Positions 1-64,000 of a stretch of DNA of 64,000 nt are shown piece by piece. This DNA is from Acidobacteriota bacterium. Its GTDB lineage: Bacteria; Acidobacteriota; Terriglobia; Terriglobales; SCQP01. The notes beneath the pieces were generated by a model, which did not search any database, was not told where the DNA came from, and was given only the letters and a program-made list of their open reading frames with translations. The stretch lies in NCBI GenBank assembly GCA_004299485.1, contig SCQP01000007.1:78623-142622 (forward strand). The letters run 5' to 3'. Position numbers and translations under genes: made by a program. The first letter of the stretch is position 1; each line of letters starts with the position of its first letter.

Positions 1-1
1 C

Positions 2-439
2 GCCGGGATGCTGCACTGGTTCGAGGTGCACGCCGGCGAGGTCATCACCGTACCCGCCGGAACGGTGCATGCCATCGGAGGAGGATCGGTGCTGCTGGAA
101 GTGCAGCAGCCGTCGGATACGACCTTCCGGCTGGACGACTACGGACGCGGGCGGGAGCTGCATCTGGAGCCGGGAATGGAGGTTGCGCGCCAAACCGATG
201 GCGGGCGGTGCGCGGCGGCGACGAGCGGGTTATTGCTGCACACACCGTTTTTTCAGTTGTGGCGATGGGAGGGGCCGGTCAGGATCGGCGCGGCGGACGA
301 GGCCCGCTGGCTGGTAAATTTGACCAGTGGAGGAACCATCCCCAGAGGATGGTTGGCGGAGCTGGCGGCGGGTGAAAGCTTCGAACAGGCAGAGGCCGCT
401 ACGATCATGGAGGTTCGAGCGGGCCAAGAATGGGGTTGA
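2..439 (+). CDS. manA: Mannose-6-phosphate isomerase, class I (3' end only)
   Basis: Interconverts mannose-6-phosphate and fructose-6-phosphate in the cytoplasm. Only about the last 145 codons are present; the frame is open to the left edge, so the start lies outside the window and the ATG at base 8 is internal. The visible part carries the cupin segment VPAGTVHAIGGG, whose His is a zinc ligand in class I enzymes, followed by LLEVQQPSDTTFRLDDYGR, a conserved strand containing an active-site Arg in this family. The remaining C-terminal beta domain is weakly conserved. A mannose-1-phosphate guanylyltransferase 2.2 kb downstream suggests a shared role in GDP-mannose supply, although the genes are not in one operon. 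Confidence 0.88.
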   Translation, partial: AGMLHWFEVHAGEVITVPAGTVHAIGGGSVLLEVQQPSDTTFRLDDYGRGRELHLEPGMEVARQTDGGRCAAATSGLLLHTPFFQLWRWEGPVRIGAADEARWLVNLTSGGTIPRGWLAELAAGESFEQAEAATIMEVRAGQEWG

Positions 440-514
440 CCGTTCGGTTGGGAACCGCGAAAATATTAAGGACACCCAATTTCTGAGATTTCCGTAGACG
501 ACTGCGTATATTTT

Positions 515-1573
515 ATGAGTTCGCGCCCTCAACCCCAACTATCGGTACCGGATCGCAAGCCGGCCGCCCCCTCAAACTCGACCAAAGTCCTCAGCCCGGC
601 ACGGCGCTTCCCGCTGGAGGCAGAAACCCTGCGCAACTTCTTGCGCAAAATGGTCACGCTGCGGGAGTTCGAGCACTTGGGCTACCGGGAGTTCAAGAAT
701 GGCCTGATCCGCGGCTACTACCATTCCTATGCCGGCCAGGAAGCGGTGGGGGTGGGCTTCTTCCACGCTATTGACCTGAGCCGCGACTACATTGTCGACA
801 ACTACCGGGACCACGGCCATATGCTGCTGTCCGGCATGGACCCGATGCGGATCTACGCCGAGCTGTTCGGGCGGCGAACGGGCGTGGCCAAAGGCAAGGG
901 CGGTAGCATGCATATGTACAGCCCGGAAGAGCATTTTCTGGGCGGCGACGGCATCGTGGGCGGACCACTTTCGATCGCCACTGGCGTAGGACTGGCGCTG
1001 AAGCAACAGAAAAAGGACGGCGTCGCCGTTTGCTTTTTCGGCGATGGCGCGCTCGATACCGGAACCTTCCACGAATCGCTGAATATGGCGTCGCTGTTCA
1101 AGGTGCCGACCGCTTACGTCTGCATCAACAACCAGTACAGTATGGGCACCAGCCTGGAACGGCATTCGGCGGTGACGAAGCTGGTGGACCGCGCCCGCGG
1201 CTACGGCATGCCCACCGAGCAGGTGGATGGACAGGACGTGTGGGCAACCACCGAAGCGGCGGCGCGGATTTTAAATACGGTGCGGGACAAGCAGCGGCCC
1301 TATTTCGTGGAAGTGTTGACCTATCGTTATGACGGCCACGGGATTCATGACAAGACGCTGAACTACCGCAGCATTGAGGAAGAGACGTCGTGGCATGAGC
1401 GCGACCCGCTGAAGCTGCTGAGCGATTACATGATGGAAGAAAAGATTGTGAGCCACGGCGACATCGAGAAGCTGCGCAAGGACGTCATCGCCGAGCTGGA
1501 AGCGAAGGTGGCCGAAGCCAAGAAGGGTGAAGAACCGGCGCCGGAAGAGCTGCTCCACGACGTGCTGCAATAG
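515..1573 (+). CDS. pdhA: Pyruvate dehydrogenase E1 component, alpha subunit
   Basis: Alpha subunit of the heterotetrameric, thiamine-diphosphate-dependent E1 that decarboxylates pyruvate for acetyl-CoA formation. At 352 residues it has the normal length. The TPP motif runs from FFGDGALDTGTFHESLN to CINNQYS (about residues 172-207), and the phosphorylation-loop-like RYDGHGIHD is present near residue 270. About 45 N-terminal residues before LRNFLRKMV look poorly ordered. No Shine-Dalgarno sequence precedes the ATG; an AT-rich TATATT lies 3 nt upstream, so the start is the best available rather than proven. pdhB follows after 24 nt. The E2 and E3 genes are not in the window, so a branched-chain 2-oxoacid substrate cannot be excluded. 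Confidence 0.9.
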   Translation: MSSRPQPQLSVPDRKPAAPSNSTKVLSPARRFPLEAETLRNFLRKMVTLREFEHLGYREFKNGLIRGYYHSYAGQEAVGVGFFHAIDLSRDYIVDNYRDHGHMLLSGMDPMRIYAELFGRRTGVAKGKGGSMHMYSPEEHFLGGDGIVGGPLSIATGVGLALKQQKKDGVAVCFFGDGALDTGTFHESLNMASLFKVPTAYVCINNQYSMGTSLERHSAVTKLVDRARGYGMPTEQVDGQDVWATTEAAARILNTVRDKQRPYFVEVLTYRYDGHGIHDKTLNYRSIEEETSWHERDPLKLLSDYMMEEKIVSHGDIEKLRKDVIAELEAKVAEAKKGEEPAPEELLHDVLQ

Positions 1574-1597
1574 GCGCAGGCAGACGAGGAAACTTTT

Positions 1598-2581
1598 GTG
1601 ATTGTGAAAAAATCCATGCACGAAGCGCTGAACATGGCGCTGCGCGAGGAGATGGCCCGTGACGAGCGGGTGGTGGTTCTGGGCGAAGAAGTGGCCCAGT
1701 ACAACGGCGTGCACTACGTCACCCGGGGTCTGTTCGACGAGTTCGGCGGCGACCGCGTGATCGATACGCCGATTTCGGAAGAGAGCTTCGTCGGCATGGG
1801 CGTGGGCATGGCGACCATGGGCCAGCGGCCGGTGGTCGAGCTGATGCGCATTGACTTCGGGCTGCGCGCCATGGACCAGATTTACAACCACATGGCCAAA
1901 ATCCGGTACATGTCGGGCGGCCGGCTTTCGGTGCCGATGGTCCTGCGAGGACCCGAAGGACCGGGGCCAAACTCCGGCCTGACGGCGCAGCACGGGCAGC
2001 AGTTGACGGTGCTGTTTGCGCACTGCCCCGGGCTGCGGGTTGTGAGCCCGTCGAATCAGTACGACGCCAAAGGCATGCTGAAGTCTGCCATCCGGAGTGA
2101 TGATCCGGTGGTGTTTTTGGAACCAGGTCCCCTGAACAACAAGCAGGGCGACGTGGACGACAGCGAGTATCTGGTGCCGATCGACAAGGCGGACATTAAG
2201 CGCCCCGGCGACGACGTAACCCTCGTCGGTTACGGCGCCAGCACGGCGCTCTGTCTGGAAGCGGCACGCGAGCTGGAGCGCGACGGCATTTCAGCCGAAG
2301 TGGTCGACATGCGCTGCCTGCGGCCCATCGACATGGGCCCGGCGCTGGCATCGCTGAAGAAGACGAATCGCGCCGTGGTCGCCGACTACGCCTGGCAGAG
2401 TTATGGCCCCTCGGCCGAGATCGTGACCCGGCTGAGTACCGACGGCTTCTGGGATCTGGAAACGCCCGTGCGGCGCGTCTGCGGCAAGGAAACCCCACTG
2501 CCCTACGCGGCAAATCTCGAAGAGCTGAGCAAGCCCAACGTGGACGAGATCATCGCCGCCGCAAAAGCGACGCTGAGCTGA
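1598..2581 (+). CDS. pdhB: Pyruvate dehydrogenase E1 component, beta subunit
   Basis: Beta subunit of E1 that completes the TPP-binding site and contacts E2. The 327 residues include the typical start MIVKKSMHEALNMALREEM, the GEEVAQYNGV pyrimidine-side segment with its conserved Glu, DTPISEESFVGMGVGMA, and the transketolase C-terminal domain (YGASTALCLEAA, then DMRCLRPID). The start codon is GTG, supported by GACGAGGA 8 nt upstream. It lies 24 nt after pdhA and is surely co-transcribed with it. The gene ends 110 nt before a convergent mannose-1-phosphate guanylyltransferase gene, with octamer repeats between. Confidence 0.93.
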   Translation: MIVKKSMHEALNMALREEMARDERVVVLGEEVAQYNGVHYVTRGLFDEFGGDRVIDTPISEESFVGMGVGMATMGQRPVVELMRIDFGLRAMDQIYNHMAKIRYMSGGRLSVPMVLRGPEGPGPNSGLTAQHGQQLTVLFAHCPGLRVVSPSNQYDAKGMLKSAIRSDDPVVFLEPGPLNNKQGDVDDSEYLVPIDKADIKRPGDDVTLVGYGASTALCLEAARELERDGISAEVVDMRCLRPIDMGPALASLKKTNRAVVADYAWQSYGPSAEIVTRLSTDGFWDLETPVRRVCGKETPLPYAANLEELSKPNVDEIIAAAKATLS

Positions 2582-2694
2582 TCAGCGGGTCAGCTTGTCA
2601 GCGGATCAGCACGGCAGACCTGGCGATTCACGGTAAACTTTGAGAGCAGTGCGGTGCGGCTGAATCGCTGATTCGCTGATTCGCTGAGCCGCTA
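2582..2694. repeat. Octamer repeats between convergent genes
   Basis: The gap between pdhB and the convergent guanylyltransferase gene holds two degenerate arrays with an 8-base period. The first (about 2585-2610) has units ending in TCAG: CGGGTCAG, CTTGTCAG, CGGATCAG. The second (about 2663-2694) has units AATCGCTG, ATTCGCTG, ATTCGCTG and runs in the opposite sense, so the arrays are partly complementary (GATCAGC against GCTGATT) and could fold into a long imperfect hairpin. A bidirectional terminator role is inference. The same TCAG-ending octamers recur near 10648-10672. Confidence 0.6.
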
Positions 2695-3789
2695 CAGCAG
2701 TTTGGTTTTCCCTTCGGCTTCGAGCTGCTGGACGAGCTTGCCGACTTTTTGAGATTGGGAGCGGGGGACGATCAGCAGGGCGTCAGGGGTCTCGACCACG
2801 ACCAGATCGCTGAGGCCGACGATGGCAACGGTTTTGCCGTCCACGTTAATAAAATTGTTGGCGGCGTCCAGTTCGACCACATCGCCGGCCTGAGCCACCG
2901 TACCGCCGTGGGGCGCGAGCTGTTCATAGAGCGACTGCCAGCTCCCCAGGTCCGTCCAGCCCAGATTGGCCGAGGGGACGCAGACGATATTGCGGCTGCG
3001 CTCCATGACGGCGTAGTCGATGGAGATGTTTTCACACTCCGGATACCAGCGTTCGAGCACCGCTCCCAGCTTCGAGCGGGGCGCTTCGGCGATACGGCGG
3101 AGGATTTCGGCGGTTGCGGGGAGAAATTCGGCCAAGGCCTCCAGAATACTGGAGGTGCGCCAGAGGAACAGACCGGCATTCCAGAAGTAATGGCCGGCTT
3201 CGACGAACTCACGCGCCTGCGCGAGGCTGGGTTTTTCGGTGAAGCGCTGCACGCGCAGCGCGTGCGCTTTGGAACGCGGGTCGTGAACGGCCTCGATATA
3301 GCCGTAGCCGGTTTCGGGGCGCGTGGGCTCAATGCCCAGCACCACGAGCTTGCCGGGGCGCTGCGCTTCTTTGATCGCCACGCGGGCGAGAGCAACGAAT
3401 TTCTCCTCGTTGGCAATAAAGGCGTCAGAGGGAAACACCCCCATATTGACGTCGCCGCGGGCGCGCAGAATCAGCTCGGCGCCAAGGCCGATGGCCGGGG
3501 CCGTGTTGCGGCCGACCGGCTCGGCAATCACCTGCGCAGCCGGCACTTGCGGGACTTGCCGCAGCACCGCCGGACGGAGCTCGCGGTTGGTCATGATCCA
3601 GATGTCTTCGGGCGAGGCCAGCAGCGGCTGGAGGCGGTCAATGGTGCGCTCCAGCATGGTCCGGCCGCCCAGGATTGGAAGGATTTGCTTGGCGGCGGCA
3701 CGGCGGCTTTTCGGCCAGAAGCGGGTTCCCCGGCCTCCGGCCAGAATCAGGGCACAAAAGCCGGTTGGTTTAGTGGCCGGTGTGGGCAC
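2692..3789 (-). CDS. manC: Mannose-1-phosphate guanylyltransferase
   Basis: Forms GDP-mannose from mannose-1-phosphate and GTP for glycans and exopolysaccharide. The 365-residue protein has the nucleotidyltransferase signature ALILAGGRGTRFWPKSRR near residue 12, followed by KQILPILGGRTMLERTIDR, the segment AQVIAEPVGRNTAPAIG and the sugar-binding FTEKPSLAQA. It lacks the C-terminal cupin isomerase domain of bifunctional ManC/AlgA enzymes, which fits a separate manA at the window start. The C-terminal part (residues about 285-365) resembles the beta-helix end of such enzymes. It is transcribed convergently with pdhB, and a divergent M48 peptidase gene begins 50 nt upstream. Confidence 0.92.
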   Translation of the reverse strand: MPTPATKPTGFCALILAGGRGTRFWPKSRRAAAKQILPILGGRTMLERTIDRLQPLLASPEDIWIMTNRELRPAVLRQVPQVPAAQVIAEPVGRNTAPAIGLGAELILRARGDVNMGVFPSDAFIANEEKFVALARVAIKEAQRPGKLVVLGIEPTRPETGYGYIEAVHDPRSKAHALRVQRFTEKPSLAQAREFVEAGHYFWNAGLFLWRTSSILEALAEFLPATAEILRRIAEAPRSKLGAVLERWYPECENISIDYAVMERSRNIVCVPSANLGWTDLGSWQSLYEQLAPHGGTVAQAGDVVELDAANNFINVDGKTVAIVGLSDLVVVETPDALLIVPRSQSQKVGKLVQQLEAEGKTKLL

Positions 3790-3839
3790 GATGGCAGAAT
3801 AGCAGGATTTAGCGGCGTTTCCCCTTAAAATTCAGAAAG

Positions 3840-4994
3840 ATGGATCTCATGAACGACCCCAAACGCTATGCCCGCGAGCGCTTCTGGCTGGGCCTTTTTT
3901 CCGGCGGCTTCAATCTGCTGCTGCTGGTGCTGTTGCTGGTGACGGGCTTCAGCATTGCAATTGCGCGCTGGTGCTCGGGTGCGCCCGCGCTCGTCGTGCT
4001 CGAGTACGTGCTGCTGGTCGGCGCCGGCTTTCAGGTGCTGGACCTGCCCAGCGCCTGGCTGGGGCGGCGCATTGAGATCCGCTACGGCATGAACCGCCAG
4101 AGCGTGGGTTCATGGCTGTGGGACGAAACCAAAAGCGCGTTGCTGGCGGCGGTGCTGGGCGTGGGTGCGACCGAGCTGGTCTACTGGCTGCTGCGGGCTT
4201 CGCCTGAGCATTGGTGGCTGTGGGCGTGGGCGGCGTTCGCAGTAGTCATGGTAGGGCTGGCACAGTTGGGGCCGGTGCTGCTGTTGCCGCTGTTTTTCAA
4301 GTTGCGGCCAATGACGGAAGAGAATGAAAACGATGCACCCCTGGTACGGCGCCTGGAAGGCACCTACGCCGGCCTGCGGGCAAAGAACCCGAAGCTGCCG
4401 AAGCTGCATGGCATATTCGAGTGGAAGCTGGGCGAGAAAAGCGCCAAGGCCAATGCCGCCTTGACCGGCTTGGGGCGAACCCGCCGGGTCATCATCAGCG
4501 ACACGCTGCTGGAAGGCTCGCCGGTGGAAGAGATTGAAGCCGTGTTCGTGCATGAGCTGGGCCATCACGTCCATCACGACATCTGGCGCGGGCTGGGCTT
4601 TCAGACGGCGCTCAGCTTGCTGGGCTTTTGGCTGGCGCACGTCGTGCTGGCGGCGCTGGTGGGGCCGCTGCGGCTGCAGGGCATTGCCGACGTGGCGGGC
4701 GGGCCGCTGCTGGTGCTGGTGTTCAGCGTATTGGGATTGCTGCTGCTACCGGTGAGCAATGCCTTTGTGCGGGCGATGGAACGCAACGCGGATGACTACT
4801 CGTTCGCCACGCTGGGCACGGCCGCGCCGCTGCTGGCAGGTCTGCGGCGGCTGGCGGAAAAGAATCTGGCGGAAGTCGAGCCGCCGCGCTGGAAGGAATG
4901 GCTGCTGTACTCGCACCCGTCGATTGCCACGCGCATCCGCCGGGGCGAAGCCTGGCAGTCAGCGCGGCAGGCTGCCGGCAGCGAGCTCGCCTAG
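3840..4994 (+). CDS. M48 family membrane metallopeptidase (Ste24/CAAX protease type)
   Basis: A 384-residue integral membrane zinc protease resembling Ste24-type CAAX endoproteases. An N-terminal M48_N-like region with about four hydrophobic helices (residues 15-160) precedes the peptidase domain. The zinc motif is HELGHHVHHD (about residue 238), and the third ligand is probably the Glu in MERNADDYSFATLG. Two further hydrophobic helices follow HEXXH. In bacteria these enzymes are usually linked to membrane-protein quality control, and there is no prenylated substrate to point to. The last 36 bases overlap the convergent adenosine deaminase gene. Confidence 0.88.
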   Translation: MDLMNDPKRYARERFWLGLFSGGFNLLLLVLLLVTGFSIAIARWCSGAPALVVLEYVLLVGAGFQVLDLPSAWLGRRIEIRYGMNRQSVGSWLWDETKSALLAAVLGVGATELVYWLLRASPEHWWLWAWAAFAVVMVGLAQLGPVLLLPLFFKLRPMTEENENDAPLVRRLEGTYAGLRAKNPKLPKLHGIFEWKLGEKSAKANAALTGLGRTRRVIISDTLLEGSPVEEIEAVFVHELGHHVHHDIWRGLGFQTALSLLGFWLAHVVLAALVGPLRLQGIADVAGGPLLVLVFSVLGLLLLPVSNAFVRAMERNADDYSFATLGTAAPLLAGLRRLAEKNLAEVEPPRWKEWLLYSHPSIATRIRRGEAWQSARQAAGSELA

Positions 4995-5915
4995 TTCGGA
5001 GAACGTAAAGCCGCCGTGTCCGGCGAGGAAGGCATATTCGTCGAGCAAGGTGCAACCGAAGATGCCCGGGTCGTCGGAGCTGATAGCCACGCGGATACCG
5101 CGGCGGTAATAGAGATGCGCCGGGTGAAGCGTGCCTTCCGGCCAGGCGCCGGTCTTGAAGTTCGAGGTCGGGCAGATGTCGAGCACGACCTGGCGCTGCG
5201 CCAGCTCGTCGAGAAGCCGTTCGTCCTCGAAGGCATGTAGTCCATGGCCAATGCGATCCGGGTGCAGATGGCGGAGCGCATCCCAGATGGAAGCCGCGCC
5301 GCAGGTTTCCCCGGCATGAATAGTGGTGCGCAGGCCGTGAGCCCGGGCGCGGCCGTAGCCGGCTGCAAACTCGGCTGCGGAGCGCTGCGTCTCGTCGCCG
5401 CCAATGCCGATGCCGGCGACCGCACCTGACGGTTGCAGCCGGATCGCCCAATTGACAACCTGCTCAAACGGCTCAGCACCGAACTGACGCACGGCATCCA
5501 ACACCCAACGGATGCGCACGCTGCTCGCGGCTTCGGCTTCCACGCGGGCCTGCTCGATCGCTTCCCAGTAGGGCTCGACAGGAACGCCGCGCCAGAGCAG
5601 TATGCCCACCGAGAAGAAGACTTCGGCGTAGACGGCGCCCTGCGCATGCAAGTAGTCCGCGAGGGCAAGCACCGCGGTGGCGTAGTCGGCCGGCGAGTCG
5701 AGCAGCAGGCTGGCGGTCTTAATCGCCGTGATGAAGCCGCTGAAGTCGTGGAACTGATACAGGCGCTGACACGCCGCCAGATCGCACAGACCGTGGGGCC
5801 GGCCCTGTCGCTGCGCCAACGCCCACAAGGTTTGCGGCGAAAGGCTGCCTTCCAGGTGCAGGTGCAGTTCGGCTTTGGGGATGCGACGAAGCTGCTCGCG
5901 TTCGGCGGGCGTCAT
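4959..5915 (-). CDS. add: Adenosine deaminase
   Basis: Hydrolytic deaminase of the amidohydrolase superfamily converting adenosine to inosine (some relatives use adenine or other aminopurines). The zinc-binding KAELHLHLEGS is near residue 14, the catalytic TIHAGE near residue 197, the substrate-binding histidine in RIGHG near residue 220, and the C-terminal SSDDPGIFG with the metal-ligand Asp near 278. The length of 318 is slightly short for the family, ending soon after the last helix. The start ATG overlaps the stop of the upstream aminotransferase by 4 nt (ATGA), so they form one operon. The 3' end overlaps the convergent M48 gene by 36 nt. Confidence 0.92.
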   Translation of the reverse strand: MTPAEREQLRRIPKAELHLHLEGSLSPQTLWALAQRQGRPHGLCDLAACQRLYQFHDFSGFITAIKTASLLLDSPADYATAVLALADYLHAQGAVYAEVFFSVGILLWRGVPVEPYWEAIEQARVEAEAASSVRIRWVLDAVRQFGAEPFEQVVNWAIRLQPSGAVAGIGIGGDETQRSAAEFAAGYGRARAHGLRTTIHAGETCGAASIWDALRHLHPDRIGHGLHAFEDERLLDELAQRQVVLDICPTSNFKTGAWPEGTLHPAHLYYRRGIRVAISSDDPGIFGCTLLDEYAFLAGHGGFTFSELGELAAGSLPR

Positions 5916-7054
5916 GCAGGCAGCTCGGCGAGCAGGCGGTCGATTTCGTCCGGGGTGTTATAGAGGTGCGGGGCAACCCGCACCCAGGGGCCGCGCTGGG
6001 AACAGAGAATCCCGGCGGCTTCGAGCCGCGGGACCAGGCTGGCGGCCTCTTCGCGCGGGTGCTGAAAGCTGGTGATGCCGCTGCGCACGCTGCGGTCGTC
6101 GGACAATAAAGCGAGAGTGCAGCCGCGCTGGTCCAGACCGTCGGCAAGGCGCTGGCCCAGGTCGAGGATATGGTTTGCAGCGGTATCCGCGCCCGCTGAC
6201 AGCAACAGCTTGATGGCCGCACCCATGCCGAGCAGCACGGTTCTGTTTACGGCGCCGCATTCGAAGCGCGCCGCGCCGGCGCGCCAGTGCATAATCCCCG
6301 TTTGTGCCGCGCGCTGGGCGGCATCGAAGTCGAGATAGTTGTCGACCGAAAGCCAGCCGGGCTCGGGCGGCGTGAGTTGCTCGAGCAGAGCGGGATGGAC
6401 GTACAGAAATCCCGCGCCCTCGGGACAAGTCAGCCACTTGTGGCTGCCGCAAGCGAGCGCGTGGATGCCGCAGCGGGTCACGTCGAGCGGAAACGCTCCC
6501 AAACCTTGAATGCCATCCACCACGAGCCATGTTCCGGTTTCGCGGCAAATGGCGCCGATAGCTTCGAGCGGAGCGCGAAAGCCGCTCAAATACTGCACGA
6601 AGCTGATGGCCAGCACTTTCGCGCCGCGGCAGGCGGCGCGCACTTGATTGAGATCGGTTAGCGCGGCCGTGGGCAGCAGCTCGACGTTTACGCCCCGGCC
6701 CCGCAGTGCGAGCCAAGGATAGAGGTTGGCTGGAAATTCACACTCGAACGTCACCACCCGCTCACCCGGGCGCCAGGCAAGACCATTGGCAATAGTCAAC
6801 AGGCCTTCGGTGGTGTTTTTAGTCAGGGCAATATCGGCGGCAGTAGCGCCAATAAGGCCGCCAAGGGTGGCGCGCACGCCCTCCTGCGTCTCCAGCCACT
6901 GCATGAAGTGCAGGGCGCCAAACTCGGCTTGATCGGCCAAATGGGCCTCCATCGCCTGGCGGGTACTCGTAGCTACCGGCGCAATAGCGGCGTGGTTGAA
7001 GTAGGCATAATGCCGGGAGACGGGAAACTGGTCGCGGATTTCGGAAAGCAGCAT
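5912..7054 (-). CDS. Aminotransferase class V (cysteine desulfurase/isopenicillin-N-epimerase-like)
   Basis: PLP enzyme of fold type I, 380 residues. The cofactor Lys is in CGSHKWLTCPEGAG (about residue 211), the Asp that contacts the pyridine nitrogen is in LVVDGIQGLG (about 187), and TKNTTEGLLTIANGL gives the phosphate-binding turn. The conserved active-site Cys loop of true cysteine desulfurases (group I/II) is not evident, so a lyase, epimerase or kynureninase-like activity is as likely as sulfur mobilisation. It is the first gene of a two-gene operon with adenosine deaminase (4-nt overlap). The exact substrate is unknown. Confidence 0.85.
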   Translation of the reverse strand: MLLSEIRDQFPVSRHYAYFNHAAIAPVATSTRQAMEAHLADQAEFGALHFMQWLETQEGVRATLGGLIGATAADIALTKNTTEGLLTIANGLAWRPGERVVTFECEFPANLYPWLALRGRGVNVELLPTAALTDLNQVRAACRGAKVLAISFVQYLSGFRAPLEAIGAICRETGTWLVVDGIQGLGAFPLDVTRCGIHALACGSHKWLTCPEGAGFLYVHPALLEQLTPPEPGWLSVDNYLDFDAAQRAAQTGIMHWRAGAARFECGAVNRTVLLGMGAAIKLLLSAGADTAANHILDLGQRLADGLDQRGCTLALLSDDRSVRSGITSFQHPREEAASLVPRLEAAGILCSQRGPWVRVAPHLYNTPDEIDRLLAELPA

Positions 7055-7122
7055 GTCTCATTATGAGTGGCACGGCCACCTCTTTTTGGAGCCGCCCTCC
7101 CGGTGGTCGGGCTGTGGCCGAG

Positions 7123-7251
7123 CGTCGCTCCCCTGCAACGGACGCCCACTGGCGCTCAGGGCGTCTCCAAGTTGCCGCGTTTGGCGCGGGGCTCGGCAGG
7201 GCCGAGTGACCCGCTTGCGCTTGGCAGGGCTGGGGGCTCGCCCCTGCCAAG
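7123..7251. repeat. Dispersed repeat module with two hairpins
   Basis: The 277-nt gap upstream of the M48 gene at 7332 holds non-coding repeat DNA. Bases 7123-7179 are a diverged relative of the 110-bp repeat found on both sides of the permease gene at 13.4-16 kb (shared blocks GTCGCTCCC, CTGGCGCTCAGGG, CTCCAAG-TTGCCGC). Bases 7192-7206 form a 6-bp hairpin (CTCGGC/GCCGAG). The core GAGTGACCCGCTTGCGC at 7204-7220 recurs with one change at 38107-38123. Bases 7220-7251 form a 10-bp stem (CTTGGCAGGG/CCCTGCCAAG). Confidence 0.6.
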
Positions 7252-7331
7252 CATTAAGGGTAACGCCGGAGCGGGAACTCAACGTCCTACCTTGGTAGAC
7301 GTATACTTGGAGCAAGGAAGTCTGATCCCCC

Positions 7332-8321
7332 ATGAAGCGCGCCCGTCTCCGTTCGCTCGCCCTCGGGCTCATTTTCGCTCTGGCCATTCCGCTGGCCGCG
7401 CAAAGCGCCAACGAAAAGAACCTCAAGGATATCGGCCATCGCGGTGTGGGCGACGGGATGAACTTCTATTCCGTCGAAAAGTCTATTGCGCTGGGCAAGC
7501 AGTTGGCCGAACAAGTGGAGGCGACCGCGCGCATTCAGAAGGATCCGGAGATCAACGAATACATCAATCGACTGGCCCAAAATCTGGTGCGGCACTCCGA
7601 TGCTAAAGTGCCCTTTACCGTACGGATTCTGGAGTCGCCCCAAGTCAACGCCGCGGCATTGCCGGGTGGCTACTTTTTCGTGAACACGGGGCTGATACTG
7701 GCGGCCGACAATGAAGCAGAGCTGGCGGGCGTGATGGCGCATGAAATTGCGCATGTAGCGGCGCGGCACGCCACCCGCAATCTCACGAAGGCGAGATTGA
7801 TCGACTACGCGACGTTACCGCTGATTTTCGTTGGCGGCGGCATTGGACTTGCGGGACGGAGTCTGGCGGAGGTCGCCATCCCCATGAGCTTCATGAAATT
7901 CAGCCGCGGTGACGAACGCGAGGCCGATTACCTGGGCTTGCAATACATGTATGAAGCGGGCTACGACCCGCAGGCATTTGTGCAGATGTTCGAGAAGCTG
8001 CTGTCCAAGGAAAAAAAGCAGCCGGGAACCATCGCCAAGGCGTTTTCCTCGCACCCGCCCACGCCCGCACGCATTAAGGACTCGGAAAAGGAAATCGATT
8101 CTTTGCTGCCCTCGCGGCCGGAATACATCCTGAACACCTCGAACTTCAACAAGATCAAGGCCCGCCTGGCCATGCTGGAGCACGTGGACGACACCAACCT
8201 GAAGCTGCATGGTACCGGGCGGCCCAGCCTGATCCGGCCGAATGGCTCGGCCGCGCCGGCAGGCAAACCCACTCTCAAGCGCCGGCCCGGCGGCGGTGGC
8301 GGTGGCGGCGGCGGCAACTAG
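7332..8321 (+). CDS. Secreted M48 family metalloprotease (BepA/LoiP-like)
   Basis: A 329-residue periplasmic zinc protease. The N-terminus has a clear Sec signal (ALGLIFALAIPLAAQS). HEIAHVAARHATRN (about residue 137) supplies the zinc motif, and the third ligand Glu is in SRGDEREADYLGL (about 195). The segment KLLSKEKKQPGTIAKAFSSHPPTPAR is the usual closing feature of this subfamily, in which members degrade or help assemble outer-membrane proteins. The C-terminus is unusual: a Pro/Arg-rich tail ending in eight consecutive glycines. AAGGAAG lies 11 nt before the ATG, and TATACT at 7302-7307 is a plausible -10 element. The stop overlaps the convergent PIN gene. Confidence 0.9.
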   Translation: MKRARLRSLALGLIFALAIPLAAQSANEKNLKDIGHRGVGDGMNFYSVEKSIALGKQLAEQVEATARIQKDPEINEYINRLAQNLVRHSDAKVPFTVRILESPQVNAAALPGGYFFVNTGLILAADNEAELAGVMAHEIAHVAARHATRNLTKARLIDYATLPLIFVGGGIGLAGRSLAEVAIPMSFMKFSRGDEREADYLGLQYMYEAGYDPQAFVQMFEKLLSKEKKQPGTIAKAFSSHPPTPARIKDSEKEIDSLLPSRPEYILNTSNFNKIKARLAMLEHVDDTNLKLHGTGRPSLIRPNGSAAPAGKPTLKRRPGGGGGGGGGN

Positions 8322-8749
8322 GCGACGGATAAACCGGCCGCGCTAGCCAGGGCGCGCTGGCGCTTGTCAAAGGACAAAAACATCTCGGCCTTTAACTCGA
8401 TCGCCGCAGCCACATGAAGCAGGTCCAGCGATCGAACGCCATGGCGGTGCGTATGTGCGAGCGCCAGCTCGGCCGCGGTCGTGTATGTAGCGTCGGAAAG
8501 AGGCGCACAGATGTAAAGGCCGGAATCGCGATCTCTCGCGATCGCCGCACGGGCCGCTGCAGCCTCGACGGCCGCGATTTCCTGGCGAAAGATGCGCAAC
8601 TGGATGGCGTTGACCAACTCGAGCTCGTTCAGTGGGGTCAGTAGAATGCCGCCGCGGCAACGGACCAGAGCTTTCGTGGCAGCGGCGGAGTAGATCTCCG
8701 GAGCGTAGAGTGGGACGAGGGCACTGGTGTCCCAATAAGCTCTCACCAT
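8318..8749 (-). CDS. PIN-domain toxin, VapC-like
   Basis: A 143-residue predicted PIN-fold endoribonuclease. The first acidic residue is in YWDTSALVPLY (Asp 7), the second acidic cluster is near LNELELVNA (about residue 41), and the C-terminal acidic residues are in HGVRSLDLLHVAAA and SFDKRQRALA (about 108-130). This is the usual four-acid Mg2+ site. The start ATG overlaps the upstream antitoxin gene by 7 nt. The 3' end overlaps the convergent M48 gene by 4 nt. RNA target unknown. Confidence 0.88.
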   Translation of the reverse strand: MVRAYWDTSALVPLYAPEIYSAAATKALVRCRGGILLTPLNELELVNAIQLRIFRQEIAAVEAAAARAAIARDRDSGLYICAPLSDATYTTAAELALAHTHRHGVRSLDLLHVAAAIELKAEMFLSFDKRQRALASAAGLSVA

Positions 8750-8997
8750 CGCTCGTCCCGCTCGCGGCGCAACAGCGTCGCGGTACTCGGCTTGAGGATC
8801 TTATTCCCATAGATCTGGCGCAGGCGTCCCAGGATGTCGGGCATCTCGACCGCATCCGCCGTGGACTCTGGAGCCAGGCGCGCAATACGGCGGCCACGGC
8901 GGGTGATCGCCACGGTTTCGCCAGCGCGAAGCCAGCGCTCAATCGTCGGAAAGCGGTAGCGCAGGTCCCGAATGGAGGCTGTCTTCATGTGATCCAT
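8743..8997 (-). CDS. Antitoxin, Phd/YefM-like
   Basis: An 84-residue antitoxin partner for the downstream PIN toxin. The N-terminus (TASIRDLRYRFPTIERWLRAGETVAITRR split over residues 6-34) matches the Phd/YefM pattern of a short beta-strand and helices with the GE-x-V-x-IT-RG motif; the C-terminal acidic/hydrophobic half would wrap the toxin. Two in-frame ATGs (8997 and 8988) are possible starts. Both lie within a perfect inverted repeat (8987-9010), so the protein may repress its own operon there. Confidence 0.85.
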   Translation of the reverse strand: MDHMKTASIRDLRYRFPTIERWLRAGETVAITRRGRRIARLAPESTADAVEMPDILGRLRQIYGNKILKPSTATLLRRERDERW

Positions 8998-9010
8998 CGT
9001 AGCATCACAT
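8987..9010 (-). promoter_or_regulatory. Inverted-repeat operator candidate of the PIN/Phd operon
   Basis: ATGTGAT and ATCACAT form a perfect 7-bp inverted repeat separated by 10 nt, covering the possible antitoxin start codons. Position at the 5' end of a TA operon is what is expected of an autoregulatory operator. The half-site TGTGA resembles a CRP half-site, but the spacing (12 nt between TGTGA and TCACA rather than 6) does not fit CRP. Confidence 0.5.
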
Positions 9011-9040
9011 AGAGGATCAGCGGTTTGGTAGTCTGAGAGA

Positions 9041-10642
9041 TTGGCGGATCAAGCGACGCTCAACCCGGAGCAGGCGGTGAGCTACCCGGAGGGGTGGACG
9101 CGCTGGATGATCGCCATTGCCGTGATGGCCAGCGCGGTTATGGAGCTGGTCGACACCTCCGCGGTCAACGTCAGCATTCCCTACATGGCCGGCAACCTCT
9201 CGGCCAGCATTGACGAAGCGACCTGGGTGCTCACCTCCTACCTGGTCTCGAACGCCATCATGCTGCCGCTGACGGGCTGGCTGTCGGCGCGGTTTGGGCG
9301 CAAGCGTTTGCTGCTGACCGCGGTGACCGGATTCACCTGCGCCAGCATTCTCTGCGGCCTGGCGCCGTCGCTGCCGCTGTTGATTAGCTTCCGGGTGCTG
9401 CAAGGAGGCTTTGGCGGCTTGTTGCAGCCGATCACGCGCGCGATCTTATTGGAGTCATTTCCGCGCGAGGAGCGCGGGCACGCCATGGCCATGTGGGGCG
9501 TAGGCATCGTCGTGGCGCCCATCGTGGCGCCGCTACTGGGCGGCTGGCTGACGACGGATTACTCCTGGCGCTGGGTGTTTTTCATCAACGTACCGGTGAG
9601 CATCTTTGCCCTGACGATGGTCAACGCTTATGTCTTCGACCCGTCCTACCTGAAGCGCATCAAGCAAGGCGCCGATACCTGGGGCATTATTCTGCTCGCC
9701 TTTGGGATTGCTGCGCTGCAGGTCGTGCTCGACAAAGGCCAGGAAGCCGACTGGTTCAGCTCGCATCTGATCGTTGTGGGCGCGGTGATCGCCGCCGTGT
9801 GCCTGGTGGCGTTTGTGATCTGGGAGCTGCGCGCACCCAACCCCGTCGTCCATTTGCGGCTGCTCAAGTACCGTACGTTTGGCACCGCCTGCGCACTGTC
9901 GCTGATTCTGTTTTTTGTGCTCTACGGCAGCATCCTGCTGCTGCCGCTGTTCATGCAGGAAGTGCTGAACTTCCCGGCGGTGACCGCGGGCGTCTGGAAC
10001 ATGCCGCGCGGCATCGCCACCATGATCGGCATGCCGATCGTCGGAATTCTGATCGGCAAGCGCTGGGACATGCGCGGCATGCTGTTTTGCGGGTTGGTGG
10101 CGTCAGCGATTGGCGTGCTGATGTTCGGCCAATTGAATGGGCAGTCGGGCCCTTGGGGATTCTTCTGGCCGCAGATTGTGATGGGGGCGGGGCTGTCGCT
10201 GGTCTTTGTGCCCTTTGCCACTATCAGCGTGGACCCGATTCCGAATCCCGAGATGGGCTACGCCACCAGCATCACCGGGCTGACGCGGAATCTGGGTTCG
10301 AGCTTCGGGATTTCGGTGATGGCGACGGCCCTGTCGCGCGGGGAACAGGCGCACCATGCGCGCCTGGTCGCACACGTGAATTCCGCCAACCCGATCAGCT
10401 CGATGCTCCACAGCGCCATCGCCCAGGGGCTGCTGCGCGACGGATCCAGCATCGCGCAGGCGGCGCAGCAAGCCTGGGGCGTGCTGCAAGGCGAGGTTAT
10501 GCGGCAGGCGACGGTGCTCAGCTATCTCGACGCCTTCCGGGCGCTGGCCATCATCTTTTTCATCGCCTCGCCGCTGGTGTTTCTGATGAAGCAACCGAAG
10601 TTTGACAAAGGGGCAGGGGCCAGGGGCCAGGGGTCAGCGTAG
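9041..10642 (+). CDS. MFS drug exporter, DHA2 (EmrB/QacA) family
   Basis: A 533-residue 14-helix proton antiporter of the DHA2 family. Helix 1 carries MELVDTSAVNVSIPYMAGNL (family motif with Asp, Thr and Asn), followed by ATWVLTSYLVSNAIMLPLTG and the loop 2-3 motif GWLSARFGRKR. Motif C-like glycines lie in GVGIVVAPIVAPLLGGWL. The start is TTG at 9041, preceded by a weak GAGAGA; no upstream ATG fits. No HlyD/EmrA-type membrane fusion protein is adjacent, so the partner, if any, is elsewhere. The last codons (GAGARGQGSA) are encoded by a heptamer repeat that runs over the stop codon, so the C-terminal tail is probably dispensable. Confidence 0.9.
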   Translation: MADQATLNPEQAVSYPEGWTRWMIAIAVMASAVMELVDTSAVNVSIPYMAGNLSASIDEATWVLTSYLVSNAIMLPLTGWLSARFGRKRLLLTAVTGFTCASILCGLAPSLPLLISFRVLQGGFGGLLQPITRAILLESFPREERGHAMAMWGVGIVVAPIVAPLLGGWLTTDYSWRWVFFINVPVSIFALTMVNAYVFDPSYLKRIKQGADTWGIILLAFGIAALQVVLDKGQEADWFSSHLIVVGAVIAAVCLVAFVIWELRAPNPVVHLRLLKYRTFGTACALSLILFFVLYGSILLLPLFMQEVLNFPAVTAGVWNMPRGIATMIGMPIVGILIGKRWDMRGMLFCGLVASAIGVLMFGQLNGQSGPWGFFWPQIVMGAGLSLVFVPFATISVDPIPNPEMGYATSITGLTRNLGSSFGISVMATALSRGEQAHHARLVAHVNSANPISSMLHSAIAQGLLRDGSSIAQAAQQAWGVLQGEVMRQATVLSYLDAFRALAIIFFIASPLVFLMKQPKFDKGAGARGQGSA

Positions 10643-10672
10643 CGGCGACAGTCAGCAAGTCAGCGAATCAGC
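10610..10672 (+). repeat. Heptamer and octamer repeats spanning a stop codon
   Basis: Four consecutive 7-mers (GGGGCAG, GGGCCAG, GGGCCAG, GGGTCAG; 10610-10637) end the coding sequence of the MFS gene just before its TAG. After the stop, octamers ending in TCAG (CAAGTCAG, CGAATCAG; about 10648-10672) resemble those at 2585-2610. A similar seven-base array is at 55491-55525. Role unknown; they sit at gene ends and may be slippage-prone simple repeats. Confidence 0.6.
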
Positions 10673-10689
10673 TTGGGATGGCGCTGCGG

Positions 10690-11118
10690 CTACTTCGCGG
10701 GGATAGTAAAGGGCTTGCCCTTTTCGCCGACCTGGAAGACGAGCACTTCGGCGGGTTCGGTGGCGCTGAGGTTGCGCATCATGCGATGCACATGCATGGG
10801 CGGTTCGTAGAAGTAATCGCCGGCGCGGTAGGTTTTGGGCTGGCCGGGATCGACCTGGTTCTCGATTGAACCCTTCAGGATGTAGGCGAACACTGGGCCG
10901 GTATGCTCGTGCGGATGGCCGTGCTCGCCGGGAGCGAGCGTCAGAATGATGACGCTGGCCTCGGCGTTGGGCATGGGCGCCAGCGGCTCACGCATGAGGG
11001 TGCGCACGGGGGTGTGTTTCCCGGATTGCGCGGCCGCAAGCGCCGGCAGAGCCAGGGGGAGCGTGAGCAGGCCGGCGGCGGCCGAGAGCAGCGCGGTGTT
11101 GGCTTCGCGTCGTGTCAT
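10690..11118 (-). CDS. Secreted cupin-domain protein
   Basis: A 142-residue single-domain cupin. It begins with a signal peptide (MTRREANTALLSAAAGLLTL, cut near LPALAAAQ). The metal-binding motif 1 is PGEHGHPHEHTGPVFAYILKG split over residues 66-86 (three His and a Glu-like position), and motif 2 is PPMHVHRMMRNLS (about 114). Substrate unknown; such small periplasmic cupins may isomerise, oxidise or simply bind small molecules. The ATG at 11118 is chosen over an upstream in-frame ATG because AGGAGGAC lies 8 nt before it and because it overlaps the stop of the DUF3179 gene by 4 nt. It is the last gene of a three-gene operon. Confidence 0.85.
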   Translation of the reverse strand: MTRREANTALLSAAAGLLTLPLALPALAAAQSGKHTPVRTLMREPLAPMPNAEASVIILTLAPGEHGHPHEHTGPVFAYILKGSIENQVDPGQPKTYRAGDYFYEPPMHVHRMMRNLSATEPAEVLVFQVGEKGKPFTIPAK

Positions 11119-12128
11119 TGGGGTGAGTCCTCCTTGTAAAGCTTGGTGCCGGGATGGAATTCCGACCATGCAAACCAGAATTCTGGTTCCAGAATGAGCG
11201 AGCGCAGGCGCGCGCCGCGCAGGCGGCCAGAGAGGCAAACGCCATAGGCGTTCCAGAGGGAGTGCGTTTCCCGGTCGCGCAGGCGCGACGCGCCGGGGTT
11301 GGCAGCCTGGAAATGCAAATGGCGGCCGCGAGCTTCGGCGATGAAGGCGGTGGTGGTGTCGGAGGCGGGCTGATGCACCAACAGCACCGGCACACTGCCG
11401 AGCTGATCGTTGACGACCGGCGTTTTATTGAGCGCGGCCACGGCATAGGCTTTGACGACGCCACCCGCCTCAAGGCCCACAATCGTAGCGCGCGGCGGCA
11501 AGCGGTCATCATGGCCGAACGCGCCCTTGGGCGCACCGCCGCCGGCATTGACGATGCCCTGATCCAGAATCTGGTTCATGCGCCCGAGGCGGGCGGCGTA
11601 GCCGGGCAAAGGCTGGAGCACCTGTGTCTGCGGATGCTTGCGGCGCCATTCGCTCCACTTCGTGAGCTGGAACGGATACAGCTCGAGGTGCGTGCCCTTC
11701 AACGGCCCACTGATGGCGCTTGCGGTGGACTGCAGCCAGCGGCTACCGGTCTGGCGGTCGCGAAAGACTTCATTACCGCCATCGGCACCGGCGGTATCGA
11801 ACTGCAGCACGCGACCTTTTACAGCGGCCCTGAACACGAGGGCCGTATTGCAGTAGCTTCACCAGGTGACGGTGATCGGTCCATCGGGCATCTGGTCTTC
11901 GACGATGCCGTGCTGCGCCACAATCGCGGCTGGATAGGCGCGCGAAACGCCATCCTCGCTAACGCCAATGAGCAGATTCGAGGGTGCGAGAAAGCTGGCC
12001 TGCGCCGCAGCGACAAAATGGGGATGGTCGATGGGACGGTAGGGCAAAGGCTGCTGCGCCGGCAACACGCCAACGGTCGCGAACCCCACGGCGATGAGGA
12101 ACAGCAACCTCATGGGGCCATTATGCAC
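11115..12128 (-). CDS. DUF3179 family protein, probable selenoprotein (in-frame TGA = Sec)
   Basis: Two open stretches (12128-11862 and 11858-11115) are in the same frame and separated only by TGA at 11859-11861. The first ends DGPITVTW and the second continues SYCNTALVFRAAVKGR, giving TVTW-U-SYC-NTALVF. DUF3179 proteins normally read VTW/Y-C-xx-C-N/G-T-A here, so the TGA replaces the first Cys of the CxxC. Downstream motifs (EVFRDRQTGSRWLQS, ISGPLKGTHLELYPF) are intact, and a second DUF3179-like half follows (VVKAYAVAALNKTPVVND). Total length is 337 residues with Sec at 90, counted from the GTG at 12128; ATG at 12113 begins the signal peptide MRLLFLIAVGFATVG and may be the true start. It lies 4 nt after the upstream gene and overlaps the cupin gene by 4 nt. 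Alternative: a nonsense mutation. A redox or periplasmic role is inferred. Confidence 0.82.
11825..11845 (-). promoter_or_regulatory. Bacterial SECIS-like hairpin
   Basis: Immediately 3' of the in-frame TGA, in the mRNA sense, there are 13 nt, then CGGCCCU, a 7-nt loop CGUGUUC, then AGGGCCG: a perfect 7-bp stem. The loop begins 20 nt after the UGA and has G as its second base, matching the described bacterial SECIS consensus (loop 16-37 nt from UGA, G in the first two loop bases). Lower pairing (UAC with GUA) could extend the stem. The hairpin lies inside the coding sequence, as is normal in bacteria. Confidence 0.7.
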
Positions 12129-12132
12129 CCCG

Positions 12133-13224
12133 CTACTGATAAACGATATAGATCGGGCGCGGCGAGAGCGCCAGAATTTCTGCCGGCGTCATCAGGTGAT
12201 GGCCCCACTTCATGTCGTTGTGGTAGAAGAGCTTGAAGCCTGTGAACTGAACCGGCTGGTGCTCGATGAAATCGCGATAAGCGGCCTTCTTGTCACTGGG
12301 TGAGCCGAACCCATCCATATCCATCACGACCTCGACTTGCGGTCGCGGCTTGATGGCGCGGTAGTCGGTGACCATCGCCTGGGTGAAGCGGTGGACGACG
12401 AGAACTTTCGGCGGCAGGTGATTCTGCTCGACGATATTGGCCAGCCAGCGAACGGCAAAATCAATGTCGGAACCGCTGAGCGTGCCGCGCCACACGCCAG
12501 GGCGATGGCCATGCACCAGTGCGAATTCCGGGTCAATCGCCAGCTCGACGTTGGGCAACTTCATGTAGGGTTCAAGGCGCGGCAACTCCTGCTGCAGGCT
12601 GCTCCAGCCAGGTTGCACATCGAGGAACACCAGGCCATGCGCCTGATCGGCCATGTGAATGGCTTTCTCGATCTGCGCGGCGGGCATGCGCAGGCGGTAG
12701 TCGCCATCCGGGCCGCGGGATGCCTGCGCTGACACGGCAATGTAGTCCAGCGCAGGAATCACGGGCGTCGCGGGATCAGCCTCCGTCCAGGCGTTGACCA
12801 CGGTTTGCAGTTTGGTGAGAACATCGGCCGGCGGGTACTGGCCGAGAATGCCCATCTGCGTGGAGTAGAAATTGCCGTAATAGGCGACGATGCGGTGAAA
12901 GGGCAGCAGCGCACCCGCATCGGGATAAGCGGCATGCACGGGCCACAACGGCTTGGGACACGGCCGCAAAGGCGCCACCTTCTTCCGGTGCGGCTTGTGT
13001 TTGGAGGGCGCGCCGATCGGCTCAGCAGGGGGATCGACCGGGGTGGCAACCGCTCCCGGCGGCAGGCAATGGGTCTGCGGACGCCGATTCGCCAGCGCCA
13101 GCATTTTCGCGTTGTAAGCCGCTTCGTTGACCGTCGGCACGGGGGCAGATGGCGCTTGCCCGGCGGCACCGATGGCCACGACAGCTAGAACCAAGAACGA
13201 AACAAAAATCTTAATGCCCTTCAC
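12133..13224 (-). CDS. Secreted protein of unknown function
   Basis: A 363-residue protein not assigned to a named family. It has a Sec signal (IFVSFLVLAVVAIGAAG), a Pro/Lys/Arg-rich linker to about residue 95, and then a domain starting FHRIVAYYGNFYSTQMGILG. Strands such as PVIPALDYIAVSAQ, GLVFLDVQPGW, VELAIDPEFAL, KVLVVHRFTQAM and VEVVMDMDGFG are spaced by helices, which looks like a TIM-barrel arrangement with acidic residues at strand ends, as in glycoside hydrolases; this is inference. The start is GTG, with no clear Shine-Dalgarno sequence. It is the first gene of the operon with the DUF3179 selenoprotein candidate and the cupin. Confidence 0.75.
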   Translation of the reverse strand: MKGIKIFVSFLVLAVVAIGAAGQAPSAPVPTVNEAAYNAKMLALANRRPQTHCLPPGAVATPVDPPAEPIGAPSKHKPHRKKVAPLRPCPKPLWPVHAAYPDAGALLPFHRIVAYYGNFYSTQMGILGQYPPADVLTKLQTVVNAWTEADPATPVIPALDYIAVSAQASRGPDGDYRLRMPAAQIEKAIHMADQAHGLVFLDVQPGWSSLQQELPRLEPYMKLPNVELAIDPEFALVHGHRPGVWRGTLSGSDIDFAVRWLANIVEQNHLPPKVLVVHRFTQAMVTDYRAIKPRPQVEVVMDMDGFGSPSDKKAAYRDFIEHQPVQFTGFKLFYHNDMKWGHHLMTPAEILALSPRPIYIVYQ

Positions 13225-13282
13225 ATAATCAGTTTAAACGGCTGCTCTGCTGCTGGGCAGTAGCAGGTGAGGCGCGGTGCCG

Positions 13283-13392
13283 GTGGCTCGCCACTTTTTG
13301 CCCTGGTCGCTCCCGTTGGTCGCTTGGAGTGCGGGCTTCGATTCCCGGCAGGGTCCGCCCGCTGGCGCTCAGGGATCCTCCGAGCTGCCGCC
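13283..13392 (+). repeat. Left arm of a 110-bp inverted repeat
   Basis: This segment is the reverse complement of 16012-16121 with four mismatches in 110 bases by direct comparison. It starts GTGGCTCGCCACTTTTTGCC and ends GCTGCCGCC. It lies in the gap upstream of the ADOP-like permease, ending 53 nt before its start. A diverged copy of its end occurs at 7123-7179. No transposase is nearby. Confidence 0.85.
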
Positions 13393-13445
13393 GAAGGATT
13401 TTTTTGAGAAACCTTTTCCGTGCGGGCCGGTATATAGGGATAGCC

Positions 13446-16001
13446 ATGTTGCCGGATCTCCGCCATGCCCTGCGGCAGTTGCGCAAAGCGCCACTGTTTA
13501 CCATTACCGCCGTCGTGACGCTGATGCTGGGCATCGGGGCGACCACCGCGATCTTCACGCTCGTCCAGGGGATCCTGCTGCGCAAGCTGCCGGTCGCCAG
13601 CCCCAACCAGCTCTATCGGGTGGGCGACACCGGCGACTGCTGCGTGAACGGCGGCTTTGTCGGCAACAACGGCGACTTCGACATTTTTTCCTATGCGCTC
13701 TATAAGCGTCTGGAGGCGGCTTCCAAGCCCGAGTTCACCTCGCTCGCAGCGGTGTTTGCCGGCCAGGGGCGCTGGCCGGTGCGGCGGGGCGCGAACTTTG
13801 CGGCTTCGCTGAGCGGGCAATTGGTCTCGGGGAACTTTTTCCCCACACTGGGGATCAACGCCTTCGCCGGACGGTTGCTGACGCCTGCCGATGATCAGCC
13901 GGGAGCCGCACCGGTTGCCGTGCTCAGCTACGCCGCCTGGCAGAACGAGTTTGGCGGTGACCGGCACATCGTCGGCTCGACCATCTCGATCAAGGCCCAT
14001 CCGTTTACCGTGGTGGGCGTTGCGCCACCAGGCTTCTACGGCGCACGCATGAGCGCTGCGCCGCCGGCGGTGTGGCTGCCGCTGCAGGCGCAGCCGGTCA
14101 TCTGGGGCCAAACCGACCCGGCGACCACGCTGCTGAACCTGCCCAGCGCCAACTGGCTGTATCCCATCGGGCGGGTGCGGCCGGGAACCAATATCAAGGC
14201 CGTCCAAGCCAAGCTCTCGGCTGCGCTGCGCCACTGGCTGGCGGCACAGCCGTCGTACACGGCCAATGGCGGCGCGTCCATCATTCCCAAGCAACATGTG
14301 GTAGTCGTGCCCGCGGCCGGCGGGGTGCAGAACCTGCAGCAGGAGTCCGGCGCAGGTCTGAAGCTACTGTTGGCGCTGGTGGGGGTGCTGCTGCTCATTG
14401 CCTGCGCCAACGTCGCCAACATGATGCTGGCGCGCGCGACCACGCGGCGGGGCGAAATCGCGCTGCGCATGGCGCTGGGCGAGAGCCGGGCGCGGCTGCT
14501 GCGGCGCATGTTGACGGAAAGCGTACTGCTCGCCTGCATGGGCGGGCTGGCCGGTCTGGCGCTGGCCTACGGCGGCGCGCGCCTGATTCTGGCGCTGGCC
14601 TTTCCGGAGGCGGTGAACTCGGCAATCGCTACCGCACCCTCCTGGCCGGTGCTGGCCTTTGCCTTTGGCGTATCGCTGTTCACCGGCATTCTGTTCGGAC
14701 TGGCGCCCGCCTGGGCCGCCAGCCACGCGCAGCCGGCCGAGGCGCTGCGGGGCGCCAACCGCTCGACCCGCGACCGCTCATCGCTGTCGCAATACGCGCT
14801 GGTGATTTTCCAGGTCGCGCTCTCGCTGGTGCTGTTGGTGGGAGCGCTGATCACGGCACGCTCGCTGGCCAACGTGGAGAACCAGAACTTCGGCCTGACC
14901 ACGGCGCAGCGCTGGGTGGTGCATTGGGATGAAGCCGGCGCCGGCTACACTCCCGTGACGGCGCAGGTGCTCAACCGGCGGCTGACGGACGCGTTTGCGG
15001 CGCTGCCGGGCGTGGCGCACGTCGGCCTCGGAATGTACAGCCCGCTCGAGGATGATAACTGGGGCGAATGCGTCATTCAGGAAGGCCATCCTGCGCCCGG
15101 TCCGCACGACCGTTGCGGCTCGAGCTGGGACCGGGTAAGTCCCGGCTTTCTCGCCTCGGTAGGCGTACCGATTCTCCAGGGGCGTGATTTCACGGCGCAG
15201 GACACGGCATCCTCGCCCGAAGTCGCCCTGGTGAATCAGGCGTTCGCCAAGCAGTTCTTTCCGCATCAGGACGCCGTCGGACAGCACTTCGGCATTGATT
15301 ACCCGCAATACTCGGGCAGCTTCACCATCGTCGGCGTCTTCCGCGACTTCAAGCTCAACAACCCCCGCCGGCCGGTCCGGCCGCTGTTCCTGCGGCCCAT
15401 GACACAGTATTACAGCGGCTATACCCAGCCCGGCATGAAGGCCACCGAAGACGGCTCGATGTTCATGGGAGCCATGGTAGTGGACTTCAGCCATCCGCCC
15501 GCGGCGGCACCGGCGCTGTTGCGGCGCACGCTCAGTGACATCGACCCGAACCTGATCGTATCCGACCTGCGCACGTTTCAAAGCCAGGTCGCGGGCAATT
15601 TCAACCAGGACCGGCTGCTGGCCACGCTCGCCAGTTTGTTCGGCGTGCTGGCGCTGATTCTGGCGGTGATCGGCCTCTATGGCGTCACCGCCTATCTGGT
15701 GGCGCGGCGGACCAATGAGATTGGCGTGCGCATGGCGCTGGGCGCTTCGCGCGTGCGGATTGTGCGCATGGTGCTGCGCGGGGTCGGCGTGCAGGCGGCG
15801 ATCGGCATTGGCGTTGGCATTCCGGCGGCGATATTGACCGCGCGCCTGATGGCCAGCCAGATGTATGGCGTGGGGGCGTATGACCCGCGCGCGCTGGCGG
15901 CCGGCGCCATCGTGCTGGTGATCTGCGCGCTGGCGGCAGGACTGATTCCCGCGCGCCGCGCCGCAAGAATTGATCCGATCCGAACGCTCAAAGCTGAATG
16001 A
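13446..16001 (+). CDS. ADOP-like ABC transporter permease (MacB/FtsX type)
   Basis: An 851-residue permease made of two MacB_PCD-FtsX units, the arrangement called acidobacterial duplicated orphan permease. It starts MLPDLRHALRQLRKAPLFTI, the usual ADOP opening, with the first helix TITAVVTLMLGIGATTAIF. A first FtsX block (about residues 305-415: LLLALVGVLLLIACANVANMM, then RRGEIALRMALGESRARLL) is followed by a second periplasmic domain and a final FtsX block (about 715-851: LILAVIGLYGVTAYLVARRT, then NEIGVRMALGASRVRIV). No ATPase gene is adjacent. The ATG at 13446 is preferred because upstream codons fall in repeat DNA. Substrate unknown. A 110-bp inverted repeat frames the gene. Confidence 0.9.
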   Translation: MLPDLRHALRQLRKAPLFTITAVVTLMLGIGATTAIFTLVQGILLRKLPVASPNQLYRVGDTGDCCVNGGFVGNNGDFDIFSYALYKRLEAASKPEFTSLAAVFAGQGRWPVRRGANFAASLSGQLVSGNFFPTLGINAFAGRLLTPADDQPGAAPVAVLSYAAWQNEFGGDRHIVGSTISIKAHPFTVVGVAPPGFYGARMSAAPPAVWLPLQAQPVIWGQTDPATTLLNLPSANWLYPIGRVRPGTNIKAVQAKLSAALRHWLAAQPSYTANGGASIIPKQHVVVVPAAGGVQNLQQESGAGLKLLLALVGVLLLIACANVANMMLARATTRRGEIALRMALGESRARLLRRMLTESVLLACMGGLAGLALAYGGARLILALAFPEAVNSAIATAPSWPVLAFAFGVSLFTGILFGLAPAWAASHAQPAEALRGANRSTRDRSSLSQYALVIFQVALSLVLLVGALITARSLANVENQNFGLTTAQRWVVHWDEAGAGYTPVTAQVLNRRLTDAFAALPGVAHVGLGMYSPLEDDNWGECVIQEGHPAPGPHDRCGSSWDRVSPGFLASVGVPILQGRDFTAQDTASSPEVALVNQAFAKQFFPHQDAVGQHFGIDYPQYSGSFTIVGVFRDFKLNNPRRPVRPLFLRPMTQYYSGYTQPGMKATEDGSMFMGAMVVDFSHPPAAAPALLRRTLSDIDPNLIVSDLRTFQSQVAGNFNQDRLLATLASLFGVLALILAVIGLYGVTAYLVARRTNEIGVRMALGASRVRIVRMVLRGVGVQAAIGIGVGIPAAILTARLMASQMYGVGAYDPRALAAGAIVLVICALAAGLIPARRAARIDPIRTLKAE

Positions 16002-16011
16002 GCGATTCGCT

Positions 16012-16121
16012 GGCGGCAGCTTGGAGGAGCCATGAGCGCCAGCGGGCGGACCCTGCCGGGAATCGAAGCCCGCACTCCAAGCGACCATCGGGAGCGACCA
16101 GGGCAAAAAGTGGCGAGCCAC
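16012..16121 (-). repeat. Right arm of a 110-bp inverted repeat
   Basis: Partner of 13283-13392 in inverted orientation (106 of 110 matches). It begins 10 nt after the permease stop codon and ends exactly where the stop codon of the M14 peptidase gene begins (16122-16124), so it fills the whole gap between these two convergent genes. Folding of this segment in RNA could act as a terminator for either gene. Confidence 0.85.
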
Positions 16122-18758
16122 TCAGCGCTGCGCGGCCGACCAGTAGAGGGCGTCGAAGAGCATGGGCATGGTGGCGCGCGTCTGGGCACGGTGCTGCGGG
16201 CGAATGCCAAACAGCACGATTTTGCCCGGATGCAGATTCACCGTGACCACCGCCGCGCGACCCACCAGGTAGCTCTCGCCGCGCAGCCAGCCGGAGGCGT
16301 TGACCTCGGCATTGGGAAAGCGGGCGGCGACCGCCGTGGTTTGCGAGGCAAACCCATTGGTCAGCTCAAAAAAGGGCGTGTTGATGTAGAACGCCCAGGT
16401 GCCGGATGCCATGCCCAAGCCCACGGGATTGGTGGTGTCGACCTGCAGGTGAACAATCGAGCCGGGGCCGAAAAATTGCTCGCGCGATAGCGTGTGTTTG
16501 ATGTCCTGCACGCCGATGGGCAGTTTGTTGATGAGCAGGTTAGTGGCGTTGCCCATGGCCACCAGTTCCCCACCGTCGCGGACGAATGCGGCCAGGGCAT
16601 TCCAGCCGGCGTCGCCGATGCCGCCGCGATAGGGCTCCGGCAGCGCGGGCCAGTTGTTGCCTTTCAGAATGCTCTGGGCGGTTTGGTCGGGCAGGACGAT
16701 AACGTCGAAGCGGGCGTGAAGATTGCCGGCGGCGACATCGGCATTGTGCAGCGTCGTATACGCCAGGCCGTAATGGTCGAAGACCCAGCGCGTCCAGCCC
16801 TCGTCCATGTTGGCGGTGAAGGACTGGTACATGCCGACGCGGGGCTGGTGAATCGTCCAGCCGGATGAGGGCGCAGGCAGGGTGGCATTGTCTACGGTAA
16901 AACCCGCGGTGGCTTGCCGCCACTGCGCCGCCGAAGCCGCTGCGGATGCGATGGCGGGCGCGGCGCCCGAGGCAGCGGCCAGATGGACGCTGAGGCCTTC
17001 GCGGAGCAGGCGATTGATCACTTCATCACCGGTCACGCCGGTATAGGCGAAACGCCAGCCACCGGAACCGTGCGCGGCGTTCAGACGGAAGCCGGGGTGC
17101 GCGACCGAGGCGCTGGTGAAATCAGACGGAAGCGGCGTGTGGGCGAAATTCACCGCGACGCCGAACTGCATGCCCAGCGACCAGGCCGAGACATCGTAGG
17201 GGGCTTCGGCGGGAGCGTTGGGCGCGCGCCGCACCAGCGGATAGACCTGCTTTTCTAGCATGTCTTTGGCATAGCGGCCGAAAACCTGAGCGAAGGGAAC
17301 GACAAAAGTACCCGCCGGATAGCTATGCCCGTCATTACTAAAGGCCGCGGTCGCCTGGCGCACCTCGACGCCGCCCTCCTCCAGCTTGGCAACCAGATCG
17401 CGGACTTCATTGCCGTCCTGCTGGCCCGCCAGCGGAATGATGGCGGCGTAGCTGGGCTGGCGATCACCGAAGCCGAGCTTGCCTTCGCGGCCCAAAGCGA
17501 TGGTGCGGGCATTGACGTCGTAGATGTTGTGCAGCAGCTCCTCGCGGCGCTGAGCGGCGGTTTGCAGCAGCGCGAAGGTCGCCGTCATTTCATAATCCAC
17601 AATGTCCTTGAGCGTCCATTTGCCGCCCATCCAGGGCCGCGGATACTCGGTGCGGGAGTTGATATCGGTGGGCGCCGGCAGAATCGCGGTCGGCGAAGCG
17701 AAGGCGGCGGCGAAGCCTCCGCCGCGGCGTGGCGCCGGTCCGGCGATGGGCGTCGCTCCGGGCTTCGCCATGGCTTGCATGGTGGGAGTGGCGATGCGAA
17801 CGCTGGCGGCTTCGGTCAACAAACCCACTTCGTTGTGCCACCAGCCCGCCCAGGCGAGCGCGCCTTCCCAGTAGTTGGTGTAGGTAGCATTGAAGATGAC
17901 GCCGGTTTTGCCTTCGGCTTCAAGCGCGGCGGCCTGCGACTGGCCGTAGATGGTGTTGAGCCGGTAGATCAGCGGATCGACGTTGGGATTGATGGGATCG
18001 GTCGCCGGCATGGTGAACATGCGCGGTCCGGTCATACCCTGCTGGTGCTCATCGAGCCAGACCGACGGAAACCAGTCGTGCCAGAGGAGCTTGCCCAGCA
18101 TCTGGGTTTCGCGCTGCGAGAACAGATACATGTCGCGGTTGTCGTCGTGGCCGACGTACTTCTGATACAGAAACGGCAGCGGGCCACCCTCCTGCGGCGT
18201 GCCCAGGTACTTGTCGTACCAGTTCGTCACCATGATCTGGCCATCGGGGTTTTGGGAGGGGATGAGCAGCAGGATGTCGTTATCGAGAATCGTGCGGGTC
18301 GCGGCGGAATTGTCGGTGGCGAGCTTGTAAACCGCATCCACGACCATCTGTGAGGAGCCGATTTCGGTGGAGTGGATATTGTTGGTGATCACCACCACGG
18401 CCTTGCCATCGCGGAAAATCTCGTCGCGCTGGGCAGGTGAGGGCTCGCCGCCCTGGAAATAAAGCTGCCGTTCGAGATCGCGGTAATGATCCAGGTTTTT
18501 CATGGTGGCGGCGGAGCTGACGATCACGACCACGTAGGGATTGCCTTCCGTGGTCGGGCCGAGATCGAGCACCTTGACACGGGCTGATTGCCGGGCAACA
18601 TCGTGGAAATAGGCCACGATCTTGTCGTAGCGCGCCAGCTTGCGGTCCGCGCCCATGGCGAAGCCGAAGTACTGCGCCGGGGTGGGGATGCCCTGAGCGG
18701 CGGCAAAGGTTGCGAGCAGAAGACTGCAGAGGAGCCAGCGGCAGCGGAGTAGGCGCAT
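16122..18758 (-). CDS. Secreted M14 family zinc carboxypeptidase
   Basis: An 878-residue exported peptidase. The start at 18758 gives a signal peptide (MRLLRCRWLLCSLLLATFAA). The M14 domain follows: YFGFAMGADRKLARYDKI, zinc ligands His and Glu in ITNNIHSTEIGSSQM (about residue 115), a third His in WLDEHQQG (about 220) and the likely catalytic Glu in VGLLTEAAS (about 335). The long C-terminal half contains a ThuA/GATase-like segment (FDVIVLPDQTAQSIL, then VRDGGELVAMGNAT). Similar large M14 proteins are common in peptide-degrading acidobacteria and Bacteroidetes. Upstream in-frame codons to 19049 belong to the divergent TA region and are not coding. Confidence 0.88.
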   Translation of the reverse strand: MRLLRCRWLLCSLLLATFAAAQGIPTPAQYFGFAMGADRKLARYDKIVAYFHDVARQSARVKVLDLGPTTEGNPYVVVIVSSAATMKNLDHYRDLERQLYFQGGEPSPAQRDEIFRDGKAVVVITNNIHSTEIGSSQMVVDAVYKLATDNSAATRTILDNDILLLIPSQNPDGQIMVTNWYDKYLGTPQEGGPLPFLYQKYVGHDDNRDMYLFSQRETQMLGKLLWHDWFPSVWLDEHQQGMTGPRMFTMPATDPINPNVDPLIYRLNTIYGQSQAAALEAEGKTGVIFNATYTNYWEGALAWAGWWHNEVGLLTEAASVRIATPTMQAMAKPGATPIAGPAPRRGGGFAAAFASPTAILPAPTDINSRTEYPRPWMGGKWTLKDIVDYEMTATFALLQTAAQRREELLHNIYDVNARTIALGREGKLGFGDRQPSYAAIIPLAGQQDGNEVRDLVAKLEEGGVEVRQATAAFSNDGHSYPAGTFVVPFAQVFGRYAKDMLEKQVYPLVRRAPNAPAEAPYDVSAWSLGMQFGVAVNFAHTPLPSDFTSASVAHPGFRLNAAHGSGGWRFAYTGVTGDEVINRLLREGLSVHLAAASGAAPAIASAAASAAQWRQATAGFTVDNATLPAPSSGWTIHQPRVGMYQSFTANMDEGWTRWVFDHYGLAYTTLHNADVAAGNLHARFDVIVLPDQTAQSILKGNNWPALPEPYRGGIGDAGWNALAAFVRDGGELVAMGNATNLLINKLPIGVQDIKHTLSREQFFGPGSIVHLQVDTTNPVGLGMASGTWAFYINTPFFELTNGFASQTTAVAARFPNAEVNASGWLRGESYLVGRAAVVTVNLHPGKIVLFGIRPQHRAQTRATMPMLFDALYWSAAQR

Positions 18759-18850
18759 AAGCGGGAAGCATACTAAAAAAGCCCGGCCCGGGAGCAGGAA
18801 ATTGCGGTCATGTGGGCGTAGACGCCTGGAACCTGCAAGGGTATCTCTGC

Positions 18851-18880
18851 AAAATGGTGCAGTTTGGTGCATAATGGTGC
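18851..18880 (+). promoter_or_regulatory. Three 10-bp direct repeats, operator candidate
   Basis: AAAATGGTGC, AGTTTGGTGC and ATAATGGTGC follow each other without gaps, each ending TGGTGC. The 10-base period places the repeats on one face of the helix, the classic arrangement for co-operative binding of ribbon-helix-helix dimers. They end one base before the GTG start of an RHH-type antitoxin gene, so autoregulation is likely (inference). Confidence 0.6.
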
Positions 18881-18881
18881 C

Positions 18882-19145
18882 GTGGCAACGCGCGCGAGGA
18901 AATCGGTTCACCGCCAGTCGGTAACGCTGCCGGCCTCGACGGCCCGCCGGGTCAAAGCGCTGGCGCGGGAGAAGCGCACCAGTGCCAGCCAAATGCTGGC
19001 CCAACTCGTTGAGGCCGGCTTGGACGCGGAACAGGTGCGGCGGCAGCAATTCCTCAAACTGGCGCAGGACTTCCGTGCCGCATCCGACCCAGACGATGCC
19101 ACGCGACTGGGAGAGGAACTCGGCCGCATGGTCTTCGGCGGCTGA
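18882..19145 (+). CDS. Ribbon-helix-helix (CopG/Arc-like) antitoxin candidate
   Basis: An 87-residue basic protein. HRQSVTLPASTARRVKALAR gives the RHH beta-strand and first helix, and RTSASQMLAQLVEAGLDAEQ the second helix with a Ser-Ala turn; the C-terminal half is helical and acidic. The start is uncertain: GTG at 18882 lies just after a triple 10-bp repeat, whereas TTG at 18864 would put the repeat inside the gene. The stop TGA shares one base with the ATG of the following gene (TGATG), a typical TA arrangement. DNA binding and neutralisation of the next gene product are inferred. Confidence 0.75.
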   Translation: MATRARKSVHRQSVTLPASTARRVKALAREKRTSASQMLAQLVEAGLDAEQVRRQQFLKLAQDFRAASDPDDATRLGEELGRMVFGG

Positions 19146-19390
19146 TGCCGCGCTTGGCGCGCTGGGACGCGTTTCCGCCGGCCTTACGCCGCCACCTGAT
19201 GGAACGCATGCGCGAACGTGGCATAGGCTTGGAGGATCTGTACGAGCTCATGCACTGGGTGCGGTCGGCGCCGCTAGTCCCCGACGGGGACTGGTACAAA
19301 GACTTTGGGACTTTCAAGCTATGCGGCAACGGAGCGCTGCCCAAGACGTTCCTGCTCCCAGGCCAGATCGCCAAAGGCCAGAAACTCTAA
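19145..19390 (+). CDS. Small protein, candidate toxin of the RHH pair
   Basis: An 81-residue protein not assigned to a family. It opens with PALRRHLMERMRERGIGLED, a helix then RG-I-x-x-ED pattern reminiscent of DUF4258/BrnT-like toxins, followed by MHWVRSAPLVPDGDWYKDFG and KLCGNGALPKTFLLPGQ, which would form the beta-sheet. The similarity is a visual impression, not a proven homology. Translational coupling to an RHH protein (1-nt overlap) and an operator-like repeat upstream support the TA reading. An RNase activity would be the default expectation for this fold. Confidence 0.65.
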   Translation: MPRLARWDAFPPALRRHLMERMRERGIGLEDLYELMHWVRSAPLVPDGDWYKDFGTFKLCGNGALPKTFLLPGQIAKGQKL

Positions 19391-19476
19391 TCGGGGCCGC
19401 TCCCGGCTGCTGCACAGTCAGGCAGAGTGGCCACGAGTCTATTATTGGTATATCGCCCCCGAGCTGAGGCAGCGCC

Positions 19477-20013
19477 ATGTCCCGATTGAATCCGCGAACC
19501 GTTGCAGTTTGCGCATCCGGTGCCGCCATCGTACTGCTCGGCGGATGGTGGGCGGCCTCGGCTGGCTACTTTGCTGCGGCAAGTCGAGAACTGCCCGCGA
19601 GCTACGTGGAGAGCACCGACTTGGCAGGGTGTTCGTGCCCTGGAATGGAAATCGGCGGGGCCCTGCGTACCTACTGGACTGGCGACGAGCTCAGGGTTTT
19701 GCTCGACGGGCACGTCCGGGGCCGCTATATCCGTCATGCGCCACCGGCGGCCTCGGTTTCGTCATCCGGCTGGCTGCCCCCGTTGCCGTGGGACAAGGGC
19801 GGCCCTGTGGCTCCTCGGGACGCTCTGGCGTCTTGCCGTTTTTACGCCGAGGTGCGGGGTGCACATGGCGTTGAGCTTGCGACTGTGCCGCTCTTGCTCA
19901 CATGGGGCGATCCTCGCGGCAGCAGATTCTCGGGCGACGGCAGCGTGAGGCTCGACCGGCCCGCCGCAGCAAGGATCTCCAGTTGGGAACTTGCCACGAG
20001 CTGCGGGGGATGA
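19477..20013 (+). CDS. Membrane-anchored protein of unknown function
   Basis: A 178-residue protein with an N-terminal hydrophobic segment (VAVCASGAAIVLLGGWWAAS) that acts as anchor or signal, then an extracytoplasmic domain. Four Cys occur: Cys-Ser-Cys in LAGCSCPGMEIGG, one in LASCRFYAEVRG and one at ATSCGG near the end, which could form two disulfides. The stretch SVSSSGWLPPLPWDKGGP is a proline-rich loop. GAGCTGAGG lies about 10 nt before the ATG. I do not recognise a family. It follows the TA pair by 86 nt in the same direction, but no functional link is evident. Confidence 0.6.
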   Translation: MSRLNPRTVAVCASGAAIVLLGGWWAASAGYFAAASRELPASYVESTDLAGCSCPGMEIGGALRTYWTGDELRVLLDGHVRGRYIRHAPPAASVSSSGWLPPLPWDKGGPVAPRDALASCRFYAEVRGAHGVELATVPLLLTWGDPRGSRFSGDGSVRLDRPAAARISSWELATSCGG

Positions 20014-20153
20014 TAACGGATCAGGCGCGCGCACGGAGAAAACGTGGCGCGGTGAAACCGCAATGTTCTGAGACCGGGCGATTTTCCTGGCGAGCAGCTT
20101 GGGGCGGCGTCGCGCACAACCGGCGCTACCCCTCCGTGCCACAATGACGTTGT

Positions 20154-20240
20154 GCGAGAGTGGCGAAACTGGCAGACGCGCCAGACTTAGGATCTGGTCC
20201 CCGCAAGGGGTTGGGGGTTCGACTCCCCCCTCTCGCACCA
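20154..20240 (+). tRNA. tRNA-Leu (anticodon UAG)
   Basis: An 87-nt class II tRNA with encoded CCA. Acceptor stem GCGAGAG/CTCTCGC, discriminator A, D-arm around TGGCGAAACTGGCAGAC, anticodon stem CCAGA/TCTGG with loop CTTAGGA (anticodon TAG at 20188-20190), a variable arm CCCCGCAAGGGG, and T-arm GGGGG-TTCGACT-CCCCC. The long variable arm and UAG anticodon identify leucine. The next gene starts only 9 nt after the CCA. Confidence 0.97.
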
Positions 20241-20249
20241 GAAATCACC

Positions 20250-21971
20250 ATGAAACACGTCCTGCGAGTCGCTCTTCTTTTCGCCGCTGCGGCCGGGTTG
20301 TCGCTGGCGCAGGCACAGGTGCAGCGGGTGGGAGCCTATGCGCCGCCGTCGGGGGTGGTGCATACGGCCTTTGAAAGCCCGGCGGCTACCGGCGTGGTGC
20401 TCGTGGGGCCGGGCAAGGGTCTGGGCAGCGCGCCGCCGGCGCCACAGAGGCGATTTTTCCCGGCGGGGTTGACTCCGGCGCAGATGCACGCCTGGTTCGA
20501 GAAGCACCGGCCCGCGCCGACGGAGGCCACCGATCCGCCGCGGCCCGCACCCCTGCCGCCGCCGTTTCCTGAGCTGGGGCCGGCGGAGCGGGCGGCCGAG
20601 CAGACGGCGATGGGCGATGCACCCGCAGCGCGACTGGTGGCCAGCTTCGACGGTCTGGGCTATGGCTTTCCAGGACAGCATCCGGAGCCAGCGCGCCGGC
20701 GCGGCGCGCTCGACCTGAGTCTGGCGGTAGGGCCGAAGCAGGTGGTTGAGATCATCAACTCGCAGATGGCGGTGTTCGACAAGCAGGGCAAGCTCCTCTA
20801 TGGCGCGGTGCCGACCAATACGATCTTTGCGGGCTTTGGAGGCCGCTGCGCCACCACCAACAACGGCGATGCGGTGGTGCGCTACGACCAGCTCGCGCAC
20901 CGCTGGCTGTTCGTGATGCCGATTTTCTCGCGGCCGCAAGGACAACCGAAGGGCGATTTCGGCATGTGCTACGCGGTCAGCACCAGCGCGAACGCGCTCG
21001 GCACCTATTATCGCTACGAGTTCCGGCGGCCGTATTTTCCGGATTACCCGCGGCCGGCGGTCTGGCCCGACGGTTACTACGTGCCCACCAGCTCGGGCGA
21101 TGGCGTGATTCAGAAAATGGATTGCGTCGCTCAGCGCGCGCGCATGCTGAAGGGCGAGCCGGCGCAGGAACAGTGCGTGCTGATCGACGGCGTCAGCTTT
21201 CTGAATAATACCGACGTCGATGGCCCCACGCCGCCGCCCGCGGGCGAGGCCAACATCCTGATGGCCGACGGCGGCACGCAGCTTAAGAACATTTACGACA
21301 GCTCGGTGCTGTATTGGTTCAAGGTTCACGTCGACTGGAAAAATTTCAGGAAGACGACCGTGTCGCGCGGCCACCAGCTTGCCGTCGCGCCCTATCACTT
21401 CCTGTGCAATGGACAGCTAAGCAACTGTGTCCCCCAGTTGAACTCCAAAACCTACCTCGACTCGCAGGGTGACAAGCTCATGCAGCGGCTGGTGTACCGC
21501 CGCTGGGACGGGCACCAGTCGATACTGGCCGAGCATTCCGTGGATACCGCCGCGCATGCCGGCGGCGTGGACTGGTACGAGTTCCGGCTCGACCGGCAGG
21601 GCGATCCGGCGTTGTACCAGCAGGGCATTTACGCGCCCGACGACCACTATCGCTGGATGGCAAGCATGGATATGGACAAGTTCGGCGACATCGGCATCGG
21701 CTACTCCTACGGCGGGCCGGACGTGTACCCGGGCCAGCGCTTTGCAGCGCGGCGGGCGGGCGATCCACCGGGCAAGCTCACCATGCGCGAGACCGTGCTG
21801 GCGCAGGGCGGCGCGGCGCAGACGGGCAGCAATCGCTGGGAAGACTACACCACCATGGCCATGGACCCGAGCGACGACTGCACCTTCTGGTACGTGGGCG
21901 ACTATCTCAAGCCCGGCGCGCCGGCATCAACCACGCGCATCGGCGCCTTCCGCCTGCCCGGCTGCCGGTGA
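20250..21971 (+). CDS. Secreted protein of unknown function (beta-propeller-like)
   Basis: A 573-residue exported protein. MKHVLRVALLFAAAAGLSLA is a Sec signal. The mature part begins with a proline-rich region (about 60-125), then repeated strand-turn blocks: LDLSLAVGPKQVVEIINSQM, VRYDQLAHRWLFVMPIF, YFPDYPRPAVWPDGYYVPTS, and near the C-terminus NRWEDYTTMAMDPSDDCTFW. These look like blades of a propeller and resemble large secreted proteins common in acidobacteria; the function is unknown. In-frame codons upstream to 20160 lie within tRNA-Leu and are not coding. There is no Shine-Dalgarno sequence between the tRNA CCA end and this ATG, which is 9 nt away. Confidence 0.8.
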   Translation: MKHVLRVALLFAAAAGLSLAQAQVQRVGAYAPPSGVVHTAFESPAATGVVLVGPGKGLGSAPPAPQRRFFPAGLTPAQMHAWFEKHRPAPTEATDPPRPAPLPPPFPELGPAERAAEQTAMGDAPAARLVASFDGLGYGFPGQHPEPARRRGALDLSLAVGPKQVVEIINSQMAVFDKQGKLLYGAVPTNTIFAGFGGRCATTNNGDAVVRYDQLAHRWLFVMPIFSRPQGQPKGDFGMCYAVSTSANALGTYYRYEFRRPYFPDYPRPAVWPDGYYVPTSSGDGVIQKMDCVAQRARMLKGEPAQEQCVLIDGVSFLNNTDVDGPTPPPAGEANILMADGGTQLKNIYDSSVLYWFKVHVDWKNFRKTTVSRGHQLAVAPYHFLCNGQLSNCVPQLNSKTYLDSQGDKLMQRLVYRRWDGHQSILAEHSVDTAAHAGGVDWYEFRLDRQGDPALYQQGIYAPDDHYRWMASMDMDKFGDIGIGYSYGGPDVYPGQRFAARRAGDPPGKLTMRETVLAQGGAAQTGSNRWEDYTTMAMDPSDDCTFWYVGDYLKPGAPASTTRIGAFRLPGCR

Positions 21972-21984
21972 GCTAGGCTGAGGT

Positions 21985-22215
21985 ATGGGATCCTCGGTGC
22001 GAGCTACGCTTGACGGCAAGACCAGCGACGCGCTGGAGCGCCTGGTGGCACGCCTAGGCTGGAGCCGGTCAGAAGTGATCCAAGCGGCAATCCAGCAGTT
22101 CGAGGCAAGCCGTCCAACTGCCAGCCGGCACCGGGTCATCGGGACCGGACGATTCAAATCGGGGATCCCCGACCTGGCGACGAATAAGCAGCACATCGCA
22201 GACCTGGGCCGGTGA
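21985..22215 (+). CDS. Lone ribbon-helix-helix protein (antitoxin-like)
   Basis: A 76-residue protein. SVRATLDGKTSDALERLVAR supplies an RHH strand and helix, and LGWSRSEVIQAAIQQFEAS the second helix, matching CopG/ParD-like antitoxins. The C-terminal part (TGRFKSGIPDLATNK) may be the toxin-wrapping tail. GCTGAGG lies 2-8 nt before the ATG. No toxin follows in the same direction: 30 nt downstream the convergent VapC gene ends. It is either an orphan antitoxin or a regulator. Confidence 0.7.
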   Translation: MGSSVRATLDGKTSDALERLVARLGWSRSEVIQAAIQQFEASRPTASRHRVIGTGRFKSGIPDLATNKQHIADLGR

Positions 22216-22244
22216 CCGCACCATTCCTGCTGGCCACGAGCATC

Positions 22245-22649
22245 TCAGAACTGTTCCCACTTCAGGCCCGCCACGCGGCGAAACTCCGCGGCGTTGCGGC
22301 TGAGCAGGGTCAAGCCGCGCGCCAGCGCCTGGCCCGCGATGAGTACGTCATAGGGGCCGATGGGCGTGCCGGCAGCGGCCAGCTCGGCGCGAATGCGGCC
22401 AGCCTGGCGGGCGTCGTCGGACTCGAGCGCCAGCACCGGAAACTGCAAGGCGTCCACCAGCCGGGCGTTTTCGTCAACGCGCCGACTCCTGAAGGCTCCG
22501 TAATCGAGCTCGTGCAGGACAATGACGGAAATGGCGACGGCGCCGGGCAGCTCGCGGCGCACGCGCCGGTCCAGATCCTTCGAGGACTGGTTCAGCAAAG
22601 CGATGACGGCGTTGGAGTCCAGCAGGAAGCGGGGCGTGGTCACCGCCAT
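22245..22649 (-). CDS. vapC: PIN-domain toxin VapC
   Basis: A 134-residue PIN endoribonuclease. FLLDSNAVIALLN carries the first Asp (residue 11), ISVIVLHELDYGA the conserved Glu (about 47), TPIGPYDVLIAGQALARG the third acidic residue (about 99) and LLSRNAAEFRRVAGL the closing segment with a conserved N-x-x-EF. The start overlaps the upstream vapB by 10 nt, as is usual. Such toxins commonly cleave initiator tRNA or the rRNA sarcin-ricin loop; the target here is unknown. Confidence 0.92.
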   Translation of the reverse strand: MAVTTPRFLLDSNAVIALLNQSSKDLDRRVRRELPGAVAISVIVLHELDYGAFRSRRVDENARLVDALQFPVLALESDDARQAGRIRAELAAAGTPIGPYDVLIAGQALARGLTLLSRNAAEFRRVAGLKWEQF

Positions 22650-22891
22650 AGCTTGTCCAGCTCGCGCCGCCGCTGGCCGCGGGGCCGTTCCGTGGCCGCC
22701 TTTTCAAAATCAGCGTCTACCGGTGCCACCAAGGCATCCAGCCATGCCCAGCTTTCCGGCAACGGTTCCAGCACGATGGCCGCACCGCGCCGGTGCACGC
22801 TCACTTGCTTGCCCGGCAGTCTGAACTCCTTGGGCAGCCGCACGGCCTGCGAACTGCCGGTCCAAAAGAGCTTGGCGAGCTTACGGGGCAT
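22640..22891 (-). CDS. vapB: Antitoxin VapB (AbrB/MazE fold)
   Basis: An 83-residue antitoxin. KLFWTGSSQAVRLPKEFRLP is the swapped-hairpin AbrB/VapB signature (GxSQAVRLPK), followed by QVSVHRRGAAIVLEPLPESW. The C-terminal half (DADFEKAATERPRGQRRREL) would inhibit the toxin. The ATG has no Shine-Dalgarno sequence and lies only about 10 nt from a promoter-like TATACT, so the mRNA may be nearly leaderless. The palindrome at 22902-22911 is the likely operator. Confidence 0.92.
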   Translation of the reverse strand: MPRKLAKLFWTGSSQAVRLPKEFRLPGKQVSVHRRGAAIVLEPLPESWAWLDALVAPVDADFEKAATERPRGQRRRELDKLWR

Positions 22892-22901
22892 ATCTACTTA
22901 A

Positions 22902-22911
22902 AGTATATACT
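22902..22911 (-). promoter_or_regulatory. vapBC promoter/operator
   Basis: AGTATATACT is a perfect 10-bp palindrome directly upstream of vapB. Read on the minus strand it contains TATACT, a good -10 element, so VapBC binding here would block the promoter. It occupies the 26-nt gap after the stop codon of the VPS10-like gene, meaning the -35 region would lie inside or beside that gene's 3' end. Confidence 0.5.
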
Positions 22912-22917
22912 CGCTAG

Positions 22918-25900
22918 CTAATGGACCGGCGGCAGTTTGCCCTCCATCTGGCGGTTGAAGGCCGGCAGCGCGGTTTGGATCACCTGGTCGTAATCGGCTT
23001 TAGCGGTGGCCAGCTTTTGCTCGATGCCGGCGAGGATGGGATAGGAAACATCGGTTGGTTTGTAATTGGCGCCGCCGGCAACATCGCCCGCGCCGGTGCC
23101 CACCACGCCGTTGAACCAGATCAGGTTCATGTAGACCTTGTACTGCTCCGGATAGTACTTATCATCGCTGAGCAGGCTTTCGTGGTTGAGCAACTGCATT
23201 TCGACCGCCATGAGCTTGCCCGCAAAGCTATTGAGCGCGGCAGCTTGATCGGGGTGCGACTTCAGATCGTCCTGCACCTGCTTGCGCAGAATCTCGAGGC
23301 GGTTGATCATGCTCGCGGCGGCGTCCATGTCGTTGCGGATGCGAACCTGCATCTTCGTCGAAGCCTCGAGATCGGCATCGCTCGAGTGAATGGCAGGATC
23401 CTGGACGACGGTGAAGGGTTCGCTGTAGGTCTTGCCGGAGTCGGTGAAGCTGACGGTGAAATTGCCCGGCGCCGCGAGTGGACCGGCATGCTGCGCGCCT
23501 TCGATGCCCCAGTGCGTGACCGGGCGCCAGTCGCGGCCCTGGAAACGCGGCTCCGACCAGATATAGGGATCCTCGGGCGGCGTAGTGCGCAGCTTGACGA
23601 AGTCCGGCGCGGTGTAGCGCAGGTTCCAGTCGACGCGATTGAGACCGCCGTGCGCCGTGACCTTGAAGGATCGGACGACAGCACCCGTGGAATCGTGGAT
23701 GGTGAAGGTCAGCGGCTTGGCGGGCGTACGCGCGAGCGACAAATCGAACTCGGCGCGACCGTCGCGCGCCTGGCGGATGCCTGCCTTGGGCGCATAGAGG
23801 CGCGTGACGCCGTCGGGATAGCTGGTCTTGCCGGTCTGCTCGAGGATGCTGATATCGGGCAGTACATACAGGCCGCGGCCGTAGGTGGCGACGAGCACAT
23901 CGTGCGCCCGCTTCTGCACCGTAATCCAGTTGATGGGCGAGGCCGGCAGGTCGCGGTTGAACTGCGTCCAGTGGGCGCCGTCATCCATCGAATAGAAGAA
24001 CCCATGCCCGCTGCCGGCAAACAGCATGTCTTTGCGGTTGGGGTTTGCAGCCACCGAGCGCATGTAGTCGAGCGGGTTGCCGTGCGGCAGATCGCCGCTG
24101 ATGCTGGTCCAGGTCTGGCCGAAATCGTGCGTCTTGTAAAGGTACGGCGCGCGATTGTTGTTCAGGTGCAAATCGAATGCGACGTACGCGGTGCCGGGCT
24201 CGAAGCTGGAGGGCGAGATCTGCGTAACGGTGCCCCCGGGCGGAAGATCAGGAATGTTCTTGGTGACGTTGGTCCAGTGCGTACCGCCATCTTTGGTGTA
24301 CCAGAGCTGGCCATTGTTGGTGCCCGCCCAGATCAGGCGCGGCGCGACGGGCGAAGGCGCGATGGCGTAGACCACGCCACCGTAGTACTGGCCGAGGTTG
24401 TCGCCGACGAGGCCGCCGGACGAGACGATGTGGCGCGGGCCGCCCTGCGACAGATCGGGGCTGATGACCTTCCAGGATTGGCCCTGGTCATCGGTCTGGA
24501 AAACGACCTGGCAGCCGTAGTAGACGCTGCCGCTGAAGGGATCGATCGCCATCGGCGGCGTCCAGTGGCAGCGGTACTTGAGCAGATTGGGCTGCGAGTC
24601 GAGGGTGTGCATCCAGGGCGCGACCGAACGCGCCACGCTGGTGCGGGCGCTCCAGCGCGTAATTTCATCGCCGTAGCAGCTTGACCAGACGACGTTGGGA
24701 TTGCCCTTGGCAGGCTCCGTGAAGCCGGATTCGCAGCCGCCCAGGCCGTACTGCCAATGCGGCGCGGAAGCGGCGGGAGCGCCGTACGGGGCGCGACGGC
24801 CCGGAGGCCCATGCGGACCGGCATCGACGCCGGGGACGCGGCCGCTGCCGGTGCCTTCGGAGGTGTCGCTGGGGCCGCGCATGGTGCCGTCGTCCTGGCG
24901 GTTGCTGTAGACCCAGTAGGGAACCTGATTATCGGTAAAGACGTGATACATCTGGCCGTTGGGCAGGCTGACGCGCACGACGCTGTGGCCGGTGGCGATG
25001 CTGGCGCCGGCGTCATCGGTGAGGACGTAGCGGCCGGGGATTTTGGGATCCATCCAGATGTCGTGGCAGTCGCCGCAGCTCGCCTGCAGGCGCGGGCCGC
25101 CAAAGCGCGCTGGACGCGGCACCGAAAAGGTGTGGCCGCCGTCGAAGGATTCGTGGAAACTGCTGTTGGTGACCAGCACGTTATCTTCGTTGAAAGGATT
25201 CACCGCGATGCGGACGTAGTAGCCGGCGCGGCCGATGAGCGTGCGGTCCCAGTTCACATCGCGCCAGGTGGCGCCGCCATCGTCGCTGCGCCAGACCGAG
25301 CCTTGGTCAGTGGTCTGAATCAGCGCGTACATGCGCTGGCCGTCGGAGGGCGCGATGGCGACGTCAATTTTGCCCAGCGGCGGCTTCGGCAGACCGTCGG
25401 TCAGGTGTGTCCAGGTGCTGCCGCCGTCGTGGCTGATGTAGACGCCGCTGCCGGGGGTGCCCTGATAACCCGGCCACATGCCGCTGAACTCGCCCCAGCT
25501 ATGCATCAGCACTTGCCAGGTGCCGGCGAGCAGGACGTTGGGATTGTGGGGATCAAGCGCAAGGCCCGAGCAGCCGGTATAGGGGTTCACAAACAGCACG
25601 CGCGTCCAGGTCTTGCCGCCGTCGGCGGTTTTGTAAACACCGCGCTCCTGTGATGGCCCGGTAATCTGGCCCAGCACGCAGGCGAAGACGGTATTGGGAT
25701 CGGTGGGGTTGATGACAATGCGGCCAATGCGGCCCGATTTCTCCAGACCCATGTCCTGCCAGGTGCGGCCGGCGTTGGTGGACTTGTAAATGCCATCGCC
25801 GATGACGTCAATGCCGCGAATCGCCCAGGCTTCGCCCGTGCCTGCCCAGACCGTCTGCGGATCCGCAGGCGCCACGGCCAGCGCGCCGATCGCCATGGCG

Positions 25901-26175
25901 TTCTGGTTGTCGAACACCGGCACGAACGTCTTGCCGCCGTCGGTGGATTTCCAAACGCCGCCGGAAGACGCGCCGAGATAGTAGACGTTGGGATTGCCGT
26001 CAACGCCCGCCGCCGACGCGATGCGGCCGGCGGGCGCCGGGCCGAGATAGCGGAAATGCAGCGGCGCCGGCGTTTGCACCTCTTGCGGACCTTGAGGGCG
26101 GCCGAACGCCTGGCCGAGCGCCAACAAACCGAAACTGGTGAGGATGAGGGTGAAGTGGCGGAGCGTCGGTTTCAT
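22918..26175 (-). CDS. Secreted VPS10/BNR-repeat protein
   Basis: A 1085-residue exported beta-propeller protein. A Sec signal (LTSFGLLALGQAFG) is followed by many Asp-box/BNR repeats of the S-x-D-x-G-x-T-W type: SSGGVWKSTDGGKTFVPV, GIYKSTNAGRTWQDM, GVYKTADGGKTWTRV, VYISHDGGSTWTHL, VWRSDDGGATWRDV, VFQTDDQGQSWKVI and others to about residue 770, the fold of sortilin/VPS10 and sialidase-like proteins. A beta-sandwich-like region and a helical C-terminal domain (TKMQVRIRNDMDAAASMINR) follow. Acidobacteria have many such proteins; binding of glycans or peptides is presumed. The start overlaps the stop of the S9 peptidase by 4 nt, so they are one operon. Confidence 0.88.
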   Translation of the reverse strand: MKPTLRHFTLILTSFGLLALGQAFGRPQGPQEVQTPAPLHFRYLGPAPAGRIASAAGVDGNPNVYYLGASSGGVWKSTDGGKTFVPVFDNQNAMAIGALAVAPADPQTVWAGTGEAWAIRGIDVIGDGIYKSTNAGRTWQDMGLEKSGRIGRIVINPTDPNTVFACVLGQITGPSQERGVYKTADGGKTWTRVLFVNPYTGCSGLALDPHNPNVLLAGTWQVLMHSWGEFSGMWPGYQGTPGSGVYISHDGGSTWTHLTDGLPKPPLGKIDVAIAPSDGQRMYALIQTTDQGSVWRSDDGGATWRDVNWDRTLIGRAGYYVRIAVNPFNEDNVLVTNSSFHESFDGGHTFSVPRPARFGGPRLQASCGDCHDIWMDPKIPGRYVLTDDAGASIATGHSVVRVSLPNGQMYHVFTDNQVPYWVYSNRQDDGTMRGPSDTSEGTGSGRVPGVDAGPHGPPGRRAPYGAPAASAPHWQYGLGGCESGFTEPAKGNPNVVWSSCYGDEITRWSARTSVARSVAPWMHTLDSQPNLLKYRCHWTPPMAIDPFSGSVYYGCQVVFQTDDQGQSWKVISPDLSQGGPRHIVSSGGLVGDNLGQYYGGVVYAIAPSPVAPRLIWAGTNNGQLWYTKDGGTHWTNVTKNIPDLPPGGTVTQISPSSFEPGTAYVAFDLHLNNNRAPYLYKTHDFGQTWTSISGDLPHGNPLDYMRSVAANPNRKDMLFAGSGHGFFYSMDDGAHWTQFNRDLPASPINWITVQKRAHDVLVATYGRGLYVLPDISILEQTGKTSYPDGVTRLYAPKAGIRQARDGRAEFDLSLARTPAKPLTFTIHDSTGAVVRSFKVTAHGGLNRVDWNLRYTAPDFVKLRTTPPEDPYIWSEPRFQGRDWRPVTHWGIEGAQHAGPLAAPGNFTVSFTDSGKTYSEPFTVVQDPAIHSSDADLEASTKMQVRIRNDMDAAASMINRLEILRKQVQDDLKSHPDQAAALNSFAGKLMAVEMQLLNHESLLSDDKYYPEQYKVYMNLIWFNGVVGTGAGDVAGGANYKPTDVSYPILAGIEQKLATAKADYDQVIQTALPAFNRQMEGKLPPVH

Positions 26176-28646
26176 TGCTGCTCAGTTCCTTTCGTATTCC
26201 AGAGGGGTGGTTCTACGTGGAGAAGGTTATGGACAAAGAAATCTTCGAGACGGTGCTGGTAGTACTCACCGCCGGAGCCGTGGCCGCCGCCGGGAACTTC
26301 CATCAAGCTGAAGCGCTTGTTGTGCTGAATGAGCTGGTTCACGACCTGCACGGTGGAAGAGGGGTCAACGTTGCCGTCGAGTTCACCGAAAAACAGCAGC
26401 AACTTGCCGTGGAGGCGCCACGCGTTGACGGTGTCGGAGTTCTTGACGTACTGCGGACCGACCGGCCAGCCCATGTACTGCTCGTTCCACCAGATCTTGT
26501 CCATGCGGTTGTCGTAGCAGCCGGAGTTGGCGACCGCGACGGTGTAGAAATCACCGTGCCACAGCAGCGCGGCCAGGGCGCTTTGCCCGCCGGCCGAGGT
26601 GCCGTAAATGCCCACGCCGTGGCTGATGTCATACCAGGGATAACGCGCCGCGGCCGCTTTGTGCCAGAGAATGCGGTCGGGAAAGCCCGCGTCGGCGAGG
26701 TTTTGCCAGGCGACATCGTGAAAGGCACGCGAGCGGTTGTTCGTGCCCATGCCGTCAATCTGCGCCACCACAAAGCCCAGCTCCGCCAGCGGCATGCCGC
26801 GCGGCCGGAACGTTTCGGGCACGAAGTTGCCCTGCGGCCCGGCGTAGATGCTCTCGACCACGGGATATTTCTTGCTCGGGTCGAAATTCGAGGGCTGCCA
26901 GATGATGCCCCAAATGTCGGTTTTGCCGTCGCGGCCTTTGGCATGCATGATGAGCGGCGGCTTCCAGCCGGCGGCGAGCAGCTTGCTGTCGTCGGCCTTT
27001 TCGAGCGTCAGGAGGACGTGTTGGTCGCTGGTGCGGCGCAGCTCGGAGATGGGCGGCTGATCAACCGTGGACCATTCGTCGGTGTAGAACTGGTGGTCGG
27101 GCGAGAAGCTGACGGTGTGATCGCCATCCGCGCTTGTGAAGGTCATCAGACCGGTGCCGTCGAAGTTGATGCGGTAATAGTTGATGTAATAGGGATTCTC
27201 GCCCGGCGTCATGCCGCTGGCTTCGAACCAGATTTGGTGCTTGACCGGATCCACGTAGTCCACGGCGCGGACGGGCCAATCGCCGTTGGTGATCTTGCGG
27301 ATGACTTGGCCGGTGACGCCATCGTAGAGATACAGGTGCTCCCAGCCATCGCGCTCCGACGCCCAGATGATTTCCTTGCCGTCGTTGACGTCGTAGCGGA
27401 AATACTTGCCGGTGTCGGTGGGGTTGGGCACCAGCGGACGGTAGTCGACGAAGGTCTTGCTGTCTTCTTCAATCAGTGTGCGCGCTTGGCCCGTGGCCGC
27501 GTTGACCTCAATGACGCGGTAAACCTGGTGGCCGCGCTGGTTGTACTCGAAGGTGAAGCCGCGGCTGTCTTTCCACCACTTGGGCGGCGTCAGATTGAAG
27601 GGATTGGGAAAAAGCGTGTTTGGGATCGGCGTTTCCGTGCGAGTCGCAACGTCGAATAGCGCCGGCTGCGCAATCGGCAGCGTGTCGCCGGGTTTCCGGT
27701 AGAGCGGGCCTTTAAAGGCGATGGGCTGCAACTGCGTGGTGGGCGAGGATTCAACGTATTGAATGTGCCGGTCGTAGCCGGGGCGGATGGCGTAGGCAGC
27801 GAGATGCGTCGAGTCGGGCGACCAGGCAAGCGTGGGCAGCGAGTAGGCATTGCCTTCGGAACCATCGGTGCTCAGTGAGGAGCCGGTTTTGTCGCCGCTG
27901 CGGCGCACCCAAACGTTGAAGTTCTGAATGTAGGCGATCCAGTCGCCGTTGGGGGAGGGCTTCTCGTTGGGCTGGGGCGGCGGTTGCGGCCGCGCTGAGG
28001 GTGGTTGTGCTGTTTGCGGGCGGTACGGAACCAAATCTTCGAGGCCGTCCTCCGGCTCATTGGCCATCATGGGCGGCGGATAGATGCCCGCATCCACCGC
28101 GACGCCACCGTTGGCGCCGGAGGCGTAAGGCGGGGGCGGGAAAAAACGGCGGGACTGCGGCTTCATTTTTTCGCCGCGCGTGCAGGTGTAATCGGTAAGG
28201 CTGCACGTCCAGTTGTAGCCGCCGAGGCCGAAGGCAATCGCCTGCTCGCCGTTGATGAACTGCAGCCCGCCCGGGCGGGGAAACGTGCGGCCCAGACGTT
28301 CGGCATTCGCATCCGTGAACGGCAGCGTCAGCGCGGTATAGTGCTTGCCGCTCGCGTCGGACAACGCCGCCGCCAGCCGCGCTTGATCAAACGCAGGGCG
28401 CTTGGTGAGCGTGGTCGCGTCCACCCAGATAAACTCACGCCCGCCGGGAACGGTCTTGTGATACCAGAAGTGATCGCTGCCGGCAATCCAGTTGGTCGGG
28501 CCGGGGATGTTGACGGTGAGCCCGGCGTACTCTTTGTTGATGGAGTTGGCGCGGGCATAATCAGCGGCGCTGCCTTGGGCAGAGGCTAGCAGCGGCAGGG
28601 CGCAGGTCAGAGCCAGAAGAGTAATGATGATTCGTCGGTTGGTCAT
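26172..28646 (-). CDS. S9 family peptidase (dipeptidyl-peptidase IV type)
   Basis: An 824-residue secreted serine peptidase. MTNRRIIITLLALTCALPLL is the signal peptide. The DPPIV N-terminal propeller spans about residues 90-560 (PDSTHLAAYAIRPGYDRHIQ, KWWKDSRGFTFEYNQRGHQV). The catalytic domain has the nucleophile in GVGIYGTSAGGQSAL (G-x-S-x-G-G), Asp in LLFFGELDGNVDPSST and His in VPGGGHGSGGEYY. It likely removes dipeptides from extracellular peptides. The ATG at 28646 is supported by GGGGAG upstream; earlier in-frame codons overlap the promoter region shared with the divergent GH27 gene. It is the first gene of an operon with the VPS10 protein. Confidence 0.9.
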   Translation of the reverse strand: MTNRRIIITLLALTCALPLLASAQGSAADYARANSINKEYAGLTVNIPGPTNWIAGSDHFWYHKTVPGGREFIWVDATTLTKRPAFDQARLAAALSDASGKHYTALTLPFTDANAERLGRTFPRPGGLQFINGEQAIAFGLGGYNWTCSLTDYTCTRGEKMKPQSRRFFPPPPYASGANGGVAVDAGIYPPPMMANEPEDGLEDLVPYRPQTAQPPSARPQPPPQPNEKPSPNGDWIAYIQNFNVWVRRSGDKTGSSLSTDGSEGNAYSLPTLAWSPDSTHLAAYAIRPGYDRHIQYVESSPTTQLQPIAFKGPLYRKPGDTLPIAQPALFDVATRTETPIPNTLFPNPFNLTPPKWWKDSRGFTFEYNQRGHQVYRVIEVNAATGQARTLIEEDSKTFVDYRPLVPNPTDTGKYFRYDVNDGKEIIWASERDGWEHLYLYDGVTGQVIRKITNGDWPVRAVDYVDPVKHQIWFEASGMTPGENPYYINYYRINFDGTGLMTFTSADGDHTVSFSPDHQFYTDEWSTVDQPPISELRRTSDQHVLLTLEKADDSKLLAAGWKPPLIMHAKGRDGKTDIWGIIWQPSNFDPSKKYPVVESIYAGPQGNFVPETFRPRGMPLAELGFVVAQIDGMGTNNRSRAFHDVAWQNLADAGFPDRILWHKAAAARYPWYDISHGVGIYGTSAGGQSALAALLWHGDFYTVAVANSGCYDNRMDKIWWNEQYMGWPVGPQYVKNSDTVNAWRLHGKLLLFFGELDGNVDPSSTVQVVNQLIQHNKRFSLMEVPGGGHGSGGEYYQHRLEDFFVHNLLHVEPPLWNTKGTEQQ

Positions 28647-28720
28647 CGGAGACTCCCCATGGCAAACGGTATACTTTATCCGTTCAGGATTCAACTACTC
28701 TGTTGCGGAGGGGGGAACCG

Positions 28721-30298
28721 ATGCGTAGCTGGAAACTATGGGTTTTGGCGCTTGGCGTGATGTTTTTGGGGTTTGCGCCGCAGCAGTCGAAATTGGCGGG
28801 GACCTGGAAAGCGGAGCAGACCTATACGCGACGTGGGCAGAGCCACACGGTGCAACTGGAATACGTCTTCAAGACCGAGGGCAACCAGATCACCGGCGTA
28901 GCGGCCACGCAGCAGGGACACAACGGCATCATCAAGGGCAACGTCGAAGGGAATCAGGTGAAGTTGAAAATTTACGATCCCTTCCGGCCACAGGCGCCGG
29001 GGCGGCAATACCAGGGCACCATGCAAGGATCGCGCCTGACGCTCGCCTTCGCGCCCGGCGGCAGCCGCGCCAGCTACTCCGGCTTCCGGCGGTTTTCGCC
29101 ACAGCCGGTGACGTTTCATAAGGTCTCGTCCAACACTGTGTATGAGCTGCCGCCCGATTTGCGGCATCCGCCGCTTGCGCCGTTTCATCCGCTGCCGCCC
29201 AATGGCCTGGCGCTGACGCCGCCCATGGGCTGGAATAGCTGGAACCACTTCAACGTGCACGTGAACGCGGAAGACATCCGCCGCACGGCCGATCTCCTCG
29301 TCTCCACCGGCATGGCGGCGGCGGGCTACGTGTACGTCAATATTGACGACACCTGGGAGGGCCAGCGCGACGCCAACGGCAACATTCAGCCCAACAGCAA
29401 ATTTCCCGACATGAAGGCGCTGGCCGATTACGTGCACTCGAAGGGACTGAAGCTGGGCATCTATTCGTCGCCGGGGCCGAAGACCTGCGCCGGCTACACC
29501 GGCAGCTACAATCACGAACTGCAGGATGCCCGCACCTACGCGAAGTGGGGCATTGACTACCTCAAGTACGACTGGTGCAGCGCGAGCGAAGTCTATTCGC
29601 CCGATCAGATGCGAGCGGTGTACGAAAAAATGGCGCTGGCGCTGCGCCGCGCGGGGTCCCGCGCCAGTCGAATGACTGGGCGGCCCATCGTCTTCAGCCT
29701 GTGCGAGTATGGCTGGCAAAACGTGGGCGCGTGGGGTGCAGAGGTGGGCGGCAATTTGTGGCGCACTACCGGCGACATCGAAGACAACTACGCCTCGATG
29801 TCGCGCAACGGTTTCAGCCAGAACGGGCGCCAGGGCGCAGCCGGGCCGGGGCACTGGAACGACCCCGACATGCTTGAAATCGGCAACGGCGGCATGACCG
29901 ACGCCGAGTACCGCACCCACATGAGCCTGTGGTCCATGCTCGCAGCGCCGCTAATTGCCGGCAACGACCTGACCAAGATGACCCCCGATATTCTGGCGAT
30001 TCTGACCAACCGCGAAGTGATTGCGGTCGATCAGGACAAGCTGGGCAAGCAGGGCTACCGCGTGCAGCAGGATGGCGATCTGGAGATCTGGAAAAAGCCG
30101 CTGTCGGGCGGCGCGACGGCGATTGCGCTGTTCAACCGGGGCCCGCAGGCGGCCGCGATGACCGCGGACTGGGCCAAGCTGGGCGTGGGGAGCAATCCCA
30201 AGATTCGCGACCTGTGGGCGCACCGGAGCTTCCGTTCGCCCGGTCATTACACCGTAACCGTGCCCTCGCATGGCGTGGTGATGCTGCGTGCCCACTGA
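28721..30298 (+). CDS. Alpha-galactosidase, GH27
   Basis: A 525-residue secreted glycosidase cleaving terminal alpha-galactosides. After a signal peptide (WKLWVLALGVMFLGFAPQQ) comes an unusual N-terminal beta-rich domain of about 110 residues (LAGTWKAEQTYTRRGQSHTV), then the GH27 barrel: LALTPPMGWNSWNHFNV, the nucleophile Asp in YLKYDWCSA and the acid/base Asp in GHWNDPDMLEIGN. The C-terminal beta-sandwich ends in HYTVTVPSHGVVML. The ATG follows GGAGGGGGG closely. galK starts inside its last codons (11-nt overlap), so this heads the galactose operon. Confidence 0.93.
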   Translation: MRSWKLWVLALGVMFLGFAPQQSKLAGTWKAEQTYTRRGQSHTVQLEYVFKTEGNQITGVAATQQGHNGIIKGNVEGNQVKLKIYDPFRPQAPGRQYQGTMQGSRLTLAFAPGGSRASYSGFRRFSPQPVTFHKVSSNTVYELPPDLRHPPLAPFHPLPPNGLALTPPMGWNSWNHFNVHVNAEDIRRTADLLVSTGMAAAGYVYVNIDDTWEGQRDANGNIQPNSKFPDMKALADYVHSKGLKLGIYSSPGPKTCAGYTGSYNHELQDARTYAKWGIDYLKYDWCSASEVYSPDQMRAVYEKMALALRRAGSRASRMTGRPIVFSLCEYGWQNVGAWGAEVGGNLWRTTGDIEDNYASMSRNGFSQNGRQGAAGPGHWNDPDMLEIGNGGMTDAEYRTHMSLWSMLAAPLIAGNDLTKMTPDILAILTNREVIAVDQDKLGKQGYRVQQDGDLEIWKKPLSGGATAIALFNRGPQAAAMTADWAKLGVGSNPKIRDLWAHRSFRSPGHYTVTVPSHGVVMLRAH

Positions 30299-31364
30299 GG
30301 CTCCGCGCGAGTTTCGGGCTCCTGGAAGAATCAACCTCATCGGCGAGCACACCGACTATAACGACGGCTGGGTGATGCCGGCCGCCATTGACCTGGAGGT
30401 GCGGGTCGCCGTCGTGCCGCTCGCGGGGCGGCGCGTCCGTATATGGTCGGAGCATTTTGGCGAGGCGGCCGAATTTGCCATCGACGAGACGGACGTTGAG
30501 GCCGCCGTGCCGGTCTGGAGCCGGAGTTTGCGCGGGGTGGCGCTGCTGCTCGACCGCAAGGTCAAACTGCCAGGCGCGGCGCTGGAGCTGCGCAGCAGCA
30601 TTCCGGTAGGCGCGGGTCTGAGCTCGTCCGCGGCCGCGGAAGTTGCGGTGGGCGTGGCGCTGGCCGCCGTCGCAGAGCTCGAGATCGACCGCACCGAACT
30701 CGCGAAGCTGTGCCAGCAGGCGAGTCACGAATTCGCCGGCAGCCGCTGCGGGCTGATGGATCAGTTCATCGCCTGCCACGGCCGCAAGGGCTGGTTCCTG
30801 CAGCTCGATACGCGCAGCCTGGAGAAGCACTGGCTGCCGTGGCCGGAGGAGGCCTGCTTTGTCGTCTGCGACTCTGGCGTGCGCCATGATAATGCCGCCG
30901 GGGAGTATAACCAGCGGCGGGCGGAATGCGAAATGGCGGCGGCGCGGCTGGGCCTGCGCTCGCTGCGCGAGCTGGCGCCGCAGGATCTGGAGCGCAGCAT
31001 CCGGCTGCTGCCGCCGGTGCTGGCCGCGCGCTGCCGCCACGTGGTGAGGGAGAACGAGCGCGTGCTGGCCGCGGCACGGTCGTTATCGGAGAGCAATTTG
31101 ACCGCTCTCGGGGAATTACTGAATGCCTCGCACGCCAGTCTGCGCGATGATTACCAGGTGAGTTGCCCGGAACTGGATGATCTCGCCGATCTCTGCCGCC
31201 GCCAACCGGGCGTGTACGGTGCGCGCATGATGGGCGGCGGCTTCGGCGGTTGCGTGCTCGCGCTGGCACAGCCGGAAGCGGTGGCCGGACTGCGGCGCGC
31301 GCTTCCCGGCGCCTCCTGGGTTTGCCGCAGTGCGCCGGGAGCGGGCGCGGAAGCCGCGTCATGA
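30288..31364 (+). CDS. galK: Galactokinase
   Basis: Phosphorylates alpha-D-galactose with ATP to galactose-1-phosphate (first Leloir step); GHMP kinase fold, 358 residues. Galactokinase signature GRINLIGEHTDYNDGWVMP (about residue 13), ATP-binding SSIPVGAGLSSSAAAEVAVG (about 105), the catalytic Asp in SRCGLMDQFIACHG, and GHMP motif 3 MMGGGFGGCVLALA near the C-terminus. The start is GTG inside the end of the GH27 gene, giving translational coupling. The stop overlaps the galT ATG (ATGA). Confidence 0.95.
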   Translation: MPTEAPREFRAPGRINLIGEHTDYNDGWVMPAAIDLEVRVAVVPLAGRRVRIWSEHFGEAAEFAIDETDVEAAVPVWSRSLRGVALLLDRKVKLPGAALELRSSIPVGAGLSSSAAAEVAVGVALAAVAELEIDRTELAKLCQQASHEFAGSRCGLMDQFIACHGRKGWFLQLDTRSLEKHWLPWPEEACFVVCDSGVRHDNAAGEYNQRRAECEMAAARLGLRSLRELAPQDLERSIRLLPPVLAARCRHVVRENERVLAAARSLSESNLTALGELLNASHASLRDDYQVSCPELDDLADLCRRQPGVYGARMMGGGFGGCVLALAQPEAVAGLRRALPGASWVCRSAPGAGAEAAS

Positions 31365-32398
31365 GCGAGATCTTCTCGCATCCGCACCGGCGCTATAACC
31401 CGCTGCTCGACGAATGGGTGCTGGTCTCGCCGCAACGCAATAACCGTCCCTGGCAGGGCCAGGAAGAATCGATCACGCCCGCGCTCGTACCGCCCTATGA
31501 TCCGCACTGCTATCTCTGTCCCGGCAACGCCCGCGCGCAGGGCCGCAGCAATCCCGCCTATACGGCCACCTACGTTTTTGAAAACGACTTCCCTGCCCTA
31601 ACGCCGGGCGTCACCGGTACAGAAGGTGAGTTTTTCCGGGCCGAGGCGGAAGCGGGCCTCTGCCGCGTGATCTGCTACTCGCCGCGCCACGACGTGACAC
31701 TGCCGCATCTGCCGCTGGCCACGGTGACAGCGGTCGTCGCTACGTGGGCGGCGCAATACCGTGAGCTGGCGGCGCGGGGCGAGCTGAGCTCGGTCATGAT
31801 TTTTGAAAACCGGGGCGCCATGATGGGCGCCAGCAACCCGCATCCGCACGGCCAGATTTGGGCCAATGCGCATGTGCCCAACGTGATGGCGCGCGAGCTG
31901 GCGGCACTCGCCGGCTATCGCAGCCGGCACGGCGGCTGCCTGCTCTGCGACTGCCTGCAACGCGAGCAGGAAGCGGGCGAGCGCATCATCTGTGAAAACG
32001 ACGGTTTCGTCGCACTGGTGCCCTTCTGGGCATGCTGGCCGTTTGAAGTGCTGCTGCTCAGCAAGGCGCATGTGGGCGGGCTGGAGGAACTGGACGGCGC
32101 CGCGCAGGCGCAACTCGCCGATATTCTGATCCGGCTCGGCTTGCGCTACGACAATCTGTTTCAGGCGCCTTTTCCTACCTCCTGGGGCATTCACCTGCCG
32201 CCCTGCGACAGTGCGGCGCACCCGGAGTGCCACCTGCATGCACACTTTTTTCCGCCGCTGCTGCGCTCGGCCTCGATCCGCAAATTTCTCGTCGGCTACG
32301 AACTGCTGGCCATGCCGCAGCGCGACCTGACGCCCGAAGATGCCGCCGCGCGCCTGCGCGCGGCATCCACTGGCGCGTGTCCGCGCCGGGAGTCCTGA
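31361..32398 (+). CDS. galT: Galactose-1-phosphate uridylyltransferase
   Basis: Exchanges UMP between UDP-glucose and galactose-1-phosphate (second Leloir step). The 345 residues include the N-terminal RYNPLLDEWVLVSPQRNNRP, the zinc-site Cys pair in CYLCPGNARAQG, and the active-site GASNPHPHGQIWANAHVP, whose HPHGQ His forms the uridylyl-enzyme intermediate. The C-terminal FLVGYELLAMPQRDLTPEDAA is typical. It overlaps galK by 4 nt and the symporter gene by 1 nt. Confidence 0.95.
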   Translation: MSEIFSHPHRRYNPLLDEWVLVSPQRNNRPWQGQEESITPALVPPYDPHCYLCPGNARAQGRSNPAYTATYVFENDFPALTPGVTGTEGEFFRAEAEAGLCRVICYSPRHDVTLPHLPLATVTAVVATWAAQYRELAARGELSSVMIFENRGAMMGASNPHPHGQIWANAHVPNVMARELAALAGYRSRHGGCLLCDCLQREQEAGERIICENDGFVALVPFWACWPFEVLLLSKAHVGGLEELDGAAQAQLADILIRLGLRYDNLFQAPFPTSWGIHLPPCDSAAHPECHLHAHFFPPLLRSASIRKFLVGYELLAMPQRDLTPEDAAARLRAASTGACPRRES

Positions 32399-34140
32399 TG
32401 CACCATCTCATCACCCTGCATCCGGTCGACGTGGCGATTATCGCCCTGTATTTCCTCGCCACGCTCGGGTTGGGTTTTTACCTCAAGCGCTTCAGCGGCA
32501 CCGGCGAAGACTTCTTCCTGGCCGGGCGCGAAATGACGGCCTGGGTCGCCGGCCTCGCCTTTCTGGCGGCCAACCTGAGCTCGCTCGAACTGATGGGCTG
32601 GGCGGCCTCGACCTATCAGTACGGCATCCTCACCGTGCACTGGTACTGGATCGGTGCGGTGCCCGCCATGCTCTTCCTGGGCGTGGTGATGATGCCCTTC
32701 TACTACATCTGCAAGACCCACTCGGTGCCGGGCTATCTGCACCTGCGGTATGGCGAGCCCACGCGGGCGCTGTCGGCGGTGTGCTTTGCCGCGATGACGG
32801 TGCTGGTGAGCGGCGTCAACATGTACGCCATGGCGCTGGTGCTGAAGGTCATGCTGGGCTGGAACATCAGCTTCAGCATCTGGATTTCGGCGGCGACCGT
32901 CGCCGTCTACGTCGCCCTCGGCGGCCTGCGCTCGGCCATCTTCAATGAAGTGCTGCAATTCGTGCTGATCTGGGCGGGTGCACTGGTCATCGCCATCCTC
33001 GGCCTGATCGAAACTGGCGGCTGGAGCGGCCTGGTGGCGCGCATCCACGCCAATTTTCCCGGCCAGGACTTTACCCATATGTGGCGGGGCCTCGGCAGCT
33101 TCAGCAGCAATCCCATGGGCATCCACTGGACGGGCATCGTGTTCGGGCTCGGCTTTGTCGCCGCCTTCGGTTATTGGACCACTGACTTCCTGGTGGTGCA
33201 GCGCGTCATGGCGGCCAAGGACTTACGCTCGGCGCAGATGGCGCCCATCATCGCCTCCGGTTTCAAAATGCTGGTGCCGCTGATTGTCGTGCTGCCGGGA
33301 CTGCTGGCGCTGGGCGTGCTGCCCTTCAAGCTGGTGGGCGCGAATCAGGCGGCCATTACCGGCGGCTATAGCTATAACGAAGTGCTGCCGCTGATGCTGG
33401 CGCGCTACTGCGGGCCGGGGCTGCTGGGCCTGGGCATTACCGCGCTCATGGCGGGATTTATGTCGGGCATGGCCGGCAACGTAAGCGCCTTCTCGACGGT
33501 GTGGACCTACGATTTGTACCGGCCCTTCCGGCAGCGCGCGCAGGCCCGGCACGCCATCGCCGCCGCCGCGCCTGCCGGCAGCGTCACGGTGGCCCGCAGC
33601 GGCTACAGCGACCGGCACTACGTCCGCATGGGCCGCGCGGCGATTCTGGTGGGCGTGCTGATCAGCATCGGCACCGCCTATTTCGTGATGCAGTTCGCCA
33701 GCATTATGGATTACGTCCAGGCGCTCTTCAGCTTCTTCATCGCGCCGCTGTTCGCCACCGTGATCCTGGGCATGCTCTGGAAGCGCACGACCGGGCCGGG
33801 AGGATTCTGGGGCCTGCTCGCGGGCACCGTCAGCTCGGTAGGCATGTGGTTGTGGGTGAAGGCGAATCCGGCAGCGCTGGCGCTGATTGCGCTTTCGCCG
33901 CACGCCAAGACTATGGCGGAAGATATGTATCGCGCGCTCTGGTCGTGGATCATCGCCGTGATCGTCACGGTGGTGGTCAGCCTGGCGACCACGCCGCGGC
34001 CGGAGGCGGAGCTCGAGGGCCTGGTCTACGGCTGTACGCTGCTGCCGGATGAGGGCAAGGTGCGGCTAACGCAGCGGCCCTGGTTCTGGGCGGTGGTGAT
34101 GATCGTGGTCTTGTTCGTGGCCAACATTATTTTCTGGTAA
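32398..34140 (+). CDS. Sodium:solute symporter (SSS/SGLT family), probable galactose importer
   Basis: A 580-residue transporter with about 14 helices of the LeuT-like SSS family. VDVAIIALYFLATLGLGFYL is helix 1, followed by FLAGREMTAWVAGLAFLAAN and SLELMGWAASTYQYGI, all typical of sugar symporters. AFSTVWTYDLYRPF is the conserved segment near helix 9. The position directly after galT with a 1-nt overlap makes a galactose or galactoside substrate likely (inference; the family also moves other sugars and organic acids). A soluble insertion (KAR...VRM, about residues 380-405) splits the later helices. Confidence 0.9.
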   Translation: MHHLITLHPVDVAIIALYFLATLGLGFYLKRFSGTGEDFFLAGREMTAWVAGLAFLAANLSSLELMGWAASTYQYGILTVHWYWIGAVPAMLFLGVVMMPFYYICKTHSVPGYLHLRYGEPTRALSAVCFAAMTVLVSGVNMYAMALVLKVMLGWNISFSIWISAATVAVYVALGGLRSAIFNEVLQFVLIWAGALVIAILGLIETGGWSGLVARIHANFPGQDFTHMWRGLGSFSSNPMGIHWTGIVFGLGFVAAFGYWTTDFLVVQRVMAAKDLRSAQMAPIIASGFKMLVPLIVVLPGLLALGVLPFKLVGANQAAITGGYSYNEVLPLMLARYCGPGLLGLGITALMAGFMSGMAGNVSAFSTVWTYDLYRPFRQRAQARHAIAAAAPAGSVTVARSGYSDRHYVRMGRAAILVGVLISIGTAYFVMQFASIMDYVQALFSFFIAPLFATVILGMLWKRTTGPGGFWGLLAGTVSSVGMWLWVKANPAALALIALSPHAKTMAEDMYRALWSWIIAVIVTVVVSLATTPRPEAELEGLVYGCTLLPDEGKVRLTQRPWFWAVVMIVVLFVANIIFW

Positions 34141-34144
34141 ACCC

Positions 34145-34360
34145 ATGCACGAGCGGCGTCAAATTTCGATCTGGTTCTTCAACGGACTGCTGCTGGCCGT
34201 CTATGGAGCACTGATTCTGGCCGCGGGGTTGTGGCAGCTCCATCACCCCGCACACCCGCCGGTGGTGCTGGCCTCGCTGCATGTCGGCGTCTGGTGGGGC
34301 GCGCTGCTGCTGGCCGCCGGCGTGTTGTACGCGGTACTATTTCGGCCCCGCCGGCAATAG
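34145..34360 (+). CDS. Small two-helix membrane protein of the galactose operon
   Basis: A 71-residue protein with two transmembrane helices (WFFNGLLLAVYGALILAAGL and GVWWGALLLAAGVLYAVLF) and a basic C-terminus, so both ends probably face the cytoplasm. It starts 4 nt after the symporter stop and is co-transcribed with it. Such small proteins behind SSS symporter genes may stabilise or regulate the transporter; this is inference and no family is recognised. Its last 24 nt overlap the convergent galM. Confidence 0.7.
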   Translation: MHERRQISIWFFNGLLLAVYGALILAAGLWQLHHPAHPPVVLASLHVGVWWGALLLAAGVLYAVLFRPRRQ

Positions 34361-35491
34361 CACGGGCCGCGTCGAAAACACGTAGGTCGTGCTTTCGTGA
34401 TATTCCTGGCCCGGCTTCAGCTCGGTGGAAGGGAAGTTGGGGTGGTTGGGCGAGTCGGGAAAGTGCTGGGTCTCGAGGGCGAAGCCGGAACGGAAGCCGT
34501 AGATGTGGCCGTGCTTGCCGTGGACGCCGTTCAGAAAATTGCCGGAATAGAACTGCAGGCCGGGCTGCGTGGTAAAGACCTGCATAACCCGGCCGCTGGC
34601 GGGATCGTAGGCCTCGGCGGCTTCCTTCGGCGTCGCAGTAGCGCCACCGTTCAGGACATAGTTGAAGTCATAGCCCCCGGCAAACTTCAATTGCGCATTG
34701 TCAGCGTGAATCCGCTCACCGATCGGGGTCGCGTGCGTAAAGTCCAGCGGCGTGCCCGCCACCGGGGAGATGGCGCCAGTGGGGATCAGATTGGCGTTGA
34801 TGGGGGTGTAATCGTGCGCGTCAACGGAAAGCTCGGTGTTCAGAATACTGCCCGAGCCTTCGCCGCTCAGGTTGAAATAGCCGTGGCTGGTGAGGTTGAT
34901 GATGGTGTCTTTGTCGGTGGTGGCGAAGTAGTCGATGTGCAGGCCGTTTTCGCTGGTCAGCGTGTAATCGACGCGCACCTTGACCGTGCCGGGGTAACCT
35001 TCCTCGCCATCCGGACTGGTGTAGCGCAGCTCCAGCCGCGGCCCTTGGGGCGTCAATTCCGGATGCGCCTGCCAGAGGCGGCGGTTGAAGCCCACCGTGC
35101 CGCCGTGGAGCGAGTTGGGCGGGTTATTGATGGGCAGCGTGTAGCTGTGGCCGTCGAGCGAGAAGCGGCCAAAGGCAATGCGGTTGGCGAAGCGGCCGAC
35201 GAGCGCGCCGAAATACGTCGCGTGGTCGTGCAGGTAGCCGCCAAGCGTGTCGTAGCCCAGCAGGACGTCAGCGAAGTGGCCGTTGCGGTCGGGCACTTTC
35301 AGGGAGACGAGAATGCCACCGTAGTTGGTGATCTCGACCTGCATGCCGCGGCCGTTGGTGAGGGTGAACAGTTCGGCCGTGCGGCCGTCAGGCAGCTTGC
35401 CGAACGGGCGCTGGGTGATTCCTGGCGTCACCGCCATCAGCAATCCTCCGAGAGACAGGGCCGTGAATGAGGCCAAAAGAAATCGTTTCAC
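34337..35491 (-). CDS. galM: Aldose 1-epimerase (galactose mutarotase), secreted
   Basis: Interconverts the anomers of galactose and other aldoses so that GalK receives the alpha form. The family core is GFNRRLWQAHPELTPQG, NNPPNSLHGGTVGFNRR, NLTSHGYFNLSGEG (His of the active site) and DNAQLKFAGGYDFNYVL, with the catalytic Glu in GFALETQHFPDSPNHPNFPS. Unlike cytoplasmic GalM it has a signal peptide (FLLASFTALSLGGLLMAVTP), so it acts outside the membrane, before uptake. The start may be GTG at 35491 or TTG at 35500; neither has a strong Shine-Dalgarno sequence. Convergent with the galactose operon, overlapping it by 24 nt. Confidence 0.92.
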   Translation of the reverse strand: MKRFLLASFTALSLGGLLMAVTPGITQRPFGKLPDGRTAELFTLTNGRGMQVEITNYGGILVSLKVPDRNGHFADVLLGYDTLGGYLHDHATYFGALVGRFANRIAFGRFSLDGHSYTLPINNPPNSLHGGTVGFNRRLWQAHPELTPQGPRLELRYTSPDGEEGYPGTVKVRVDYTLTSENGLHIDYFATTDKDTIINLTSHGYFNLSGEGSGSILNTELSVDAHDYTPINANLIPTGAISPVAGTPLDFTHATPIGERIHADNAQLKFAGGYDFNYVLNGGATATPKEAAEAYDPASGRVMQVFTTQPGLQFYSGNFLNGVHGKHGHIYGFRSGFALETQHFPDSPNHPNFPSTELKPGQEYHESTTYVFSTRPVLLPAGPK

Positions 35492-35532
35492 AGGTTCCAA
35501 TGTAGTCCTATTCTGAAGCCGGAGAGAGGATC

Positions 35533-37494
35533 ATGCCAGATTTTACACGCCGTGGATTTCTTGCCGGAGCCGCTGCCGCCGCAGGCGCGCTGGCCTCGGC
35601 CCCATCACTCGCCCGGGCGCTCACCGCGCCGCCTGCGAGAGCGGCGCGGGCGTCGCTGCGCGACCGTATCGAGCTGCTGGCCGAGCCGTTTCCGCTGCCG
35701 CAGGTTCGCCTGCTGGACAGCCCCTTTCTGCGCGCCGCCAAGGTCAATGACGACTATTTGCAATCGCTGCCCACGGCCAGCCTGGCGCACATGTTCCGGC
35801 TGACCGCCGGACTTCCGTCATCGGCCGAACCGCTAAGCGGCTGGGAGGCGCCGACGTGCCAGCTCCGCGGCCATTTTGCCGGCGGGCATTATCTCTCCTC
35901 CTGTGCGCTGCGCTATTCCATGCTCGGCGACGAGCGCGTACGGCAGCAGGGCGAGGCGCTGGTGGCCGAACTCGCAACTTGCCAGAAGCAGCACGGCAAC
36001 GGCTATGTCAGCGCCTTTCCTGAGCATTTGTTTGATCTGCTGGAAAGCGACAAACCCGCCTGGGCGCCGTTTTACACCATCCACAAAATCATGGCCGGCA
36101 ATCTCGATATGTACACCCACTGCGGCAGCGCGCAGGCGCTCGAGGTGGCGGCCGGGCTGGGCGACTGGGCCGGGCACTGGGTCAAGGACATGGGCGAGCC
36201 GCAACTGCAGCGCATCCTGCAGACCGAGTTTGGCGGCATGGAAGAGTCGCTCTACAATCTCGCCGCGCTCACCGGCGAGCGGCGCTACGAATACACAGCG
36301 CAGCGGTTCGAGAAAAAGGTCTTCTTCGACCCGCTGGCCGCGCACCGCGACGAGCTCAAAGGCCTGCACGCCAACACGCATATTCCGCAGGTGATTGGCG
36401 CCGCGCGGCGCTACGAGCTGACCGGTGACCCGCGCTACCGCGAGATTGCGCATTACTTCTGGCACGAGGTGACCGGCGAGCGTACCTACGCGCCCGGCGG
36501 CACCGGCTACGGGGAGCACTGGTACGCCGATGCCGGCCAGCTTGGCAAAATCCTCGACCGCTACTCCATGGAGTGCTGCTGCGGCTACAACATGCTCAAG
36601 CTGACGCGGCATTTGTACACCTGGTCGGCCGATCCGCGCTACTTCGATTATTACGAGCGCACGCTCTGGAACTCGCGCCTGGGAACGCAACATCCCGGTG
36701 ATGGCGGCAAGATGTATTACTTCCCGCTGCAGACGGGCTGGTGGAAGTACTTCAGCTCGCCGCGCAGCTCGTTCTGGTGCTGCGACGGCACGGGCGCGGA
36801 GGAATTCTCGAAGTTCGCCAACTCGATCTACTTCCGCAAGGACGATGCGCTGTTCGTAAATCTGTTCCTGCCGAGCGAGTTGCGCTGGCCGGAAAAGGGG
36901 CTGCGCCTCACCCAGCAAACCCGCCTGCCGGAAGAGGACACGACGACGCTTCAGTTCCATGCCGCACGCCCAGTAAAGCTGGCCGTCAATCTGCGCATTC
37001 CGGCCTGGACCGCGCCGGGCGGCAGCATCAGCGTGAACGGACGGCGGCTGGAGGCTTTCGCCGGACCCGGAAGCTACCTGACCATCGAGCGCGCCTGGAG
37101 CGAGGGCGACACCGTGACGCTGACGCTGCCGATGGCGCTGCGGACCGAGGCGCTGAAAGGCGACCGCACCCAGCAGGCGGCAGTATACGGGCCGCTGGTG
37201 CTGGCAGCGAATCTGGGCAGCGATGGCCTCACGCGCACCATGCAATATGACCAGACGCATCCGCCCACCGGCCCCTATGGCGGCACCGAGGTTGCAGCGA
37301 CGCAGGGTAAGCGTCAGGGCAGCGCCGAAATTCAGCTCGCCCGCGGAGAAGATCCCGAAGACGCAACCTGGCTTGAGAAAACTGCGGGATTGCGCTTTGA
37401 AACGACGGGGCAGGCTACCCCGGTCCAACTCATTCCGCTGCATGAGATTCTAGGCACACGCTACGGCGTGTACTGGCAGATCCAGCGCAGCTAA
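35533..37494 (+). CDS. GH127-type glycoside hydrolase (beta-L-arabinofuranosidase-like), Tat-exported
   Basis: A 653-residue member of the GH127 (DUF1680) family. The N-terminus MPDFTRRGFLAGAAAAAGAL is a twin-arginine signal. QVRLLDSPFLRAAKVNDDYL and GWEAPTCQLRGHFAGGHYLS open the alpha/alpha barrel. The zinc/cysteine site is seen in YSMECCCGYNMLKL and SFWCCDGTGAEEFSKFANS; the CC pair contains the catalytic Cys in characterised GH127 enzymes. The C-terminal beta-sandwich includes LRIPAWTAPGGSISVNG. It probably trims L-arabinofuranosides (or related sugars) from plant polysaccharides. Located 41 nt from the divergent galM start. Confidence 0.9.
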   Translation: MPDFTRRGFLAGAAAAAGALASAPSLARALTAPPARAARASLRDRIELLAEPFPLPQVRLLDSPFLRAAKVNDDYLQSLPTASLAHMFRLTAGLPSSAEPLSGWEAPTCQLRGHFAGGHYLSSCALRYSMLGDERVRQQGEALVAELATCQKQHGNGYVSAFPEHLFDLLESDKPAWAPFYTIHKIMAGNLDMYTHCGSAQALEVAAGLGDWAGHWVKDMGEPQLQRILQTEFGGMEESLYNLAALTGERRYEYTAQRFEKKVFFDPLAAHRDELKGLHANTHIPQVIGAARRYELTGDPRYREIAHYFWHEVTGERTYAPGGTGYGEHWYADAGQLGKILDRYSMECCCGYNMLKLTRHLYTWSADPRYFDYYERTLWNSRLGTQHPGDGGKMYYFPLQTGWWKYFSSPRSSFWCCDGTGAEEFSKFANSIYFRKDDALFVNLFLPSELRWPEKGLRLTQQTRLPEEDTTTLQFHAARPVKLAVNLRIPAWTAPGGSISVNGRRLEAFAGPGSYLTIERAWSEGDTVTLTLPMALRTEALKGDRTQQAAVYGPLVLAANLGSDGLTRTMQYDQTHPPTGPYGGTEVAATQGKRQGSAEIQLARGEDPEDATWLEKTAGLRFETTGQATPVQLIPLHEILGTRYGVYWQIQRS

Positions 37495-37618
37495 CGATTC
37501 AATGTTCCTTGTTTTCCCACCGATCCAGGTGGGTAAGGCCAGCCGGTCAGGTGTGCGCGTGGCTCTGGCGGCGCACAAGCCCCATTTTCCCCAGCACCTG
37601 GGGAATCGCATCCATCTC
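37495..37618. other. Non-coding gap with short hairpin
   Basis: This 124-nt space between the convergent GH127 gene and the small membrane protein gene has no credible ORF. It contains CCCCAGCACCTGGGG (37594-37608), a 5-bp stem with a short loop, which could act as a terminator. Nothing else is recognised. Confidence 0.4.
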
Positions 37619-38041
37619 TCAACCGGGGGCGGCGATGGCGCCTGCCAGCAGAAACGAAACGCCTGCATACAAAAACACGACCAGCAGCAGAAGCAACATC
37701 AGCAGCGCCAGCGGCAGCGCCCATAGCTGCCCATAACCGGCCCGGCTCCAGACCACGGCTGCCGCCGTCAGCAACACCAATACGTACTGCGGCCGCGTAC
37801 CCAGCCGCGGGCGAAGGCCGTCAAAGATCGAGTCCGGCAGTACCAGCCAGCAGATGATGGCGACGATCCACCAGTCACCCACCGGCACTTGCCAGCCTGG
37901 CAAGGGGCGGAGAAAGGTTTGCGACTGCGCTAAGAGCTCGACAAACGCATACAGCACGACGGCGCCGGCGGCGATGCGAATGCTGCGTCCGAGCAGGCCC
38001 GGACGGGGCAGAGCAGGACGCGGCTGGCTGGCACCGACCAT
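37619..38041 (-). CDS. Small membrane protein of unknown function
   Basis: A 140-residue protein with about four transmembrane helices (IRIAAGAVVLYAFVELL, WWIVAIICWLVLPDSIF, YVLVLLTAAAVVWSRAGYG, LALLMLLLLLVVFLYAGVSF). The N-terminus is proline- and arginine-rich. No Shine-Dalgarno sequence precedes the ATG. No family is recognised and the neighbours give no clue; the strongly hydrophobic, helix-forming composition and uninterrupted frame support it as a real gene. Confidence 0.6.
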   Translation of the reverse strand: MVGASQPRPALPRPGLLGRSIRIAAGAVVLYAFVELLAQSQTFLRPLPGWQVPVGDWWIVAIICWLVLPDSIFDGLRPRLGTRPQYVLVLLTAAAVVWSRAGYGQLWALPLALLMLLLLLVVFLYAGVSFLLAGAIAAPG

Positions 38042-38093
38042 GAATAGAAGCGTAGCAGGATCGCGCCTACACTATTGACTGGCGCGGGACCCC

Positions 38094-38155
38094 GCTCGGC
38101 TTCGCCGAGCGACCCGCTTGCGCCCCCGCGAGGCTGGGGCCCTGAGGCCCAGCCC
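38094..38155. repeat. Hairpin repeat related to 7192-7251
   Basis: The 131-nt gap upstream of the PhnB-like gene has a 7-bp hairpin GCTCGGC-TTC-GCCGAGC (38094-38110), the core GAGCGACCCGCTTGCGC (38107-38123), and a second stem GGCTGGGGCC/GGCCCAGCC with one bulge (38132-38155). The order hairpin-core-hairpin is the same as at 7192-7251, although the second stems differ in sequence. Both lie 20-120 nt upstream of plus-strand genes. Confidence 0.6.
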
Positions 38156-38172
38156 CGCAGCGCGAGGACATT

Positions 38173-38589
38173 ATGAAGCTCCAAACTTACGTCAACTTTG
38201 GCGGGAACTGCCGCGAGGCGCTCGCCTACTACGAGAAGCATTTGGGTGCCAAAACCACCGCGCTGATGACCTTCGGGCAGATGCCCGACCCCAAGCAGGT
38301 CCCGGCAGGGATGGAAAACGCCGTGATGCATGCGCGCCTCGAAATGGCAGGCGCCGCGCTCATGGCAAGCGACGTTCCTCCCGCGGTCAACTGGCAGCCG
38401 ATGCGCAGCGCCTACCTGACACTCAGCCTCGACAGCAATGCCGAAGCCGAGCGCATTTTCGCGGCGCTCAAAGATGGCGGGCAGGTGTTCATGCCCATGG
38501 AGGAGATGTTTTTCGCCTACCGCTTTGCGCAACTCCAGGATCGCTTCGGCATCAACTGGATGATCCTGCACCCCAAACCGATGGCTTAG
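38173..38589 (+). CDS. VOC/PhnB-like protein
   Basis: A 138-residue vicinal-oxygen-chelate fold protein of the PhnB/DUF1338-like glyoxalase group. MKLQTYVNFGGNCREALAYY and EKHLGAKTTALMTFGQMPD make the first beta-alpha-beta-beta-beta module; ALMASDVPPAVNWQPMRSAY and GQVFMPMEEMFFAYRFAQLQ the second; the protein ends RFGINWMILHPKP, typical of PhnB-like proteins. Members are often called 3-demethylubiquinone methyltransferase-like, but have no proven enzyme activity. GAGG lies 9 nt before the ATG. No linked partner. Confidence 0.85.
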   Translation: MKLQTYVNFGGNCREALAYYEKHLGAKTTALMTFGQMPDPKQVPAGMENAVMHARLEMAGAALMASDVPPAVNWQPMRSAYLTLSLDSNAEAERIFAALKDGGQVFMPMEEMFFAYRFAQLQDRFGINWMILHPKPMA

Positions 38590-38630
38590 GCCAGCCGCAC
38601 GCCAATGAGTGGCCCGGCTAAACTGAAGCC

Positions 38631-40559
38631 ATGGGCATGATGGGGGCCGGCTGGGGGATGGGGGGCGCGCATGGCGCCACCGGCAAGCTGAATAAGAGTT
38701 GGCGCGAGGTGTGGCCGCATGCGGCGGCGCTGCTACGGCCGCGCTGGCCGCTGCTCGTGGCCGGCTTTGCGCTCATGGTTGTCAACCGGGTGTGCGGCTT
38801 GGTGCTGCCCACCTCCAGCAAATATCTCATCGACCAGGTCATCGGGCAGAAGAAGATCGACTGGCTGCTGCCCATCATCGTCATCGTGCTGGCCGCGACG
38901 GCGCTGCAAGGCATCACCAGCTACGCCCTGGTGCAGGTGCTGTCGAAAGAAGCGCAGCGCCTGATCAACGAGTTGCGGCGTGAAGTCCAGGCGCATCTTT
39001 CGCGGCTGCCGGTGAGCTTTTACGATCACAACAACACCGGCTCACTGGTGTCGCGCGTAATGAGCGACGTCGAGGGCGTGCGCAATCTGCTGGGCACCGG
39101 CCTGGTCCAGTTTGCCGGCAGCATCATCACCGCCGCAATTGCGCTGGCGCTGCTGCTGCGCATCAGCGTGGCGATGACGGTGGTGGCGGCGATCCTGATT
39201 GCGCTCTTCACCCTCAGCATCAAGCATTCCTTCGCCGGCATCCGTCCGATCTTCCGCGAACGGCGCAAAATCAACGCTGCGGTGACCGGGCGGCTGACCG
39301 AATCGATTGCGGGCGTGCGGGTGGTCAAGGGCTATCATGCCGAAGCGCGCGAGGCGGAAGTGTTCCGCAAGGGTCTCGACGGGCTGCTGCAAAATGTCTT
39401 TCAGACACTGAACGCCGTGTCGGCGATGGATCTGTCGGGCAAAGTGTTGGTGGGCGTAGTGGGCGCGGCGATGTGGTACATGGGCGTCGAGCGCGTGCTC
39501 AGCGGCTCGATCACGCTGGGCGATCTGGTGGCGTTCAACCTCTATCTGGCGATGCTGGTAGCGCCAGTGATGCAGATTGTGGGCATTGGAACACAGTTGT
39601 CCGAAGCCATGGCGGGTCTGGAGCGCACCCATGAGCTGCTGGAGATGAAGCCGGAGGATGAGAGCGGCCAGCCACACGCGGCGCTGACGGAGGTGCGCGG
39701 CGCCATTGAATTTGACAACGTATCGTTCGCCTACAGCGAGCAGGGCCAACCCGGACCGGAAGTCCTGCACGCGGTCAGCTTCGCCGCCGCGCCAGGCACA
39801 ATGACGGCGCTGGTGGGACCGTCGGGCGCGGGCAAATCGACCATCATCGGGTTGCTGGCGGCCTTTTACCATCCGACCGAAGGTGTGGTGCGGGTGGATG
39901 GACGCGACCTGACGACCATTCCGCTGGGCGCTTATCGCGAACAACTGGGCGTGGTCTTGCAGGAGTCGTTCCTGTTCGACGGCACCATCCGCGAGAACGT
40001 GATGTTCTCGCGGCCGCAGGCGAGTGAGGGGGCCTTTCTGCGCGCCTGCCATATCGCGCGCGTGGATGCCTTTGCCGAGAACTTTCCCCAGGGCTACGAC
40101 ACCGTGGTGGGCGAGCGCGGCGTGAAGTTGTCAGGCGGCCAGCGGCAGCGGCTGTCGATTGCGCGCGCTGTGCTGGCGGATCCACGCATTCTGATTCTGG
40201 ATGAAGCCACCAGCAGCCTGGATTCAGAATCCGAAGCGCTCATCCAGGAGGGCCTCGCCTGGCTGCTGCGCGGGCGGACGACCTTCGTAATTGCGCACCG
40301 GCTATCGACCATTCGCGCCGCCGATCAGATTCTGGTGGTCGAGGAGGGGCGCATCGTCGAGCGCGGCACGCACGCCGAGCTGCTGGCCGCGCACGGGCGC
40401 TACTTCGATCTCTACACGCGGCAGCAGGATCTCCAGCAAAACCGCTTCCTGGCGCCGGGCGAGGACGTCGAAGAGCCGGAAGAAACTGCACCCATCACGG
40501 CGGGCGGCATCGGAAGCAGCGAAGAAATCCCCAACCCCGACCCCTACGGCGAGGGTTAG
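38631..40559 (+). CDS. ABC exporter half-transporter (MsbA/MDR-like)
   Basis: A 642-residue fusion of a six-helix membrane domain (about residues 25-330) and an ATPase domain (about 350-600). After a Gly/Met-rich N-terminus come the helices (WPLLVAGFALMVVNRVCGLV and others) and the coupling segment RLPVSFYDHNNTGSLVSRVM. The ATPase has Walker A GPSGAGKSTIIG, signature LSGGQRQRLSIARA, Walker B ILILDEATSSLD and the His switch in VIAHRLSTI. It probably works as a homodimer exporting lipids, peptides or drugs; nothing nearby indicates the substrate. The stop overlaps the convergent PIN gene by 4 nt. Confidence 0.93.
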   Translation: MGMMGAGWGMGGAHGATGKLNKSWREVWPHAAALLRPRWPLLVAGFALMVVNRVCGLVLPTSSKYLIDQVIGQKKIDWLLPIIVIVLAATALQGITSYALVQVLSKEAQRLINELRREVQAHLSRLPVSFYDHNNTGSLVSRVMSDVEGVRNLLGTGLVQFAGSIITAAIALALLLRISVAMTVVAAILIALFTLSIKHSFAGIRPIFRERRKINAAVTGRLTESIAGVRVVKGYHAEAREAEVFRKGLDGLLQNVFQTLNAVSAMDLSGKVLVGVVGAAMWYMGVERVLSGSITLGDLVAFNLYLAMLVAPVMQIVGIGTQLSEAMAGLERTHELLEMKPEDESGQPHAALTEVRGAIEFDNVSFAYSEQGQPGPEVLHAVSFAAAPGTMTALVGPSGAGKSTIIGLLAAFYHPTEGVVRVDGRDLTTIPLGAYREQLGVVLQESFLFDGTIRENVMFSRPQASEGAFLRACHIARVDAFAENFPQGYDTVVGERGVKLSGGQRQRLSIARAVLADPRILILDEATSSLDSESEALIQEGLAWLLRGRTTFVIAHRLSTIRAADQILVVEEGRIVERGTHAELLAAHGRYFDLYTRQQDLQQNRFLAPGEDVEEPEETAPITAGGIGSSEEIPNPDPYGEG

Positions 40560-40951
40560 CGATTCGGCAGCAGCGCGCAGATGTTAGCAGCCAAAATCTT
40601 GTGGTCGGCGGTTACTAGCGTCAGGCCGTACCAGCGCGCAGTTGCCACGAGGAGACGGTCAGCAGGATCGCGCCAGGACAGCGGGGTAGCGATCGCCTGG
40701 AGGGCGACATCGCTGGTGAAGGGCGCTTCTCGCCATCCGACCTGTTGGCGGGCCTTTTCGATCCAGGCTGCGGCCGACCACGGGCTCCGGAAACGGCCCT
40801 TTTCGATCAGCAATCCAAGCTCCCAGGCGCTCACCGGCGACAACCACTTCTCATGATCGTGGAAGCCCAGAATATGACTTAGGCTTGGGCTGAGGCGCTG
40901 CGGTTCAAGGACACTCCAGATCCATATATGGGTGTCGAGCAGCAATCTCAT
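40556..40951 (-). CDS. PIN-domain toxin
   Basis: A 131-residue PIN ribonuclease of the group usually paired with Phd-type antitoxins. MRLLLDTHIWIWSVLEPQRL carries the first Asp, SPVSAWELGLLIEKGR the conserved Glu, SWRDPADRLLVATARWYGL the third acidic pair, and LVTADHKILA the fourth. The ATG at 40951 overlaps the antitoxin stop by 4 nt; in-frame codons further upstream lie inside the antitoxin gene. Convergent overlap with the ABC exporter gene. Confidence 0.9.
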   Translation of the reverse strand: MRLLLDTHIWIWSVLEPQRLSPSLSHILGFHDHEKWLSPVSAWELGLLIEKGRFRSPWSAAAWIEKARQQVGWREAPFTSDVALQAIATPLSWRDPADRLLVATARWYGLTLVTADHKILAANICALLPNR

Positions 40952-41280
40952 GATTTTGCCGCTGCTGGGCGCCGCGAACCCTTTGCGCGGGGCTTGGCGC
41001 TGCGAGCGGTTGGGGCAGGACGATGAGCGGGGAATGGTGGGATGCGCGTGGCTTCCCAATCTTCCTCGCTACCCACCGGCTCGATAAGGTCATCCAGTAT
41101 CGTCGCCGTTCCTGCCATGCAGCCCAACCAGTTGCGGCGTGGCGCGGGATCCGTTGGCGGCACGAGCTGGGCGACGGGCTGCCCAAAACGCGTAATGGTC
41201 ACCGGCTGTTTGGTCTTGCGGACCTTTTCGACGACCGCAGCGCAGGTGGCCTTGAATTCGGAAACGGCGATGGTCTCCAT
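40948..41280 (-). CDS. Antitoxin, Phd/YefM-like
   Basis: A 110-residue antitoxin for the PIN toxin. METIAVSEFKATCAAVVEKV and TKQPVTITRFGQPVAQLVPP are the standard Phd/YefM DNA-binding fold. The C-terminal half (ILDDLIEPVGSEEDWEATRI) is the toxin-neutralising part, followed by an unusual Pro/Arg/Lys-rich tail of about 30 residues (HRPAPTARSAKPRAKGS) that may be an added nucleic-acid-binding extension. Direct repeats upstream (41297-41316) are candidate operators. Confidence 0.88.
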   Translation of the reverse strand: METIAVSEFKATCAAVVEKVRKTKQPVTITRFGQPVAQLVPPTDPAPRRNWLGCMAGTATILDDLIEPVGSEEDWEATRIPPFPAHRPAPTARSAKPRAKGSRRPAAAKS

Positions 41281-41296
41281 GCTCGTACCTTAACAT

Positions 41297-41316
41297 GGTC
41301 AAAAATGTAGGTCAAA
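41297..41316 (-). promoter_or_regulatory. GGTCAAA direct repeats upstream of Phd gene
   Basis: GGTCAAA occurs twice with 13 bp between the starts (41297-41303 and 41310-41316), 17 nt upstream of the antitoxin ATG. On the minus strand each copy reads TTTGACC, so TTGACC could also serve as a -35 element. An operator or overlapping promoter is plausible but unproven. Confidence 0.35.
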
Positions 41317-41348
41317 GTAGCAGCGGGAACGACTATGATCATGAGACG

Positions 41349-42680
41349 ATGTTCCCCACGCACGGCAGCGGGCGGCCGGAGTCCTGGCGGCGCTCCATCC
41401 GGGCGCTGGAACACCGCAATTTCCGGCTCTATTTTGGCGGGCAGGGGCTGTCAGTCATCGGCACCTGGATGACGCGGACGGCAGTGGCGTGGCTGGTCTA
41501 CAAAATGACCGGCTCGGCCATTCTGCTGGGTGTCGTCGCCTTTGCCGGGCAGCTTCCCACCTTTCTGCTGGCGCCGTTCGCGGGTGTCTGGGTCGACCGG
41601 CTGCCGCGCCGGCCGCTGCTGCTGTGGACGCAAGGCCTGGCCATGGCGCAATCGCTGGCGCTGGCAGTGCTGGCGTTTACGCATATCACCATCGCCGAAA
41701 TCATCGCGCTGATGGCGTTGCAGGGTCTGGTCAACGCCTTCGACATGCCTGGCCGCCAGGCGTTCCTGGTGGACATGGTGGAAGGGCACGAGGCCCTGGG
41801 CAATGCAATCGCGCTCAACTCCAGCATGGTGAACCTGGCGCGGCTGATCGGGCCGGCGGTCGCGGGTTTCATCATTGCGCTCTGGGGCGAAGGCTATTGC
41901 TTTCTGATTGACGGCATCAGCTACATTGCGGTGCTGGCGTCGCTGATCGCCATGAGCGACCTGCCACTGCAGGTGCAGCAGGTGCGGCGCTCGATGGTCA
42001 TGGCGCTGCGCGAGGGTTGGTCGTACATCACCGGATTCGCGCCGGCGCGCAATCTATTGCTGCTGATGGCGCTCGTCAGCCTGGTCGGCCTGCCCTACAC
42101 CGTGCTAATGCCGCTGTTTGCCGGCAACGTGCTGCGCGGCGGCGCGCATACGCTGGGCTACCTGCTGGGCGCGGCCGGTGCGGGCGCGCTCACCGGCGCG
42201 GTGCGGCTGGCGGCGCGGCCCTCGGTGCGCGGACTGACGCGGCTGGTGCCGTTCTCGGCCGGCTTGTTTGGCGTCGGGTTGCTGACCTTCGGGCTCTCGC
42301 ATTGGCTGTGGTTGTCGCTGCCGCTGATTTTCGTCGCTGGCTTGGGCATGATGCAGCAGATGGCCTCGACCAATACCATTCTGCAAACCGTGGTGGACGA
42401 CGAAAAGCGCGGCCGCGTGATGGCGTTTTACACCATGGCATTTGTGGGCATGGCGCCCTGGGGCAGCTTGCTGTCGGGTTGGATGGCGGAGAAACTGGGC
42501 GCGCCGCATACGCTGGTGATCAATGGCGCCGTCTGCATTGCCGGGGCGCTCTGGTTTGCCTCACAACTGCGGACGGTGCGCAACGCCATCCGGCCGGTGT
42601 ATCAGCGGCTGGGGATCATTCCCGAGATGACCGCAGGGATTCAGTCCGCGGCGGCGCTGACTACGCCTCCACAGGAATAG
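41349..42680 (+). CDS. MFS exporter (DHA3/EntS-like)
   Basis: A 443-residue, 12-helix transporter of the MFS_3/TMR group that includes EntS and macrolide exporters. ALEHRNFRLYFGGQGLSVIG is the family's amphipathic start and helix 1 (here with TWMTRTAVAWLVYKM), followed by PFAGVWVDRLPRRPLLLWTQ (motif A), VNAFDMPGRQAFLVDMVE, and LNSSMVNLARLIGPAVAGFI. Substrate unknown. The ATG at 41349 is chosen because the earlier in-frame start lies in the promoter region of the divergent antitoxin gene. The last 20 nt overlap the convergent mfd. Confidence 0.9.
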   Translation: MFPTHGSGRPESWRRSIRALEHRNFRLYFGGQGLSVIGTWMTRTAVAWLVYKMTGSAILLGVVAFAGQLPTFLLAPFAGVWVDRLPRRPLLLWTQGLAMAQSLALAVLAFTHITIAEIIALMALQGLVNAFDMPGRQAFLVDMVEGHEALGNAIALNSSMVNLARLIGPAVAGFIIALWGEGYCFLIDGISYIAVLASLIAMSDLPLQVQQVRRSMVMALREGWSYITGFAPARNLLLLMALVSLVGLPYTVLMPLFAGNVLRGGAHTLGYLLGAAGAGALTGAVRLAARPSVRGLTRLVPFSAGLFGVGLLTFGLSHWLWLSLPLIFVAGLGMMQQMASTNTILQTVVDDEKRGRVMAFYTMAFVGMAPWGSLLSGWMAEKLGAPHTLVINGAVCIAGALWFASQLRTVRNAIRPVYQRLGIIPEMTAGIQSAAALTTPPQE

Positions 42681-45600
42681 GCGGTGCGAGCGAGTCCAGC
42701 AACCTCGTCGTTTCCGCGAGAACGGCAGCAGCGCCGTTGACGGTGAAGGGCAGCTTGAGCGTGCCGTCGGGGGTGAACTGCGCGCCGGGGGCGCCCTCCA
42801 CCAACGCCGCAATGCGCTGCGGCTCGACGCGCGTCTGCGGCATAAAGCGCAGCCAGAGCTGGGCATTGCCGCCGCTGCCGCGGCGCTCGAGGCCGGTGAG
42901 GCCAAGCTGGCGGCAGCGGGGCTTGAGCGTCGCATAGGCGAGCAGATTCTGCACCGGTGCGGGCGGGGGACCGTAGCGGTCTTCGAGCTCGCGCAGCACG
43001 TCGGCGCGGGCGGCTTCGGTTTCCGCCTCGGCCAGGCGCTTGTACATCCGCAGGCGCTGATTCTCTTCGGGCACGTAGTCGGCGGGAATGCGGATGTCGA
43101 GACCGAGATGAAGCTGGACTTCCGTTTCCGGCTCGACGGCTTCGCCTTTGAGTTCGCGCACAGTCTGCTCCAGCATGCGCACGTACAGATCGAAGCCGAC
43201 GGCGTCCAGGCTCCCGCTCTGCTCGCCGCCGAGCAGATTGCCGGCGCCCCTTAGCTCGAGATCGAGAGCGGCAATCTTGAAGCCGGCGCCGAGATCGCTG
43301 AACTCGCGCATGGCGGCCAGGCGCTTGCGCGCCAGCGGCGGCAGCTCGACCTCCGCGGGCACCAGCAAAAACGCATAGGCGCGGCGGTTGGAGCGGCCGA
43401 CCCGGCCACGCAACTGGTAAAGCTCGCTGAGGCCGAGGCGGTCGGCGCGGTTGATGATGATAGTGTTGGCGAGCGGAATGTCGAGACCGTTTTCAATGAT
43501 GGTGGTGGACAGCAGAACGTCGGCCTCGTGGCGCACGAAGCGGAGCATGACTTTTTCGAGCTCATCCTCGGCCATTTGGCCGTGGCCCACCGCGATGCGC
43601 GCTCCGGGCGCGAGCCGCTGCAGCAGCGCTGCGACTTCCCAGATGCTATCCACGCGATTGTGGACGAAGTAGACCTGGCCGCCGCGCGCGAGTTCCTGTT
43701 GCATCGCGTCGCCGATCAGGGTTTCGTTCCAGCCGGCGACTACCGTCTGAATGGCGAGGCGATCGCGCGGCGGCGTCTCAATCACGGACAGGTCGCGCAG
43801 GCCGGCGAGCGACATGTTGAGGGTGCGCGGAATCGGTGTGGCCGAAAGCGAGAGCACATGCACTTCTTTTTTGAGCTGCTTGAGGCGTTCCTTGTGGCGC
43901 ACGCCGAAGCGCTGCTCTTCATCCACTACCAGCAGACCGAGATTCTGGAACTTGACGTCCTTCGACAGCAGGCGGTGCGTGCCGATGACGATGTCGCATT
44001 TGCCCGTAGCGAGGCGCTCCAGCGTTTCCTTTTGCTGCGGCCGGGTGCGAAAGCGGCTGAGCAGCTCGATGGTGACGGGAAAGGCGCGGAAGCGCTGACG
44101 GAAGGTCTGCTCGTGCTGGAAGGCCAGTACGGTGGTGGGTGCCAGCACGGCCACCTGGCGGCCTTCGCCCACGATCTTGAAGGCGGCACGCATGGCGACT
44201 TCGGTTTTGCCGTAGCCGACATCGCCGACAACCAGCCGGTCCATGGGGCGGTTGCTTTCCAGATCGTGGCGGACGTCTTCGATGGCTTTCTCCTGATCCT
44301 CGGTCTCGGCGTAGGGAAACGCGTCCTGGAACTCGCGCTGCACGTTGTCATCAGGCGCACAGGGCGGCAGGCGCACGGCGTGGCGCGCGGCGTAGAGCTT
44401 GAGCAACTCGTCCGCCATGTCGCGCATGGCGCGCTTGACCCGGCCCTTGCGCTGCGCCCACTGTGTGCCGCCGAGGCGGTCGAGCACCGGCGCGGTGCCC
44501 TCCGCGCCGCGGTATTTCTGGATGAGATCCATGCGCGTGAGCGGCACATAGAGCTTGGCCGCGTCCGCGTACTCCAGGATCATGAACTCCCCGCTGCGCG
44601 CTCCCGAGGCGCCATCCTCCGCTTCGAACTCCTTCAAACCGGCGTAACGGCCGATGCCGTGCTCGACGTGAACAACGAAATCACCGGGCGTCAGATCGCG
44701 GAAGTCGCTAAGGAAGGTGGAGATGCTGGTGCGGCGGGCGGGCGGGACGTAGGCAGCGGCGGTTTCTTCGTGGAACAGGTCACTGGACCCGAGAAAAGTA
44801 ATGAGTTGTTCGGGCAGCGAGAAACCATGCGGGAGCTTGCCCTGGGCCACAATCGCCGCCGCGCCGGCAGCGCTGAAATAGGCTTTTTCCGAAAGGTAGT
44901 CAATGCCCGAGCGCCGGGGGCGCGAGCCGAACTGAAAGGGCAGCTTGTACTCGGTGAACAGATCGCCGAGGCGCTCCACCTCGCCGGCATTGGTGCCCAG
45001 AAAGATGAGCCGCTCGCCGGCGGTCAGCGCCTGGCGGGAGTCTTCGACCATGCGGGCAACGACGCCCTGGTAGCGCGGCGCCGGACGCGTCGGCATATCG
45101 ATCACATCGGCAGGCGCGACCGGAACGGCGCCCAGCTCCAGGGCTTCCGCGTCCAGATCGACGTGCTCGATGCGCAGCTCGCGCATTTCCACTACGGGCT
45201 CGCGCGCCAGCCGCTCGCGCATCTGCTCCGGCGTGAAGAAGATCGACTCCGGCTCCGGACCACGCTCGGGCGCATAACGCTCGCGCAACCGGCGCCACCA
45301 GCGCTCGAGCTCGGCAGTCACATGTTCCGGCTCGCTGACAATCACCAGCGGCGGGCGCTCGCTCACCTCCAGCAAGCTGCGGGAAAAGCCCTCGAGGCCG
45401 GCGACGCGAAACTCCCAGCCGGGCGCAGGTGCCGTGCCCAGGCGCTCGCGCAAATGTGGCGCCAACGGCAGCGAGGTGAGCGGCAGCAGCAGTGCCTGTT
45501 CCAGCGGCGCCACCGAGCGTTGGGTCGCGGGGTCGAATTCGCGCAGGGATTCGATCTCATCGCCGAACAGCTCGATCCGGACCGGGCGAGCAGCTTCCGG

Positions 45601-46188
45601 ACTGTAGACGTCGACCAGGCCGCCGCGAATCGAGAACTGGCCCGGCATTTCCACCGGGTCCTGGCGCTGGTAACCCATCCACTGGAGTTGATCGGTGAGA
45701 CCAGCAAGATCGACCACGTCGCCGGCACGCAGGCGCCGAACCAGACGGCGGTAATAATCCGGCTCCGGGAGGCGGGTCGCGGCCGCAACCGCCGGCGCGA
45801 TCAGAAAGGGCAGACCCTCCACCCAGCGCCACAACGCCAGGGCGCGTTGCTCGAGGATCTCCGGGTGCGGCGAAAGGCCTTCGTAAGGATCCACGGCGAA
45901 GGTAGGCAGCACCAGAGGGCGGTCTTCTTCGCCGCCGGCCGCACCGGTAAGCTCGGCAAACGTGCCGAGGATATCGCGCCACTCCTCCGCGGTGCGGTTG
46001 TCGGGCACCAGGAAAAGAACCGGCCGCTGGGTCAGGCGCTGCAGCTGCGCCGCCGCCAAAAGCTGCGCCGGAGCCGTCAGGCCGCGAAGCTGGACCTGAT
46101 GGCCCGCCTTCCAGGCAGATGTCACCCGCGCCAGCGGGCCTTGCCGCGCTAGCTCCTCCAGCAATTCACGCAAAAACGGCAACGTCAT
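42661..46188 (-). CDS. mfd: Transcription-repair coupling factor
   Basis: A 1175-residue DNA translocase that removes stalled RNA polymerase and recruits UvrA. Domains in order: UvrB-like N-terminal region (about 1-440), CarD-like RNA-polymerase interaction domain (DLTPGDFVVHVEHGIGRYAG, about 500), helicase domain with Walker A VVGDVGYGKTEVAMRAAFKI (about 650), DEEQ box LLVVDEEQRFGVRHKER (about 755), GTHRLLSKDV and motif VI QLRGRVGRSNRRAYAF, and the TRCF C-terminal domain (about 1010-1160). Length is normal. The longest antisense ORF in the window mirrors it and is not a gene. It converges with the MFS gene and diverges from the CDF gene 57 nt away. Confidence 0.96.
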   Translation of the reverse strand: MTLPFLRELLEELARQGPLARVTSAWKAGHQVQLRGLTAPAQLLAAAQLQRLTQRPVLFLVPDNRTAEEWRDILGTFAELTGAAGGEEDRPLVLPTFAVDPYEGLSPHPEILEQRALALWRWVEGLPFLIAPAVAAATRLPEPDYYRRLVRRLRAGDVVDLAGLTDQLQWMGYQRQDPVEMPGQFSIRGGLVDVYSPEAARPVRIELFGDEIESLREFDPATQRSVAPLEQALLLPLTSLPLAPHLRERLGTAPAPGWEFRVAGLEGFSRSLLEVSERPPLVIVSEPEHVTAELERWWRRLRERYAPERGPEPESIFFTPEQMRERLAREPVVEMRELRIEHVDLDAEALELGAVPVAPADVIDMPTRPAPRYQGVVARMVEDSRQALTAGERLIFLGTNAGEVERLGDLFTEYKLPFQFGSRPRRSGIDYLSEKAYFSAAGAAAIVAQGKLPHGFSLPEQLITFLGSSDLFHEETAAAYVPPARRTSISTFLSDFRDLTPGDFVVHVEHGIGRYAGLKEFEAEDGASGARSGEFMILEYADAAKLYVPLTRMDLIQKYRGAEGTAPVLDRLGGTQWAQRKGRVKRAMRDMADELLKLYAARHAVRLPPCAPDDNVQREFQDAFPYAETEDQEKAIEDVRHDLESNRPMDRLVVGDVGYGKTEVAMRAAFKIVGEGRQVAVLAPTTVLAFQHEQTFRQRFRAFPVTIELLSRFRTRPQQKETLERLATGKCDIVIGTHRLLSKDVKFQNLGLLVVDEEQRFGVRHKERLKQLKKEVHVLSLSATPIPRTLNMSLAGLRDLSVIETPPRDRLAIQTVVAGWNETLIGDAMQQELARGGQVYFVHNRVDSIWEVAALLQRLAPGARIAVGHGQMAEDELEKVMLRFVRHEADVLLSTTIIENGLDIPLANTIIINRADRLGLSELYQLRGRVGRSNRRAYAFLLVPAEVELPPLARKRLAAMREFSDLGAGFKIAALDLELRGAGNLLGGEQSGSLDAVGFDLYVRMLEQTVRELKGEAVEPETEVQLHLGLDIRIPADYVPEENQRLRMYKRLAEAETEAARADVLRELEDRYGPPPAPVQNLLAYATLKPRCRQLGLTGLERRGSGGNAQLWLRFMPQTRVEPQRIAALVEGAPGAQFTPDGTLKLPFTVNGAAAVLAETTRLLDSLAPPIPVEA

Positions 46189-46244
46189 CAGCAGCGGACT
46201 TCAATTTTAGCAAAGCGTAAACTGAAGCTAGATCCACCCGTCCT

Positions 46245-47144
46245 ATGCATGCTCACACCCACCACCGCACACGCACTTTCTTGACGCTGGGCGCCTTTGC
46301 CACGCTCGGCTACGTCGTACTGGCGTTTGTGGTGGGAATGCAGGCCCACTCGCTGGCGCTGGTCTCCGAAGCCGGCCACAACCTGACCGATTTTCTCGCC
46401 TTGGCGTTGACCTGGGTGGGCGTGTACTTTGAGACCCGTCCCCCGACCGCCAACAAGACCTTCGGCTTCCAGCGCGCGGGCGTGCTTACGGCGCTGGTGA
46501 ACGTGGTCACGCTGTTCGTGATCACCGTGCTGATTGTGGTGGAGGCCGTCGCTCGATTCCATGCACCTGGCACGGTCGCAACCGGACCGATGCTGTGGGT
46601 TGCGGTGATCGGGCTGGTAATGAACGCCACCATCGCCTGGTTTCTGGAAAGCGGCCACCACGACGTCAATTTACGCGCGGCCTTCCTGCACATGGTGGGC
46701 GACGCCGCGGCCACGGCGCTGGTGATCGTGGGCGCGATTGTGATCGCCAACACCGGCTGGATGGTTGTGGACCCGATTCTGTCGCTGGTGATCGCCGCGC
46801 TGATTCTGGCCAGCGGCTGGGGCATTTTCCGCGAGACGCTCAACATTCTGCTGGAAGGCGCCCCCCGCGGCGTCAAGTCGGCGCAAGTGCAGGCGGACCT
46901 GGCCGCCGTTGCCGGCGTCGAAGCTGTGCACGACCTGCACATCTGGAGCCTGGGCTCGCAGTCCCACGCCCTCAGCGCCCATGTGCGCATCGCCGACGTC
47001 CAGGTCTCCGCCAGCGACGTGATCCGCCTGCGGCTGTGCGCGCTCCTCGATGAACGCTACCACATTCACCACGCGACCCTGCAGTTTGAGACGGACGGGG
47101 CCTGCGATGGCTGCACTATTCGTGAGCCTCACAGGTCGCGCTGA
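46245..47144 (+). CDS. Cation diffusion facilitator (Zn/Co/Cd efflux)
   Basis: A 299-residue CDF transporter of the CzcD/ZitB type. It starts with a His-rich MHAHTHHRTRT, then six helices. The metal site is SEAGHNLTDFLALAL (H-x-x-x-D, helix 2) and HMVGDAAATALVIVGAIV (H-x-x-x-D, helix 5). The C-terminal cytoplasmic domain contains VEAVHDLHIWSLGSQSHALS and IHHATLQFE, typical of zinc-sensing CDF dimers, and ends in a Cys-rich CDGC. It exports divalent cations in exchange for protons. No Shine-Dalgarno sequence is seen. Confidence 0.92.
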   Translation: MHAHTHHRTRTFLTLGAFATLGYVVLAFVVGMQAHSLALVSEAGHNLTDFLALALTWVGVYFETRPPTANKTFGFQRAGVLTALVNVVTLFVITVLIVVEAVARFHAPGTVATGPMLWVAVIGLVMNATIAWFLESGHHDVNLRAAFLHMVGDAAATALVIVGAIVIANTGWMVVDPILSLVIAALILASGWGIFRETLNILLEGAPRGVKSAQVQADLAAVAGVEAVHDLHIWSLGSQSHALSAHVRIADVQVSASDVIRLRLCALLDERYHIHHATLQFETDGACDGCTIREPHRSR

Positions 47145-47147
47145 AAC

Positions 47148-47540
47148 CTATTTGCGCCGATCGAGCACTGGAAAGAGGTACTTTGCTACGACCGCAAACA
47201 ACCCAACGACGCCCGCGGTCGTAGCAGCCAAAAGTGCGTACAGAACGCCATCCGGAAGTTGGAAAGCGCGGGTTCCACCAAGCCAATTTGCCCTCACTCC
47301 GAAGCCGTCGAGAAAGAGAATGGCGAGCACGGCCAGTAGCCATCCGCAAAGCACGCAAAAGATTGCTGGCGCAAACTTCTTCCTCGCCCTGTGCAACCAG
47401 TCCTGTTCTATGTGCCGCTGTTGGCGCCACCATTCCTCATCTTTCCGGTCGAGTTCGGAAGGGGGCGGCGGGACTGGTGGCGTCGGGATCGCACTTGGAT
47501 CCTTTTCCGCGATGCCCAGCGCTGGTTCCGAGGAGCCCAT
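47148..47540 (-). CDS. Two-helix membrane protein, candidate toxin of a Panacea pair
   Basis: A 130-residue protein: a proline-rich, charged N-terminus (TPPVPPPPSELDRKDEEWWR), then two transmembrane segments, FAPAIFCVLCGWLLAVLAIL and LPDGVLYALLAATTAGVVGL, the second followed by FAVVAKYLFPVLDRRK. The C-terminal L-P-x-x-V-L-x-x-L-L-x-x-T-T-x-x-x-x-G-L pattern looks like one shared by many small membrane proteins of unknown function. It begins 9 nt after the stop of the Panacea-domain gene and is co-transcribed with it. Panacea antitoxins are known to pair with several toxin types, including membrane-acting ones, so a membrane-damaging toxin is a fair guess. G+C is below that of the neighbours. 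Confidence 0.75.
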   Translation of the reverse strand: MGSSEPALGIAEKDPSAIPTPPVPPPPSELDRKDEEWWRQQRHIEQDWLHRARKKFAPAIFCVLCGWLLAVLAILFLDGFGVRANWLGGTRAFQLPDGVLYALLAATTAGVVGLFAVVAKYLFPVLDRRK

Positions 47541-47549
47541 TGCCTGGCG

Positions 47550-48026
47550 TCACGCCGTGAGCTGTTTGGCAAAATAATCCCGGATTTGCTCATTCGGGAT
47601 GACCGGGCTCTTCACGCCTGGATTGTGCTGCCGCGCCATTGACCAGGGCCCGCCAGGGTCGTGCGACATTGTCGACAACTGAATAGCGGTGAAACGGCCG
47701 TAGGCATCCCAGATCCTATTGAGCAACCTCCTCGTGTAGTCGTGCTCTGCATCGCACTCAGGAATTTCGAAAGCGCTCAGGATCGATGCCGGCTGTCCGA
47801 TTGGCTTGTCTCCAAATCTGCGGAACTCAAAATAGAGAGTCCGCACGACAGGTCCATATTCCCAAGCCTCGACCAGCTCGCTAATCAGCGGCTCTCCCGT
47901 AAGGGCAAGATTCCATCCGTGAGCAAAATAGACCAGCTTCAGAAGCTTCATCGGCGAAATACCCACGGTGTGGTCATGTGCAAGCTTCAGAAAACGGTTT
48001 GCAACCGCTCTCGAATCATACGTCAT
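47550..48026 (-). CDS. Panacea-domain (DUF4065/SocA-like) antitoxin candidate
   Basis: A 158-residue protein of the Panacea/GepA/SocA-like family. SRAVANRFLKLAHDHTVGIS, PMKLLKLVYFAHGWNLALTG and ELVEAWEYGPVVRTLYFEFR are the family hallmarks (the P-x-K-L-x-K-L-x-Y-x-x-H and W-x-x-G-P-V motifs), and LSTMSHDPGGPWSMARQ with IRDYFAKQL closes the domain. It neutralises a variety of toxins in known systems. The ATG at 48026 is preferred: AGAGAGG lies 8 nt upstream and the promoter region lies beyond; upstream in-frame codons overlap operator-like palindromes. Partner: the downstream two-helix protein. Confidence 0.88.
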   Translation of the reverse strand: MTYDSRAVANRFLKLAHDHTVGISPMKLLKLVYFAHGWNLALTGEPLISELVEAWEYGPVVRTLYFEFRRFGDKPIGQPASILSAFEIPECDAEHDYTRRLLNRIWDAYGRFTAIQLSTMSHDPGGPWSMARQHNPGVKSPVIPNEQIRDYFAKQLTA

Positions 48027-48063
48027 CGCCCACCTCTCTATTCGCTTTTTCTTCGTGAATATT

Positions 48064-48113
48064 AGTACTCCACAGTATAACAGAGTGAAATTCAGTACTG
48101 TAGCGTACAGTAC
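48064..48113 (-). promoter_or_regulatory. Promoter and palindromic operator of the Panacea operon
   Basis: Read on the minus strand, TGTTATACTG (48073-48082) is an extended -10 element (TGnTATACT). Next to the presumed -35 lies a perfect inverted repeat, GTACTGTA-GCG-TACAGTAC (48095-48113). A second AGTACT palindrome (48064-48069) lies near the expected transcription start. Two related AGTACT-type sites around one promoter suggest autorepression by the antitoxin or the complex (inference). The leader is about 40 nt with AGAGAGG before the ATG. Confidence 0.6.
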
Positions 48114-48155
48114 CCAGTAGCACACCGCCAGCCACCGCCTTTGTCCTTTTGGCCG

Positions 48156-50702
<2,547 letters not shown>

Positions 50703-50800
50703 AAAGCCTTATTTTACCAGAAGTTAGCTAAATTTTACAGCACGAATCAGAGAACCACCCAGCCGCGGTGGATACTATTCCCAACTGATGGACAAAGACT

Positions 50801-51031
50801 CTGAAAAAGACATCGAAAGCGGTCCGGCGCGCCGAATCGGCCCGCGGCCGCAAGCGGCCGCACCCTGCGGAGCACCACCTCACGCGGCTTGAACAGCTAT
50901 TCCAGGAGGGTACCGAAGAGGAATTTGCAAAAGCGCTTATTGCCTTTGGCCGGCAGCGTGGATCGCCCGAGTTCGAGGAGGCCTTGACCGCTTTTCGCAC
51001 CGAGCAGCAACGGCGTCGCTCACAGCCATAA
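50801..51031 (+). CDS. Small basic protein, possible CTG start
   Basis: An open frame from the stop at 50786-50788 to TAA at 51029 encodes KKTSKAVRRAESARGRKRPH followed by LTRLEQLFQEGTEEEFAKAL and FGRQRGSPEFEEALTAFRTE. The charge pattern, a basic head and an amphipathic helical body, looks like a real small protein. No ATG, GTG or TTG lies upstream in this frame; CTG at 50801 is the only candidate (76 residues). An ATG 13 nt earlier (50788) is in another frame, so a frameshift is an alternative. The 3' end overlaps the minus-strand ORF below by 95 nt. No family recognised. Confidence 0.35.
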   Translation: MKKTSKAVRRAESARGRKRPHPAEHHLTRLEQLFQEGTEEEFAKALIAFGRQRGSPEFEEALTAFRTEQQRRRSQP

Positions 51032-51146
51032 AGCGATCCCAGCGCGCCGCACGTTGCTCGTCTGTGAGACCGTCTTCAGCGCCCTCGATAATATCGTAAA
51101 GCCGCCTTGCGGCCTCGCGCCGTCGCTCCTGTTCGGCTCGTTTCAT
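50937..51146 (-). CDS. Small highly charged protein, possibly autoregulated
   Basis: A 69-residue frame reading MKRAEQERRREAARRLYDII, EGAEDGLTDEQRAARWDRFM and AVSDAVAARCEKRSRPPR: two predicted amphipathic helices and a basic tail. A perfect 9-bp inverted repeat covers its start codon and a TATGAT -10-like box lies just upstream, which argues for a real, self-regulated gene. It has no Shine-Dalgarno sequence. Its 3' half overlaps the plus-strand ORF above tail to tail. An antitoxin-like regulator is possible but nothing in the sequence proves it. Confidence 0.45.
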   Translation of the reverse strand: MKRAEQERRREAARRLYDIIEGAEDGLTDEQRAARWDRFMAVSDAVAARCEKRSRPPRTRAIHAAGQRQ

Positions 51147-51170
51147 TGCGCTAACCTAGCGCAATCATAA
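51145..51170 (-). promoter_or_regulatory. 21-bp palindrome and -10 box at a small gene
   Basis: ATTGCGCTA-ACC-TAGCGCAAT (51145-51165) is a perfect 9-bp inverted repeat with a 3-nt centre, overlapping the ATG of the 69-residue ORF. On the minus strand TATGAT (51165-51170) immediately precedes it. This layout (-10, operator, start codon) is characteristic of autorepressed genes. Confidence 0.5.
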
Positions 51171-51312
51171 CCTCTCGCCGGCTTTGCTGCCCATTACGGC
51201 AAGAGTCGAGACGCTAGCTCTCCGCGGCCAGAATTAGACCCATTTTTGCGCGTCGGGAGCGACTCACGACAGGAATGTGGGTTTGCACTCTCAAGACTAA
51301 GTAGGAAGGGCC
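51171..51312. other. Intergenic gap upstream of the DUF1800 gene
   Basis: No coding signal is seen here. AGGAAGG (51302-51308) is the Shine-Dalgarno sequence of the DUF1800 gene that starts at 51313. The promoter cannot be fixed by eye. Confidence 0.4.
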
Positions 51313-52989
51313 ATGAACCTAATCAGATCGCTGATGGTTTGGCTGCTGCTGGCGGCGGTTGCGCTGCCGCAGGCGAGCGCGCAGCAGGGCAGAATCGTCG
51401 CGGCGCTGAACCGGTTGACCTGGGGCATTGAGCCGGGGCAGGTGCAGGCAGTGGAAAGAATTGGCCTCCAGCGTTGGATCGAGCAGCAGCTCCACCCGCA
51501 AAGTATTCCCGAAAACCCACAGCTCACGGCCCTCCTGCGGCCCTTGGCGACGCTGCGGGAGACACCCTCGCAGATCATTGCCGCCTATCCGCCGCCCCAG
51601 GCGCTGCAGCAAATGGCCCAGGGCCGGCGGCCTCTGCCGCGTGATCCTCTGCTGCACCAAATCGTGCAGCGTGAAATCGGGCAATTCCAGCATCCTACGG
51701 CTGCGCATAAACCGGCGCTGGCAGCAACGGCGCCACGCACCGCGGCGGCGGCATTCATGGCACTGCCTGCCCGCGTCCGGCAGCAGCAGGCACTGGCGCT
51801 GGCGCCGGCCGAAGCCAATCGCATGGCGCCCTGGCTGCCCCTTGCCGAAGCGCGCCAGTTGATCTACGACCAGCGGCCCCAGCAGGTGCCCGCTTTCGAC
51901 CTGACCTCCGCCAAGGTGCTGCGCGCGGTTTACTCCAACCGCCAGCTTCAGGACGTGCTCACCGACTTCTGGTTCAACCATTTCAACGTCTACATCCGCA
52001 AAGGCAATGACAGCGAGTTGATCGCGAGCTATTTGCGCGCGGCCATCCGGCCGCATGTGCTGGGCAAATTCCGCGATCTGCTGGTGGCGACCGCGGAAAC
52101 TCCGGCGATGATGTTCTACCTCGACAACTGGCAATCGGTGGATCCGGGCGTCAATAAGCGCGGCATCAACGAGAACTACGGCCGCGAGCTGATGGAACTG
52201 CAAACGCTGGGTGTGAATGGCGGCTACACACAGCAGGACGTGATTGCCGTGGCGCATTGCTTTACCGGCTGGACCATCCGCCAGCCGGGACGCCTGGCTG
52301 AGTTCTATTACAACGACCGGCTGCACGATCACGCGCCCAAAGTGGTGCTGGGCGTCACCATACCTGCCGGCGGCGGCATGTCCGATGGCCTGCAAGTGCT
52401 CGCCATGCTGGCCCGCAGCCCGGCAACCGCGCGGCACGTCTCCTTCGAGCTGGCACAGCGTTTTGTGGCCGACAATCCGCCCCCGGAGCTGGTGGCGCGC
52501 ATGACGACGACCTGGCTGCAGTCCGATGGCGACCTGCGCAAAGTCATGGAGACCCTGCTTAACTCGCCAGAGTTCTGGCAGGCAGCCGCGGGGCGCGGCA
52601 AGATGAAATCGCCGCTGCAGGTGGTCGTCTCGTCGGTACGCGCGCTGGGGGCCGAGGTCACCAATCCGCTGGCATTGAGCCGCGCCATCGCCAATATGGG
52701 CGAACCGCTCTACGCCAAGGAGCCACCCACCGGCTACAGCAACGACGGCGCGCAATGGCTTTCCACCAGCGGCCTGGTTGCGCGCATGCAGTTCGCCACG
52801 CGCCTGGCCGCGAACCAGATCCCTGGCGTTCAGGTAGATTTGAACACGCTGGGCAGCGATGCGGAATTCGCGCAGAGTATCCTGCAGCAAACACCCAACC
52901 CCGCCGTCGCCTCCGGACTGCGGGATGCCAAAAACCGCCGGCAGCTTGCAGCGCTCCTGCTGGGCTCGCCGGAATTCCAGAAGCGGTGA
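51313..52989 (+). CDS. DUF1800 family secreted protein
   Basis: A 558-residue exported protein of the DUF1800 family. SLMVWLLLAAVALPQASA is the signal peptide. Family segments include ALNRLTWGIEPGQVQAVERI and GLQRWIEQQLHPQSIPENPQ, FDLTSAKVLRAVYSNRQLQD, LTDFWFNHFNVYIRKGNDSE, PGVNKRGINENYGRELMELQ and LGVNGGYTQQDVIAVAHCFTG. The biochemical role is unknown. It is almost always followed by a DUF1501 protein, as here (5 nt gap), suggesting a joint envelope function. AGGAAGG precedes the ATG by 4 nt. Confidence 0.9.
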   Translation: MNLIRSLMVWLLLAAVALPQASAQQGRIVAALNRLTWGIEPGQVQAVERIGLQRWIEQQLHPQSIPENPQLTALLRPLATLRETPSQIIAAYPPPQALQQMAQGRRPLPRDPLLHQIVQREIGQFQHPTAAHKPALAATAPRTAAAAFMALPARVRQQQALALAPAEANRMAPWLPLAEARQLIYDQRPQQVPAFDLTSAKVLRAVYSNRQLQDVLTDFWFNHFNVYIRKGNDSELIASYLRAAIRPHVLGKFRDLLVATAETPAMMFYLDNWQSVDPGVNKRGINENYGRELMELQTLGVNGGYTQQDVIAVAHCFTGWTIRQPGRLAEFYYNDRLHDHAPKVVLGVTIPAGGGMSDGLQVLAMLARSPATARHVSFELAQRFVADNPPPELVARMTTTWLQSDGDLRKVMETLLNSPEFWQAAAGRGKMKSPLQVVVSSVRALGAEVTNPLALSRAIANMGEPLYAKEPPTGYSNDGAQWLSTSGLVARMQFATRLAANQIPGVQVDLNTLGSDAEFAQSILQQTPNPAVASGLRDAKNRRQLAALLLGSPEFQKR

Positions 52990-52994
52990 CAGCC

Positions 52995-54221
52995 ATGAAG
53001 CTTACGCGGCGCATTTTCCTGAAGGATTCGGCCTTGGCGATGGTGGGCGTGGGCATGGTTCCCGCCTGGCTGGGTCGCTCGGCGTGGGCAAGCGAGCTGG
53101 CGGGCCGGAATAAAGTGCTGGTCGCCATCTTCCAGCGCGGCGCGGTCGACGGCCTCAACGTGGTGATTCCGCACGGTGAGCGCGTTTACTATGACTTGCG
53201 ACCGACCATCGCCGTGCCCGAGACCGCAGTGATCAAGCTTGGCCCGCTGTTCGGGCTGCACCCGGCGCTGGCGGCACTCCAGCCGCTCTGGGCGGAGGGC
53301 CAGTTGGCGGCGGTGCAGGCCGCCGGCTCCCCTGATCCTTCGCGTTCGCATTTTGACGCCCAGGACTACATGGAGTCGGGCACGCCGGGCAACAAGTCAA
53401 CCGACAGCGGCTGGCTGAACCGCGCTCTGGGTCTGGATCCGCGCATGGATCGCTCGCCGCTGCGCGCGGTGGCCATCGGCGCCGAGTTGCCGCTTACCCT
53501 GCAGGGTCACGTGCCCGCGGTGGCGATTCACAATCTGAACCAGTTCCGCTACGGTGGCGGGCCACTGGCGGCCGGTTTTGCCGCCATGTACGACCACGCC
53601 GGCGATGCCCTGCTTGCCTCCGCCGGCCGCGATACTTTCCAGGCGCTGCGCATGGTGCAGCAGCTCGACCCGCGGCAATATCGTCCTGCAGCAGCCGCAC
53701 AGTACCCCAATCAACCGTTGGGCAACAGCCTCCGCCAACTGGCCCAGTTGATCAAAGCCGATGTGGGCGTGCAGGTCGCCTTTGCCGACGTGGGCGGCTG
53801 GGACAACCACGTCAACGAAGGCGGCGCCGAGGGCCAACTGGCATTTCATCTGCGCGGCTTCGCCGACGCCATCCGTGCCTTCTGGACCGATCTCGGCCCG
53901 CGCCAGCAGGACGTCGTGCTGGTCACCATGTCCGAGTTTGGGCGCACTGTGCATGAAAACGGCAATCGCGGCACCGACCATGGCCACGCCAACGTAATGT
54001 TCGTGCTGGGCGGCGCTGTGCGCGGCGGCAAAGTCTACGGCGACTGGCCGGGTCTCGCGTCCGCCCAGCTCTACCAGGACCGCGACCTGGCCGTCACCAC
54101 CGACTTCCGCGCGGTGCTGGGGGAAGCCGTGGTCCGGCACTTGGGCGCCCGCGATCTCACCGGCGTCTTCCCTGGCTACAACGGCACTCCGGCGCAGTTC
54201 CGCAATTTCCTGCACTCGTGA
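52995..54221 (+). CDS. DUF1501 family protein, Tat-exported
   Basis: A 408-residue member of DUF1501, related to alkaline-phosphatase/sulfatase-fold proteins. MKLTRRIFLKDSALAMVGVG is a twin-arginine signal. Motifs: FQRGAVDGLNVVIPHGERVY, SRSHFDAQDYMESGTPGNKS, VGGWDNHVNEGGAEGQLAF, LVTMSEFGRTVHENGNRGTD and HGHANVMFVLGGAVRGGKVY; the His/Asp-rich positions resemble a metal site. Function unknown; strictly paired with DUF1800 in many bacteria. Upstream in-frame codons belong to the DUF1800 coding region. Ends 5 nt before a convergent antiporter gene. Confidence 0.9.
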   Translation: MKLTRRIFLKDSALAMVGVGMVPAWLGRSAWASELAGRNKVLVAIFQRGAVDGLNVVIPHGERVYYDLRPTIAVPETAVIKLGPLFGLHPALAALQPLWAEGQLAAVQAAGSPDPSRSHFDAQDYMESGTPGNKSTDSGWLNRALGLDPRMDRSPLRAVAIGAELPLTLQGHVPAVAIHNLNQFRYGGGPLAAGFAAMYDHAGDALLASAGRDTFQALRMVQQLDPRQYRPAAAAQYPNQPLGNSLRQLAQLIKADVGVQVAFADVGGWDNHVNEGGAEGQLAFHLRGFADAIRAFWTDLGPRQQDVVLVTMSEFGRTVHENGNRGTDHGHANVMFVLGGAVRGGKVYGDWPGLASAQLYQDRDLAVTTDFRAVLGEAVVRHLGARDLTGVFPGYNGTPAQFRNFLHS

Positions 54222-54226
54222 AACTA

Positions 54227-55486
54227 TTAGTCGGCGGCGCGAGCTTTGAGATCAGGCGTCGATATCGCTTCCGGCTGCCGCCCGAGCAGCCAGGCCATCA
54301 GCCGCGCGCCGAAGGGCTGGTTGGCGAGGAAGACCAGAATCGACGTCACCACCACGCCGAAGAAGATCATCGAGTAGATGATGGCCTGCAGGGCATCGGC
54401 GCCGGGCAGTGATTGCTCAACCACCAGAGCGGCGAGGACGGCGGCGGCGAGGCCTTTGGCGACCATGCAGGCCGACATCGAGGCGTCGCGCGTGGGAACG
54501 CGATGGCGGAGGGTGAGGCGCACCGCGGGGATGCGCGGAATGAGCAGCAGCAGCGTGAGCAGGCCGCCGAACAGCAGCCAGTTGAGATCAGAGAAGTTGA
54601 CCGAAAGTCCGATGTAGACAAAGAAAAACGTCTTCAGCAGGAATATGATTTCGCCCAAAAACCCCATCTCCGCCTGGTTGAGGCCGGTGGCAGGCAAGGC
54701 TTCGCGCACCAGCGGCGTGTGCTCCACGTTGCCCAGGACAATGCCGAAGGCCAGCGCGGCAATCGCTCCGTTGGCATGCACCAGCTCCGTGCCGCCATAG
54801 ATGAGGAAGACGAACGCCGGGGTGGTGAACATGGGGTTTTGCAGACCGCGCGTCTTGCGCAGCGCCACAGCCCATACCAAGCCGCCAATGGCGCCGATCA
54901 AAATAGCGCCACCAAAGCCCAGCGCAAAGTGGCCTGCCGTCAGCACCCATTGGCCCCAACCATTGGCGTGGAAATTGAGCAGCGCCAGCGCCAGCACAAT
55001 GCTGACCACGTCGCCGAGCGCCGATTCCAAAAAGAGGATGTCGTGCGCGCGGTCGCCCATCTTCAGGCCCTTGGCCAGCGGCACGATCACGGTCGGCGAG
55101 TTGCCGGCGATGATCACGCCGAGCAATGCACCCAGCCAGATGCCCAGCGGCGTCAGCCAAGCCGTGGCCGCGGCCACGATGGCCGCTTCGCCAACGAAGC
55201 TGAGTGTCGATAGCGCCAAGGTGCCGGGCAGTGCGCGGCGCAAGCGGTTGAACTGGAGCGAGAGGCCACTCTCGAACAGAATCAGCACCAGCGTGATGGA
55301 GACGAACGCAGGGCCAACCACGCCAAAGGATTTCGGTCCGATCCAATGCAGCACTGGCCCGAGTGCCACGCCGATCAGCAGCAGCCAGAGGACGTCGGGG
55401 ATGCGCGTGCGGCTGAAAATGTGCGCGAACAGGTGAGCCAGGAACACCAACCCGCCGATCAGCGCAATGGAGGCTGCAAGCTGCAT
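54227..55486 (-). CDS. Cation:proton antiporter (CPA1/NhaP-like)
   Basis: A 419-residue membrane protein with about 12 helices. RIPDVLWLLLIGVALGPVLH is the family N-terminal P-D-x-L-x-x-L-x-x-G-x-x-L-G-P segment; VIIAGNSPTVIVPLAKGLKM and FLESALGDVVSIVLALALLN mark the transport core (the usual T/N-D residues are less clear, S-P-T and G-D here); ACMVAKGLAAAVLAALVVEQ is the helix with conserved basic residue. It exchanges Na+ or K+ for H+. No regulatory RCK domain. Start ATG without a clear Shine-Dalgarno sequence. Confidence 0.88.
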   Translation of the reverse strand: MQLAASIALIGGLVFLAHLFAHIFSRTRIPDVLWLLLIGVALGPVLHWIGPKSFGVVGPAFVSITLVLILFESGLSLQFNRLRRALPGTLALSTLSFVGEAAIVAAATAWLTPLGIWLGALLGVIIAGNSPTVIVPLAKGLKMGDRAHDILFLESALGDVVSIVLALALLNFHANGWGQWVLTAGHFALGFGGAILIGAIGGLVWAVALRKTRGLQNPMFTTPAFVFLIYGGTELVHANGAIAALAFGIVLGNVEHTPLVREALPATGLNQAEMGFLGEIIFLLKTFFFVYIGLSVNFSDLNWLLFGGLLTLLLLIPRIPAVRLTLRHRVPTRDASMSACMVAKGLAAAVLAALVVEQSLPGADALQAIIYSMIFFGVVVTSILVFLANQPFGARLMAWLLGRQPEAISTPDLKARAAD

Positions 55487-55490
55487 ATGA

Positions 55491-55525
55491 ACAGGGTACA
55501 GGGGTCAGGGGTCAGCGGGTCAGGT
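55491..55525. repeat. Heptamer repeat between minus-strand genes
   Basis: ACAGGGT, ACAGGGG, TCAGGGG, TCAGCGG and GTCAGGT follow with a seven-base period. The array lies between the antiporter start and the 3' end of the methyltransferase gene and includes the latter's last codons (stop at 55512). It resembles the heptamers at 10610-10637. Confidence 0.55.
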
Positions 55526-56381
55526 GGCAGACGGCGGACCAGGGGCGGCGGCCATTGCCGGGATGGGTCTGAGGCATGATAGCGGCGAGGCGCAGGGGCC
55601 AGTTCGGGAGACGATGAAGCTGGAGGCCAGCGCGGATGATGGGATGAACGCTGGCCGCGCGCCAGCCCGCGGGGCGAAAGAACTCAGGGCCTTCGGCGGG
55701 CGCGAAGCGAAAGACAGCACCGGCGCCGGCCGGCATCGTTTTTTGCATCATGCGCAGCAGGCCGGGACTGCCGAGATCAATCACCCAATCGTGAAAGCTC
55801 GCGCAGGCGGCGAGATCGCGGGCGAGCGAGGCGACCGCATCCGGCGGGAAATAGATCAGCAGGCCCTCGGTCAGGATCAGCACCCGTTTTGCTTCGCGGC
55901 TGAGCATGGCGAAGAGAGCCTGGCGCGCGGAAGCGTCGGCCAAGTCGCAGCGCACGCGCTGAAGCTGGCAACGCGGCGTGGCATTGCCAAGGATGGATTC
56001 TTTGTAGTCGAGCAGCGGTGGCAAATCGACTTCGATCCAGCGCAGGGTTGCCGGCAGATCGAGGCGATAGGGGCGGGTGTCGAGGCCGGCGGCGAGATTG
56101 ATCACCATGTCCGCGCCGGCGGCGAGATGCTCGGCTATGAGGCGGTCAGCCAGGACGGTGCGGGCGACAAACGACCAGGAATGCTTGGTCGCCTCGGTTT
56201 GCTGAGCGGCGATGCGGGCGCCGCGTTCGCCCGCAAGCGCGCGGGCGTAGGGGTCGCGGAAATGGGCGTCCGGCCGCTCGCTCTCGAGCGCACGATACAT
56301 GGCCACCCAGAGCGCGGTGTCCGACACGTTGCGGATGGCGGGCGATTCAGGACTGGCCATAAATGGGAATGACGGCGCCAT
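55512..56381 (-). CDS. Class I SAM-dependent methyltransferase (LCMT/Ppm1-like)
   Basis: A 289-residue methyltransferase of the leucine-carboxyl-methyltransferase-like group. NVSDTALWVAMYRALESERP and DAHFRDPYARALAGERGARI are the group's N-terminal helix pair; the SAM-binding loop is MVINLAAGLDTRPYRLDLP with WIEVDLPPLLDYKESIL; RVLILTEGLLIYFPPDAVAS follows. Many such proteins are of unknown substrate, including polyketide or O-methyl transfer. Two starts are possible (56381 or 56360), both inside the upstream SDR gene, so the pair is translationally coupled. Confidence 0.85.
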   Translation of the reverse strand: MAPSFPFMASPESPAIRNVSDTALWVAMYRALESERPDAHFRDPYARALAGERGARIAAQQTEATKHSWSFVARTVLADRLIAEHLAAGADMVINLAAGLDTRPYRLDLPATLRWIEVDLPPLLDYKESILGNATPRCQLQRVRCDLADASARQALFAMLSREAKRVLILTEGLLIYFPPDAVASLARDLAACASFHDWVIDLGSPGLLRMMQKTMPAGAGAVFRFAPAEGPEFFRPAGWRAASVHPIIRAGLQLHRLPNWPLRLAAIMPQTHPGNGRRPWSAVCHLTR

Positions 56382-56985
56382 TGATGTCGGCGGCAGCGGG
56401 GCTGGCGAGCCAGTGAATCAGCGCCGCAATCGACGACGGCTGCACCCATTTGCCGGGATCGGCCTTGGGCATGGCGGCGCGATTGCCGGGCGTGTCGATG
56501 ACACTGGGCAGAATCACGTTGCAGGTGGCGCCGCGCGCAGCGACTTCGAGCGCGACGGTGCGGGCGAGCGCGACCACGCCGGCTTTGGCGACGTTGTAGG
56601 CGGCCAGCTTGGCGGCGGGCGCGACCGCGTTGCGCGAACCCATGAGCACAATGCGGCCTCCGGGCCGGACGAGCATGGCCGGCACCGCCGCGCGCACGGT
56701 ATAAAAGGCCGCGTCGAGGTTGAGAGTCATCATACGGCGCCAAATCTCATCGCCGGTTTCGGCTACGCTGGTGCCGCCGGCAAAGCCGCCGACCAGGTGA
56801 ACCAGAACCTGCAGCGGCGAGCCGGCGGCAGCGACGGCGCGCGCGGCAGCGGCGGGCTGCGTGAGGTCGAAGTCAGGGTGAGAAGCTGCGGTGATGTGGT
56901 CGCCGGAGGCAGTAAAGGCCGCAACCACCGCACCGCCGAGTCCTCCGGAGGCGCCTGTAATCAGAATGTTGCGTGCTGCAGGCAT
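56347..56985 (-). CDS. Short-chain dehydrogenase/reductase
   Basis: A 212-residue Rossmann-fold NAD(P)-dependent oxidoreductase. The cofactor motif is NILITGASGGLGGAVVAAF (TG-x3-G-x-G), the Tyr-x3-Lys site is in AAYNVAKAGVVALARTVAL (Tyr 148 and Lys 152, by count about 149/153), with the catalytic Ser in LMGSRNAVAPAAKLAA. It is short for an SDR, with a compact helix alpha-FG. The substrate is unknown. It overlaps the methyltransferase gene by 14-35 nt, depending on its start, and begins only 15 nt from the divergent gene at 57001. Confidence 0.88.
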   Translation of the reverse strand: MPAARNILITGASGGLGGAVVAAFTASGDHITAASHPDFDLTQPAAAARAVAAAGSPLQVLVHLVGGFAGGTSVAETGDEIWRRMMTLNLDAAFYTVRAAVPAMLVRPGGRIVLMGSRNAVAPAAKLAAYNVAKAGVVALARTVALEVAARGATCNVILPSVIDTPGNRAAMPKADPGKWVQPSSIAALIHWLASPAAADINGAVIPIYGQS

Positions 56986-57000
56986 GAGAGAATCCCCTTA

Positions 57001-57897
57001 ATGCTTACGCGCAAGGCCATTATAGTCGCCGGAACCCTGCTCACACTGGGCGCCATGGCGCAGGCGCCGCAGACCGTCCGTCTGGCTACGACCTATACGC
57101 CCAATTCCTGGCTCGTTTACTCGATCTCCGCCACCACCAAAATCACCACCCGCACCGGCCCGGGCGCGGCCCTGCACGCCACGCTGGTGACGCAGGCGGA
57201 AGCACAGTTGCATGTGCTGCCGGGCGCAACTACGAACGATTTTGAGATCGCGGCGCGCTTCAACAAATACAGCACCACCGTCAGGGCAGACAATGCGGCG
57301 CAAAAAGCGGGGCTGGAGAAGCAGGCAGCGGCGACAGATCAAGCGGCCGTGGCTATGAAACCGGCGCTCTTCCGGGTGGTGAACGGCGTATTCAGCACCG
57401 TGTTCCGCCAACCCGGCGACCACTACGATCAGCCGGCGGATATGCTGAGCGAACTGACGCGCAACGATGTGCTGCCCCGCCGGCCGGTGGCCGTGGGCGC
57501 GCAATGGACGCGCACGCGCGAGCGCGCAATTCCGACCACCACGATTTCGATGCCGCTAACGCTGCGCTGCCGGTTGGCCGCGCTGGGCAGCGAGCACGGC
57601 GACCGGACCGCGGCGATCGCCGTGGACTCGACCGGCAGCGCCAATTTACCGCCCGGCTCGCTGCCGGACTCGCAGAAGCTGGCTAGCCAGGGCCTGGTGC
57701 CGCTCGGCCGCTTCAGCACCAAAACCACCGCGAACTCGGTGTATCGCGTTGCCGACGGGGTGCTTCTCGCGACCAGCAGTCAGACGCACAGCAGCATGCA
57801 GTTGCAGTTCATCGGGCCGAGCCCACAGGCGGCGACCTCAGATTCTGAAATCGACTCCACGGGCTCGGTAAAGCTGGAGAAAATCCTCGCTAATTGA
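57001..57897 (+). CDS. Secreted protein of unknown function
   Basis: A 298-residue exported protein not matched to a named family. MLTRKAIIVAGTLLTLGAMA is the signal peptide. The mature protein is beta-rich (WLVYSISATTKITTRTGPGA, AQLHVLPGATTNDFEIAARF, SVYRVADGVLLATSSQTHSS) with a helical middle (QKAGLEKQAAATDQAAVAM). Conserved-looking Asp/Asn-rich motifs are absent, so a structural or binding role is as likely as an enzymatic one. No Shine-Dalgarno sequence is apparent. Only 15 nt separate it from the divergent SDR gene, so its promoter must lie in or near that gene. Its 3' end overlaps the VPS10-like gene by 8 nt. Confidence 0.7.
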   Translation: MLTRKAIIVAGTLLTLGAMAQAPQTVRLATTYTPNSWLVYSISATTKITTRTGPGAALHATLVTQAEAQLHVLPGATTNDFEIAARFNKYSTTVRADNAAQKAGLEKQAAATDQAAVAMKPALFRVVNGVFSTVFRQPGDHYDQPADMLSELTRNDVLPRRPVAVGAQWTRTRERAIPTTTISMPLTLRCRLAALGSEHGDRTAAIAVDSTGSANLPPGSLPDSQKLASQGLVPLGRFSTKTTANSVYRVADGVLLATSSQTHSSMQLQFIGPSPQAATSDSEIDSTGSVKLEKILAN

Positions 57898-60800
57898 CGG
57901 TGAGCAACAGGGTCACGGTGTGCGAGAGCGTATGGCCGGCGCCAGCGGCGGAGTCGGTTGCGGTGATGGTGACCGAGCTATTGGTTTGGACAGACCGAAT
58001 TTGATTGTTGCTGCCGCCGCAAGCCGCACTTGCCAGCAGCAGCAGCGCGAGACCCGCAAGCAGGGGCTTGCGCCGGCGTGCTACGAGACCTGAGGCGAGC
58101 AAAGCAGCCGCAGCGAGCAGCCAAAGCCACGTCGCACTGCCAGGGCTCCGCTGCGGCGTAGGCGCCGCGACCCAAGCGCCCACAGCGGGCGCAATCGTCA
58201 GCGTGGCGGTCGTGCCGTTGGTGATGGCTACGGGTGAGGCAGTTTGGCACGTATAGCCGGCGGGCAAGCCGCTACAGGAAATAGCCACATTGAGATTGAG
58301 GCCGTAGGAGACGGCGAAGTTCAGGCCAACGGAGCCTTTTTGGCCGTTGGAAATTGTGAGGGTTGTGGGCGAGGCCGCCAAGCTGAAATCGCCGTCGTTG
58401 GCGAGGGTGAGCTGCTCGGAAAACGTGGCCGTGCCAGCGGTCGCAGTGACCGTGAGCGGCAGCTTCGCTGAGGCAGCGGCACCGGCGAGACCGCTGACGG
58501 TTACCGTGACGTCACCGCTGCCGGAAGTTGACGCCGCTGCCGAGAAGCTGCACTTCAGGCCGGCAGTACTCGAGCAGGCCCAGGTGACAGGGCCGGCAAA
58601 GCCATCGGCGAAAGTGGGATGCAGCGTGACCTGCGTGCTGTCGACGCCGGGCACAACCACCGGCAGCGCGGGCGAGGCGGCGAAGGAGAAGCCGGCGGGC
58701 GCGGCGGCGGGTATGCTCCAGGCGCCGCGGCCATGCGTGCCGGCAATCAGAACCGGATTGGAATCGTTAGTGCGCGTTAGCGCCAGGCTAAGAACCGCGG
58801 CAGCAGGAAGATTGCTCCCCAGGCGCGACCATTGCTCGTTCGCCGCGCCGCCATCGGTCGCCAGAAAAACGCCCACGTCGGTGGCGACATAGATGTTGTT
58901 GGGCACCGCCGGATCGACCACGATGGCGTTGATGGGAACGCCGGGCAGATCGCCGGCGATGCTGACCGCAGTTTGACCGCCGTCGGTGCTCTTGAACAGC
59001 TCGGCGTTGGCGCCGAGAAACCCGAAGCCCCAGTACACCGTCTGCGGACTCACGGGGCTGACGGCGATGGCAGAGACCGGCCCGGCGAAGGGCACCGCGG
59101 GCTGCTGGATTTCAGCCCAGGTGGGCTGCGTCAGAGTATTGGTGGCGTCGGTAGAGACGCTGAGCGAGCCATCATAGGCGCCGGCGTAGAGCACGTTGGG
59201 CGCATGGGGCGCGGCCGCCAGCGCGGTCAGATCATCGTTGCTGCCGGTGAGCACGTTGCCATCCGGATGGATGAGGCTGGGGCTGATCGCCGCCCAGCCG
59301 GCGCCGGGCGTGGCGGGCGCCGCCGGGCCCTTCCAGACGCGCTGCGTCAGCAGGTAGATGGAGCTGGGATCGGAGGGCGCCAGTATGTAGGGAATGTAGA
59401 ACTCCCCCTTGTCGGTGATGGTGCTGTCAGTGACCACGGGGAACCAGCCCACACCGCTGTTGGGCGAGTACGCCAGCGAGATGCCGTAATTCTCGGTGAA
59501 GAACTGGCTGGGATTGGCTGGATTGATGGCGGTGTGGCCGCCATCGCCGCCGAACTTATTGACCCAGGTCTGCGTGGCGCTGCTGCTAACCAGTACCGTG
59601 CCATTGTCCTGGGAACCGCCCAGTACCGAGCCGGGCGCGCCCGGCACGGCGCTGATGCTATAGAACTGAATCGTGCCCAGAGTGGCATTCATGTTCGTCC
59701 AGCTCGCGCCGGCGTTCGCAGTGCTCCAGGCGCCGCCGTCGTTGGCCGTAATCCATTGCGTCGCGGACAGGCAGACAATCGCATGCTCATCCGGATGCAC
59801 TGTGCCGCCGGTGTAGGAGTTGGTCAGGTTCGTCCACGTCAGCGCGTTGTTCGAGCCGGCTGCCCCGAGCCAGGTATCGATGCCAGCGACAATCAACTGC
59901 GACGTATCGGGCGGCGCCGCGAGGTACTGATCGTAGGTGCCCTGATTGTTGCCGCCGTAAAGATTGGCGGGCAGATTGAGCGCGATCCAGCTCTGACCCT
60001 CGTTGCCCGATTGCATGAGCCCCGCGCAGCCGCTGCAGTCGGTAGAGCTCGAGGGGAAGCCCTTGCTGTCGGTGATGAGCGCAAACAGGGTCGTACCGCG
60101 CACGGCCAGTGAGGCGCGGTAAAAGGTTTGCCGCGACACGGTAAACGGCGCCGGCAGCAGCGACCAGGTCACGCCGTCATCGACGGAGCGATAGAAGCCT
60201 TTGGCGCGGATGGCCGCATAGAAGGCCTTATCGGCAGGATCGTAAACGATGTCGGTGCCCGAGGCGCCGCTGGACTCCTGCGTCCATGTGGTGCCGCCGT
60301 CGGCAGAACGGACGATGCCGATCGCGGGCACGGAAGGGGTCAGCGTATCGTCCACATAGACGCCACCTTCGGTCATGGCGGCCAGCAGAACCTGAGGATT
60401 GGCCGGATCGACCAGCAACCGCGACACCGCACTGCCCAAAAAATCAACGCCGCTGCCCGTTGTCCAGGTTTGGCCGCCGTTGGTCGATTTGAAGATGCCG
60501 TCGCCGTAGTAGCTGTCCTGGCTCAGGTTGGGTTCGCCGGTGCCCACGTAAATGGTGGTGGGGGTGGTCGAGTCATCGAGCGCGATGCTGCCGATGGCGA
60601 GGCTGGGCAGATTGTCGCCAATGGGTGTAAAGGTCGGGGTGGCTGACAGCGCATTGGTCGAATACCACAGGCCACCGTCAGCGCCGCCCAGATACACCAT
60701 GTTGCCGGTCGGGTCTTTGCTGGTGTCCACCGCGATGGCGGTCAGGCGGCCGGCGACGTTGCCGAAATTCGGATCGCTTTCCGGCCGCGGCCCCAGCTCC

Positions 60801-61096
60801 GTCCAATTGCTGCCAAACACCGGCAGCGTCGCCGCGCCAGCCGCCGCGAATTGGCGCCGGCGCACGCCCGGCTGCACGACCGGCAGCCGCAGCGCGTGCT
60901 CGTAAGCGCGGTAGCGATGCACCGCCGGCAGCAGCGCATCGCGTGACTGCCGGAAGCGCATGAACCAGTCCGCGCGCCCGGCGGGGTGATCCCCGCCGGG
61001 ATAAGGATTAGGACGCGTGGGTGCCTGCGTGAGCGCCAGCGCACACACCAACGCTAAACCCAGACCTACCGTGACTCCAGCCTTACGCCCGGTCAT
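57890..61096 (-). CDS. Secreted VPS10/BNR-repeat protein with membrane-anchor C-terminus
   Basis: A 1068-residue protein. MTGRKAGVTVGLGLALVCAL is the signal peptide. Residues about 75-800 are a BNR propeller (GGADGGLWYSTNALSATPTF, GIFKSTNGGQTWTTGSGVDF, GIVRSADGGTTWTQESSGAS, AELFKSTDGGQTAVSIAGDL), then Ig-like beta domains (about 820-960, DFSLAASPTTLTISNGQKGS). Near the end are a hydrophobic helix (GSATWLWLLAAAALLASGLV), RRRK, a second helix and a Cys in LLLLASAACGGSNN, then about 40 residues. This tail resembles a sorting or anchor signal, though the trailing residues are odd. A glycan-binding envelope role is inferred. Confidence 0.82.
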   Translation of the reverse strand: MTGRKAGVTVGLGLALVCALALTQAPTRPNPYPGGDHPAGRADWFMRFRQSRDALLPAVHRYRAYEHALRLPVVQPGVRRRQFAAAGAATLPVFGSNWTELGPRPESDPNFGNVAGRLTAIAVDTSKDPTGNMVYLGGADGGLWYSTNALSATPTFTPIGDNLPSLAIGSIALDDSTTPTTIYVGTGEPNLSQDSYYGDGIFKSTNGGQTWTTGSGVDFLGSAVSRLLVDPANPQVLLAAMTEGGVYVDDTLTPSVPAIGIVRSADGGTTWTQESSGASGTDIVYDPADKAFYAAIRAKGFYRSVDDGVTWSLLPAPFTVSRQTFYRASLAVRGTTLFALITDSKGFPSSSTDCSGCAGLMQSGNEGQSWIALNLPANLYGGNNQGTYDQYLAAPPDTSQLIVAGIDTWLGAAGSNNALTWTNLTNSYTGGTVHPDEHAIVCLSATQWITANDGGAWSTANAGASWTNMNATLGTIQFYSISAVPGAPGSVLGGSQDNGTVLVSSSATQTWVNKFGGDGGHTAINPANPSQFFTENYGISLAYSPNSGVGWFPVVTDSTITDKGEFYIPYILAPSDPSSIYLLTQRVWKGPAAPATPGAGWAAISPSLIHPDGNVLTGSNDDLTALAAAPHAPNVLYAGAYDGSLSVSTDATNTLTQPTWAEIQQPAVPFAGPVSAIAVSPVSPQTVYWGFGFLGANAELFKSTDGGQTAVSIAGDLPGVPINAIVVDPAVPNNIYVATDVGVFLATDGGAANEQWSRLGSNLPAAAVLSLALTRTNDSNPVLIAGTHGRGAWSIPAAAPAGFSFAASPALPVVVPGVDSTQVTLHPTFADGFAGPVTWACSSTAGLKCSFSAAASTSGSGDVTVTVSGLAGAAASAKLPLTVTATAGTATFSEQLTLANDGDFSLAASPTTLTISNGQKGSVGLNFAVSYGLNLNVAISCSGLPAGYTCQTASPVAITNGTTATLTIAPAVGAWVAAPTPQRSPGSATWLWLLAAAALLASGLVARRRKPLLAGLALLLLASAACGGSNNQIRSVQTNSSVTITATDSAAGAGHTLSHTVTLLLTVN

Positions 61097-61115
61097 GCCG
61101 TGAGTATACGGCGAA

Positions 61116-62390
61116 TCAGTACCCGTAAAACGGACCAACGTGCGTCGTTCCGTTCGACTTCGCCTGAGCACCGTTCAGACCAATGACCACTGTTTTACCA
61201 AAAAAGAACGCCAGCCCGAAGTCAAAGCTGCCGGGGTTCGGGCCGGCCAGATTGTCAAACGCCCAGTTGCCGGTATTGAACAGCGTTTGCGCGTCAGCGA
61301 CGTCCCAGGCCGCCGTGATGCTCGTCGTACCGTCCGCGCTCAGGTTAGTTGCCGTGTAGCTGATCGGGCTGGTGCCGCCGGGGCAGTAAAAGCCGGAATT
61401 GCCGCCCGTGCACTGCGTAATGTTCAAGGTCGTAGCGTCCAGGAAGAAGTTGGCGTTCGAGCCCGAATCGATAACGGAGCCAATCGCCTGGCTGAAGTTG
61501 TAATAGGTCTTGCCCTGAAAGGCGGTTTGGAAGTTGCCGTAGCCGTCGGCGCCGAGTACGACTTCTCCGGTGAGCTGGTTGTCGGACTGGGTGCCAATGC
61601 CAAACGTCATGGTGCCCTTGGCCGAGATGGCGCCGGAAGCCGGCACCGCCGGCAGCGTAATCAGCTCGCCGTTGTTGTCCTGTGGGAATACGCTGACCGG
61701 GTTTTGTACCTCTTCGGCCAAGGGGATCAGCGCCGCTGTACAGCCGGTGGAAGGACACGAAAAATAGATCGGCGGGATGTTCTTGGGATCACCACCCTGA
61801 TCCGAGCTGCACGCACCGCCACAATCGTAACGGAACACGCCCACACCCAGGATGCCGTTGGCGCCGAGCGACTGCTGCGTATCGTTTTCCGTCAGGCCGC
61901 CGGCGGTGCAGGCGCTGGGCGCTCCGGGGAAACCGGATACTCCCATGACCTGGACGGGCACATTCGCTGCGGTTTCTCCGCCCAGCTTGACGTCGGCGTT
62001 GGCAACCGGGCCCCAGTTGTAGGTCGCAACATAGGCCGTGCACTCGCCTAACGGTTTTCCGTCTGGCGCATTGTTGAACTTCAGCGGCAGGCTGGCCAGC
62101 GCGGAATCGAGCAGACGCAGGCCATACGATCCGGAATCCACCAGCACATTGTCCACCGTGGTGCAATTGGTTGTGCCCGGCACGCATACGGTCACGCTGG
62201 TAAACAGACCGTTGGTGTAGTCGTTGACGACGCCGGCGTTGGCGACAATGGCCACCTGGTTGATCGGTGGCGGCGTGCTCCCTCCGCCGCCACCGCCGCC
62301 GGAGCTCGAACTGCCGCCGCCGCCGCCGCCGCAGGCGGCCAGAGGAAGAAGCAGAACCGCGACCCAGGCGTAGCGAGTGAATATTTTCAT
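61116..62390 (-). CDS. DUF3443 family lipoprotein (retropepsin-like)
   Basis: A 424-residue predicted lipoprotein: signal peptide with lipobox LLPLAACGG, a Gly/Ser-rich linker (about residues 20-38), then a DUF3443 domain. Two D-S-G motifs, VDNVLVDSGSYGLRLLDSAL (about 83) and SQAIGSVIDSGSNANFFLD (about 305), are the arrangement of aspartic-protease-like folds. Many Cys suggest disulfides in the periplasm (CTAYVATYN, CGGACSSDQ, CPSTGCTAAL). It starts immediately after the DUF2844 stop (TAA-ATG, no gap). The two families are often adjacent; their role is unknown. Confidence 0.85.
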   Translation of the reverse strand: MKIFTRYAWVAVLLLPLAACGGGGGGSSSSGGGGGGGSTPPPINQVAIVANAGVVNDYTNGLFTSVTVCVPGTTNCTTVDNVLVDSGSYGLRLLDSALASLPLKFNNAPDGKPLGECTAYVATYNWGPVANADVKLGGETAANVPVQVMGVSGFPGAPSACTAGGLTENDTQQSLGANGILGVGVFRYDCGGACSSDQGGDPKNIPPIYFSCPSTGCTAALIPLAEEVQNPVSVFPQDNNGELITLPAVPASGAISAKGTMTFGIGTQSDNQLTGEVVLGADGYGNFQTAFQGKTYYNFSQAIGSVIDSGSNANFFLDATTLNITQCTGGNSGFYCPGGTSPISYTATNLSADGTTSITAAWDVADAQTLFNTGNWAFDNLAGPNPGSFDFGLAFFFGKTVVIGLNGAQAKSNGTTHVGPFYGY

Positions 62391-62843
62391 TTAGCGCACC
62401 ACCGCCGCAGAAAGCTGCGCGGGGATCTTATCGGTCAAAAAGGCACGGCCGCGCAGGTTTCGCATGTGGCCGCTCAATTGGACCACCAGATTGCCGGCAG
62501 CGATCGTTACCGGGCCGCGATGACGCTGTTCGCTGGCCGCTTTTCGATAGGCGGCATAATTGTTGGCCAGCAGCGATTCCAGGTCCGGCGGCACCGGACC
62601 TTGCCACGCCATGCCGAAGACCACCCCGTTCGCACTGGCATAGGCCCGCAGCGTCACGCCGCGCGGAGTTTGATATTGACGCACGCTCACGCCCGCTTGT
62701 TCGAGTTGGCGGCGGCCGGTCAGCGCCTGCCCGGCAATCGCCGGCAGCGGCTGACCCAACACCGGCAGCGGCGGTGGCGTCGCCGAGAGCACACCGGCCA
62801 ATGCCACCGTCGCGAGGAGAAACACGGACACAATTTTCCGCAT
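62391..62843 (-). CDS. DUF2844 family secreted protein
   Basis: A 150-residue exported protein. MRKIVSVFLLATVALAGVLS is the signal peptide. The family segment VSVRQYQTPRGVTLRAYASA, then GVVFGMAWQGPVPPDLESLL with ANNYAAYRKAASEQRHRGPV is diagnostic of DUF2844. Upstream in-frame codons to 63098 run into the repeat-rich region by nrdJ and are not coding. It is directly followed by the DUF3443 gene. No clear Shine-Dalgarno sequence is seen. Function unknown; probably acts with DUF3443 in the periplasm. Confidence 0.85.
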   Translation of the reverse strand: MRKIVSVFLLATVALAGVLSATPPPLPVLGQPLPAIAGQALTGRRQLEQAGVSVRQYQTPRGVTLRAYASANGVVFGMAWQGPVPPDLESLLANNYAAYRKAASEQRHRGPVTIAAGNLVVQLSGHMRNLRGRAFLTDKIPAQLSAAVVR

Positions 62844-63061
62844 ACCCGATTGGACGCGAAACCGGTCGCTCCGGGTGCCGGAAGTTTCGTCAGCTAGGGC
62901 GAATTTGCCCGCCGTCTGCGGCGTTTCCTTAAGCCAAGCTGAAACGTAACGTTCGCTCCCGGCCTTGGCGCCGAAGAACGAAGGGGAGCCGACCAACGGA
63001 GCAAACCTGCCAGTGGCAGGTTTGCGCGGGGCGTAGCCCCGGCTAAGAGCGGCGTGAGCCG
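62844..63061. other. Intergenic region with hairpins
   Basis: A 218-nt gap between nrdJ and the DUF2844 gene. It contains a possible promoter for DUF2844 and, near nrdJ, stacked hairpins (separate entry). No credible gene. Confidence 0.4.
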
Positions 63062-63063
63062 CT
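63001..63063 (-). terminator. Stacked hairpins at the 3' end of nrdJ
   Basis: Three perfect hairpins lie in a row: GCAAACCTGCC/GGCAGGTTTGC with a 3-nt loop (63001-63025, 11 bp), GGGGC/GCCCC with a 3-nt loop (63028-63040) and AGCGGC/GCCGCT (63048-63063), the last covering the stop codon of nrdJ. They could terminate nrdJ transcription without a U-run or protect the 3' end. Confidence 0.5.
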
Positions 63064-64000
63064 AGCTGCAGCCGCTGGTCTCGCCGCAATTCACGCACTT
63101 GTAGCAGGAACCGTTAGGCACCATGATGCTGCCGCAATTATGACAGGGCGGCGCATCGATCGACGTCGCCGGGGCTCCCGACGTGATCAGCGGGATCTGG
63201 CCGGCGGTTTCAAGCCGCTCCTGGGCTTCGCCGCGATCACCGTGCAGGTCCTCGACGCCGCGCGGCGCCGGAGGCTGATGATCGAGAAAACGCAGCCCCA
63301 TCCAGCGGAACAGATAATCCATGATGCTCTTGGCGTAGCCGATCTCTTCATTACCCGACCAGCCGCTGGGTTCAAAGCGGGTGTGCGAAAACTTGTCGAC
63401 CAGCAGCTTGAGCGGCACGCCGTGTTGCAACGCCAGCGAGATCGCGGTGGCGAAGCTGTCCATCAAACCGCTGATGGTTGAGCCCTCTTTTGCCATGGTG
63501 ACAAAAATCTCACCCGGCTGACCGTCCTCATACATGCCCACGGTGATGTAACCTTCATGGCCACCGACCTTGAACTTATGGGTGAGCGAGCGGCGCTCCT
63601 CGGGCAAGCGGCGGCGATAGGGGTGGGCCGATGGAACGGTTTCCGGCACACTCAGCGCCGGCTGTAGCGCCGCGCCCGGCTCAGATTTCTTCCCGGCCGC
63701 TGAGAGCGGTTGAACTTTCTTGCTGCCGTCACGATAAATGGCAATCGCCTTCAGCCCCAGTTTCCAGCCGTCGGTATAAACCTGCACGATGTCGTCAACG
63801 CTCGCATTTTCCGGCAGATTGACGGTCTTCGAAATGGCGCCCGACAGGAACGGTTGTGCCGCCGCCATCATGCGCACGTGACCCGAGTAGTGAATGCTGC
63901 GGGTGCCGTTGGCGGGTTTAAAGGAGCAGTCAAACACCGCCAGATGCTCGGCCTTCAAATGCGGCGCGCCTTCGACAGTGCCGGTAGCGTCGATGAACTC
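63062..64000 (-). CDS. nrdJ: B12-dependent ribonucleotide reductase (3' end, partial)
   Basis: C-terminal part of the class II, adenosylcobalamin-dependent reductase that makes deoxyribonucleotides. The frame is open to the right edge and begins outside the window; a TTG at 63958 is internal. Motifs: EHLAVFDCSFKPANGTRSI, YSGHVRMMAAAQPFLSGAIS, NLPENASVDDIVQVYTDGWK and LGLKAIAIYRDGSKKVQPLS, all of the C-terminal NrdJ region, then a linker and a zinc-ribbon-like end with CHNCGS, CYKCVNCGETSGCS. The Cys-rich tail re-reduces the active site. It is the last gene in the window on the minus strand. Confidence 0.93.
   Translation of the reverse strand, partial: EFIDATGTVEGAPHLKAEHLAVFDCSFKPANGTRSIHYSGHVRMMAAAQPFLSGAISKTVNLPENASVDDIVQVYTDGWKLGLKAIAIYRDGSKKVQPLSAAGKKSEPGAALQPALSVPETVPSAHPYRRRLPEERRSLTHKFKVGGHEGYITVGMYEDGQPGEIFVTMAKEGSTISGLMDSFATAISLALQHGVPLKLLVDKFSHTRFEPSGWSGNEEIGYAKSIMDYLFRWMGLRFLDHQPPAPRGVEDLHGDRGEAQERLETAGQIPLITSGAPATSIDAPPCHNCGSIMVPNGSCYKCVNCGETSGCS

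Follow-up and report, generated by a model that had tools for sequence, protein, structure and literature searches.

A predicted DUF3179 selenoprotein gene with a cupin neighbour in an acidobacterial genome

The window, i.e. the whole 64,000-nucleotide stretch of acidobacterial DNA that was analyzed, carries on its minus strand a gene of the family DUF3179 (Pfam PF11376) interrupted by a single in-frame TGA, which is very probably decoded as selenocysteine (Sec). A redox-catalytic role of this residue is reasonably likely; an alternative that shares the Sec decoding and competes on the catalytic step only, namely that the Sec/Cys binds a metal and is not a redox nucleophile, is rather unlikely. 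Passages of PMC9312934 and PMC13188914 list PF11376 as a selenoprotein family with the motif UxxC/T, and the former credits a study of the Olavius algarvensis symbiont for DUF3179 selenoproteins. The earlier note on this DNA had guessed that seleno members were already named, which agrees with these passages and with the NCBI name 'DUF3179 domain-containing (seleno)protein', carried by five of the 120 homologues listed. The window gene is an added member of a family already listed as containing selenoproteins, with which it shares the UxxC motif; it differs from DUF3179 selenoproteins as reviewed in that its subclade pairs with a cupin gene. The string 'acidobacter' does not occur in PMC9312934 or PMC13188914, nor 'cupin' in the latter, a 2026 review. 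Passages of the open-access literature on DUF3179 give it no function, and among open-access literature on selenoproteins with Acidobacteria, cupin or Rieske no title was on DUF3179, although links to a fold or to cupins may be in print elsewhere. A predicted Rieske-like shape and a cupin neighbour are first clues to the role of this uncharacterized family, in a gene of a soil bacterium.

The gene, its in-frame TGA and its relatives

The gene comprises the following features:
11115..12113, minus strand: DUF3179 selenoprotein gene (predicted Sec), from the match of the joined frame to Pfam PF11376 (E 9.1e-64) and the sequence
12113 (ATG) or 12128 (GTG), minus strand: start of the gene, whose terminal TGA lies at 11115-11117 (sequence)
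11859..11861, minus strand: in-frame UGA, predicted Sec codon, residue 85 counted from the ATG, aligned with the first Cys of the relatives' CxxC
11850..11852, minus strand: Cys codon at U+3, putative resolving Cys (sequence; Cys there in 45 of 64 Sec forms)
12051..12113, minus strand: putative signal peptide MRLLFLIAVGFATVGVLPAQQ, from a reading of the sequence alone

The earlier note had described a TGA that links two stretches of the same frame, and had read them as a DUF3179 protein with TGA in place of the first Cys of its motif; the observation was upheld and the reading supported. Frames 12128-11859 and 11858-11115 (minus strand) make up one frame interrupted by TGA 11859-11861, with alike GC3 on either side (0.76 and 0.77). 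The PF11376 profile matched the joined frame across the TGA with 216.1 bits (cut-off 27; E 9.1e-64), and the frame covered profile positions 7-292 of 292. The ATG at 12113 is probably the best start, since a signal-peptide-like stretch then follows. Just upstream, a 363-aa ORF (12133-13224, minus strand) gave no Pfam match over the cut-off and no NCBIfam match, and had no relative in the other fetched loci.

Alignment to homologues, with hits that stopped short of query residue 90 left out, placed the TGA on their Cys. The codon was reached in 105 of the 106 fetched DUF3179 loci and was TGA, TGC or TGT in all 105. These loci yielded 96 distinct forms, 64 with exactly one TGA each (hereafter Sec forms) and 32 with Cys, counts that are not frequencies because the loci were picked mostly from TGA matches, with same-order Cys forms and automatically returned loci added. 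Nine named relatives comprised seven with TGA (Acidobacteria, Terriglobia, Candidatus Acidiferrales and Bryobacterales records), one with TGC (Bryobacteraceae) and a fragment, eight of them reaching the codon. In the window's family, DUF3179 was found in 8 of 14 genomes, and all nine genes found carry one TGA; in the phylum it occurs in at least 133 of 396 genomes, TGA and intact forms being mixed among the matches listed. At the protein level, Cys stands at the Sec position in 112 of the 120 listed homologues. The other eight, the window gene's own included, are 234-240 aa frames that begin past the UGA, showing how easily such Sec genes are lost in annotation.

Genuine termination at the TGA, or a misassembly there, with a pseudogene or two short proteins as the outcome, is very improbable given the conservation of the TGA. 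Such an explanation would fit database record P0002, in which the 240-aa frame downstream of the TGA is stored as a separate protein, and the finding, given below, that the window's hairpin taken alone is not unusual. However, TGA stands at the same codon in the assemblies of other genomes, the sole break falls on the one invariant Cys, GC3 is equal on both sides and the joined frame scores 216 bits.

The hairpin and the selenocysteine machinery

Downstream of the UGA lies a candidate insertion signal:
11825..11845, minus strand: SECIS-like hairpin CGGCCCT[CGTGTTC]AGGGCCG, 7 bp with a 7-nt loop (sequence and subclade conservation)

Its geometry was as earlier described, the loop beginning after 20 nt and having G as its second base; bacterial SECIS elements have a G early in the loop. 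Significance of the window hairpin alone was rejected, 3218 of 20000 synonymous recodings being equally stable. The proposal that it is a SECIS thus draws its weight from conservation in relatives, and not from the window sequence by itself. At the same place, CGGCCCT[CGTGTTY]AGGGCCG was found in eight of the nine distinct Sec genes of the window's subclade (window included), and the ninth, L137, showed a compensatory pair change (CAGCCCT/AGGGCTG). In these nine genes, which were picked for having TGA and whose close homologues commonly have Cys (112 of 120 listed), four of six degenerate hairpin codon columns were invariant versus one of 60 elsewhere (Fisher p 1e-4). The hairpin Arg was encoded by AGG in all nine, a codon used for 16 of the 259 Arg elsewhere in the same genes.

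Across all distinct forms, a hairpin (stem of at least 6 bp, G within the first two loop bases, any of five registers picked after inspection) was present in 59 of 64 Sec versus 7 of 32 Cys forms, five Sec forms having none in any of the five registers. The checks named in the earlier note (Sec machinery, alignment with Cys homologues and the hairpin) came out in its favour. In the register with a 5-nt loop at +20, five of seven pairs were changed on both sides among 23 sequences selected for forming the hairpin. Hairpin energies of Sec and Cys forms differed with a Mann-Whitney p of 7e-12, calculated over sequences that are not independent; assessed one by one against synonymous recoding, 21 of the 64 Sec forms reached p 0.05, and none of the 32 Cys forms did. 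All seven hairpin-bearing Cys forms were of the HTGLVW type. In the codon-freeze test, neither the HTGLVW Sec clade of 26 members (0/3 hairpin columns, 0/19 elsewhere) nor a set of ten HTGLVW Cys forms (0/4 and 1/61, respectively) showed a signal. By our reading, HTGLVW residues by themselves favour complementary codons, and for this reason no relic hairpin is claimed in the Cys forms. One genome, G002, holds two Sec-type DUF3179 paralogues, L018 of the window's type (loop at +20) and L025 of the HTGLVW type (loop at +15).

The genome to which the window belongs (3.3 Mb, 98.8% complete) was searched for Sec machinery, as the earlier note had advised, and all four components were found over curated cut-offs: tRNA-Sec (73 bits, anticodon TCA), SelB, SelA and SelD. 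A second match above the tRNA-Sec cut-off was a tRNA-Ser. Reading of the UGA as another amino acid, through near-cognate readthrough or a changed code, would be compatible with the sequence alone, but has very little probability in view of the presence of tRNA-Sec and SelABD, the conserved hairpin, the location of the one TGA at the Cys place in 64 distinct Sec frames, and the gene's own terminal TGA, an ordinary stop use of UGA in this host. Decoding of the UGA as Sec by the genome's own SelA, SelB, SelD and tRNA-Sec is predicted, with insertion probably directed by the hairpin just downstream.

In the window's family, tRNA-Sec was found in 9 of 14 genomes and in 7 of the 7 good ones; it was not found in G009 and G011, less complete genomes with the TGA form. 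Overall, 44 of 53 genomes with the TGA form had tRNA-Sec (32 of 36 of good quality), and in nine, four of them of good quality, it was below threshold in that search, which used stricter filters. Position of the TGA at the motif was established for 51 of these 53 genomes, all except G247 and G303, which were both without tRNA-Sec. Presence of the machinery is no predictor of the Sec form, since tRNA-Sec was also found in 26 of 42 genomes with the intact form only (residue read as Cys in 19; the other 23, with no stop listed, taken as intact). Among the genomes tested in the window's order, the Cys form goes with absence of tRNA-Sec: it was found in none of ten genomes of family f2 with the Cys form (G223 and G365, with weaker matches, lay outside the tested set), but is present in G097, whose f2 form is Sec. 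The ten f2 Cys forms group in the tree as one clade within a larger Sec-rich clade; this nesting, together with the absence of tRNA-Sec, suggests that Sec was replaced by Cys and that the machinery was lost along with it.

The cupin neighbour

Next to the DUF3179 gene the following features were found:
10690..11118, minus strand: cupin gene whose start overlaps the DUF3179 stop as ATGA (Cupin_2, E 3.8e-14)
11129..11135, minus strand: AAGGAGG, which likely serves the cupin gene as Shine-Dalgarno sequence (sequence)

The earlier note had the cupin gene coupled to the distal stop and dependent on readthrough. The overlap of its start with that stop was verified, but translation of the cupin may be independent of readthrough, as its own AAGGAGG precedes its start. 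A related cupin adjoins DUF3179 in all nine distinct Sec loci of the subclade (window included), downstream on the same strand in seven and convergent in two, after loci that overlapped at a single place (L018/L124/L133; L019/L126) had been counted once. Fourteen of the 106 fetched loci had a cupin; 12 of the 14 were Sec loci, and all were close to the window's type. Beyond the subclade, the fetched flanks, which were of limited length, showed no related cupin. Moreover, Cupin_2 is fused to DUF3179, at either end, in 19 of the 120 listed homologues. Pairing and fusion with cupins is the strongest functional link for DUF3179.

Repeats, predicted fold and putative active site

The window DUF3179 protein was shown to be a tandem duplication:
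11622..11996, minus strand: N-terminal repeat carrying the Sec; Rieske-like predicted fold
11160..11501, minus strand: C-terminal repeat, homologous to the N-repeat, with Gln at the Sec/Cys place

The structural matches listed were Rieske proteins (ferredoxins 2qpz and 2de5, NirD 2jo6 and PetC3 5cxm), and each repeat is predicted to have a Rieske-like fold without a cluster, with the Sec at the turn between two early strands. A hand count over the aligned stretches put the Sec at about 25-36 of 2qpz, before the CTH motif at about 44-46. Comparison of DUF3179 with Rieske profiles by hhalign gave no link (probability 3 and 10). DUF3179 differs from Rieske [2Fe-2S] proteins in having no C-x-H...C-x-x-H motif; inspection by eye of the translated window protein found neither C-x-H nor C-x-x-H cluster ligands. 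The Rieske fold is not known to host Sec.

The U-x-x-C had been taken in the earlier note for a redox pair. The window protein does have both residues, a motif shared with thioredoxin-like UxxC selenoproteins, but the structural matches of DUF3179 are Rieske proteins and family members can do without the second Cys: Cys at U+3 occurs in 45 of 64 distinct Sec and 29 of 32 Cys forms and is lacking in 19 and 3, respectively. Both Cys/Sec positions are therefore not kept family-wide, as they would be in a CxxC thiol oxidoreductase. Some Sec forms (L104, L106, L107, L108, L109, L110 and others) read U-PLA instead of UxxC and have no partner Cys.

The Sec/Cys position is invariant in 76 aligned N-repeats, as are one Asp, one Trp and one Gly, and one His and another Asp are nearly so, for which reason we infer that the Sec would be the catalytic nucleophile, with Asp/His in support. 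In the window protein, the Cys at U+3 may resolve the oxidised selenium. The product would likely be an extracytoplasmic selenol/thiol redox enzyme, secretion being suggested by the signal-peptide-like stretch. A metal site could instead be formed by the CxxC and the nearly invariant His and Asp, in keeping with the likeness of the predicted fold to a metal-cluster carrier and with the cupin partner, as cupins commonly bind metal; the second Cys is, however, absent from 19 of the 64 Sec forms and from three of the 32 Cys forms, and Sec in characterized proteins is mostly catalytic. On the redox reading, the DUF3179 protein and a metal-binding cupin would form an extracytoplasmic pair in which the cupin provides or uses up the substrate. 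As a whole, the picture of DUF3179 as a tandem, cluster-less Rieske-fold selenoenzyme, with its Sec/Cys site in a strand turn of an electron-carrier fold and working extracytoplasmically with a cupin partner, is offered tentatively, as somewhat more doubtful than not. The function of DUF3179 becomes testable through the fold lead, the cupin partner and the invariant Sec/Cys, close to which Asp and His lie in the sequence. By way of contrast, a Rieske domain with both ligand motifs is encoded elsewhere in the same genome (L169, G000:C16:322429-322680).
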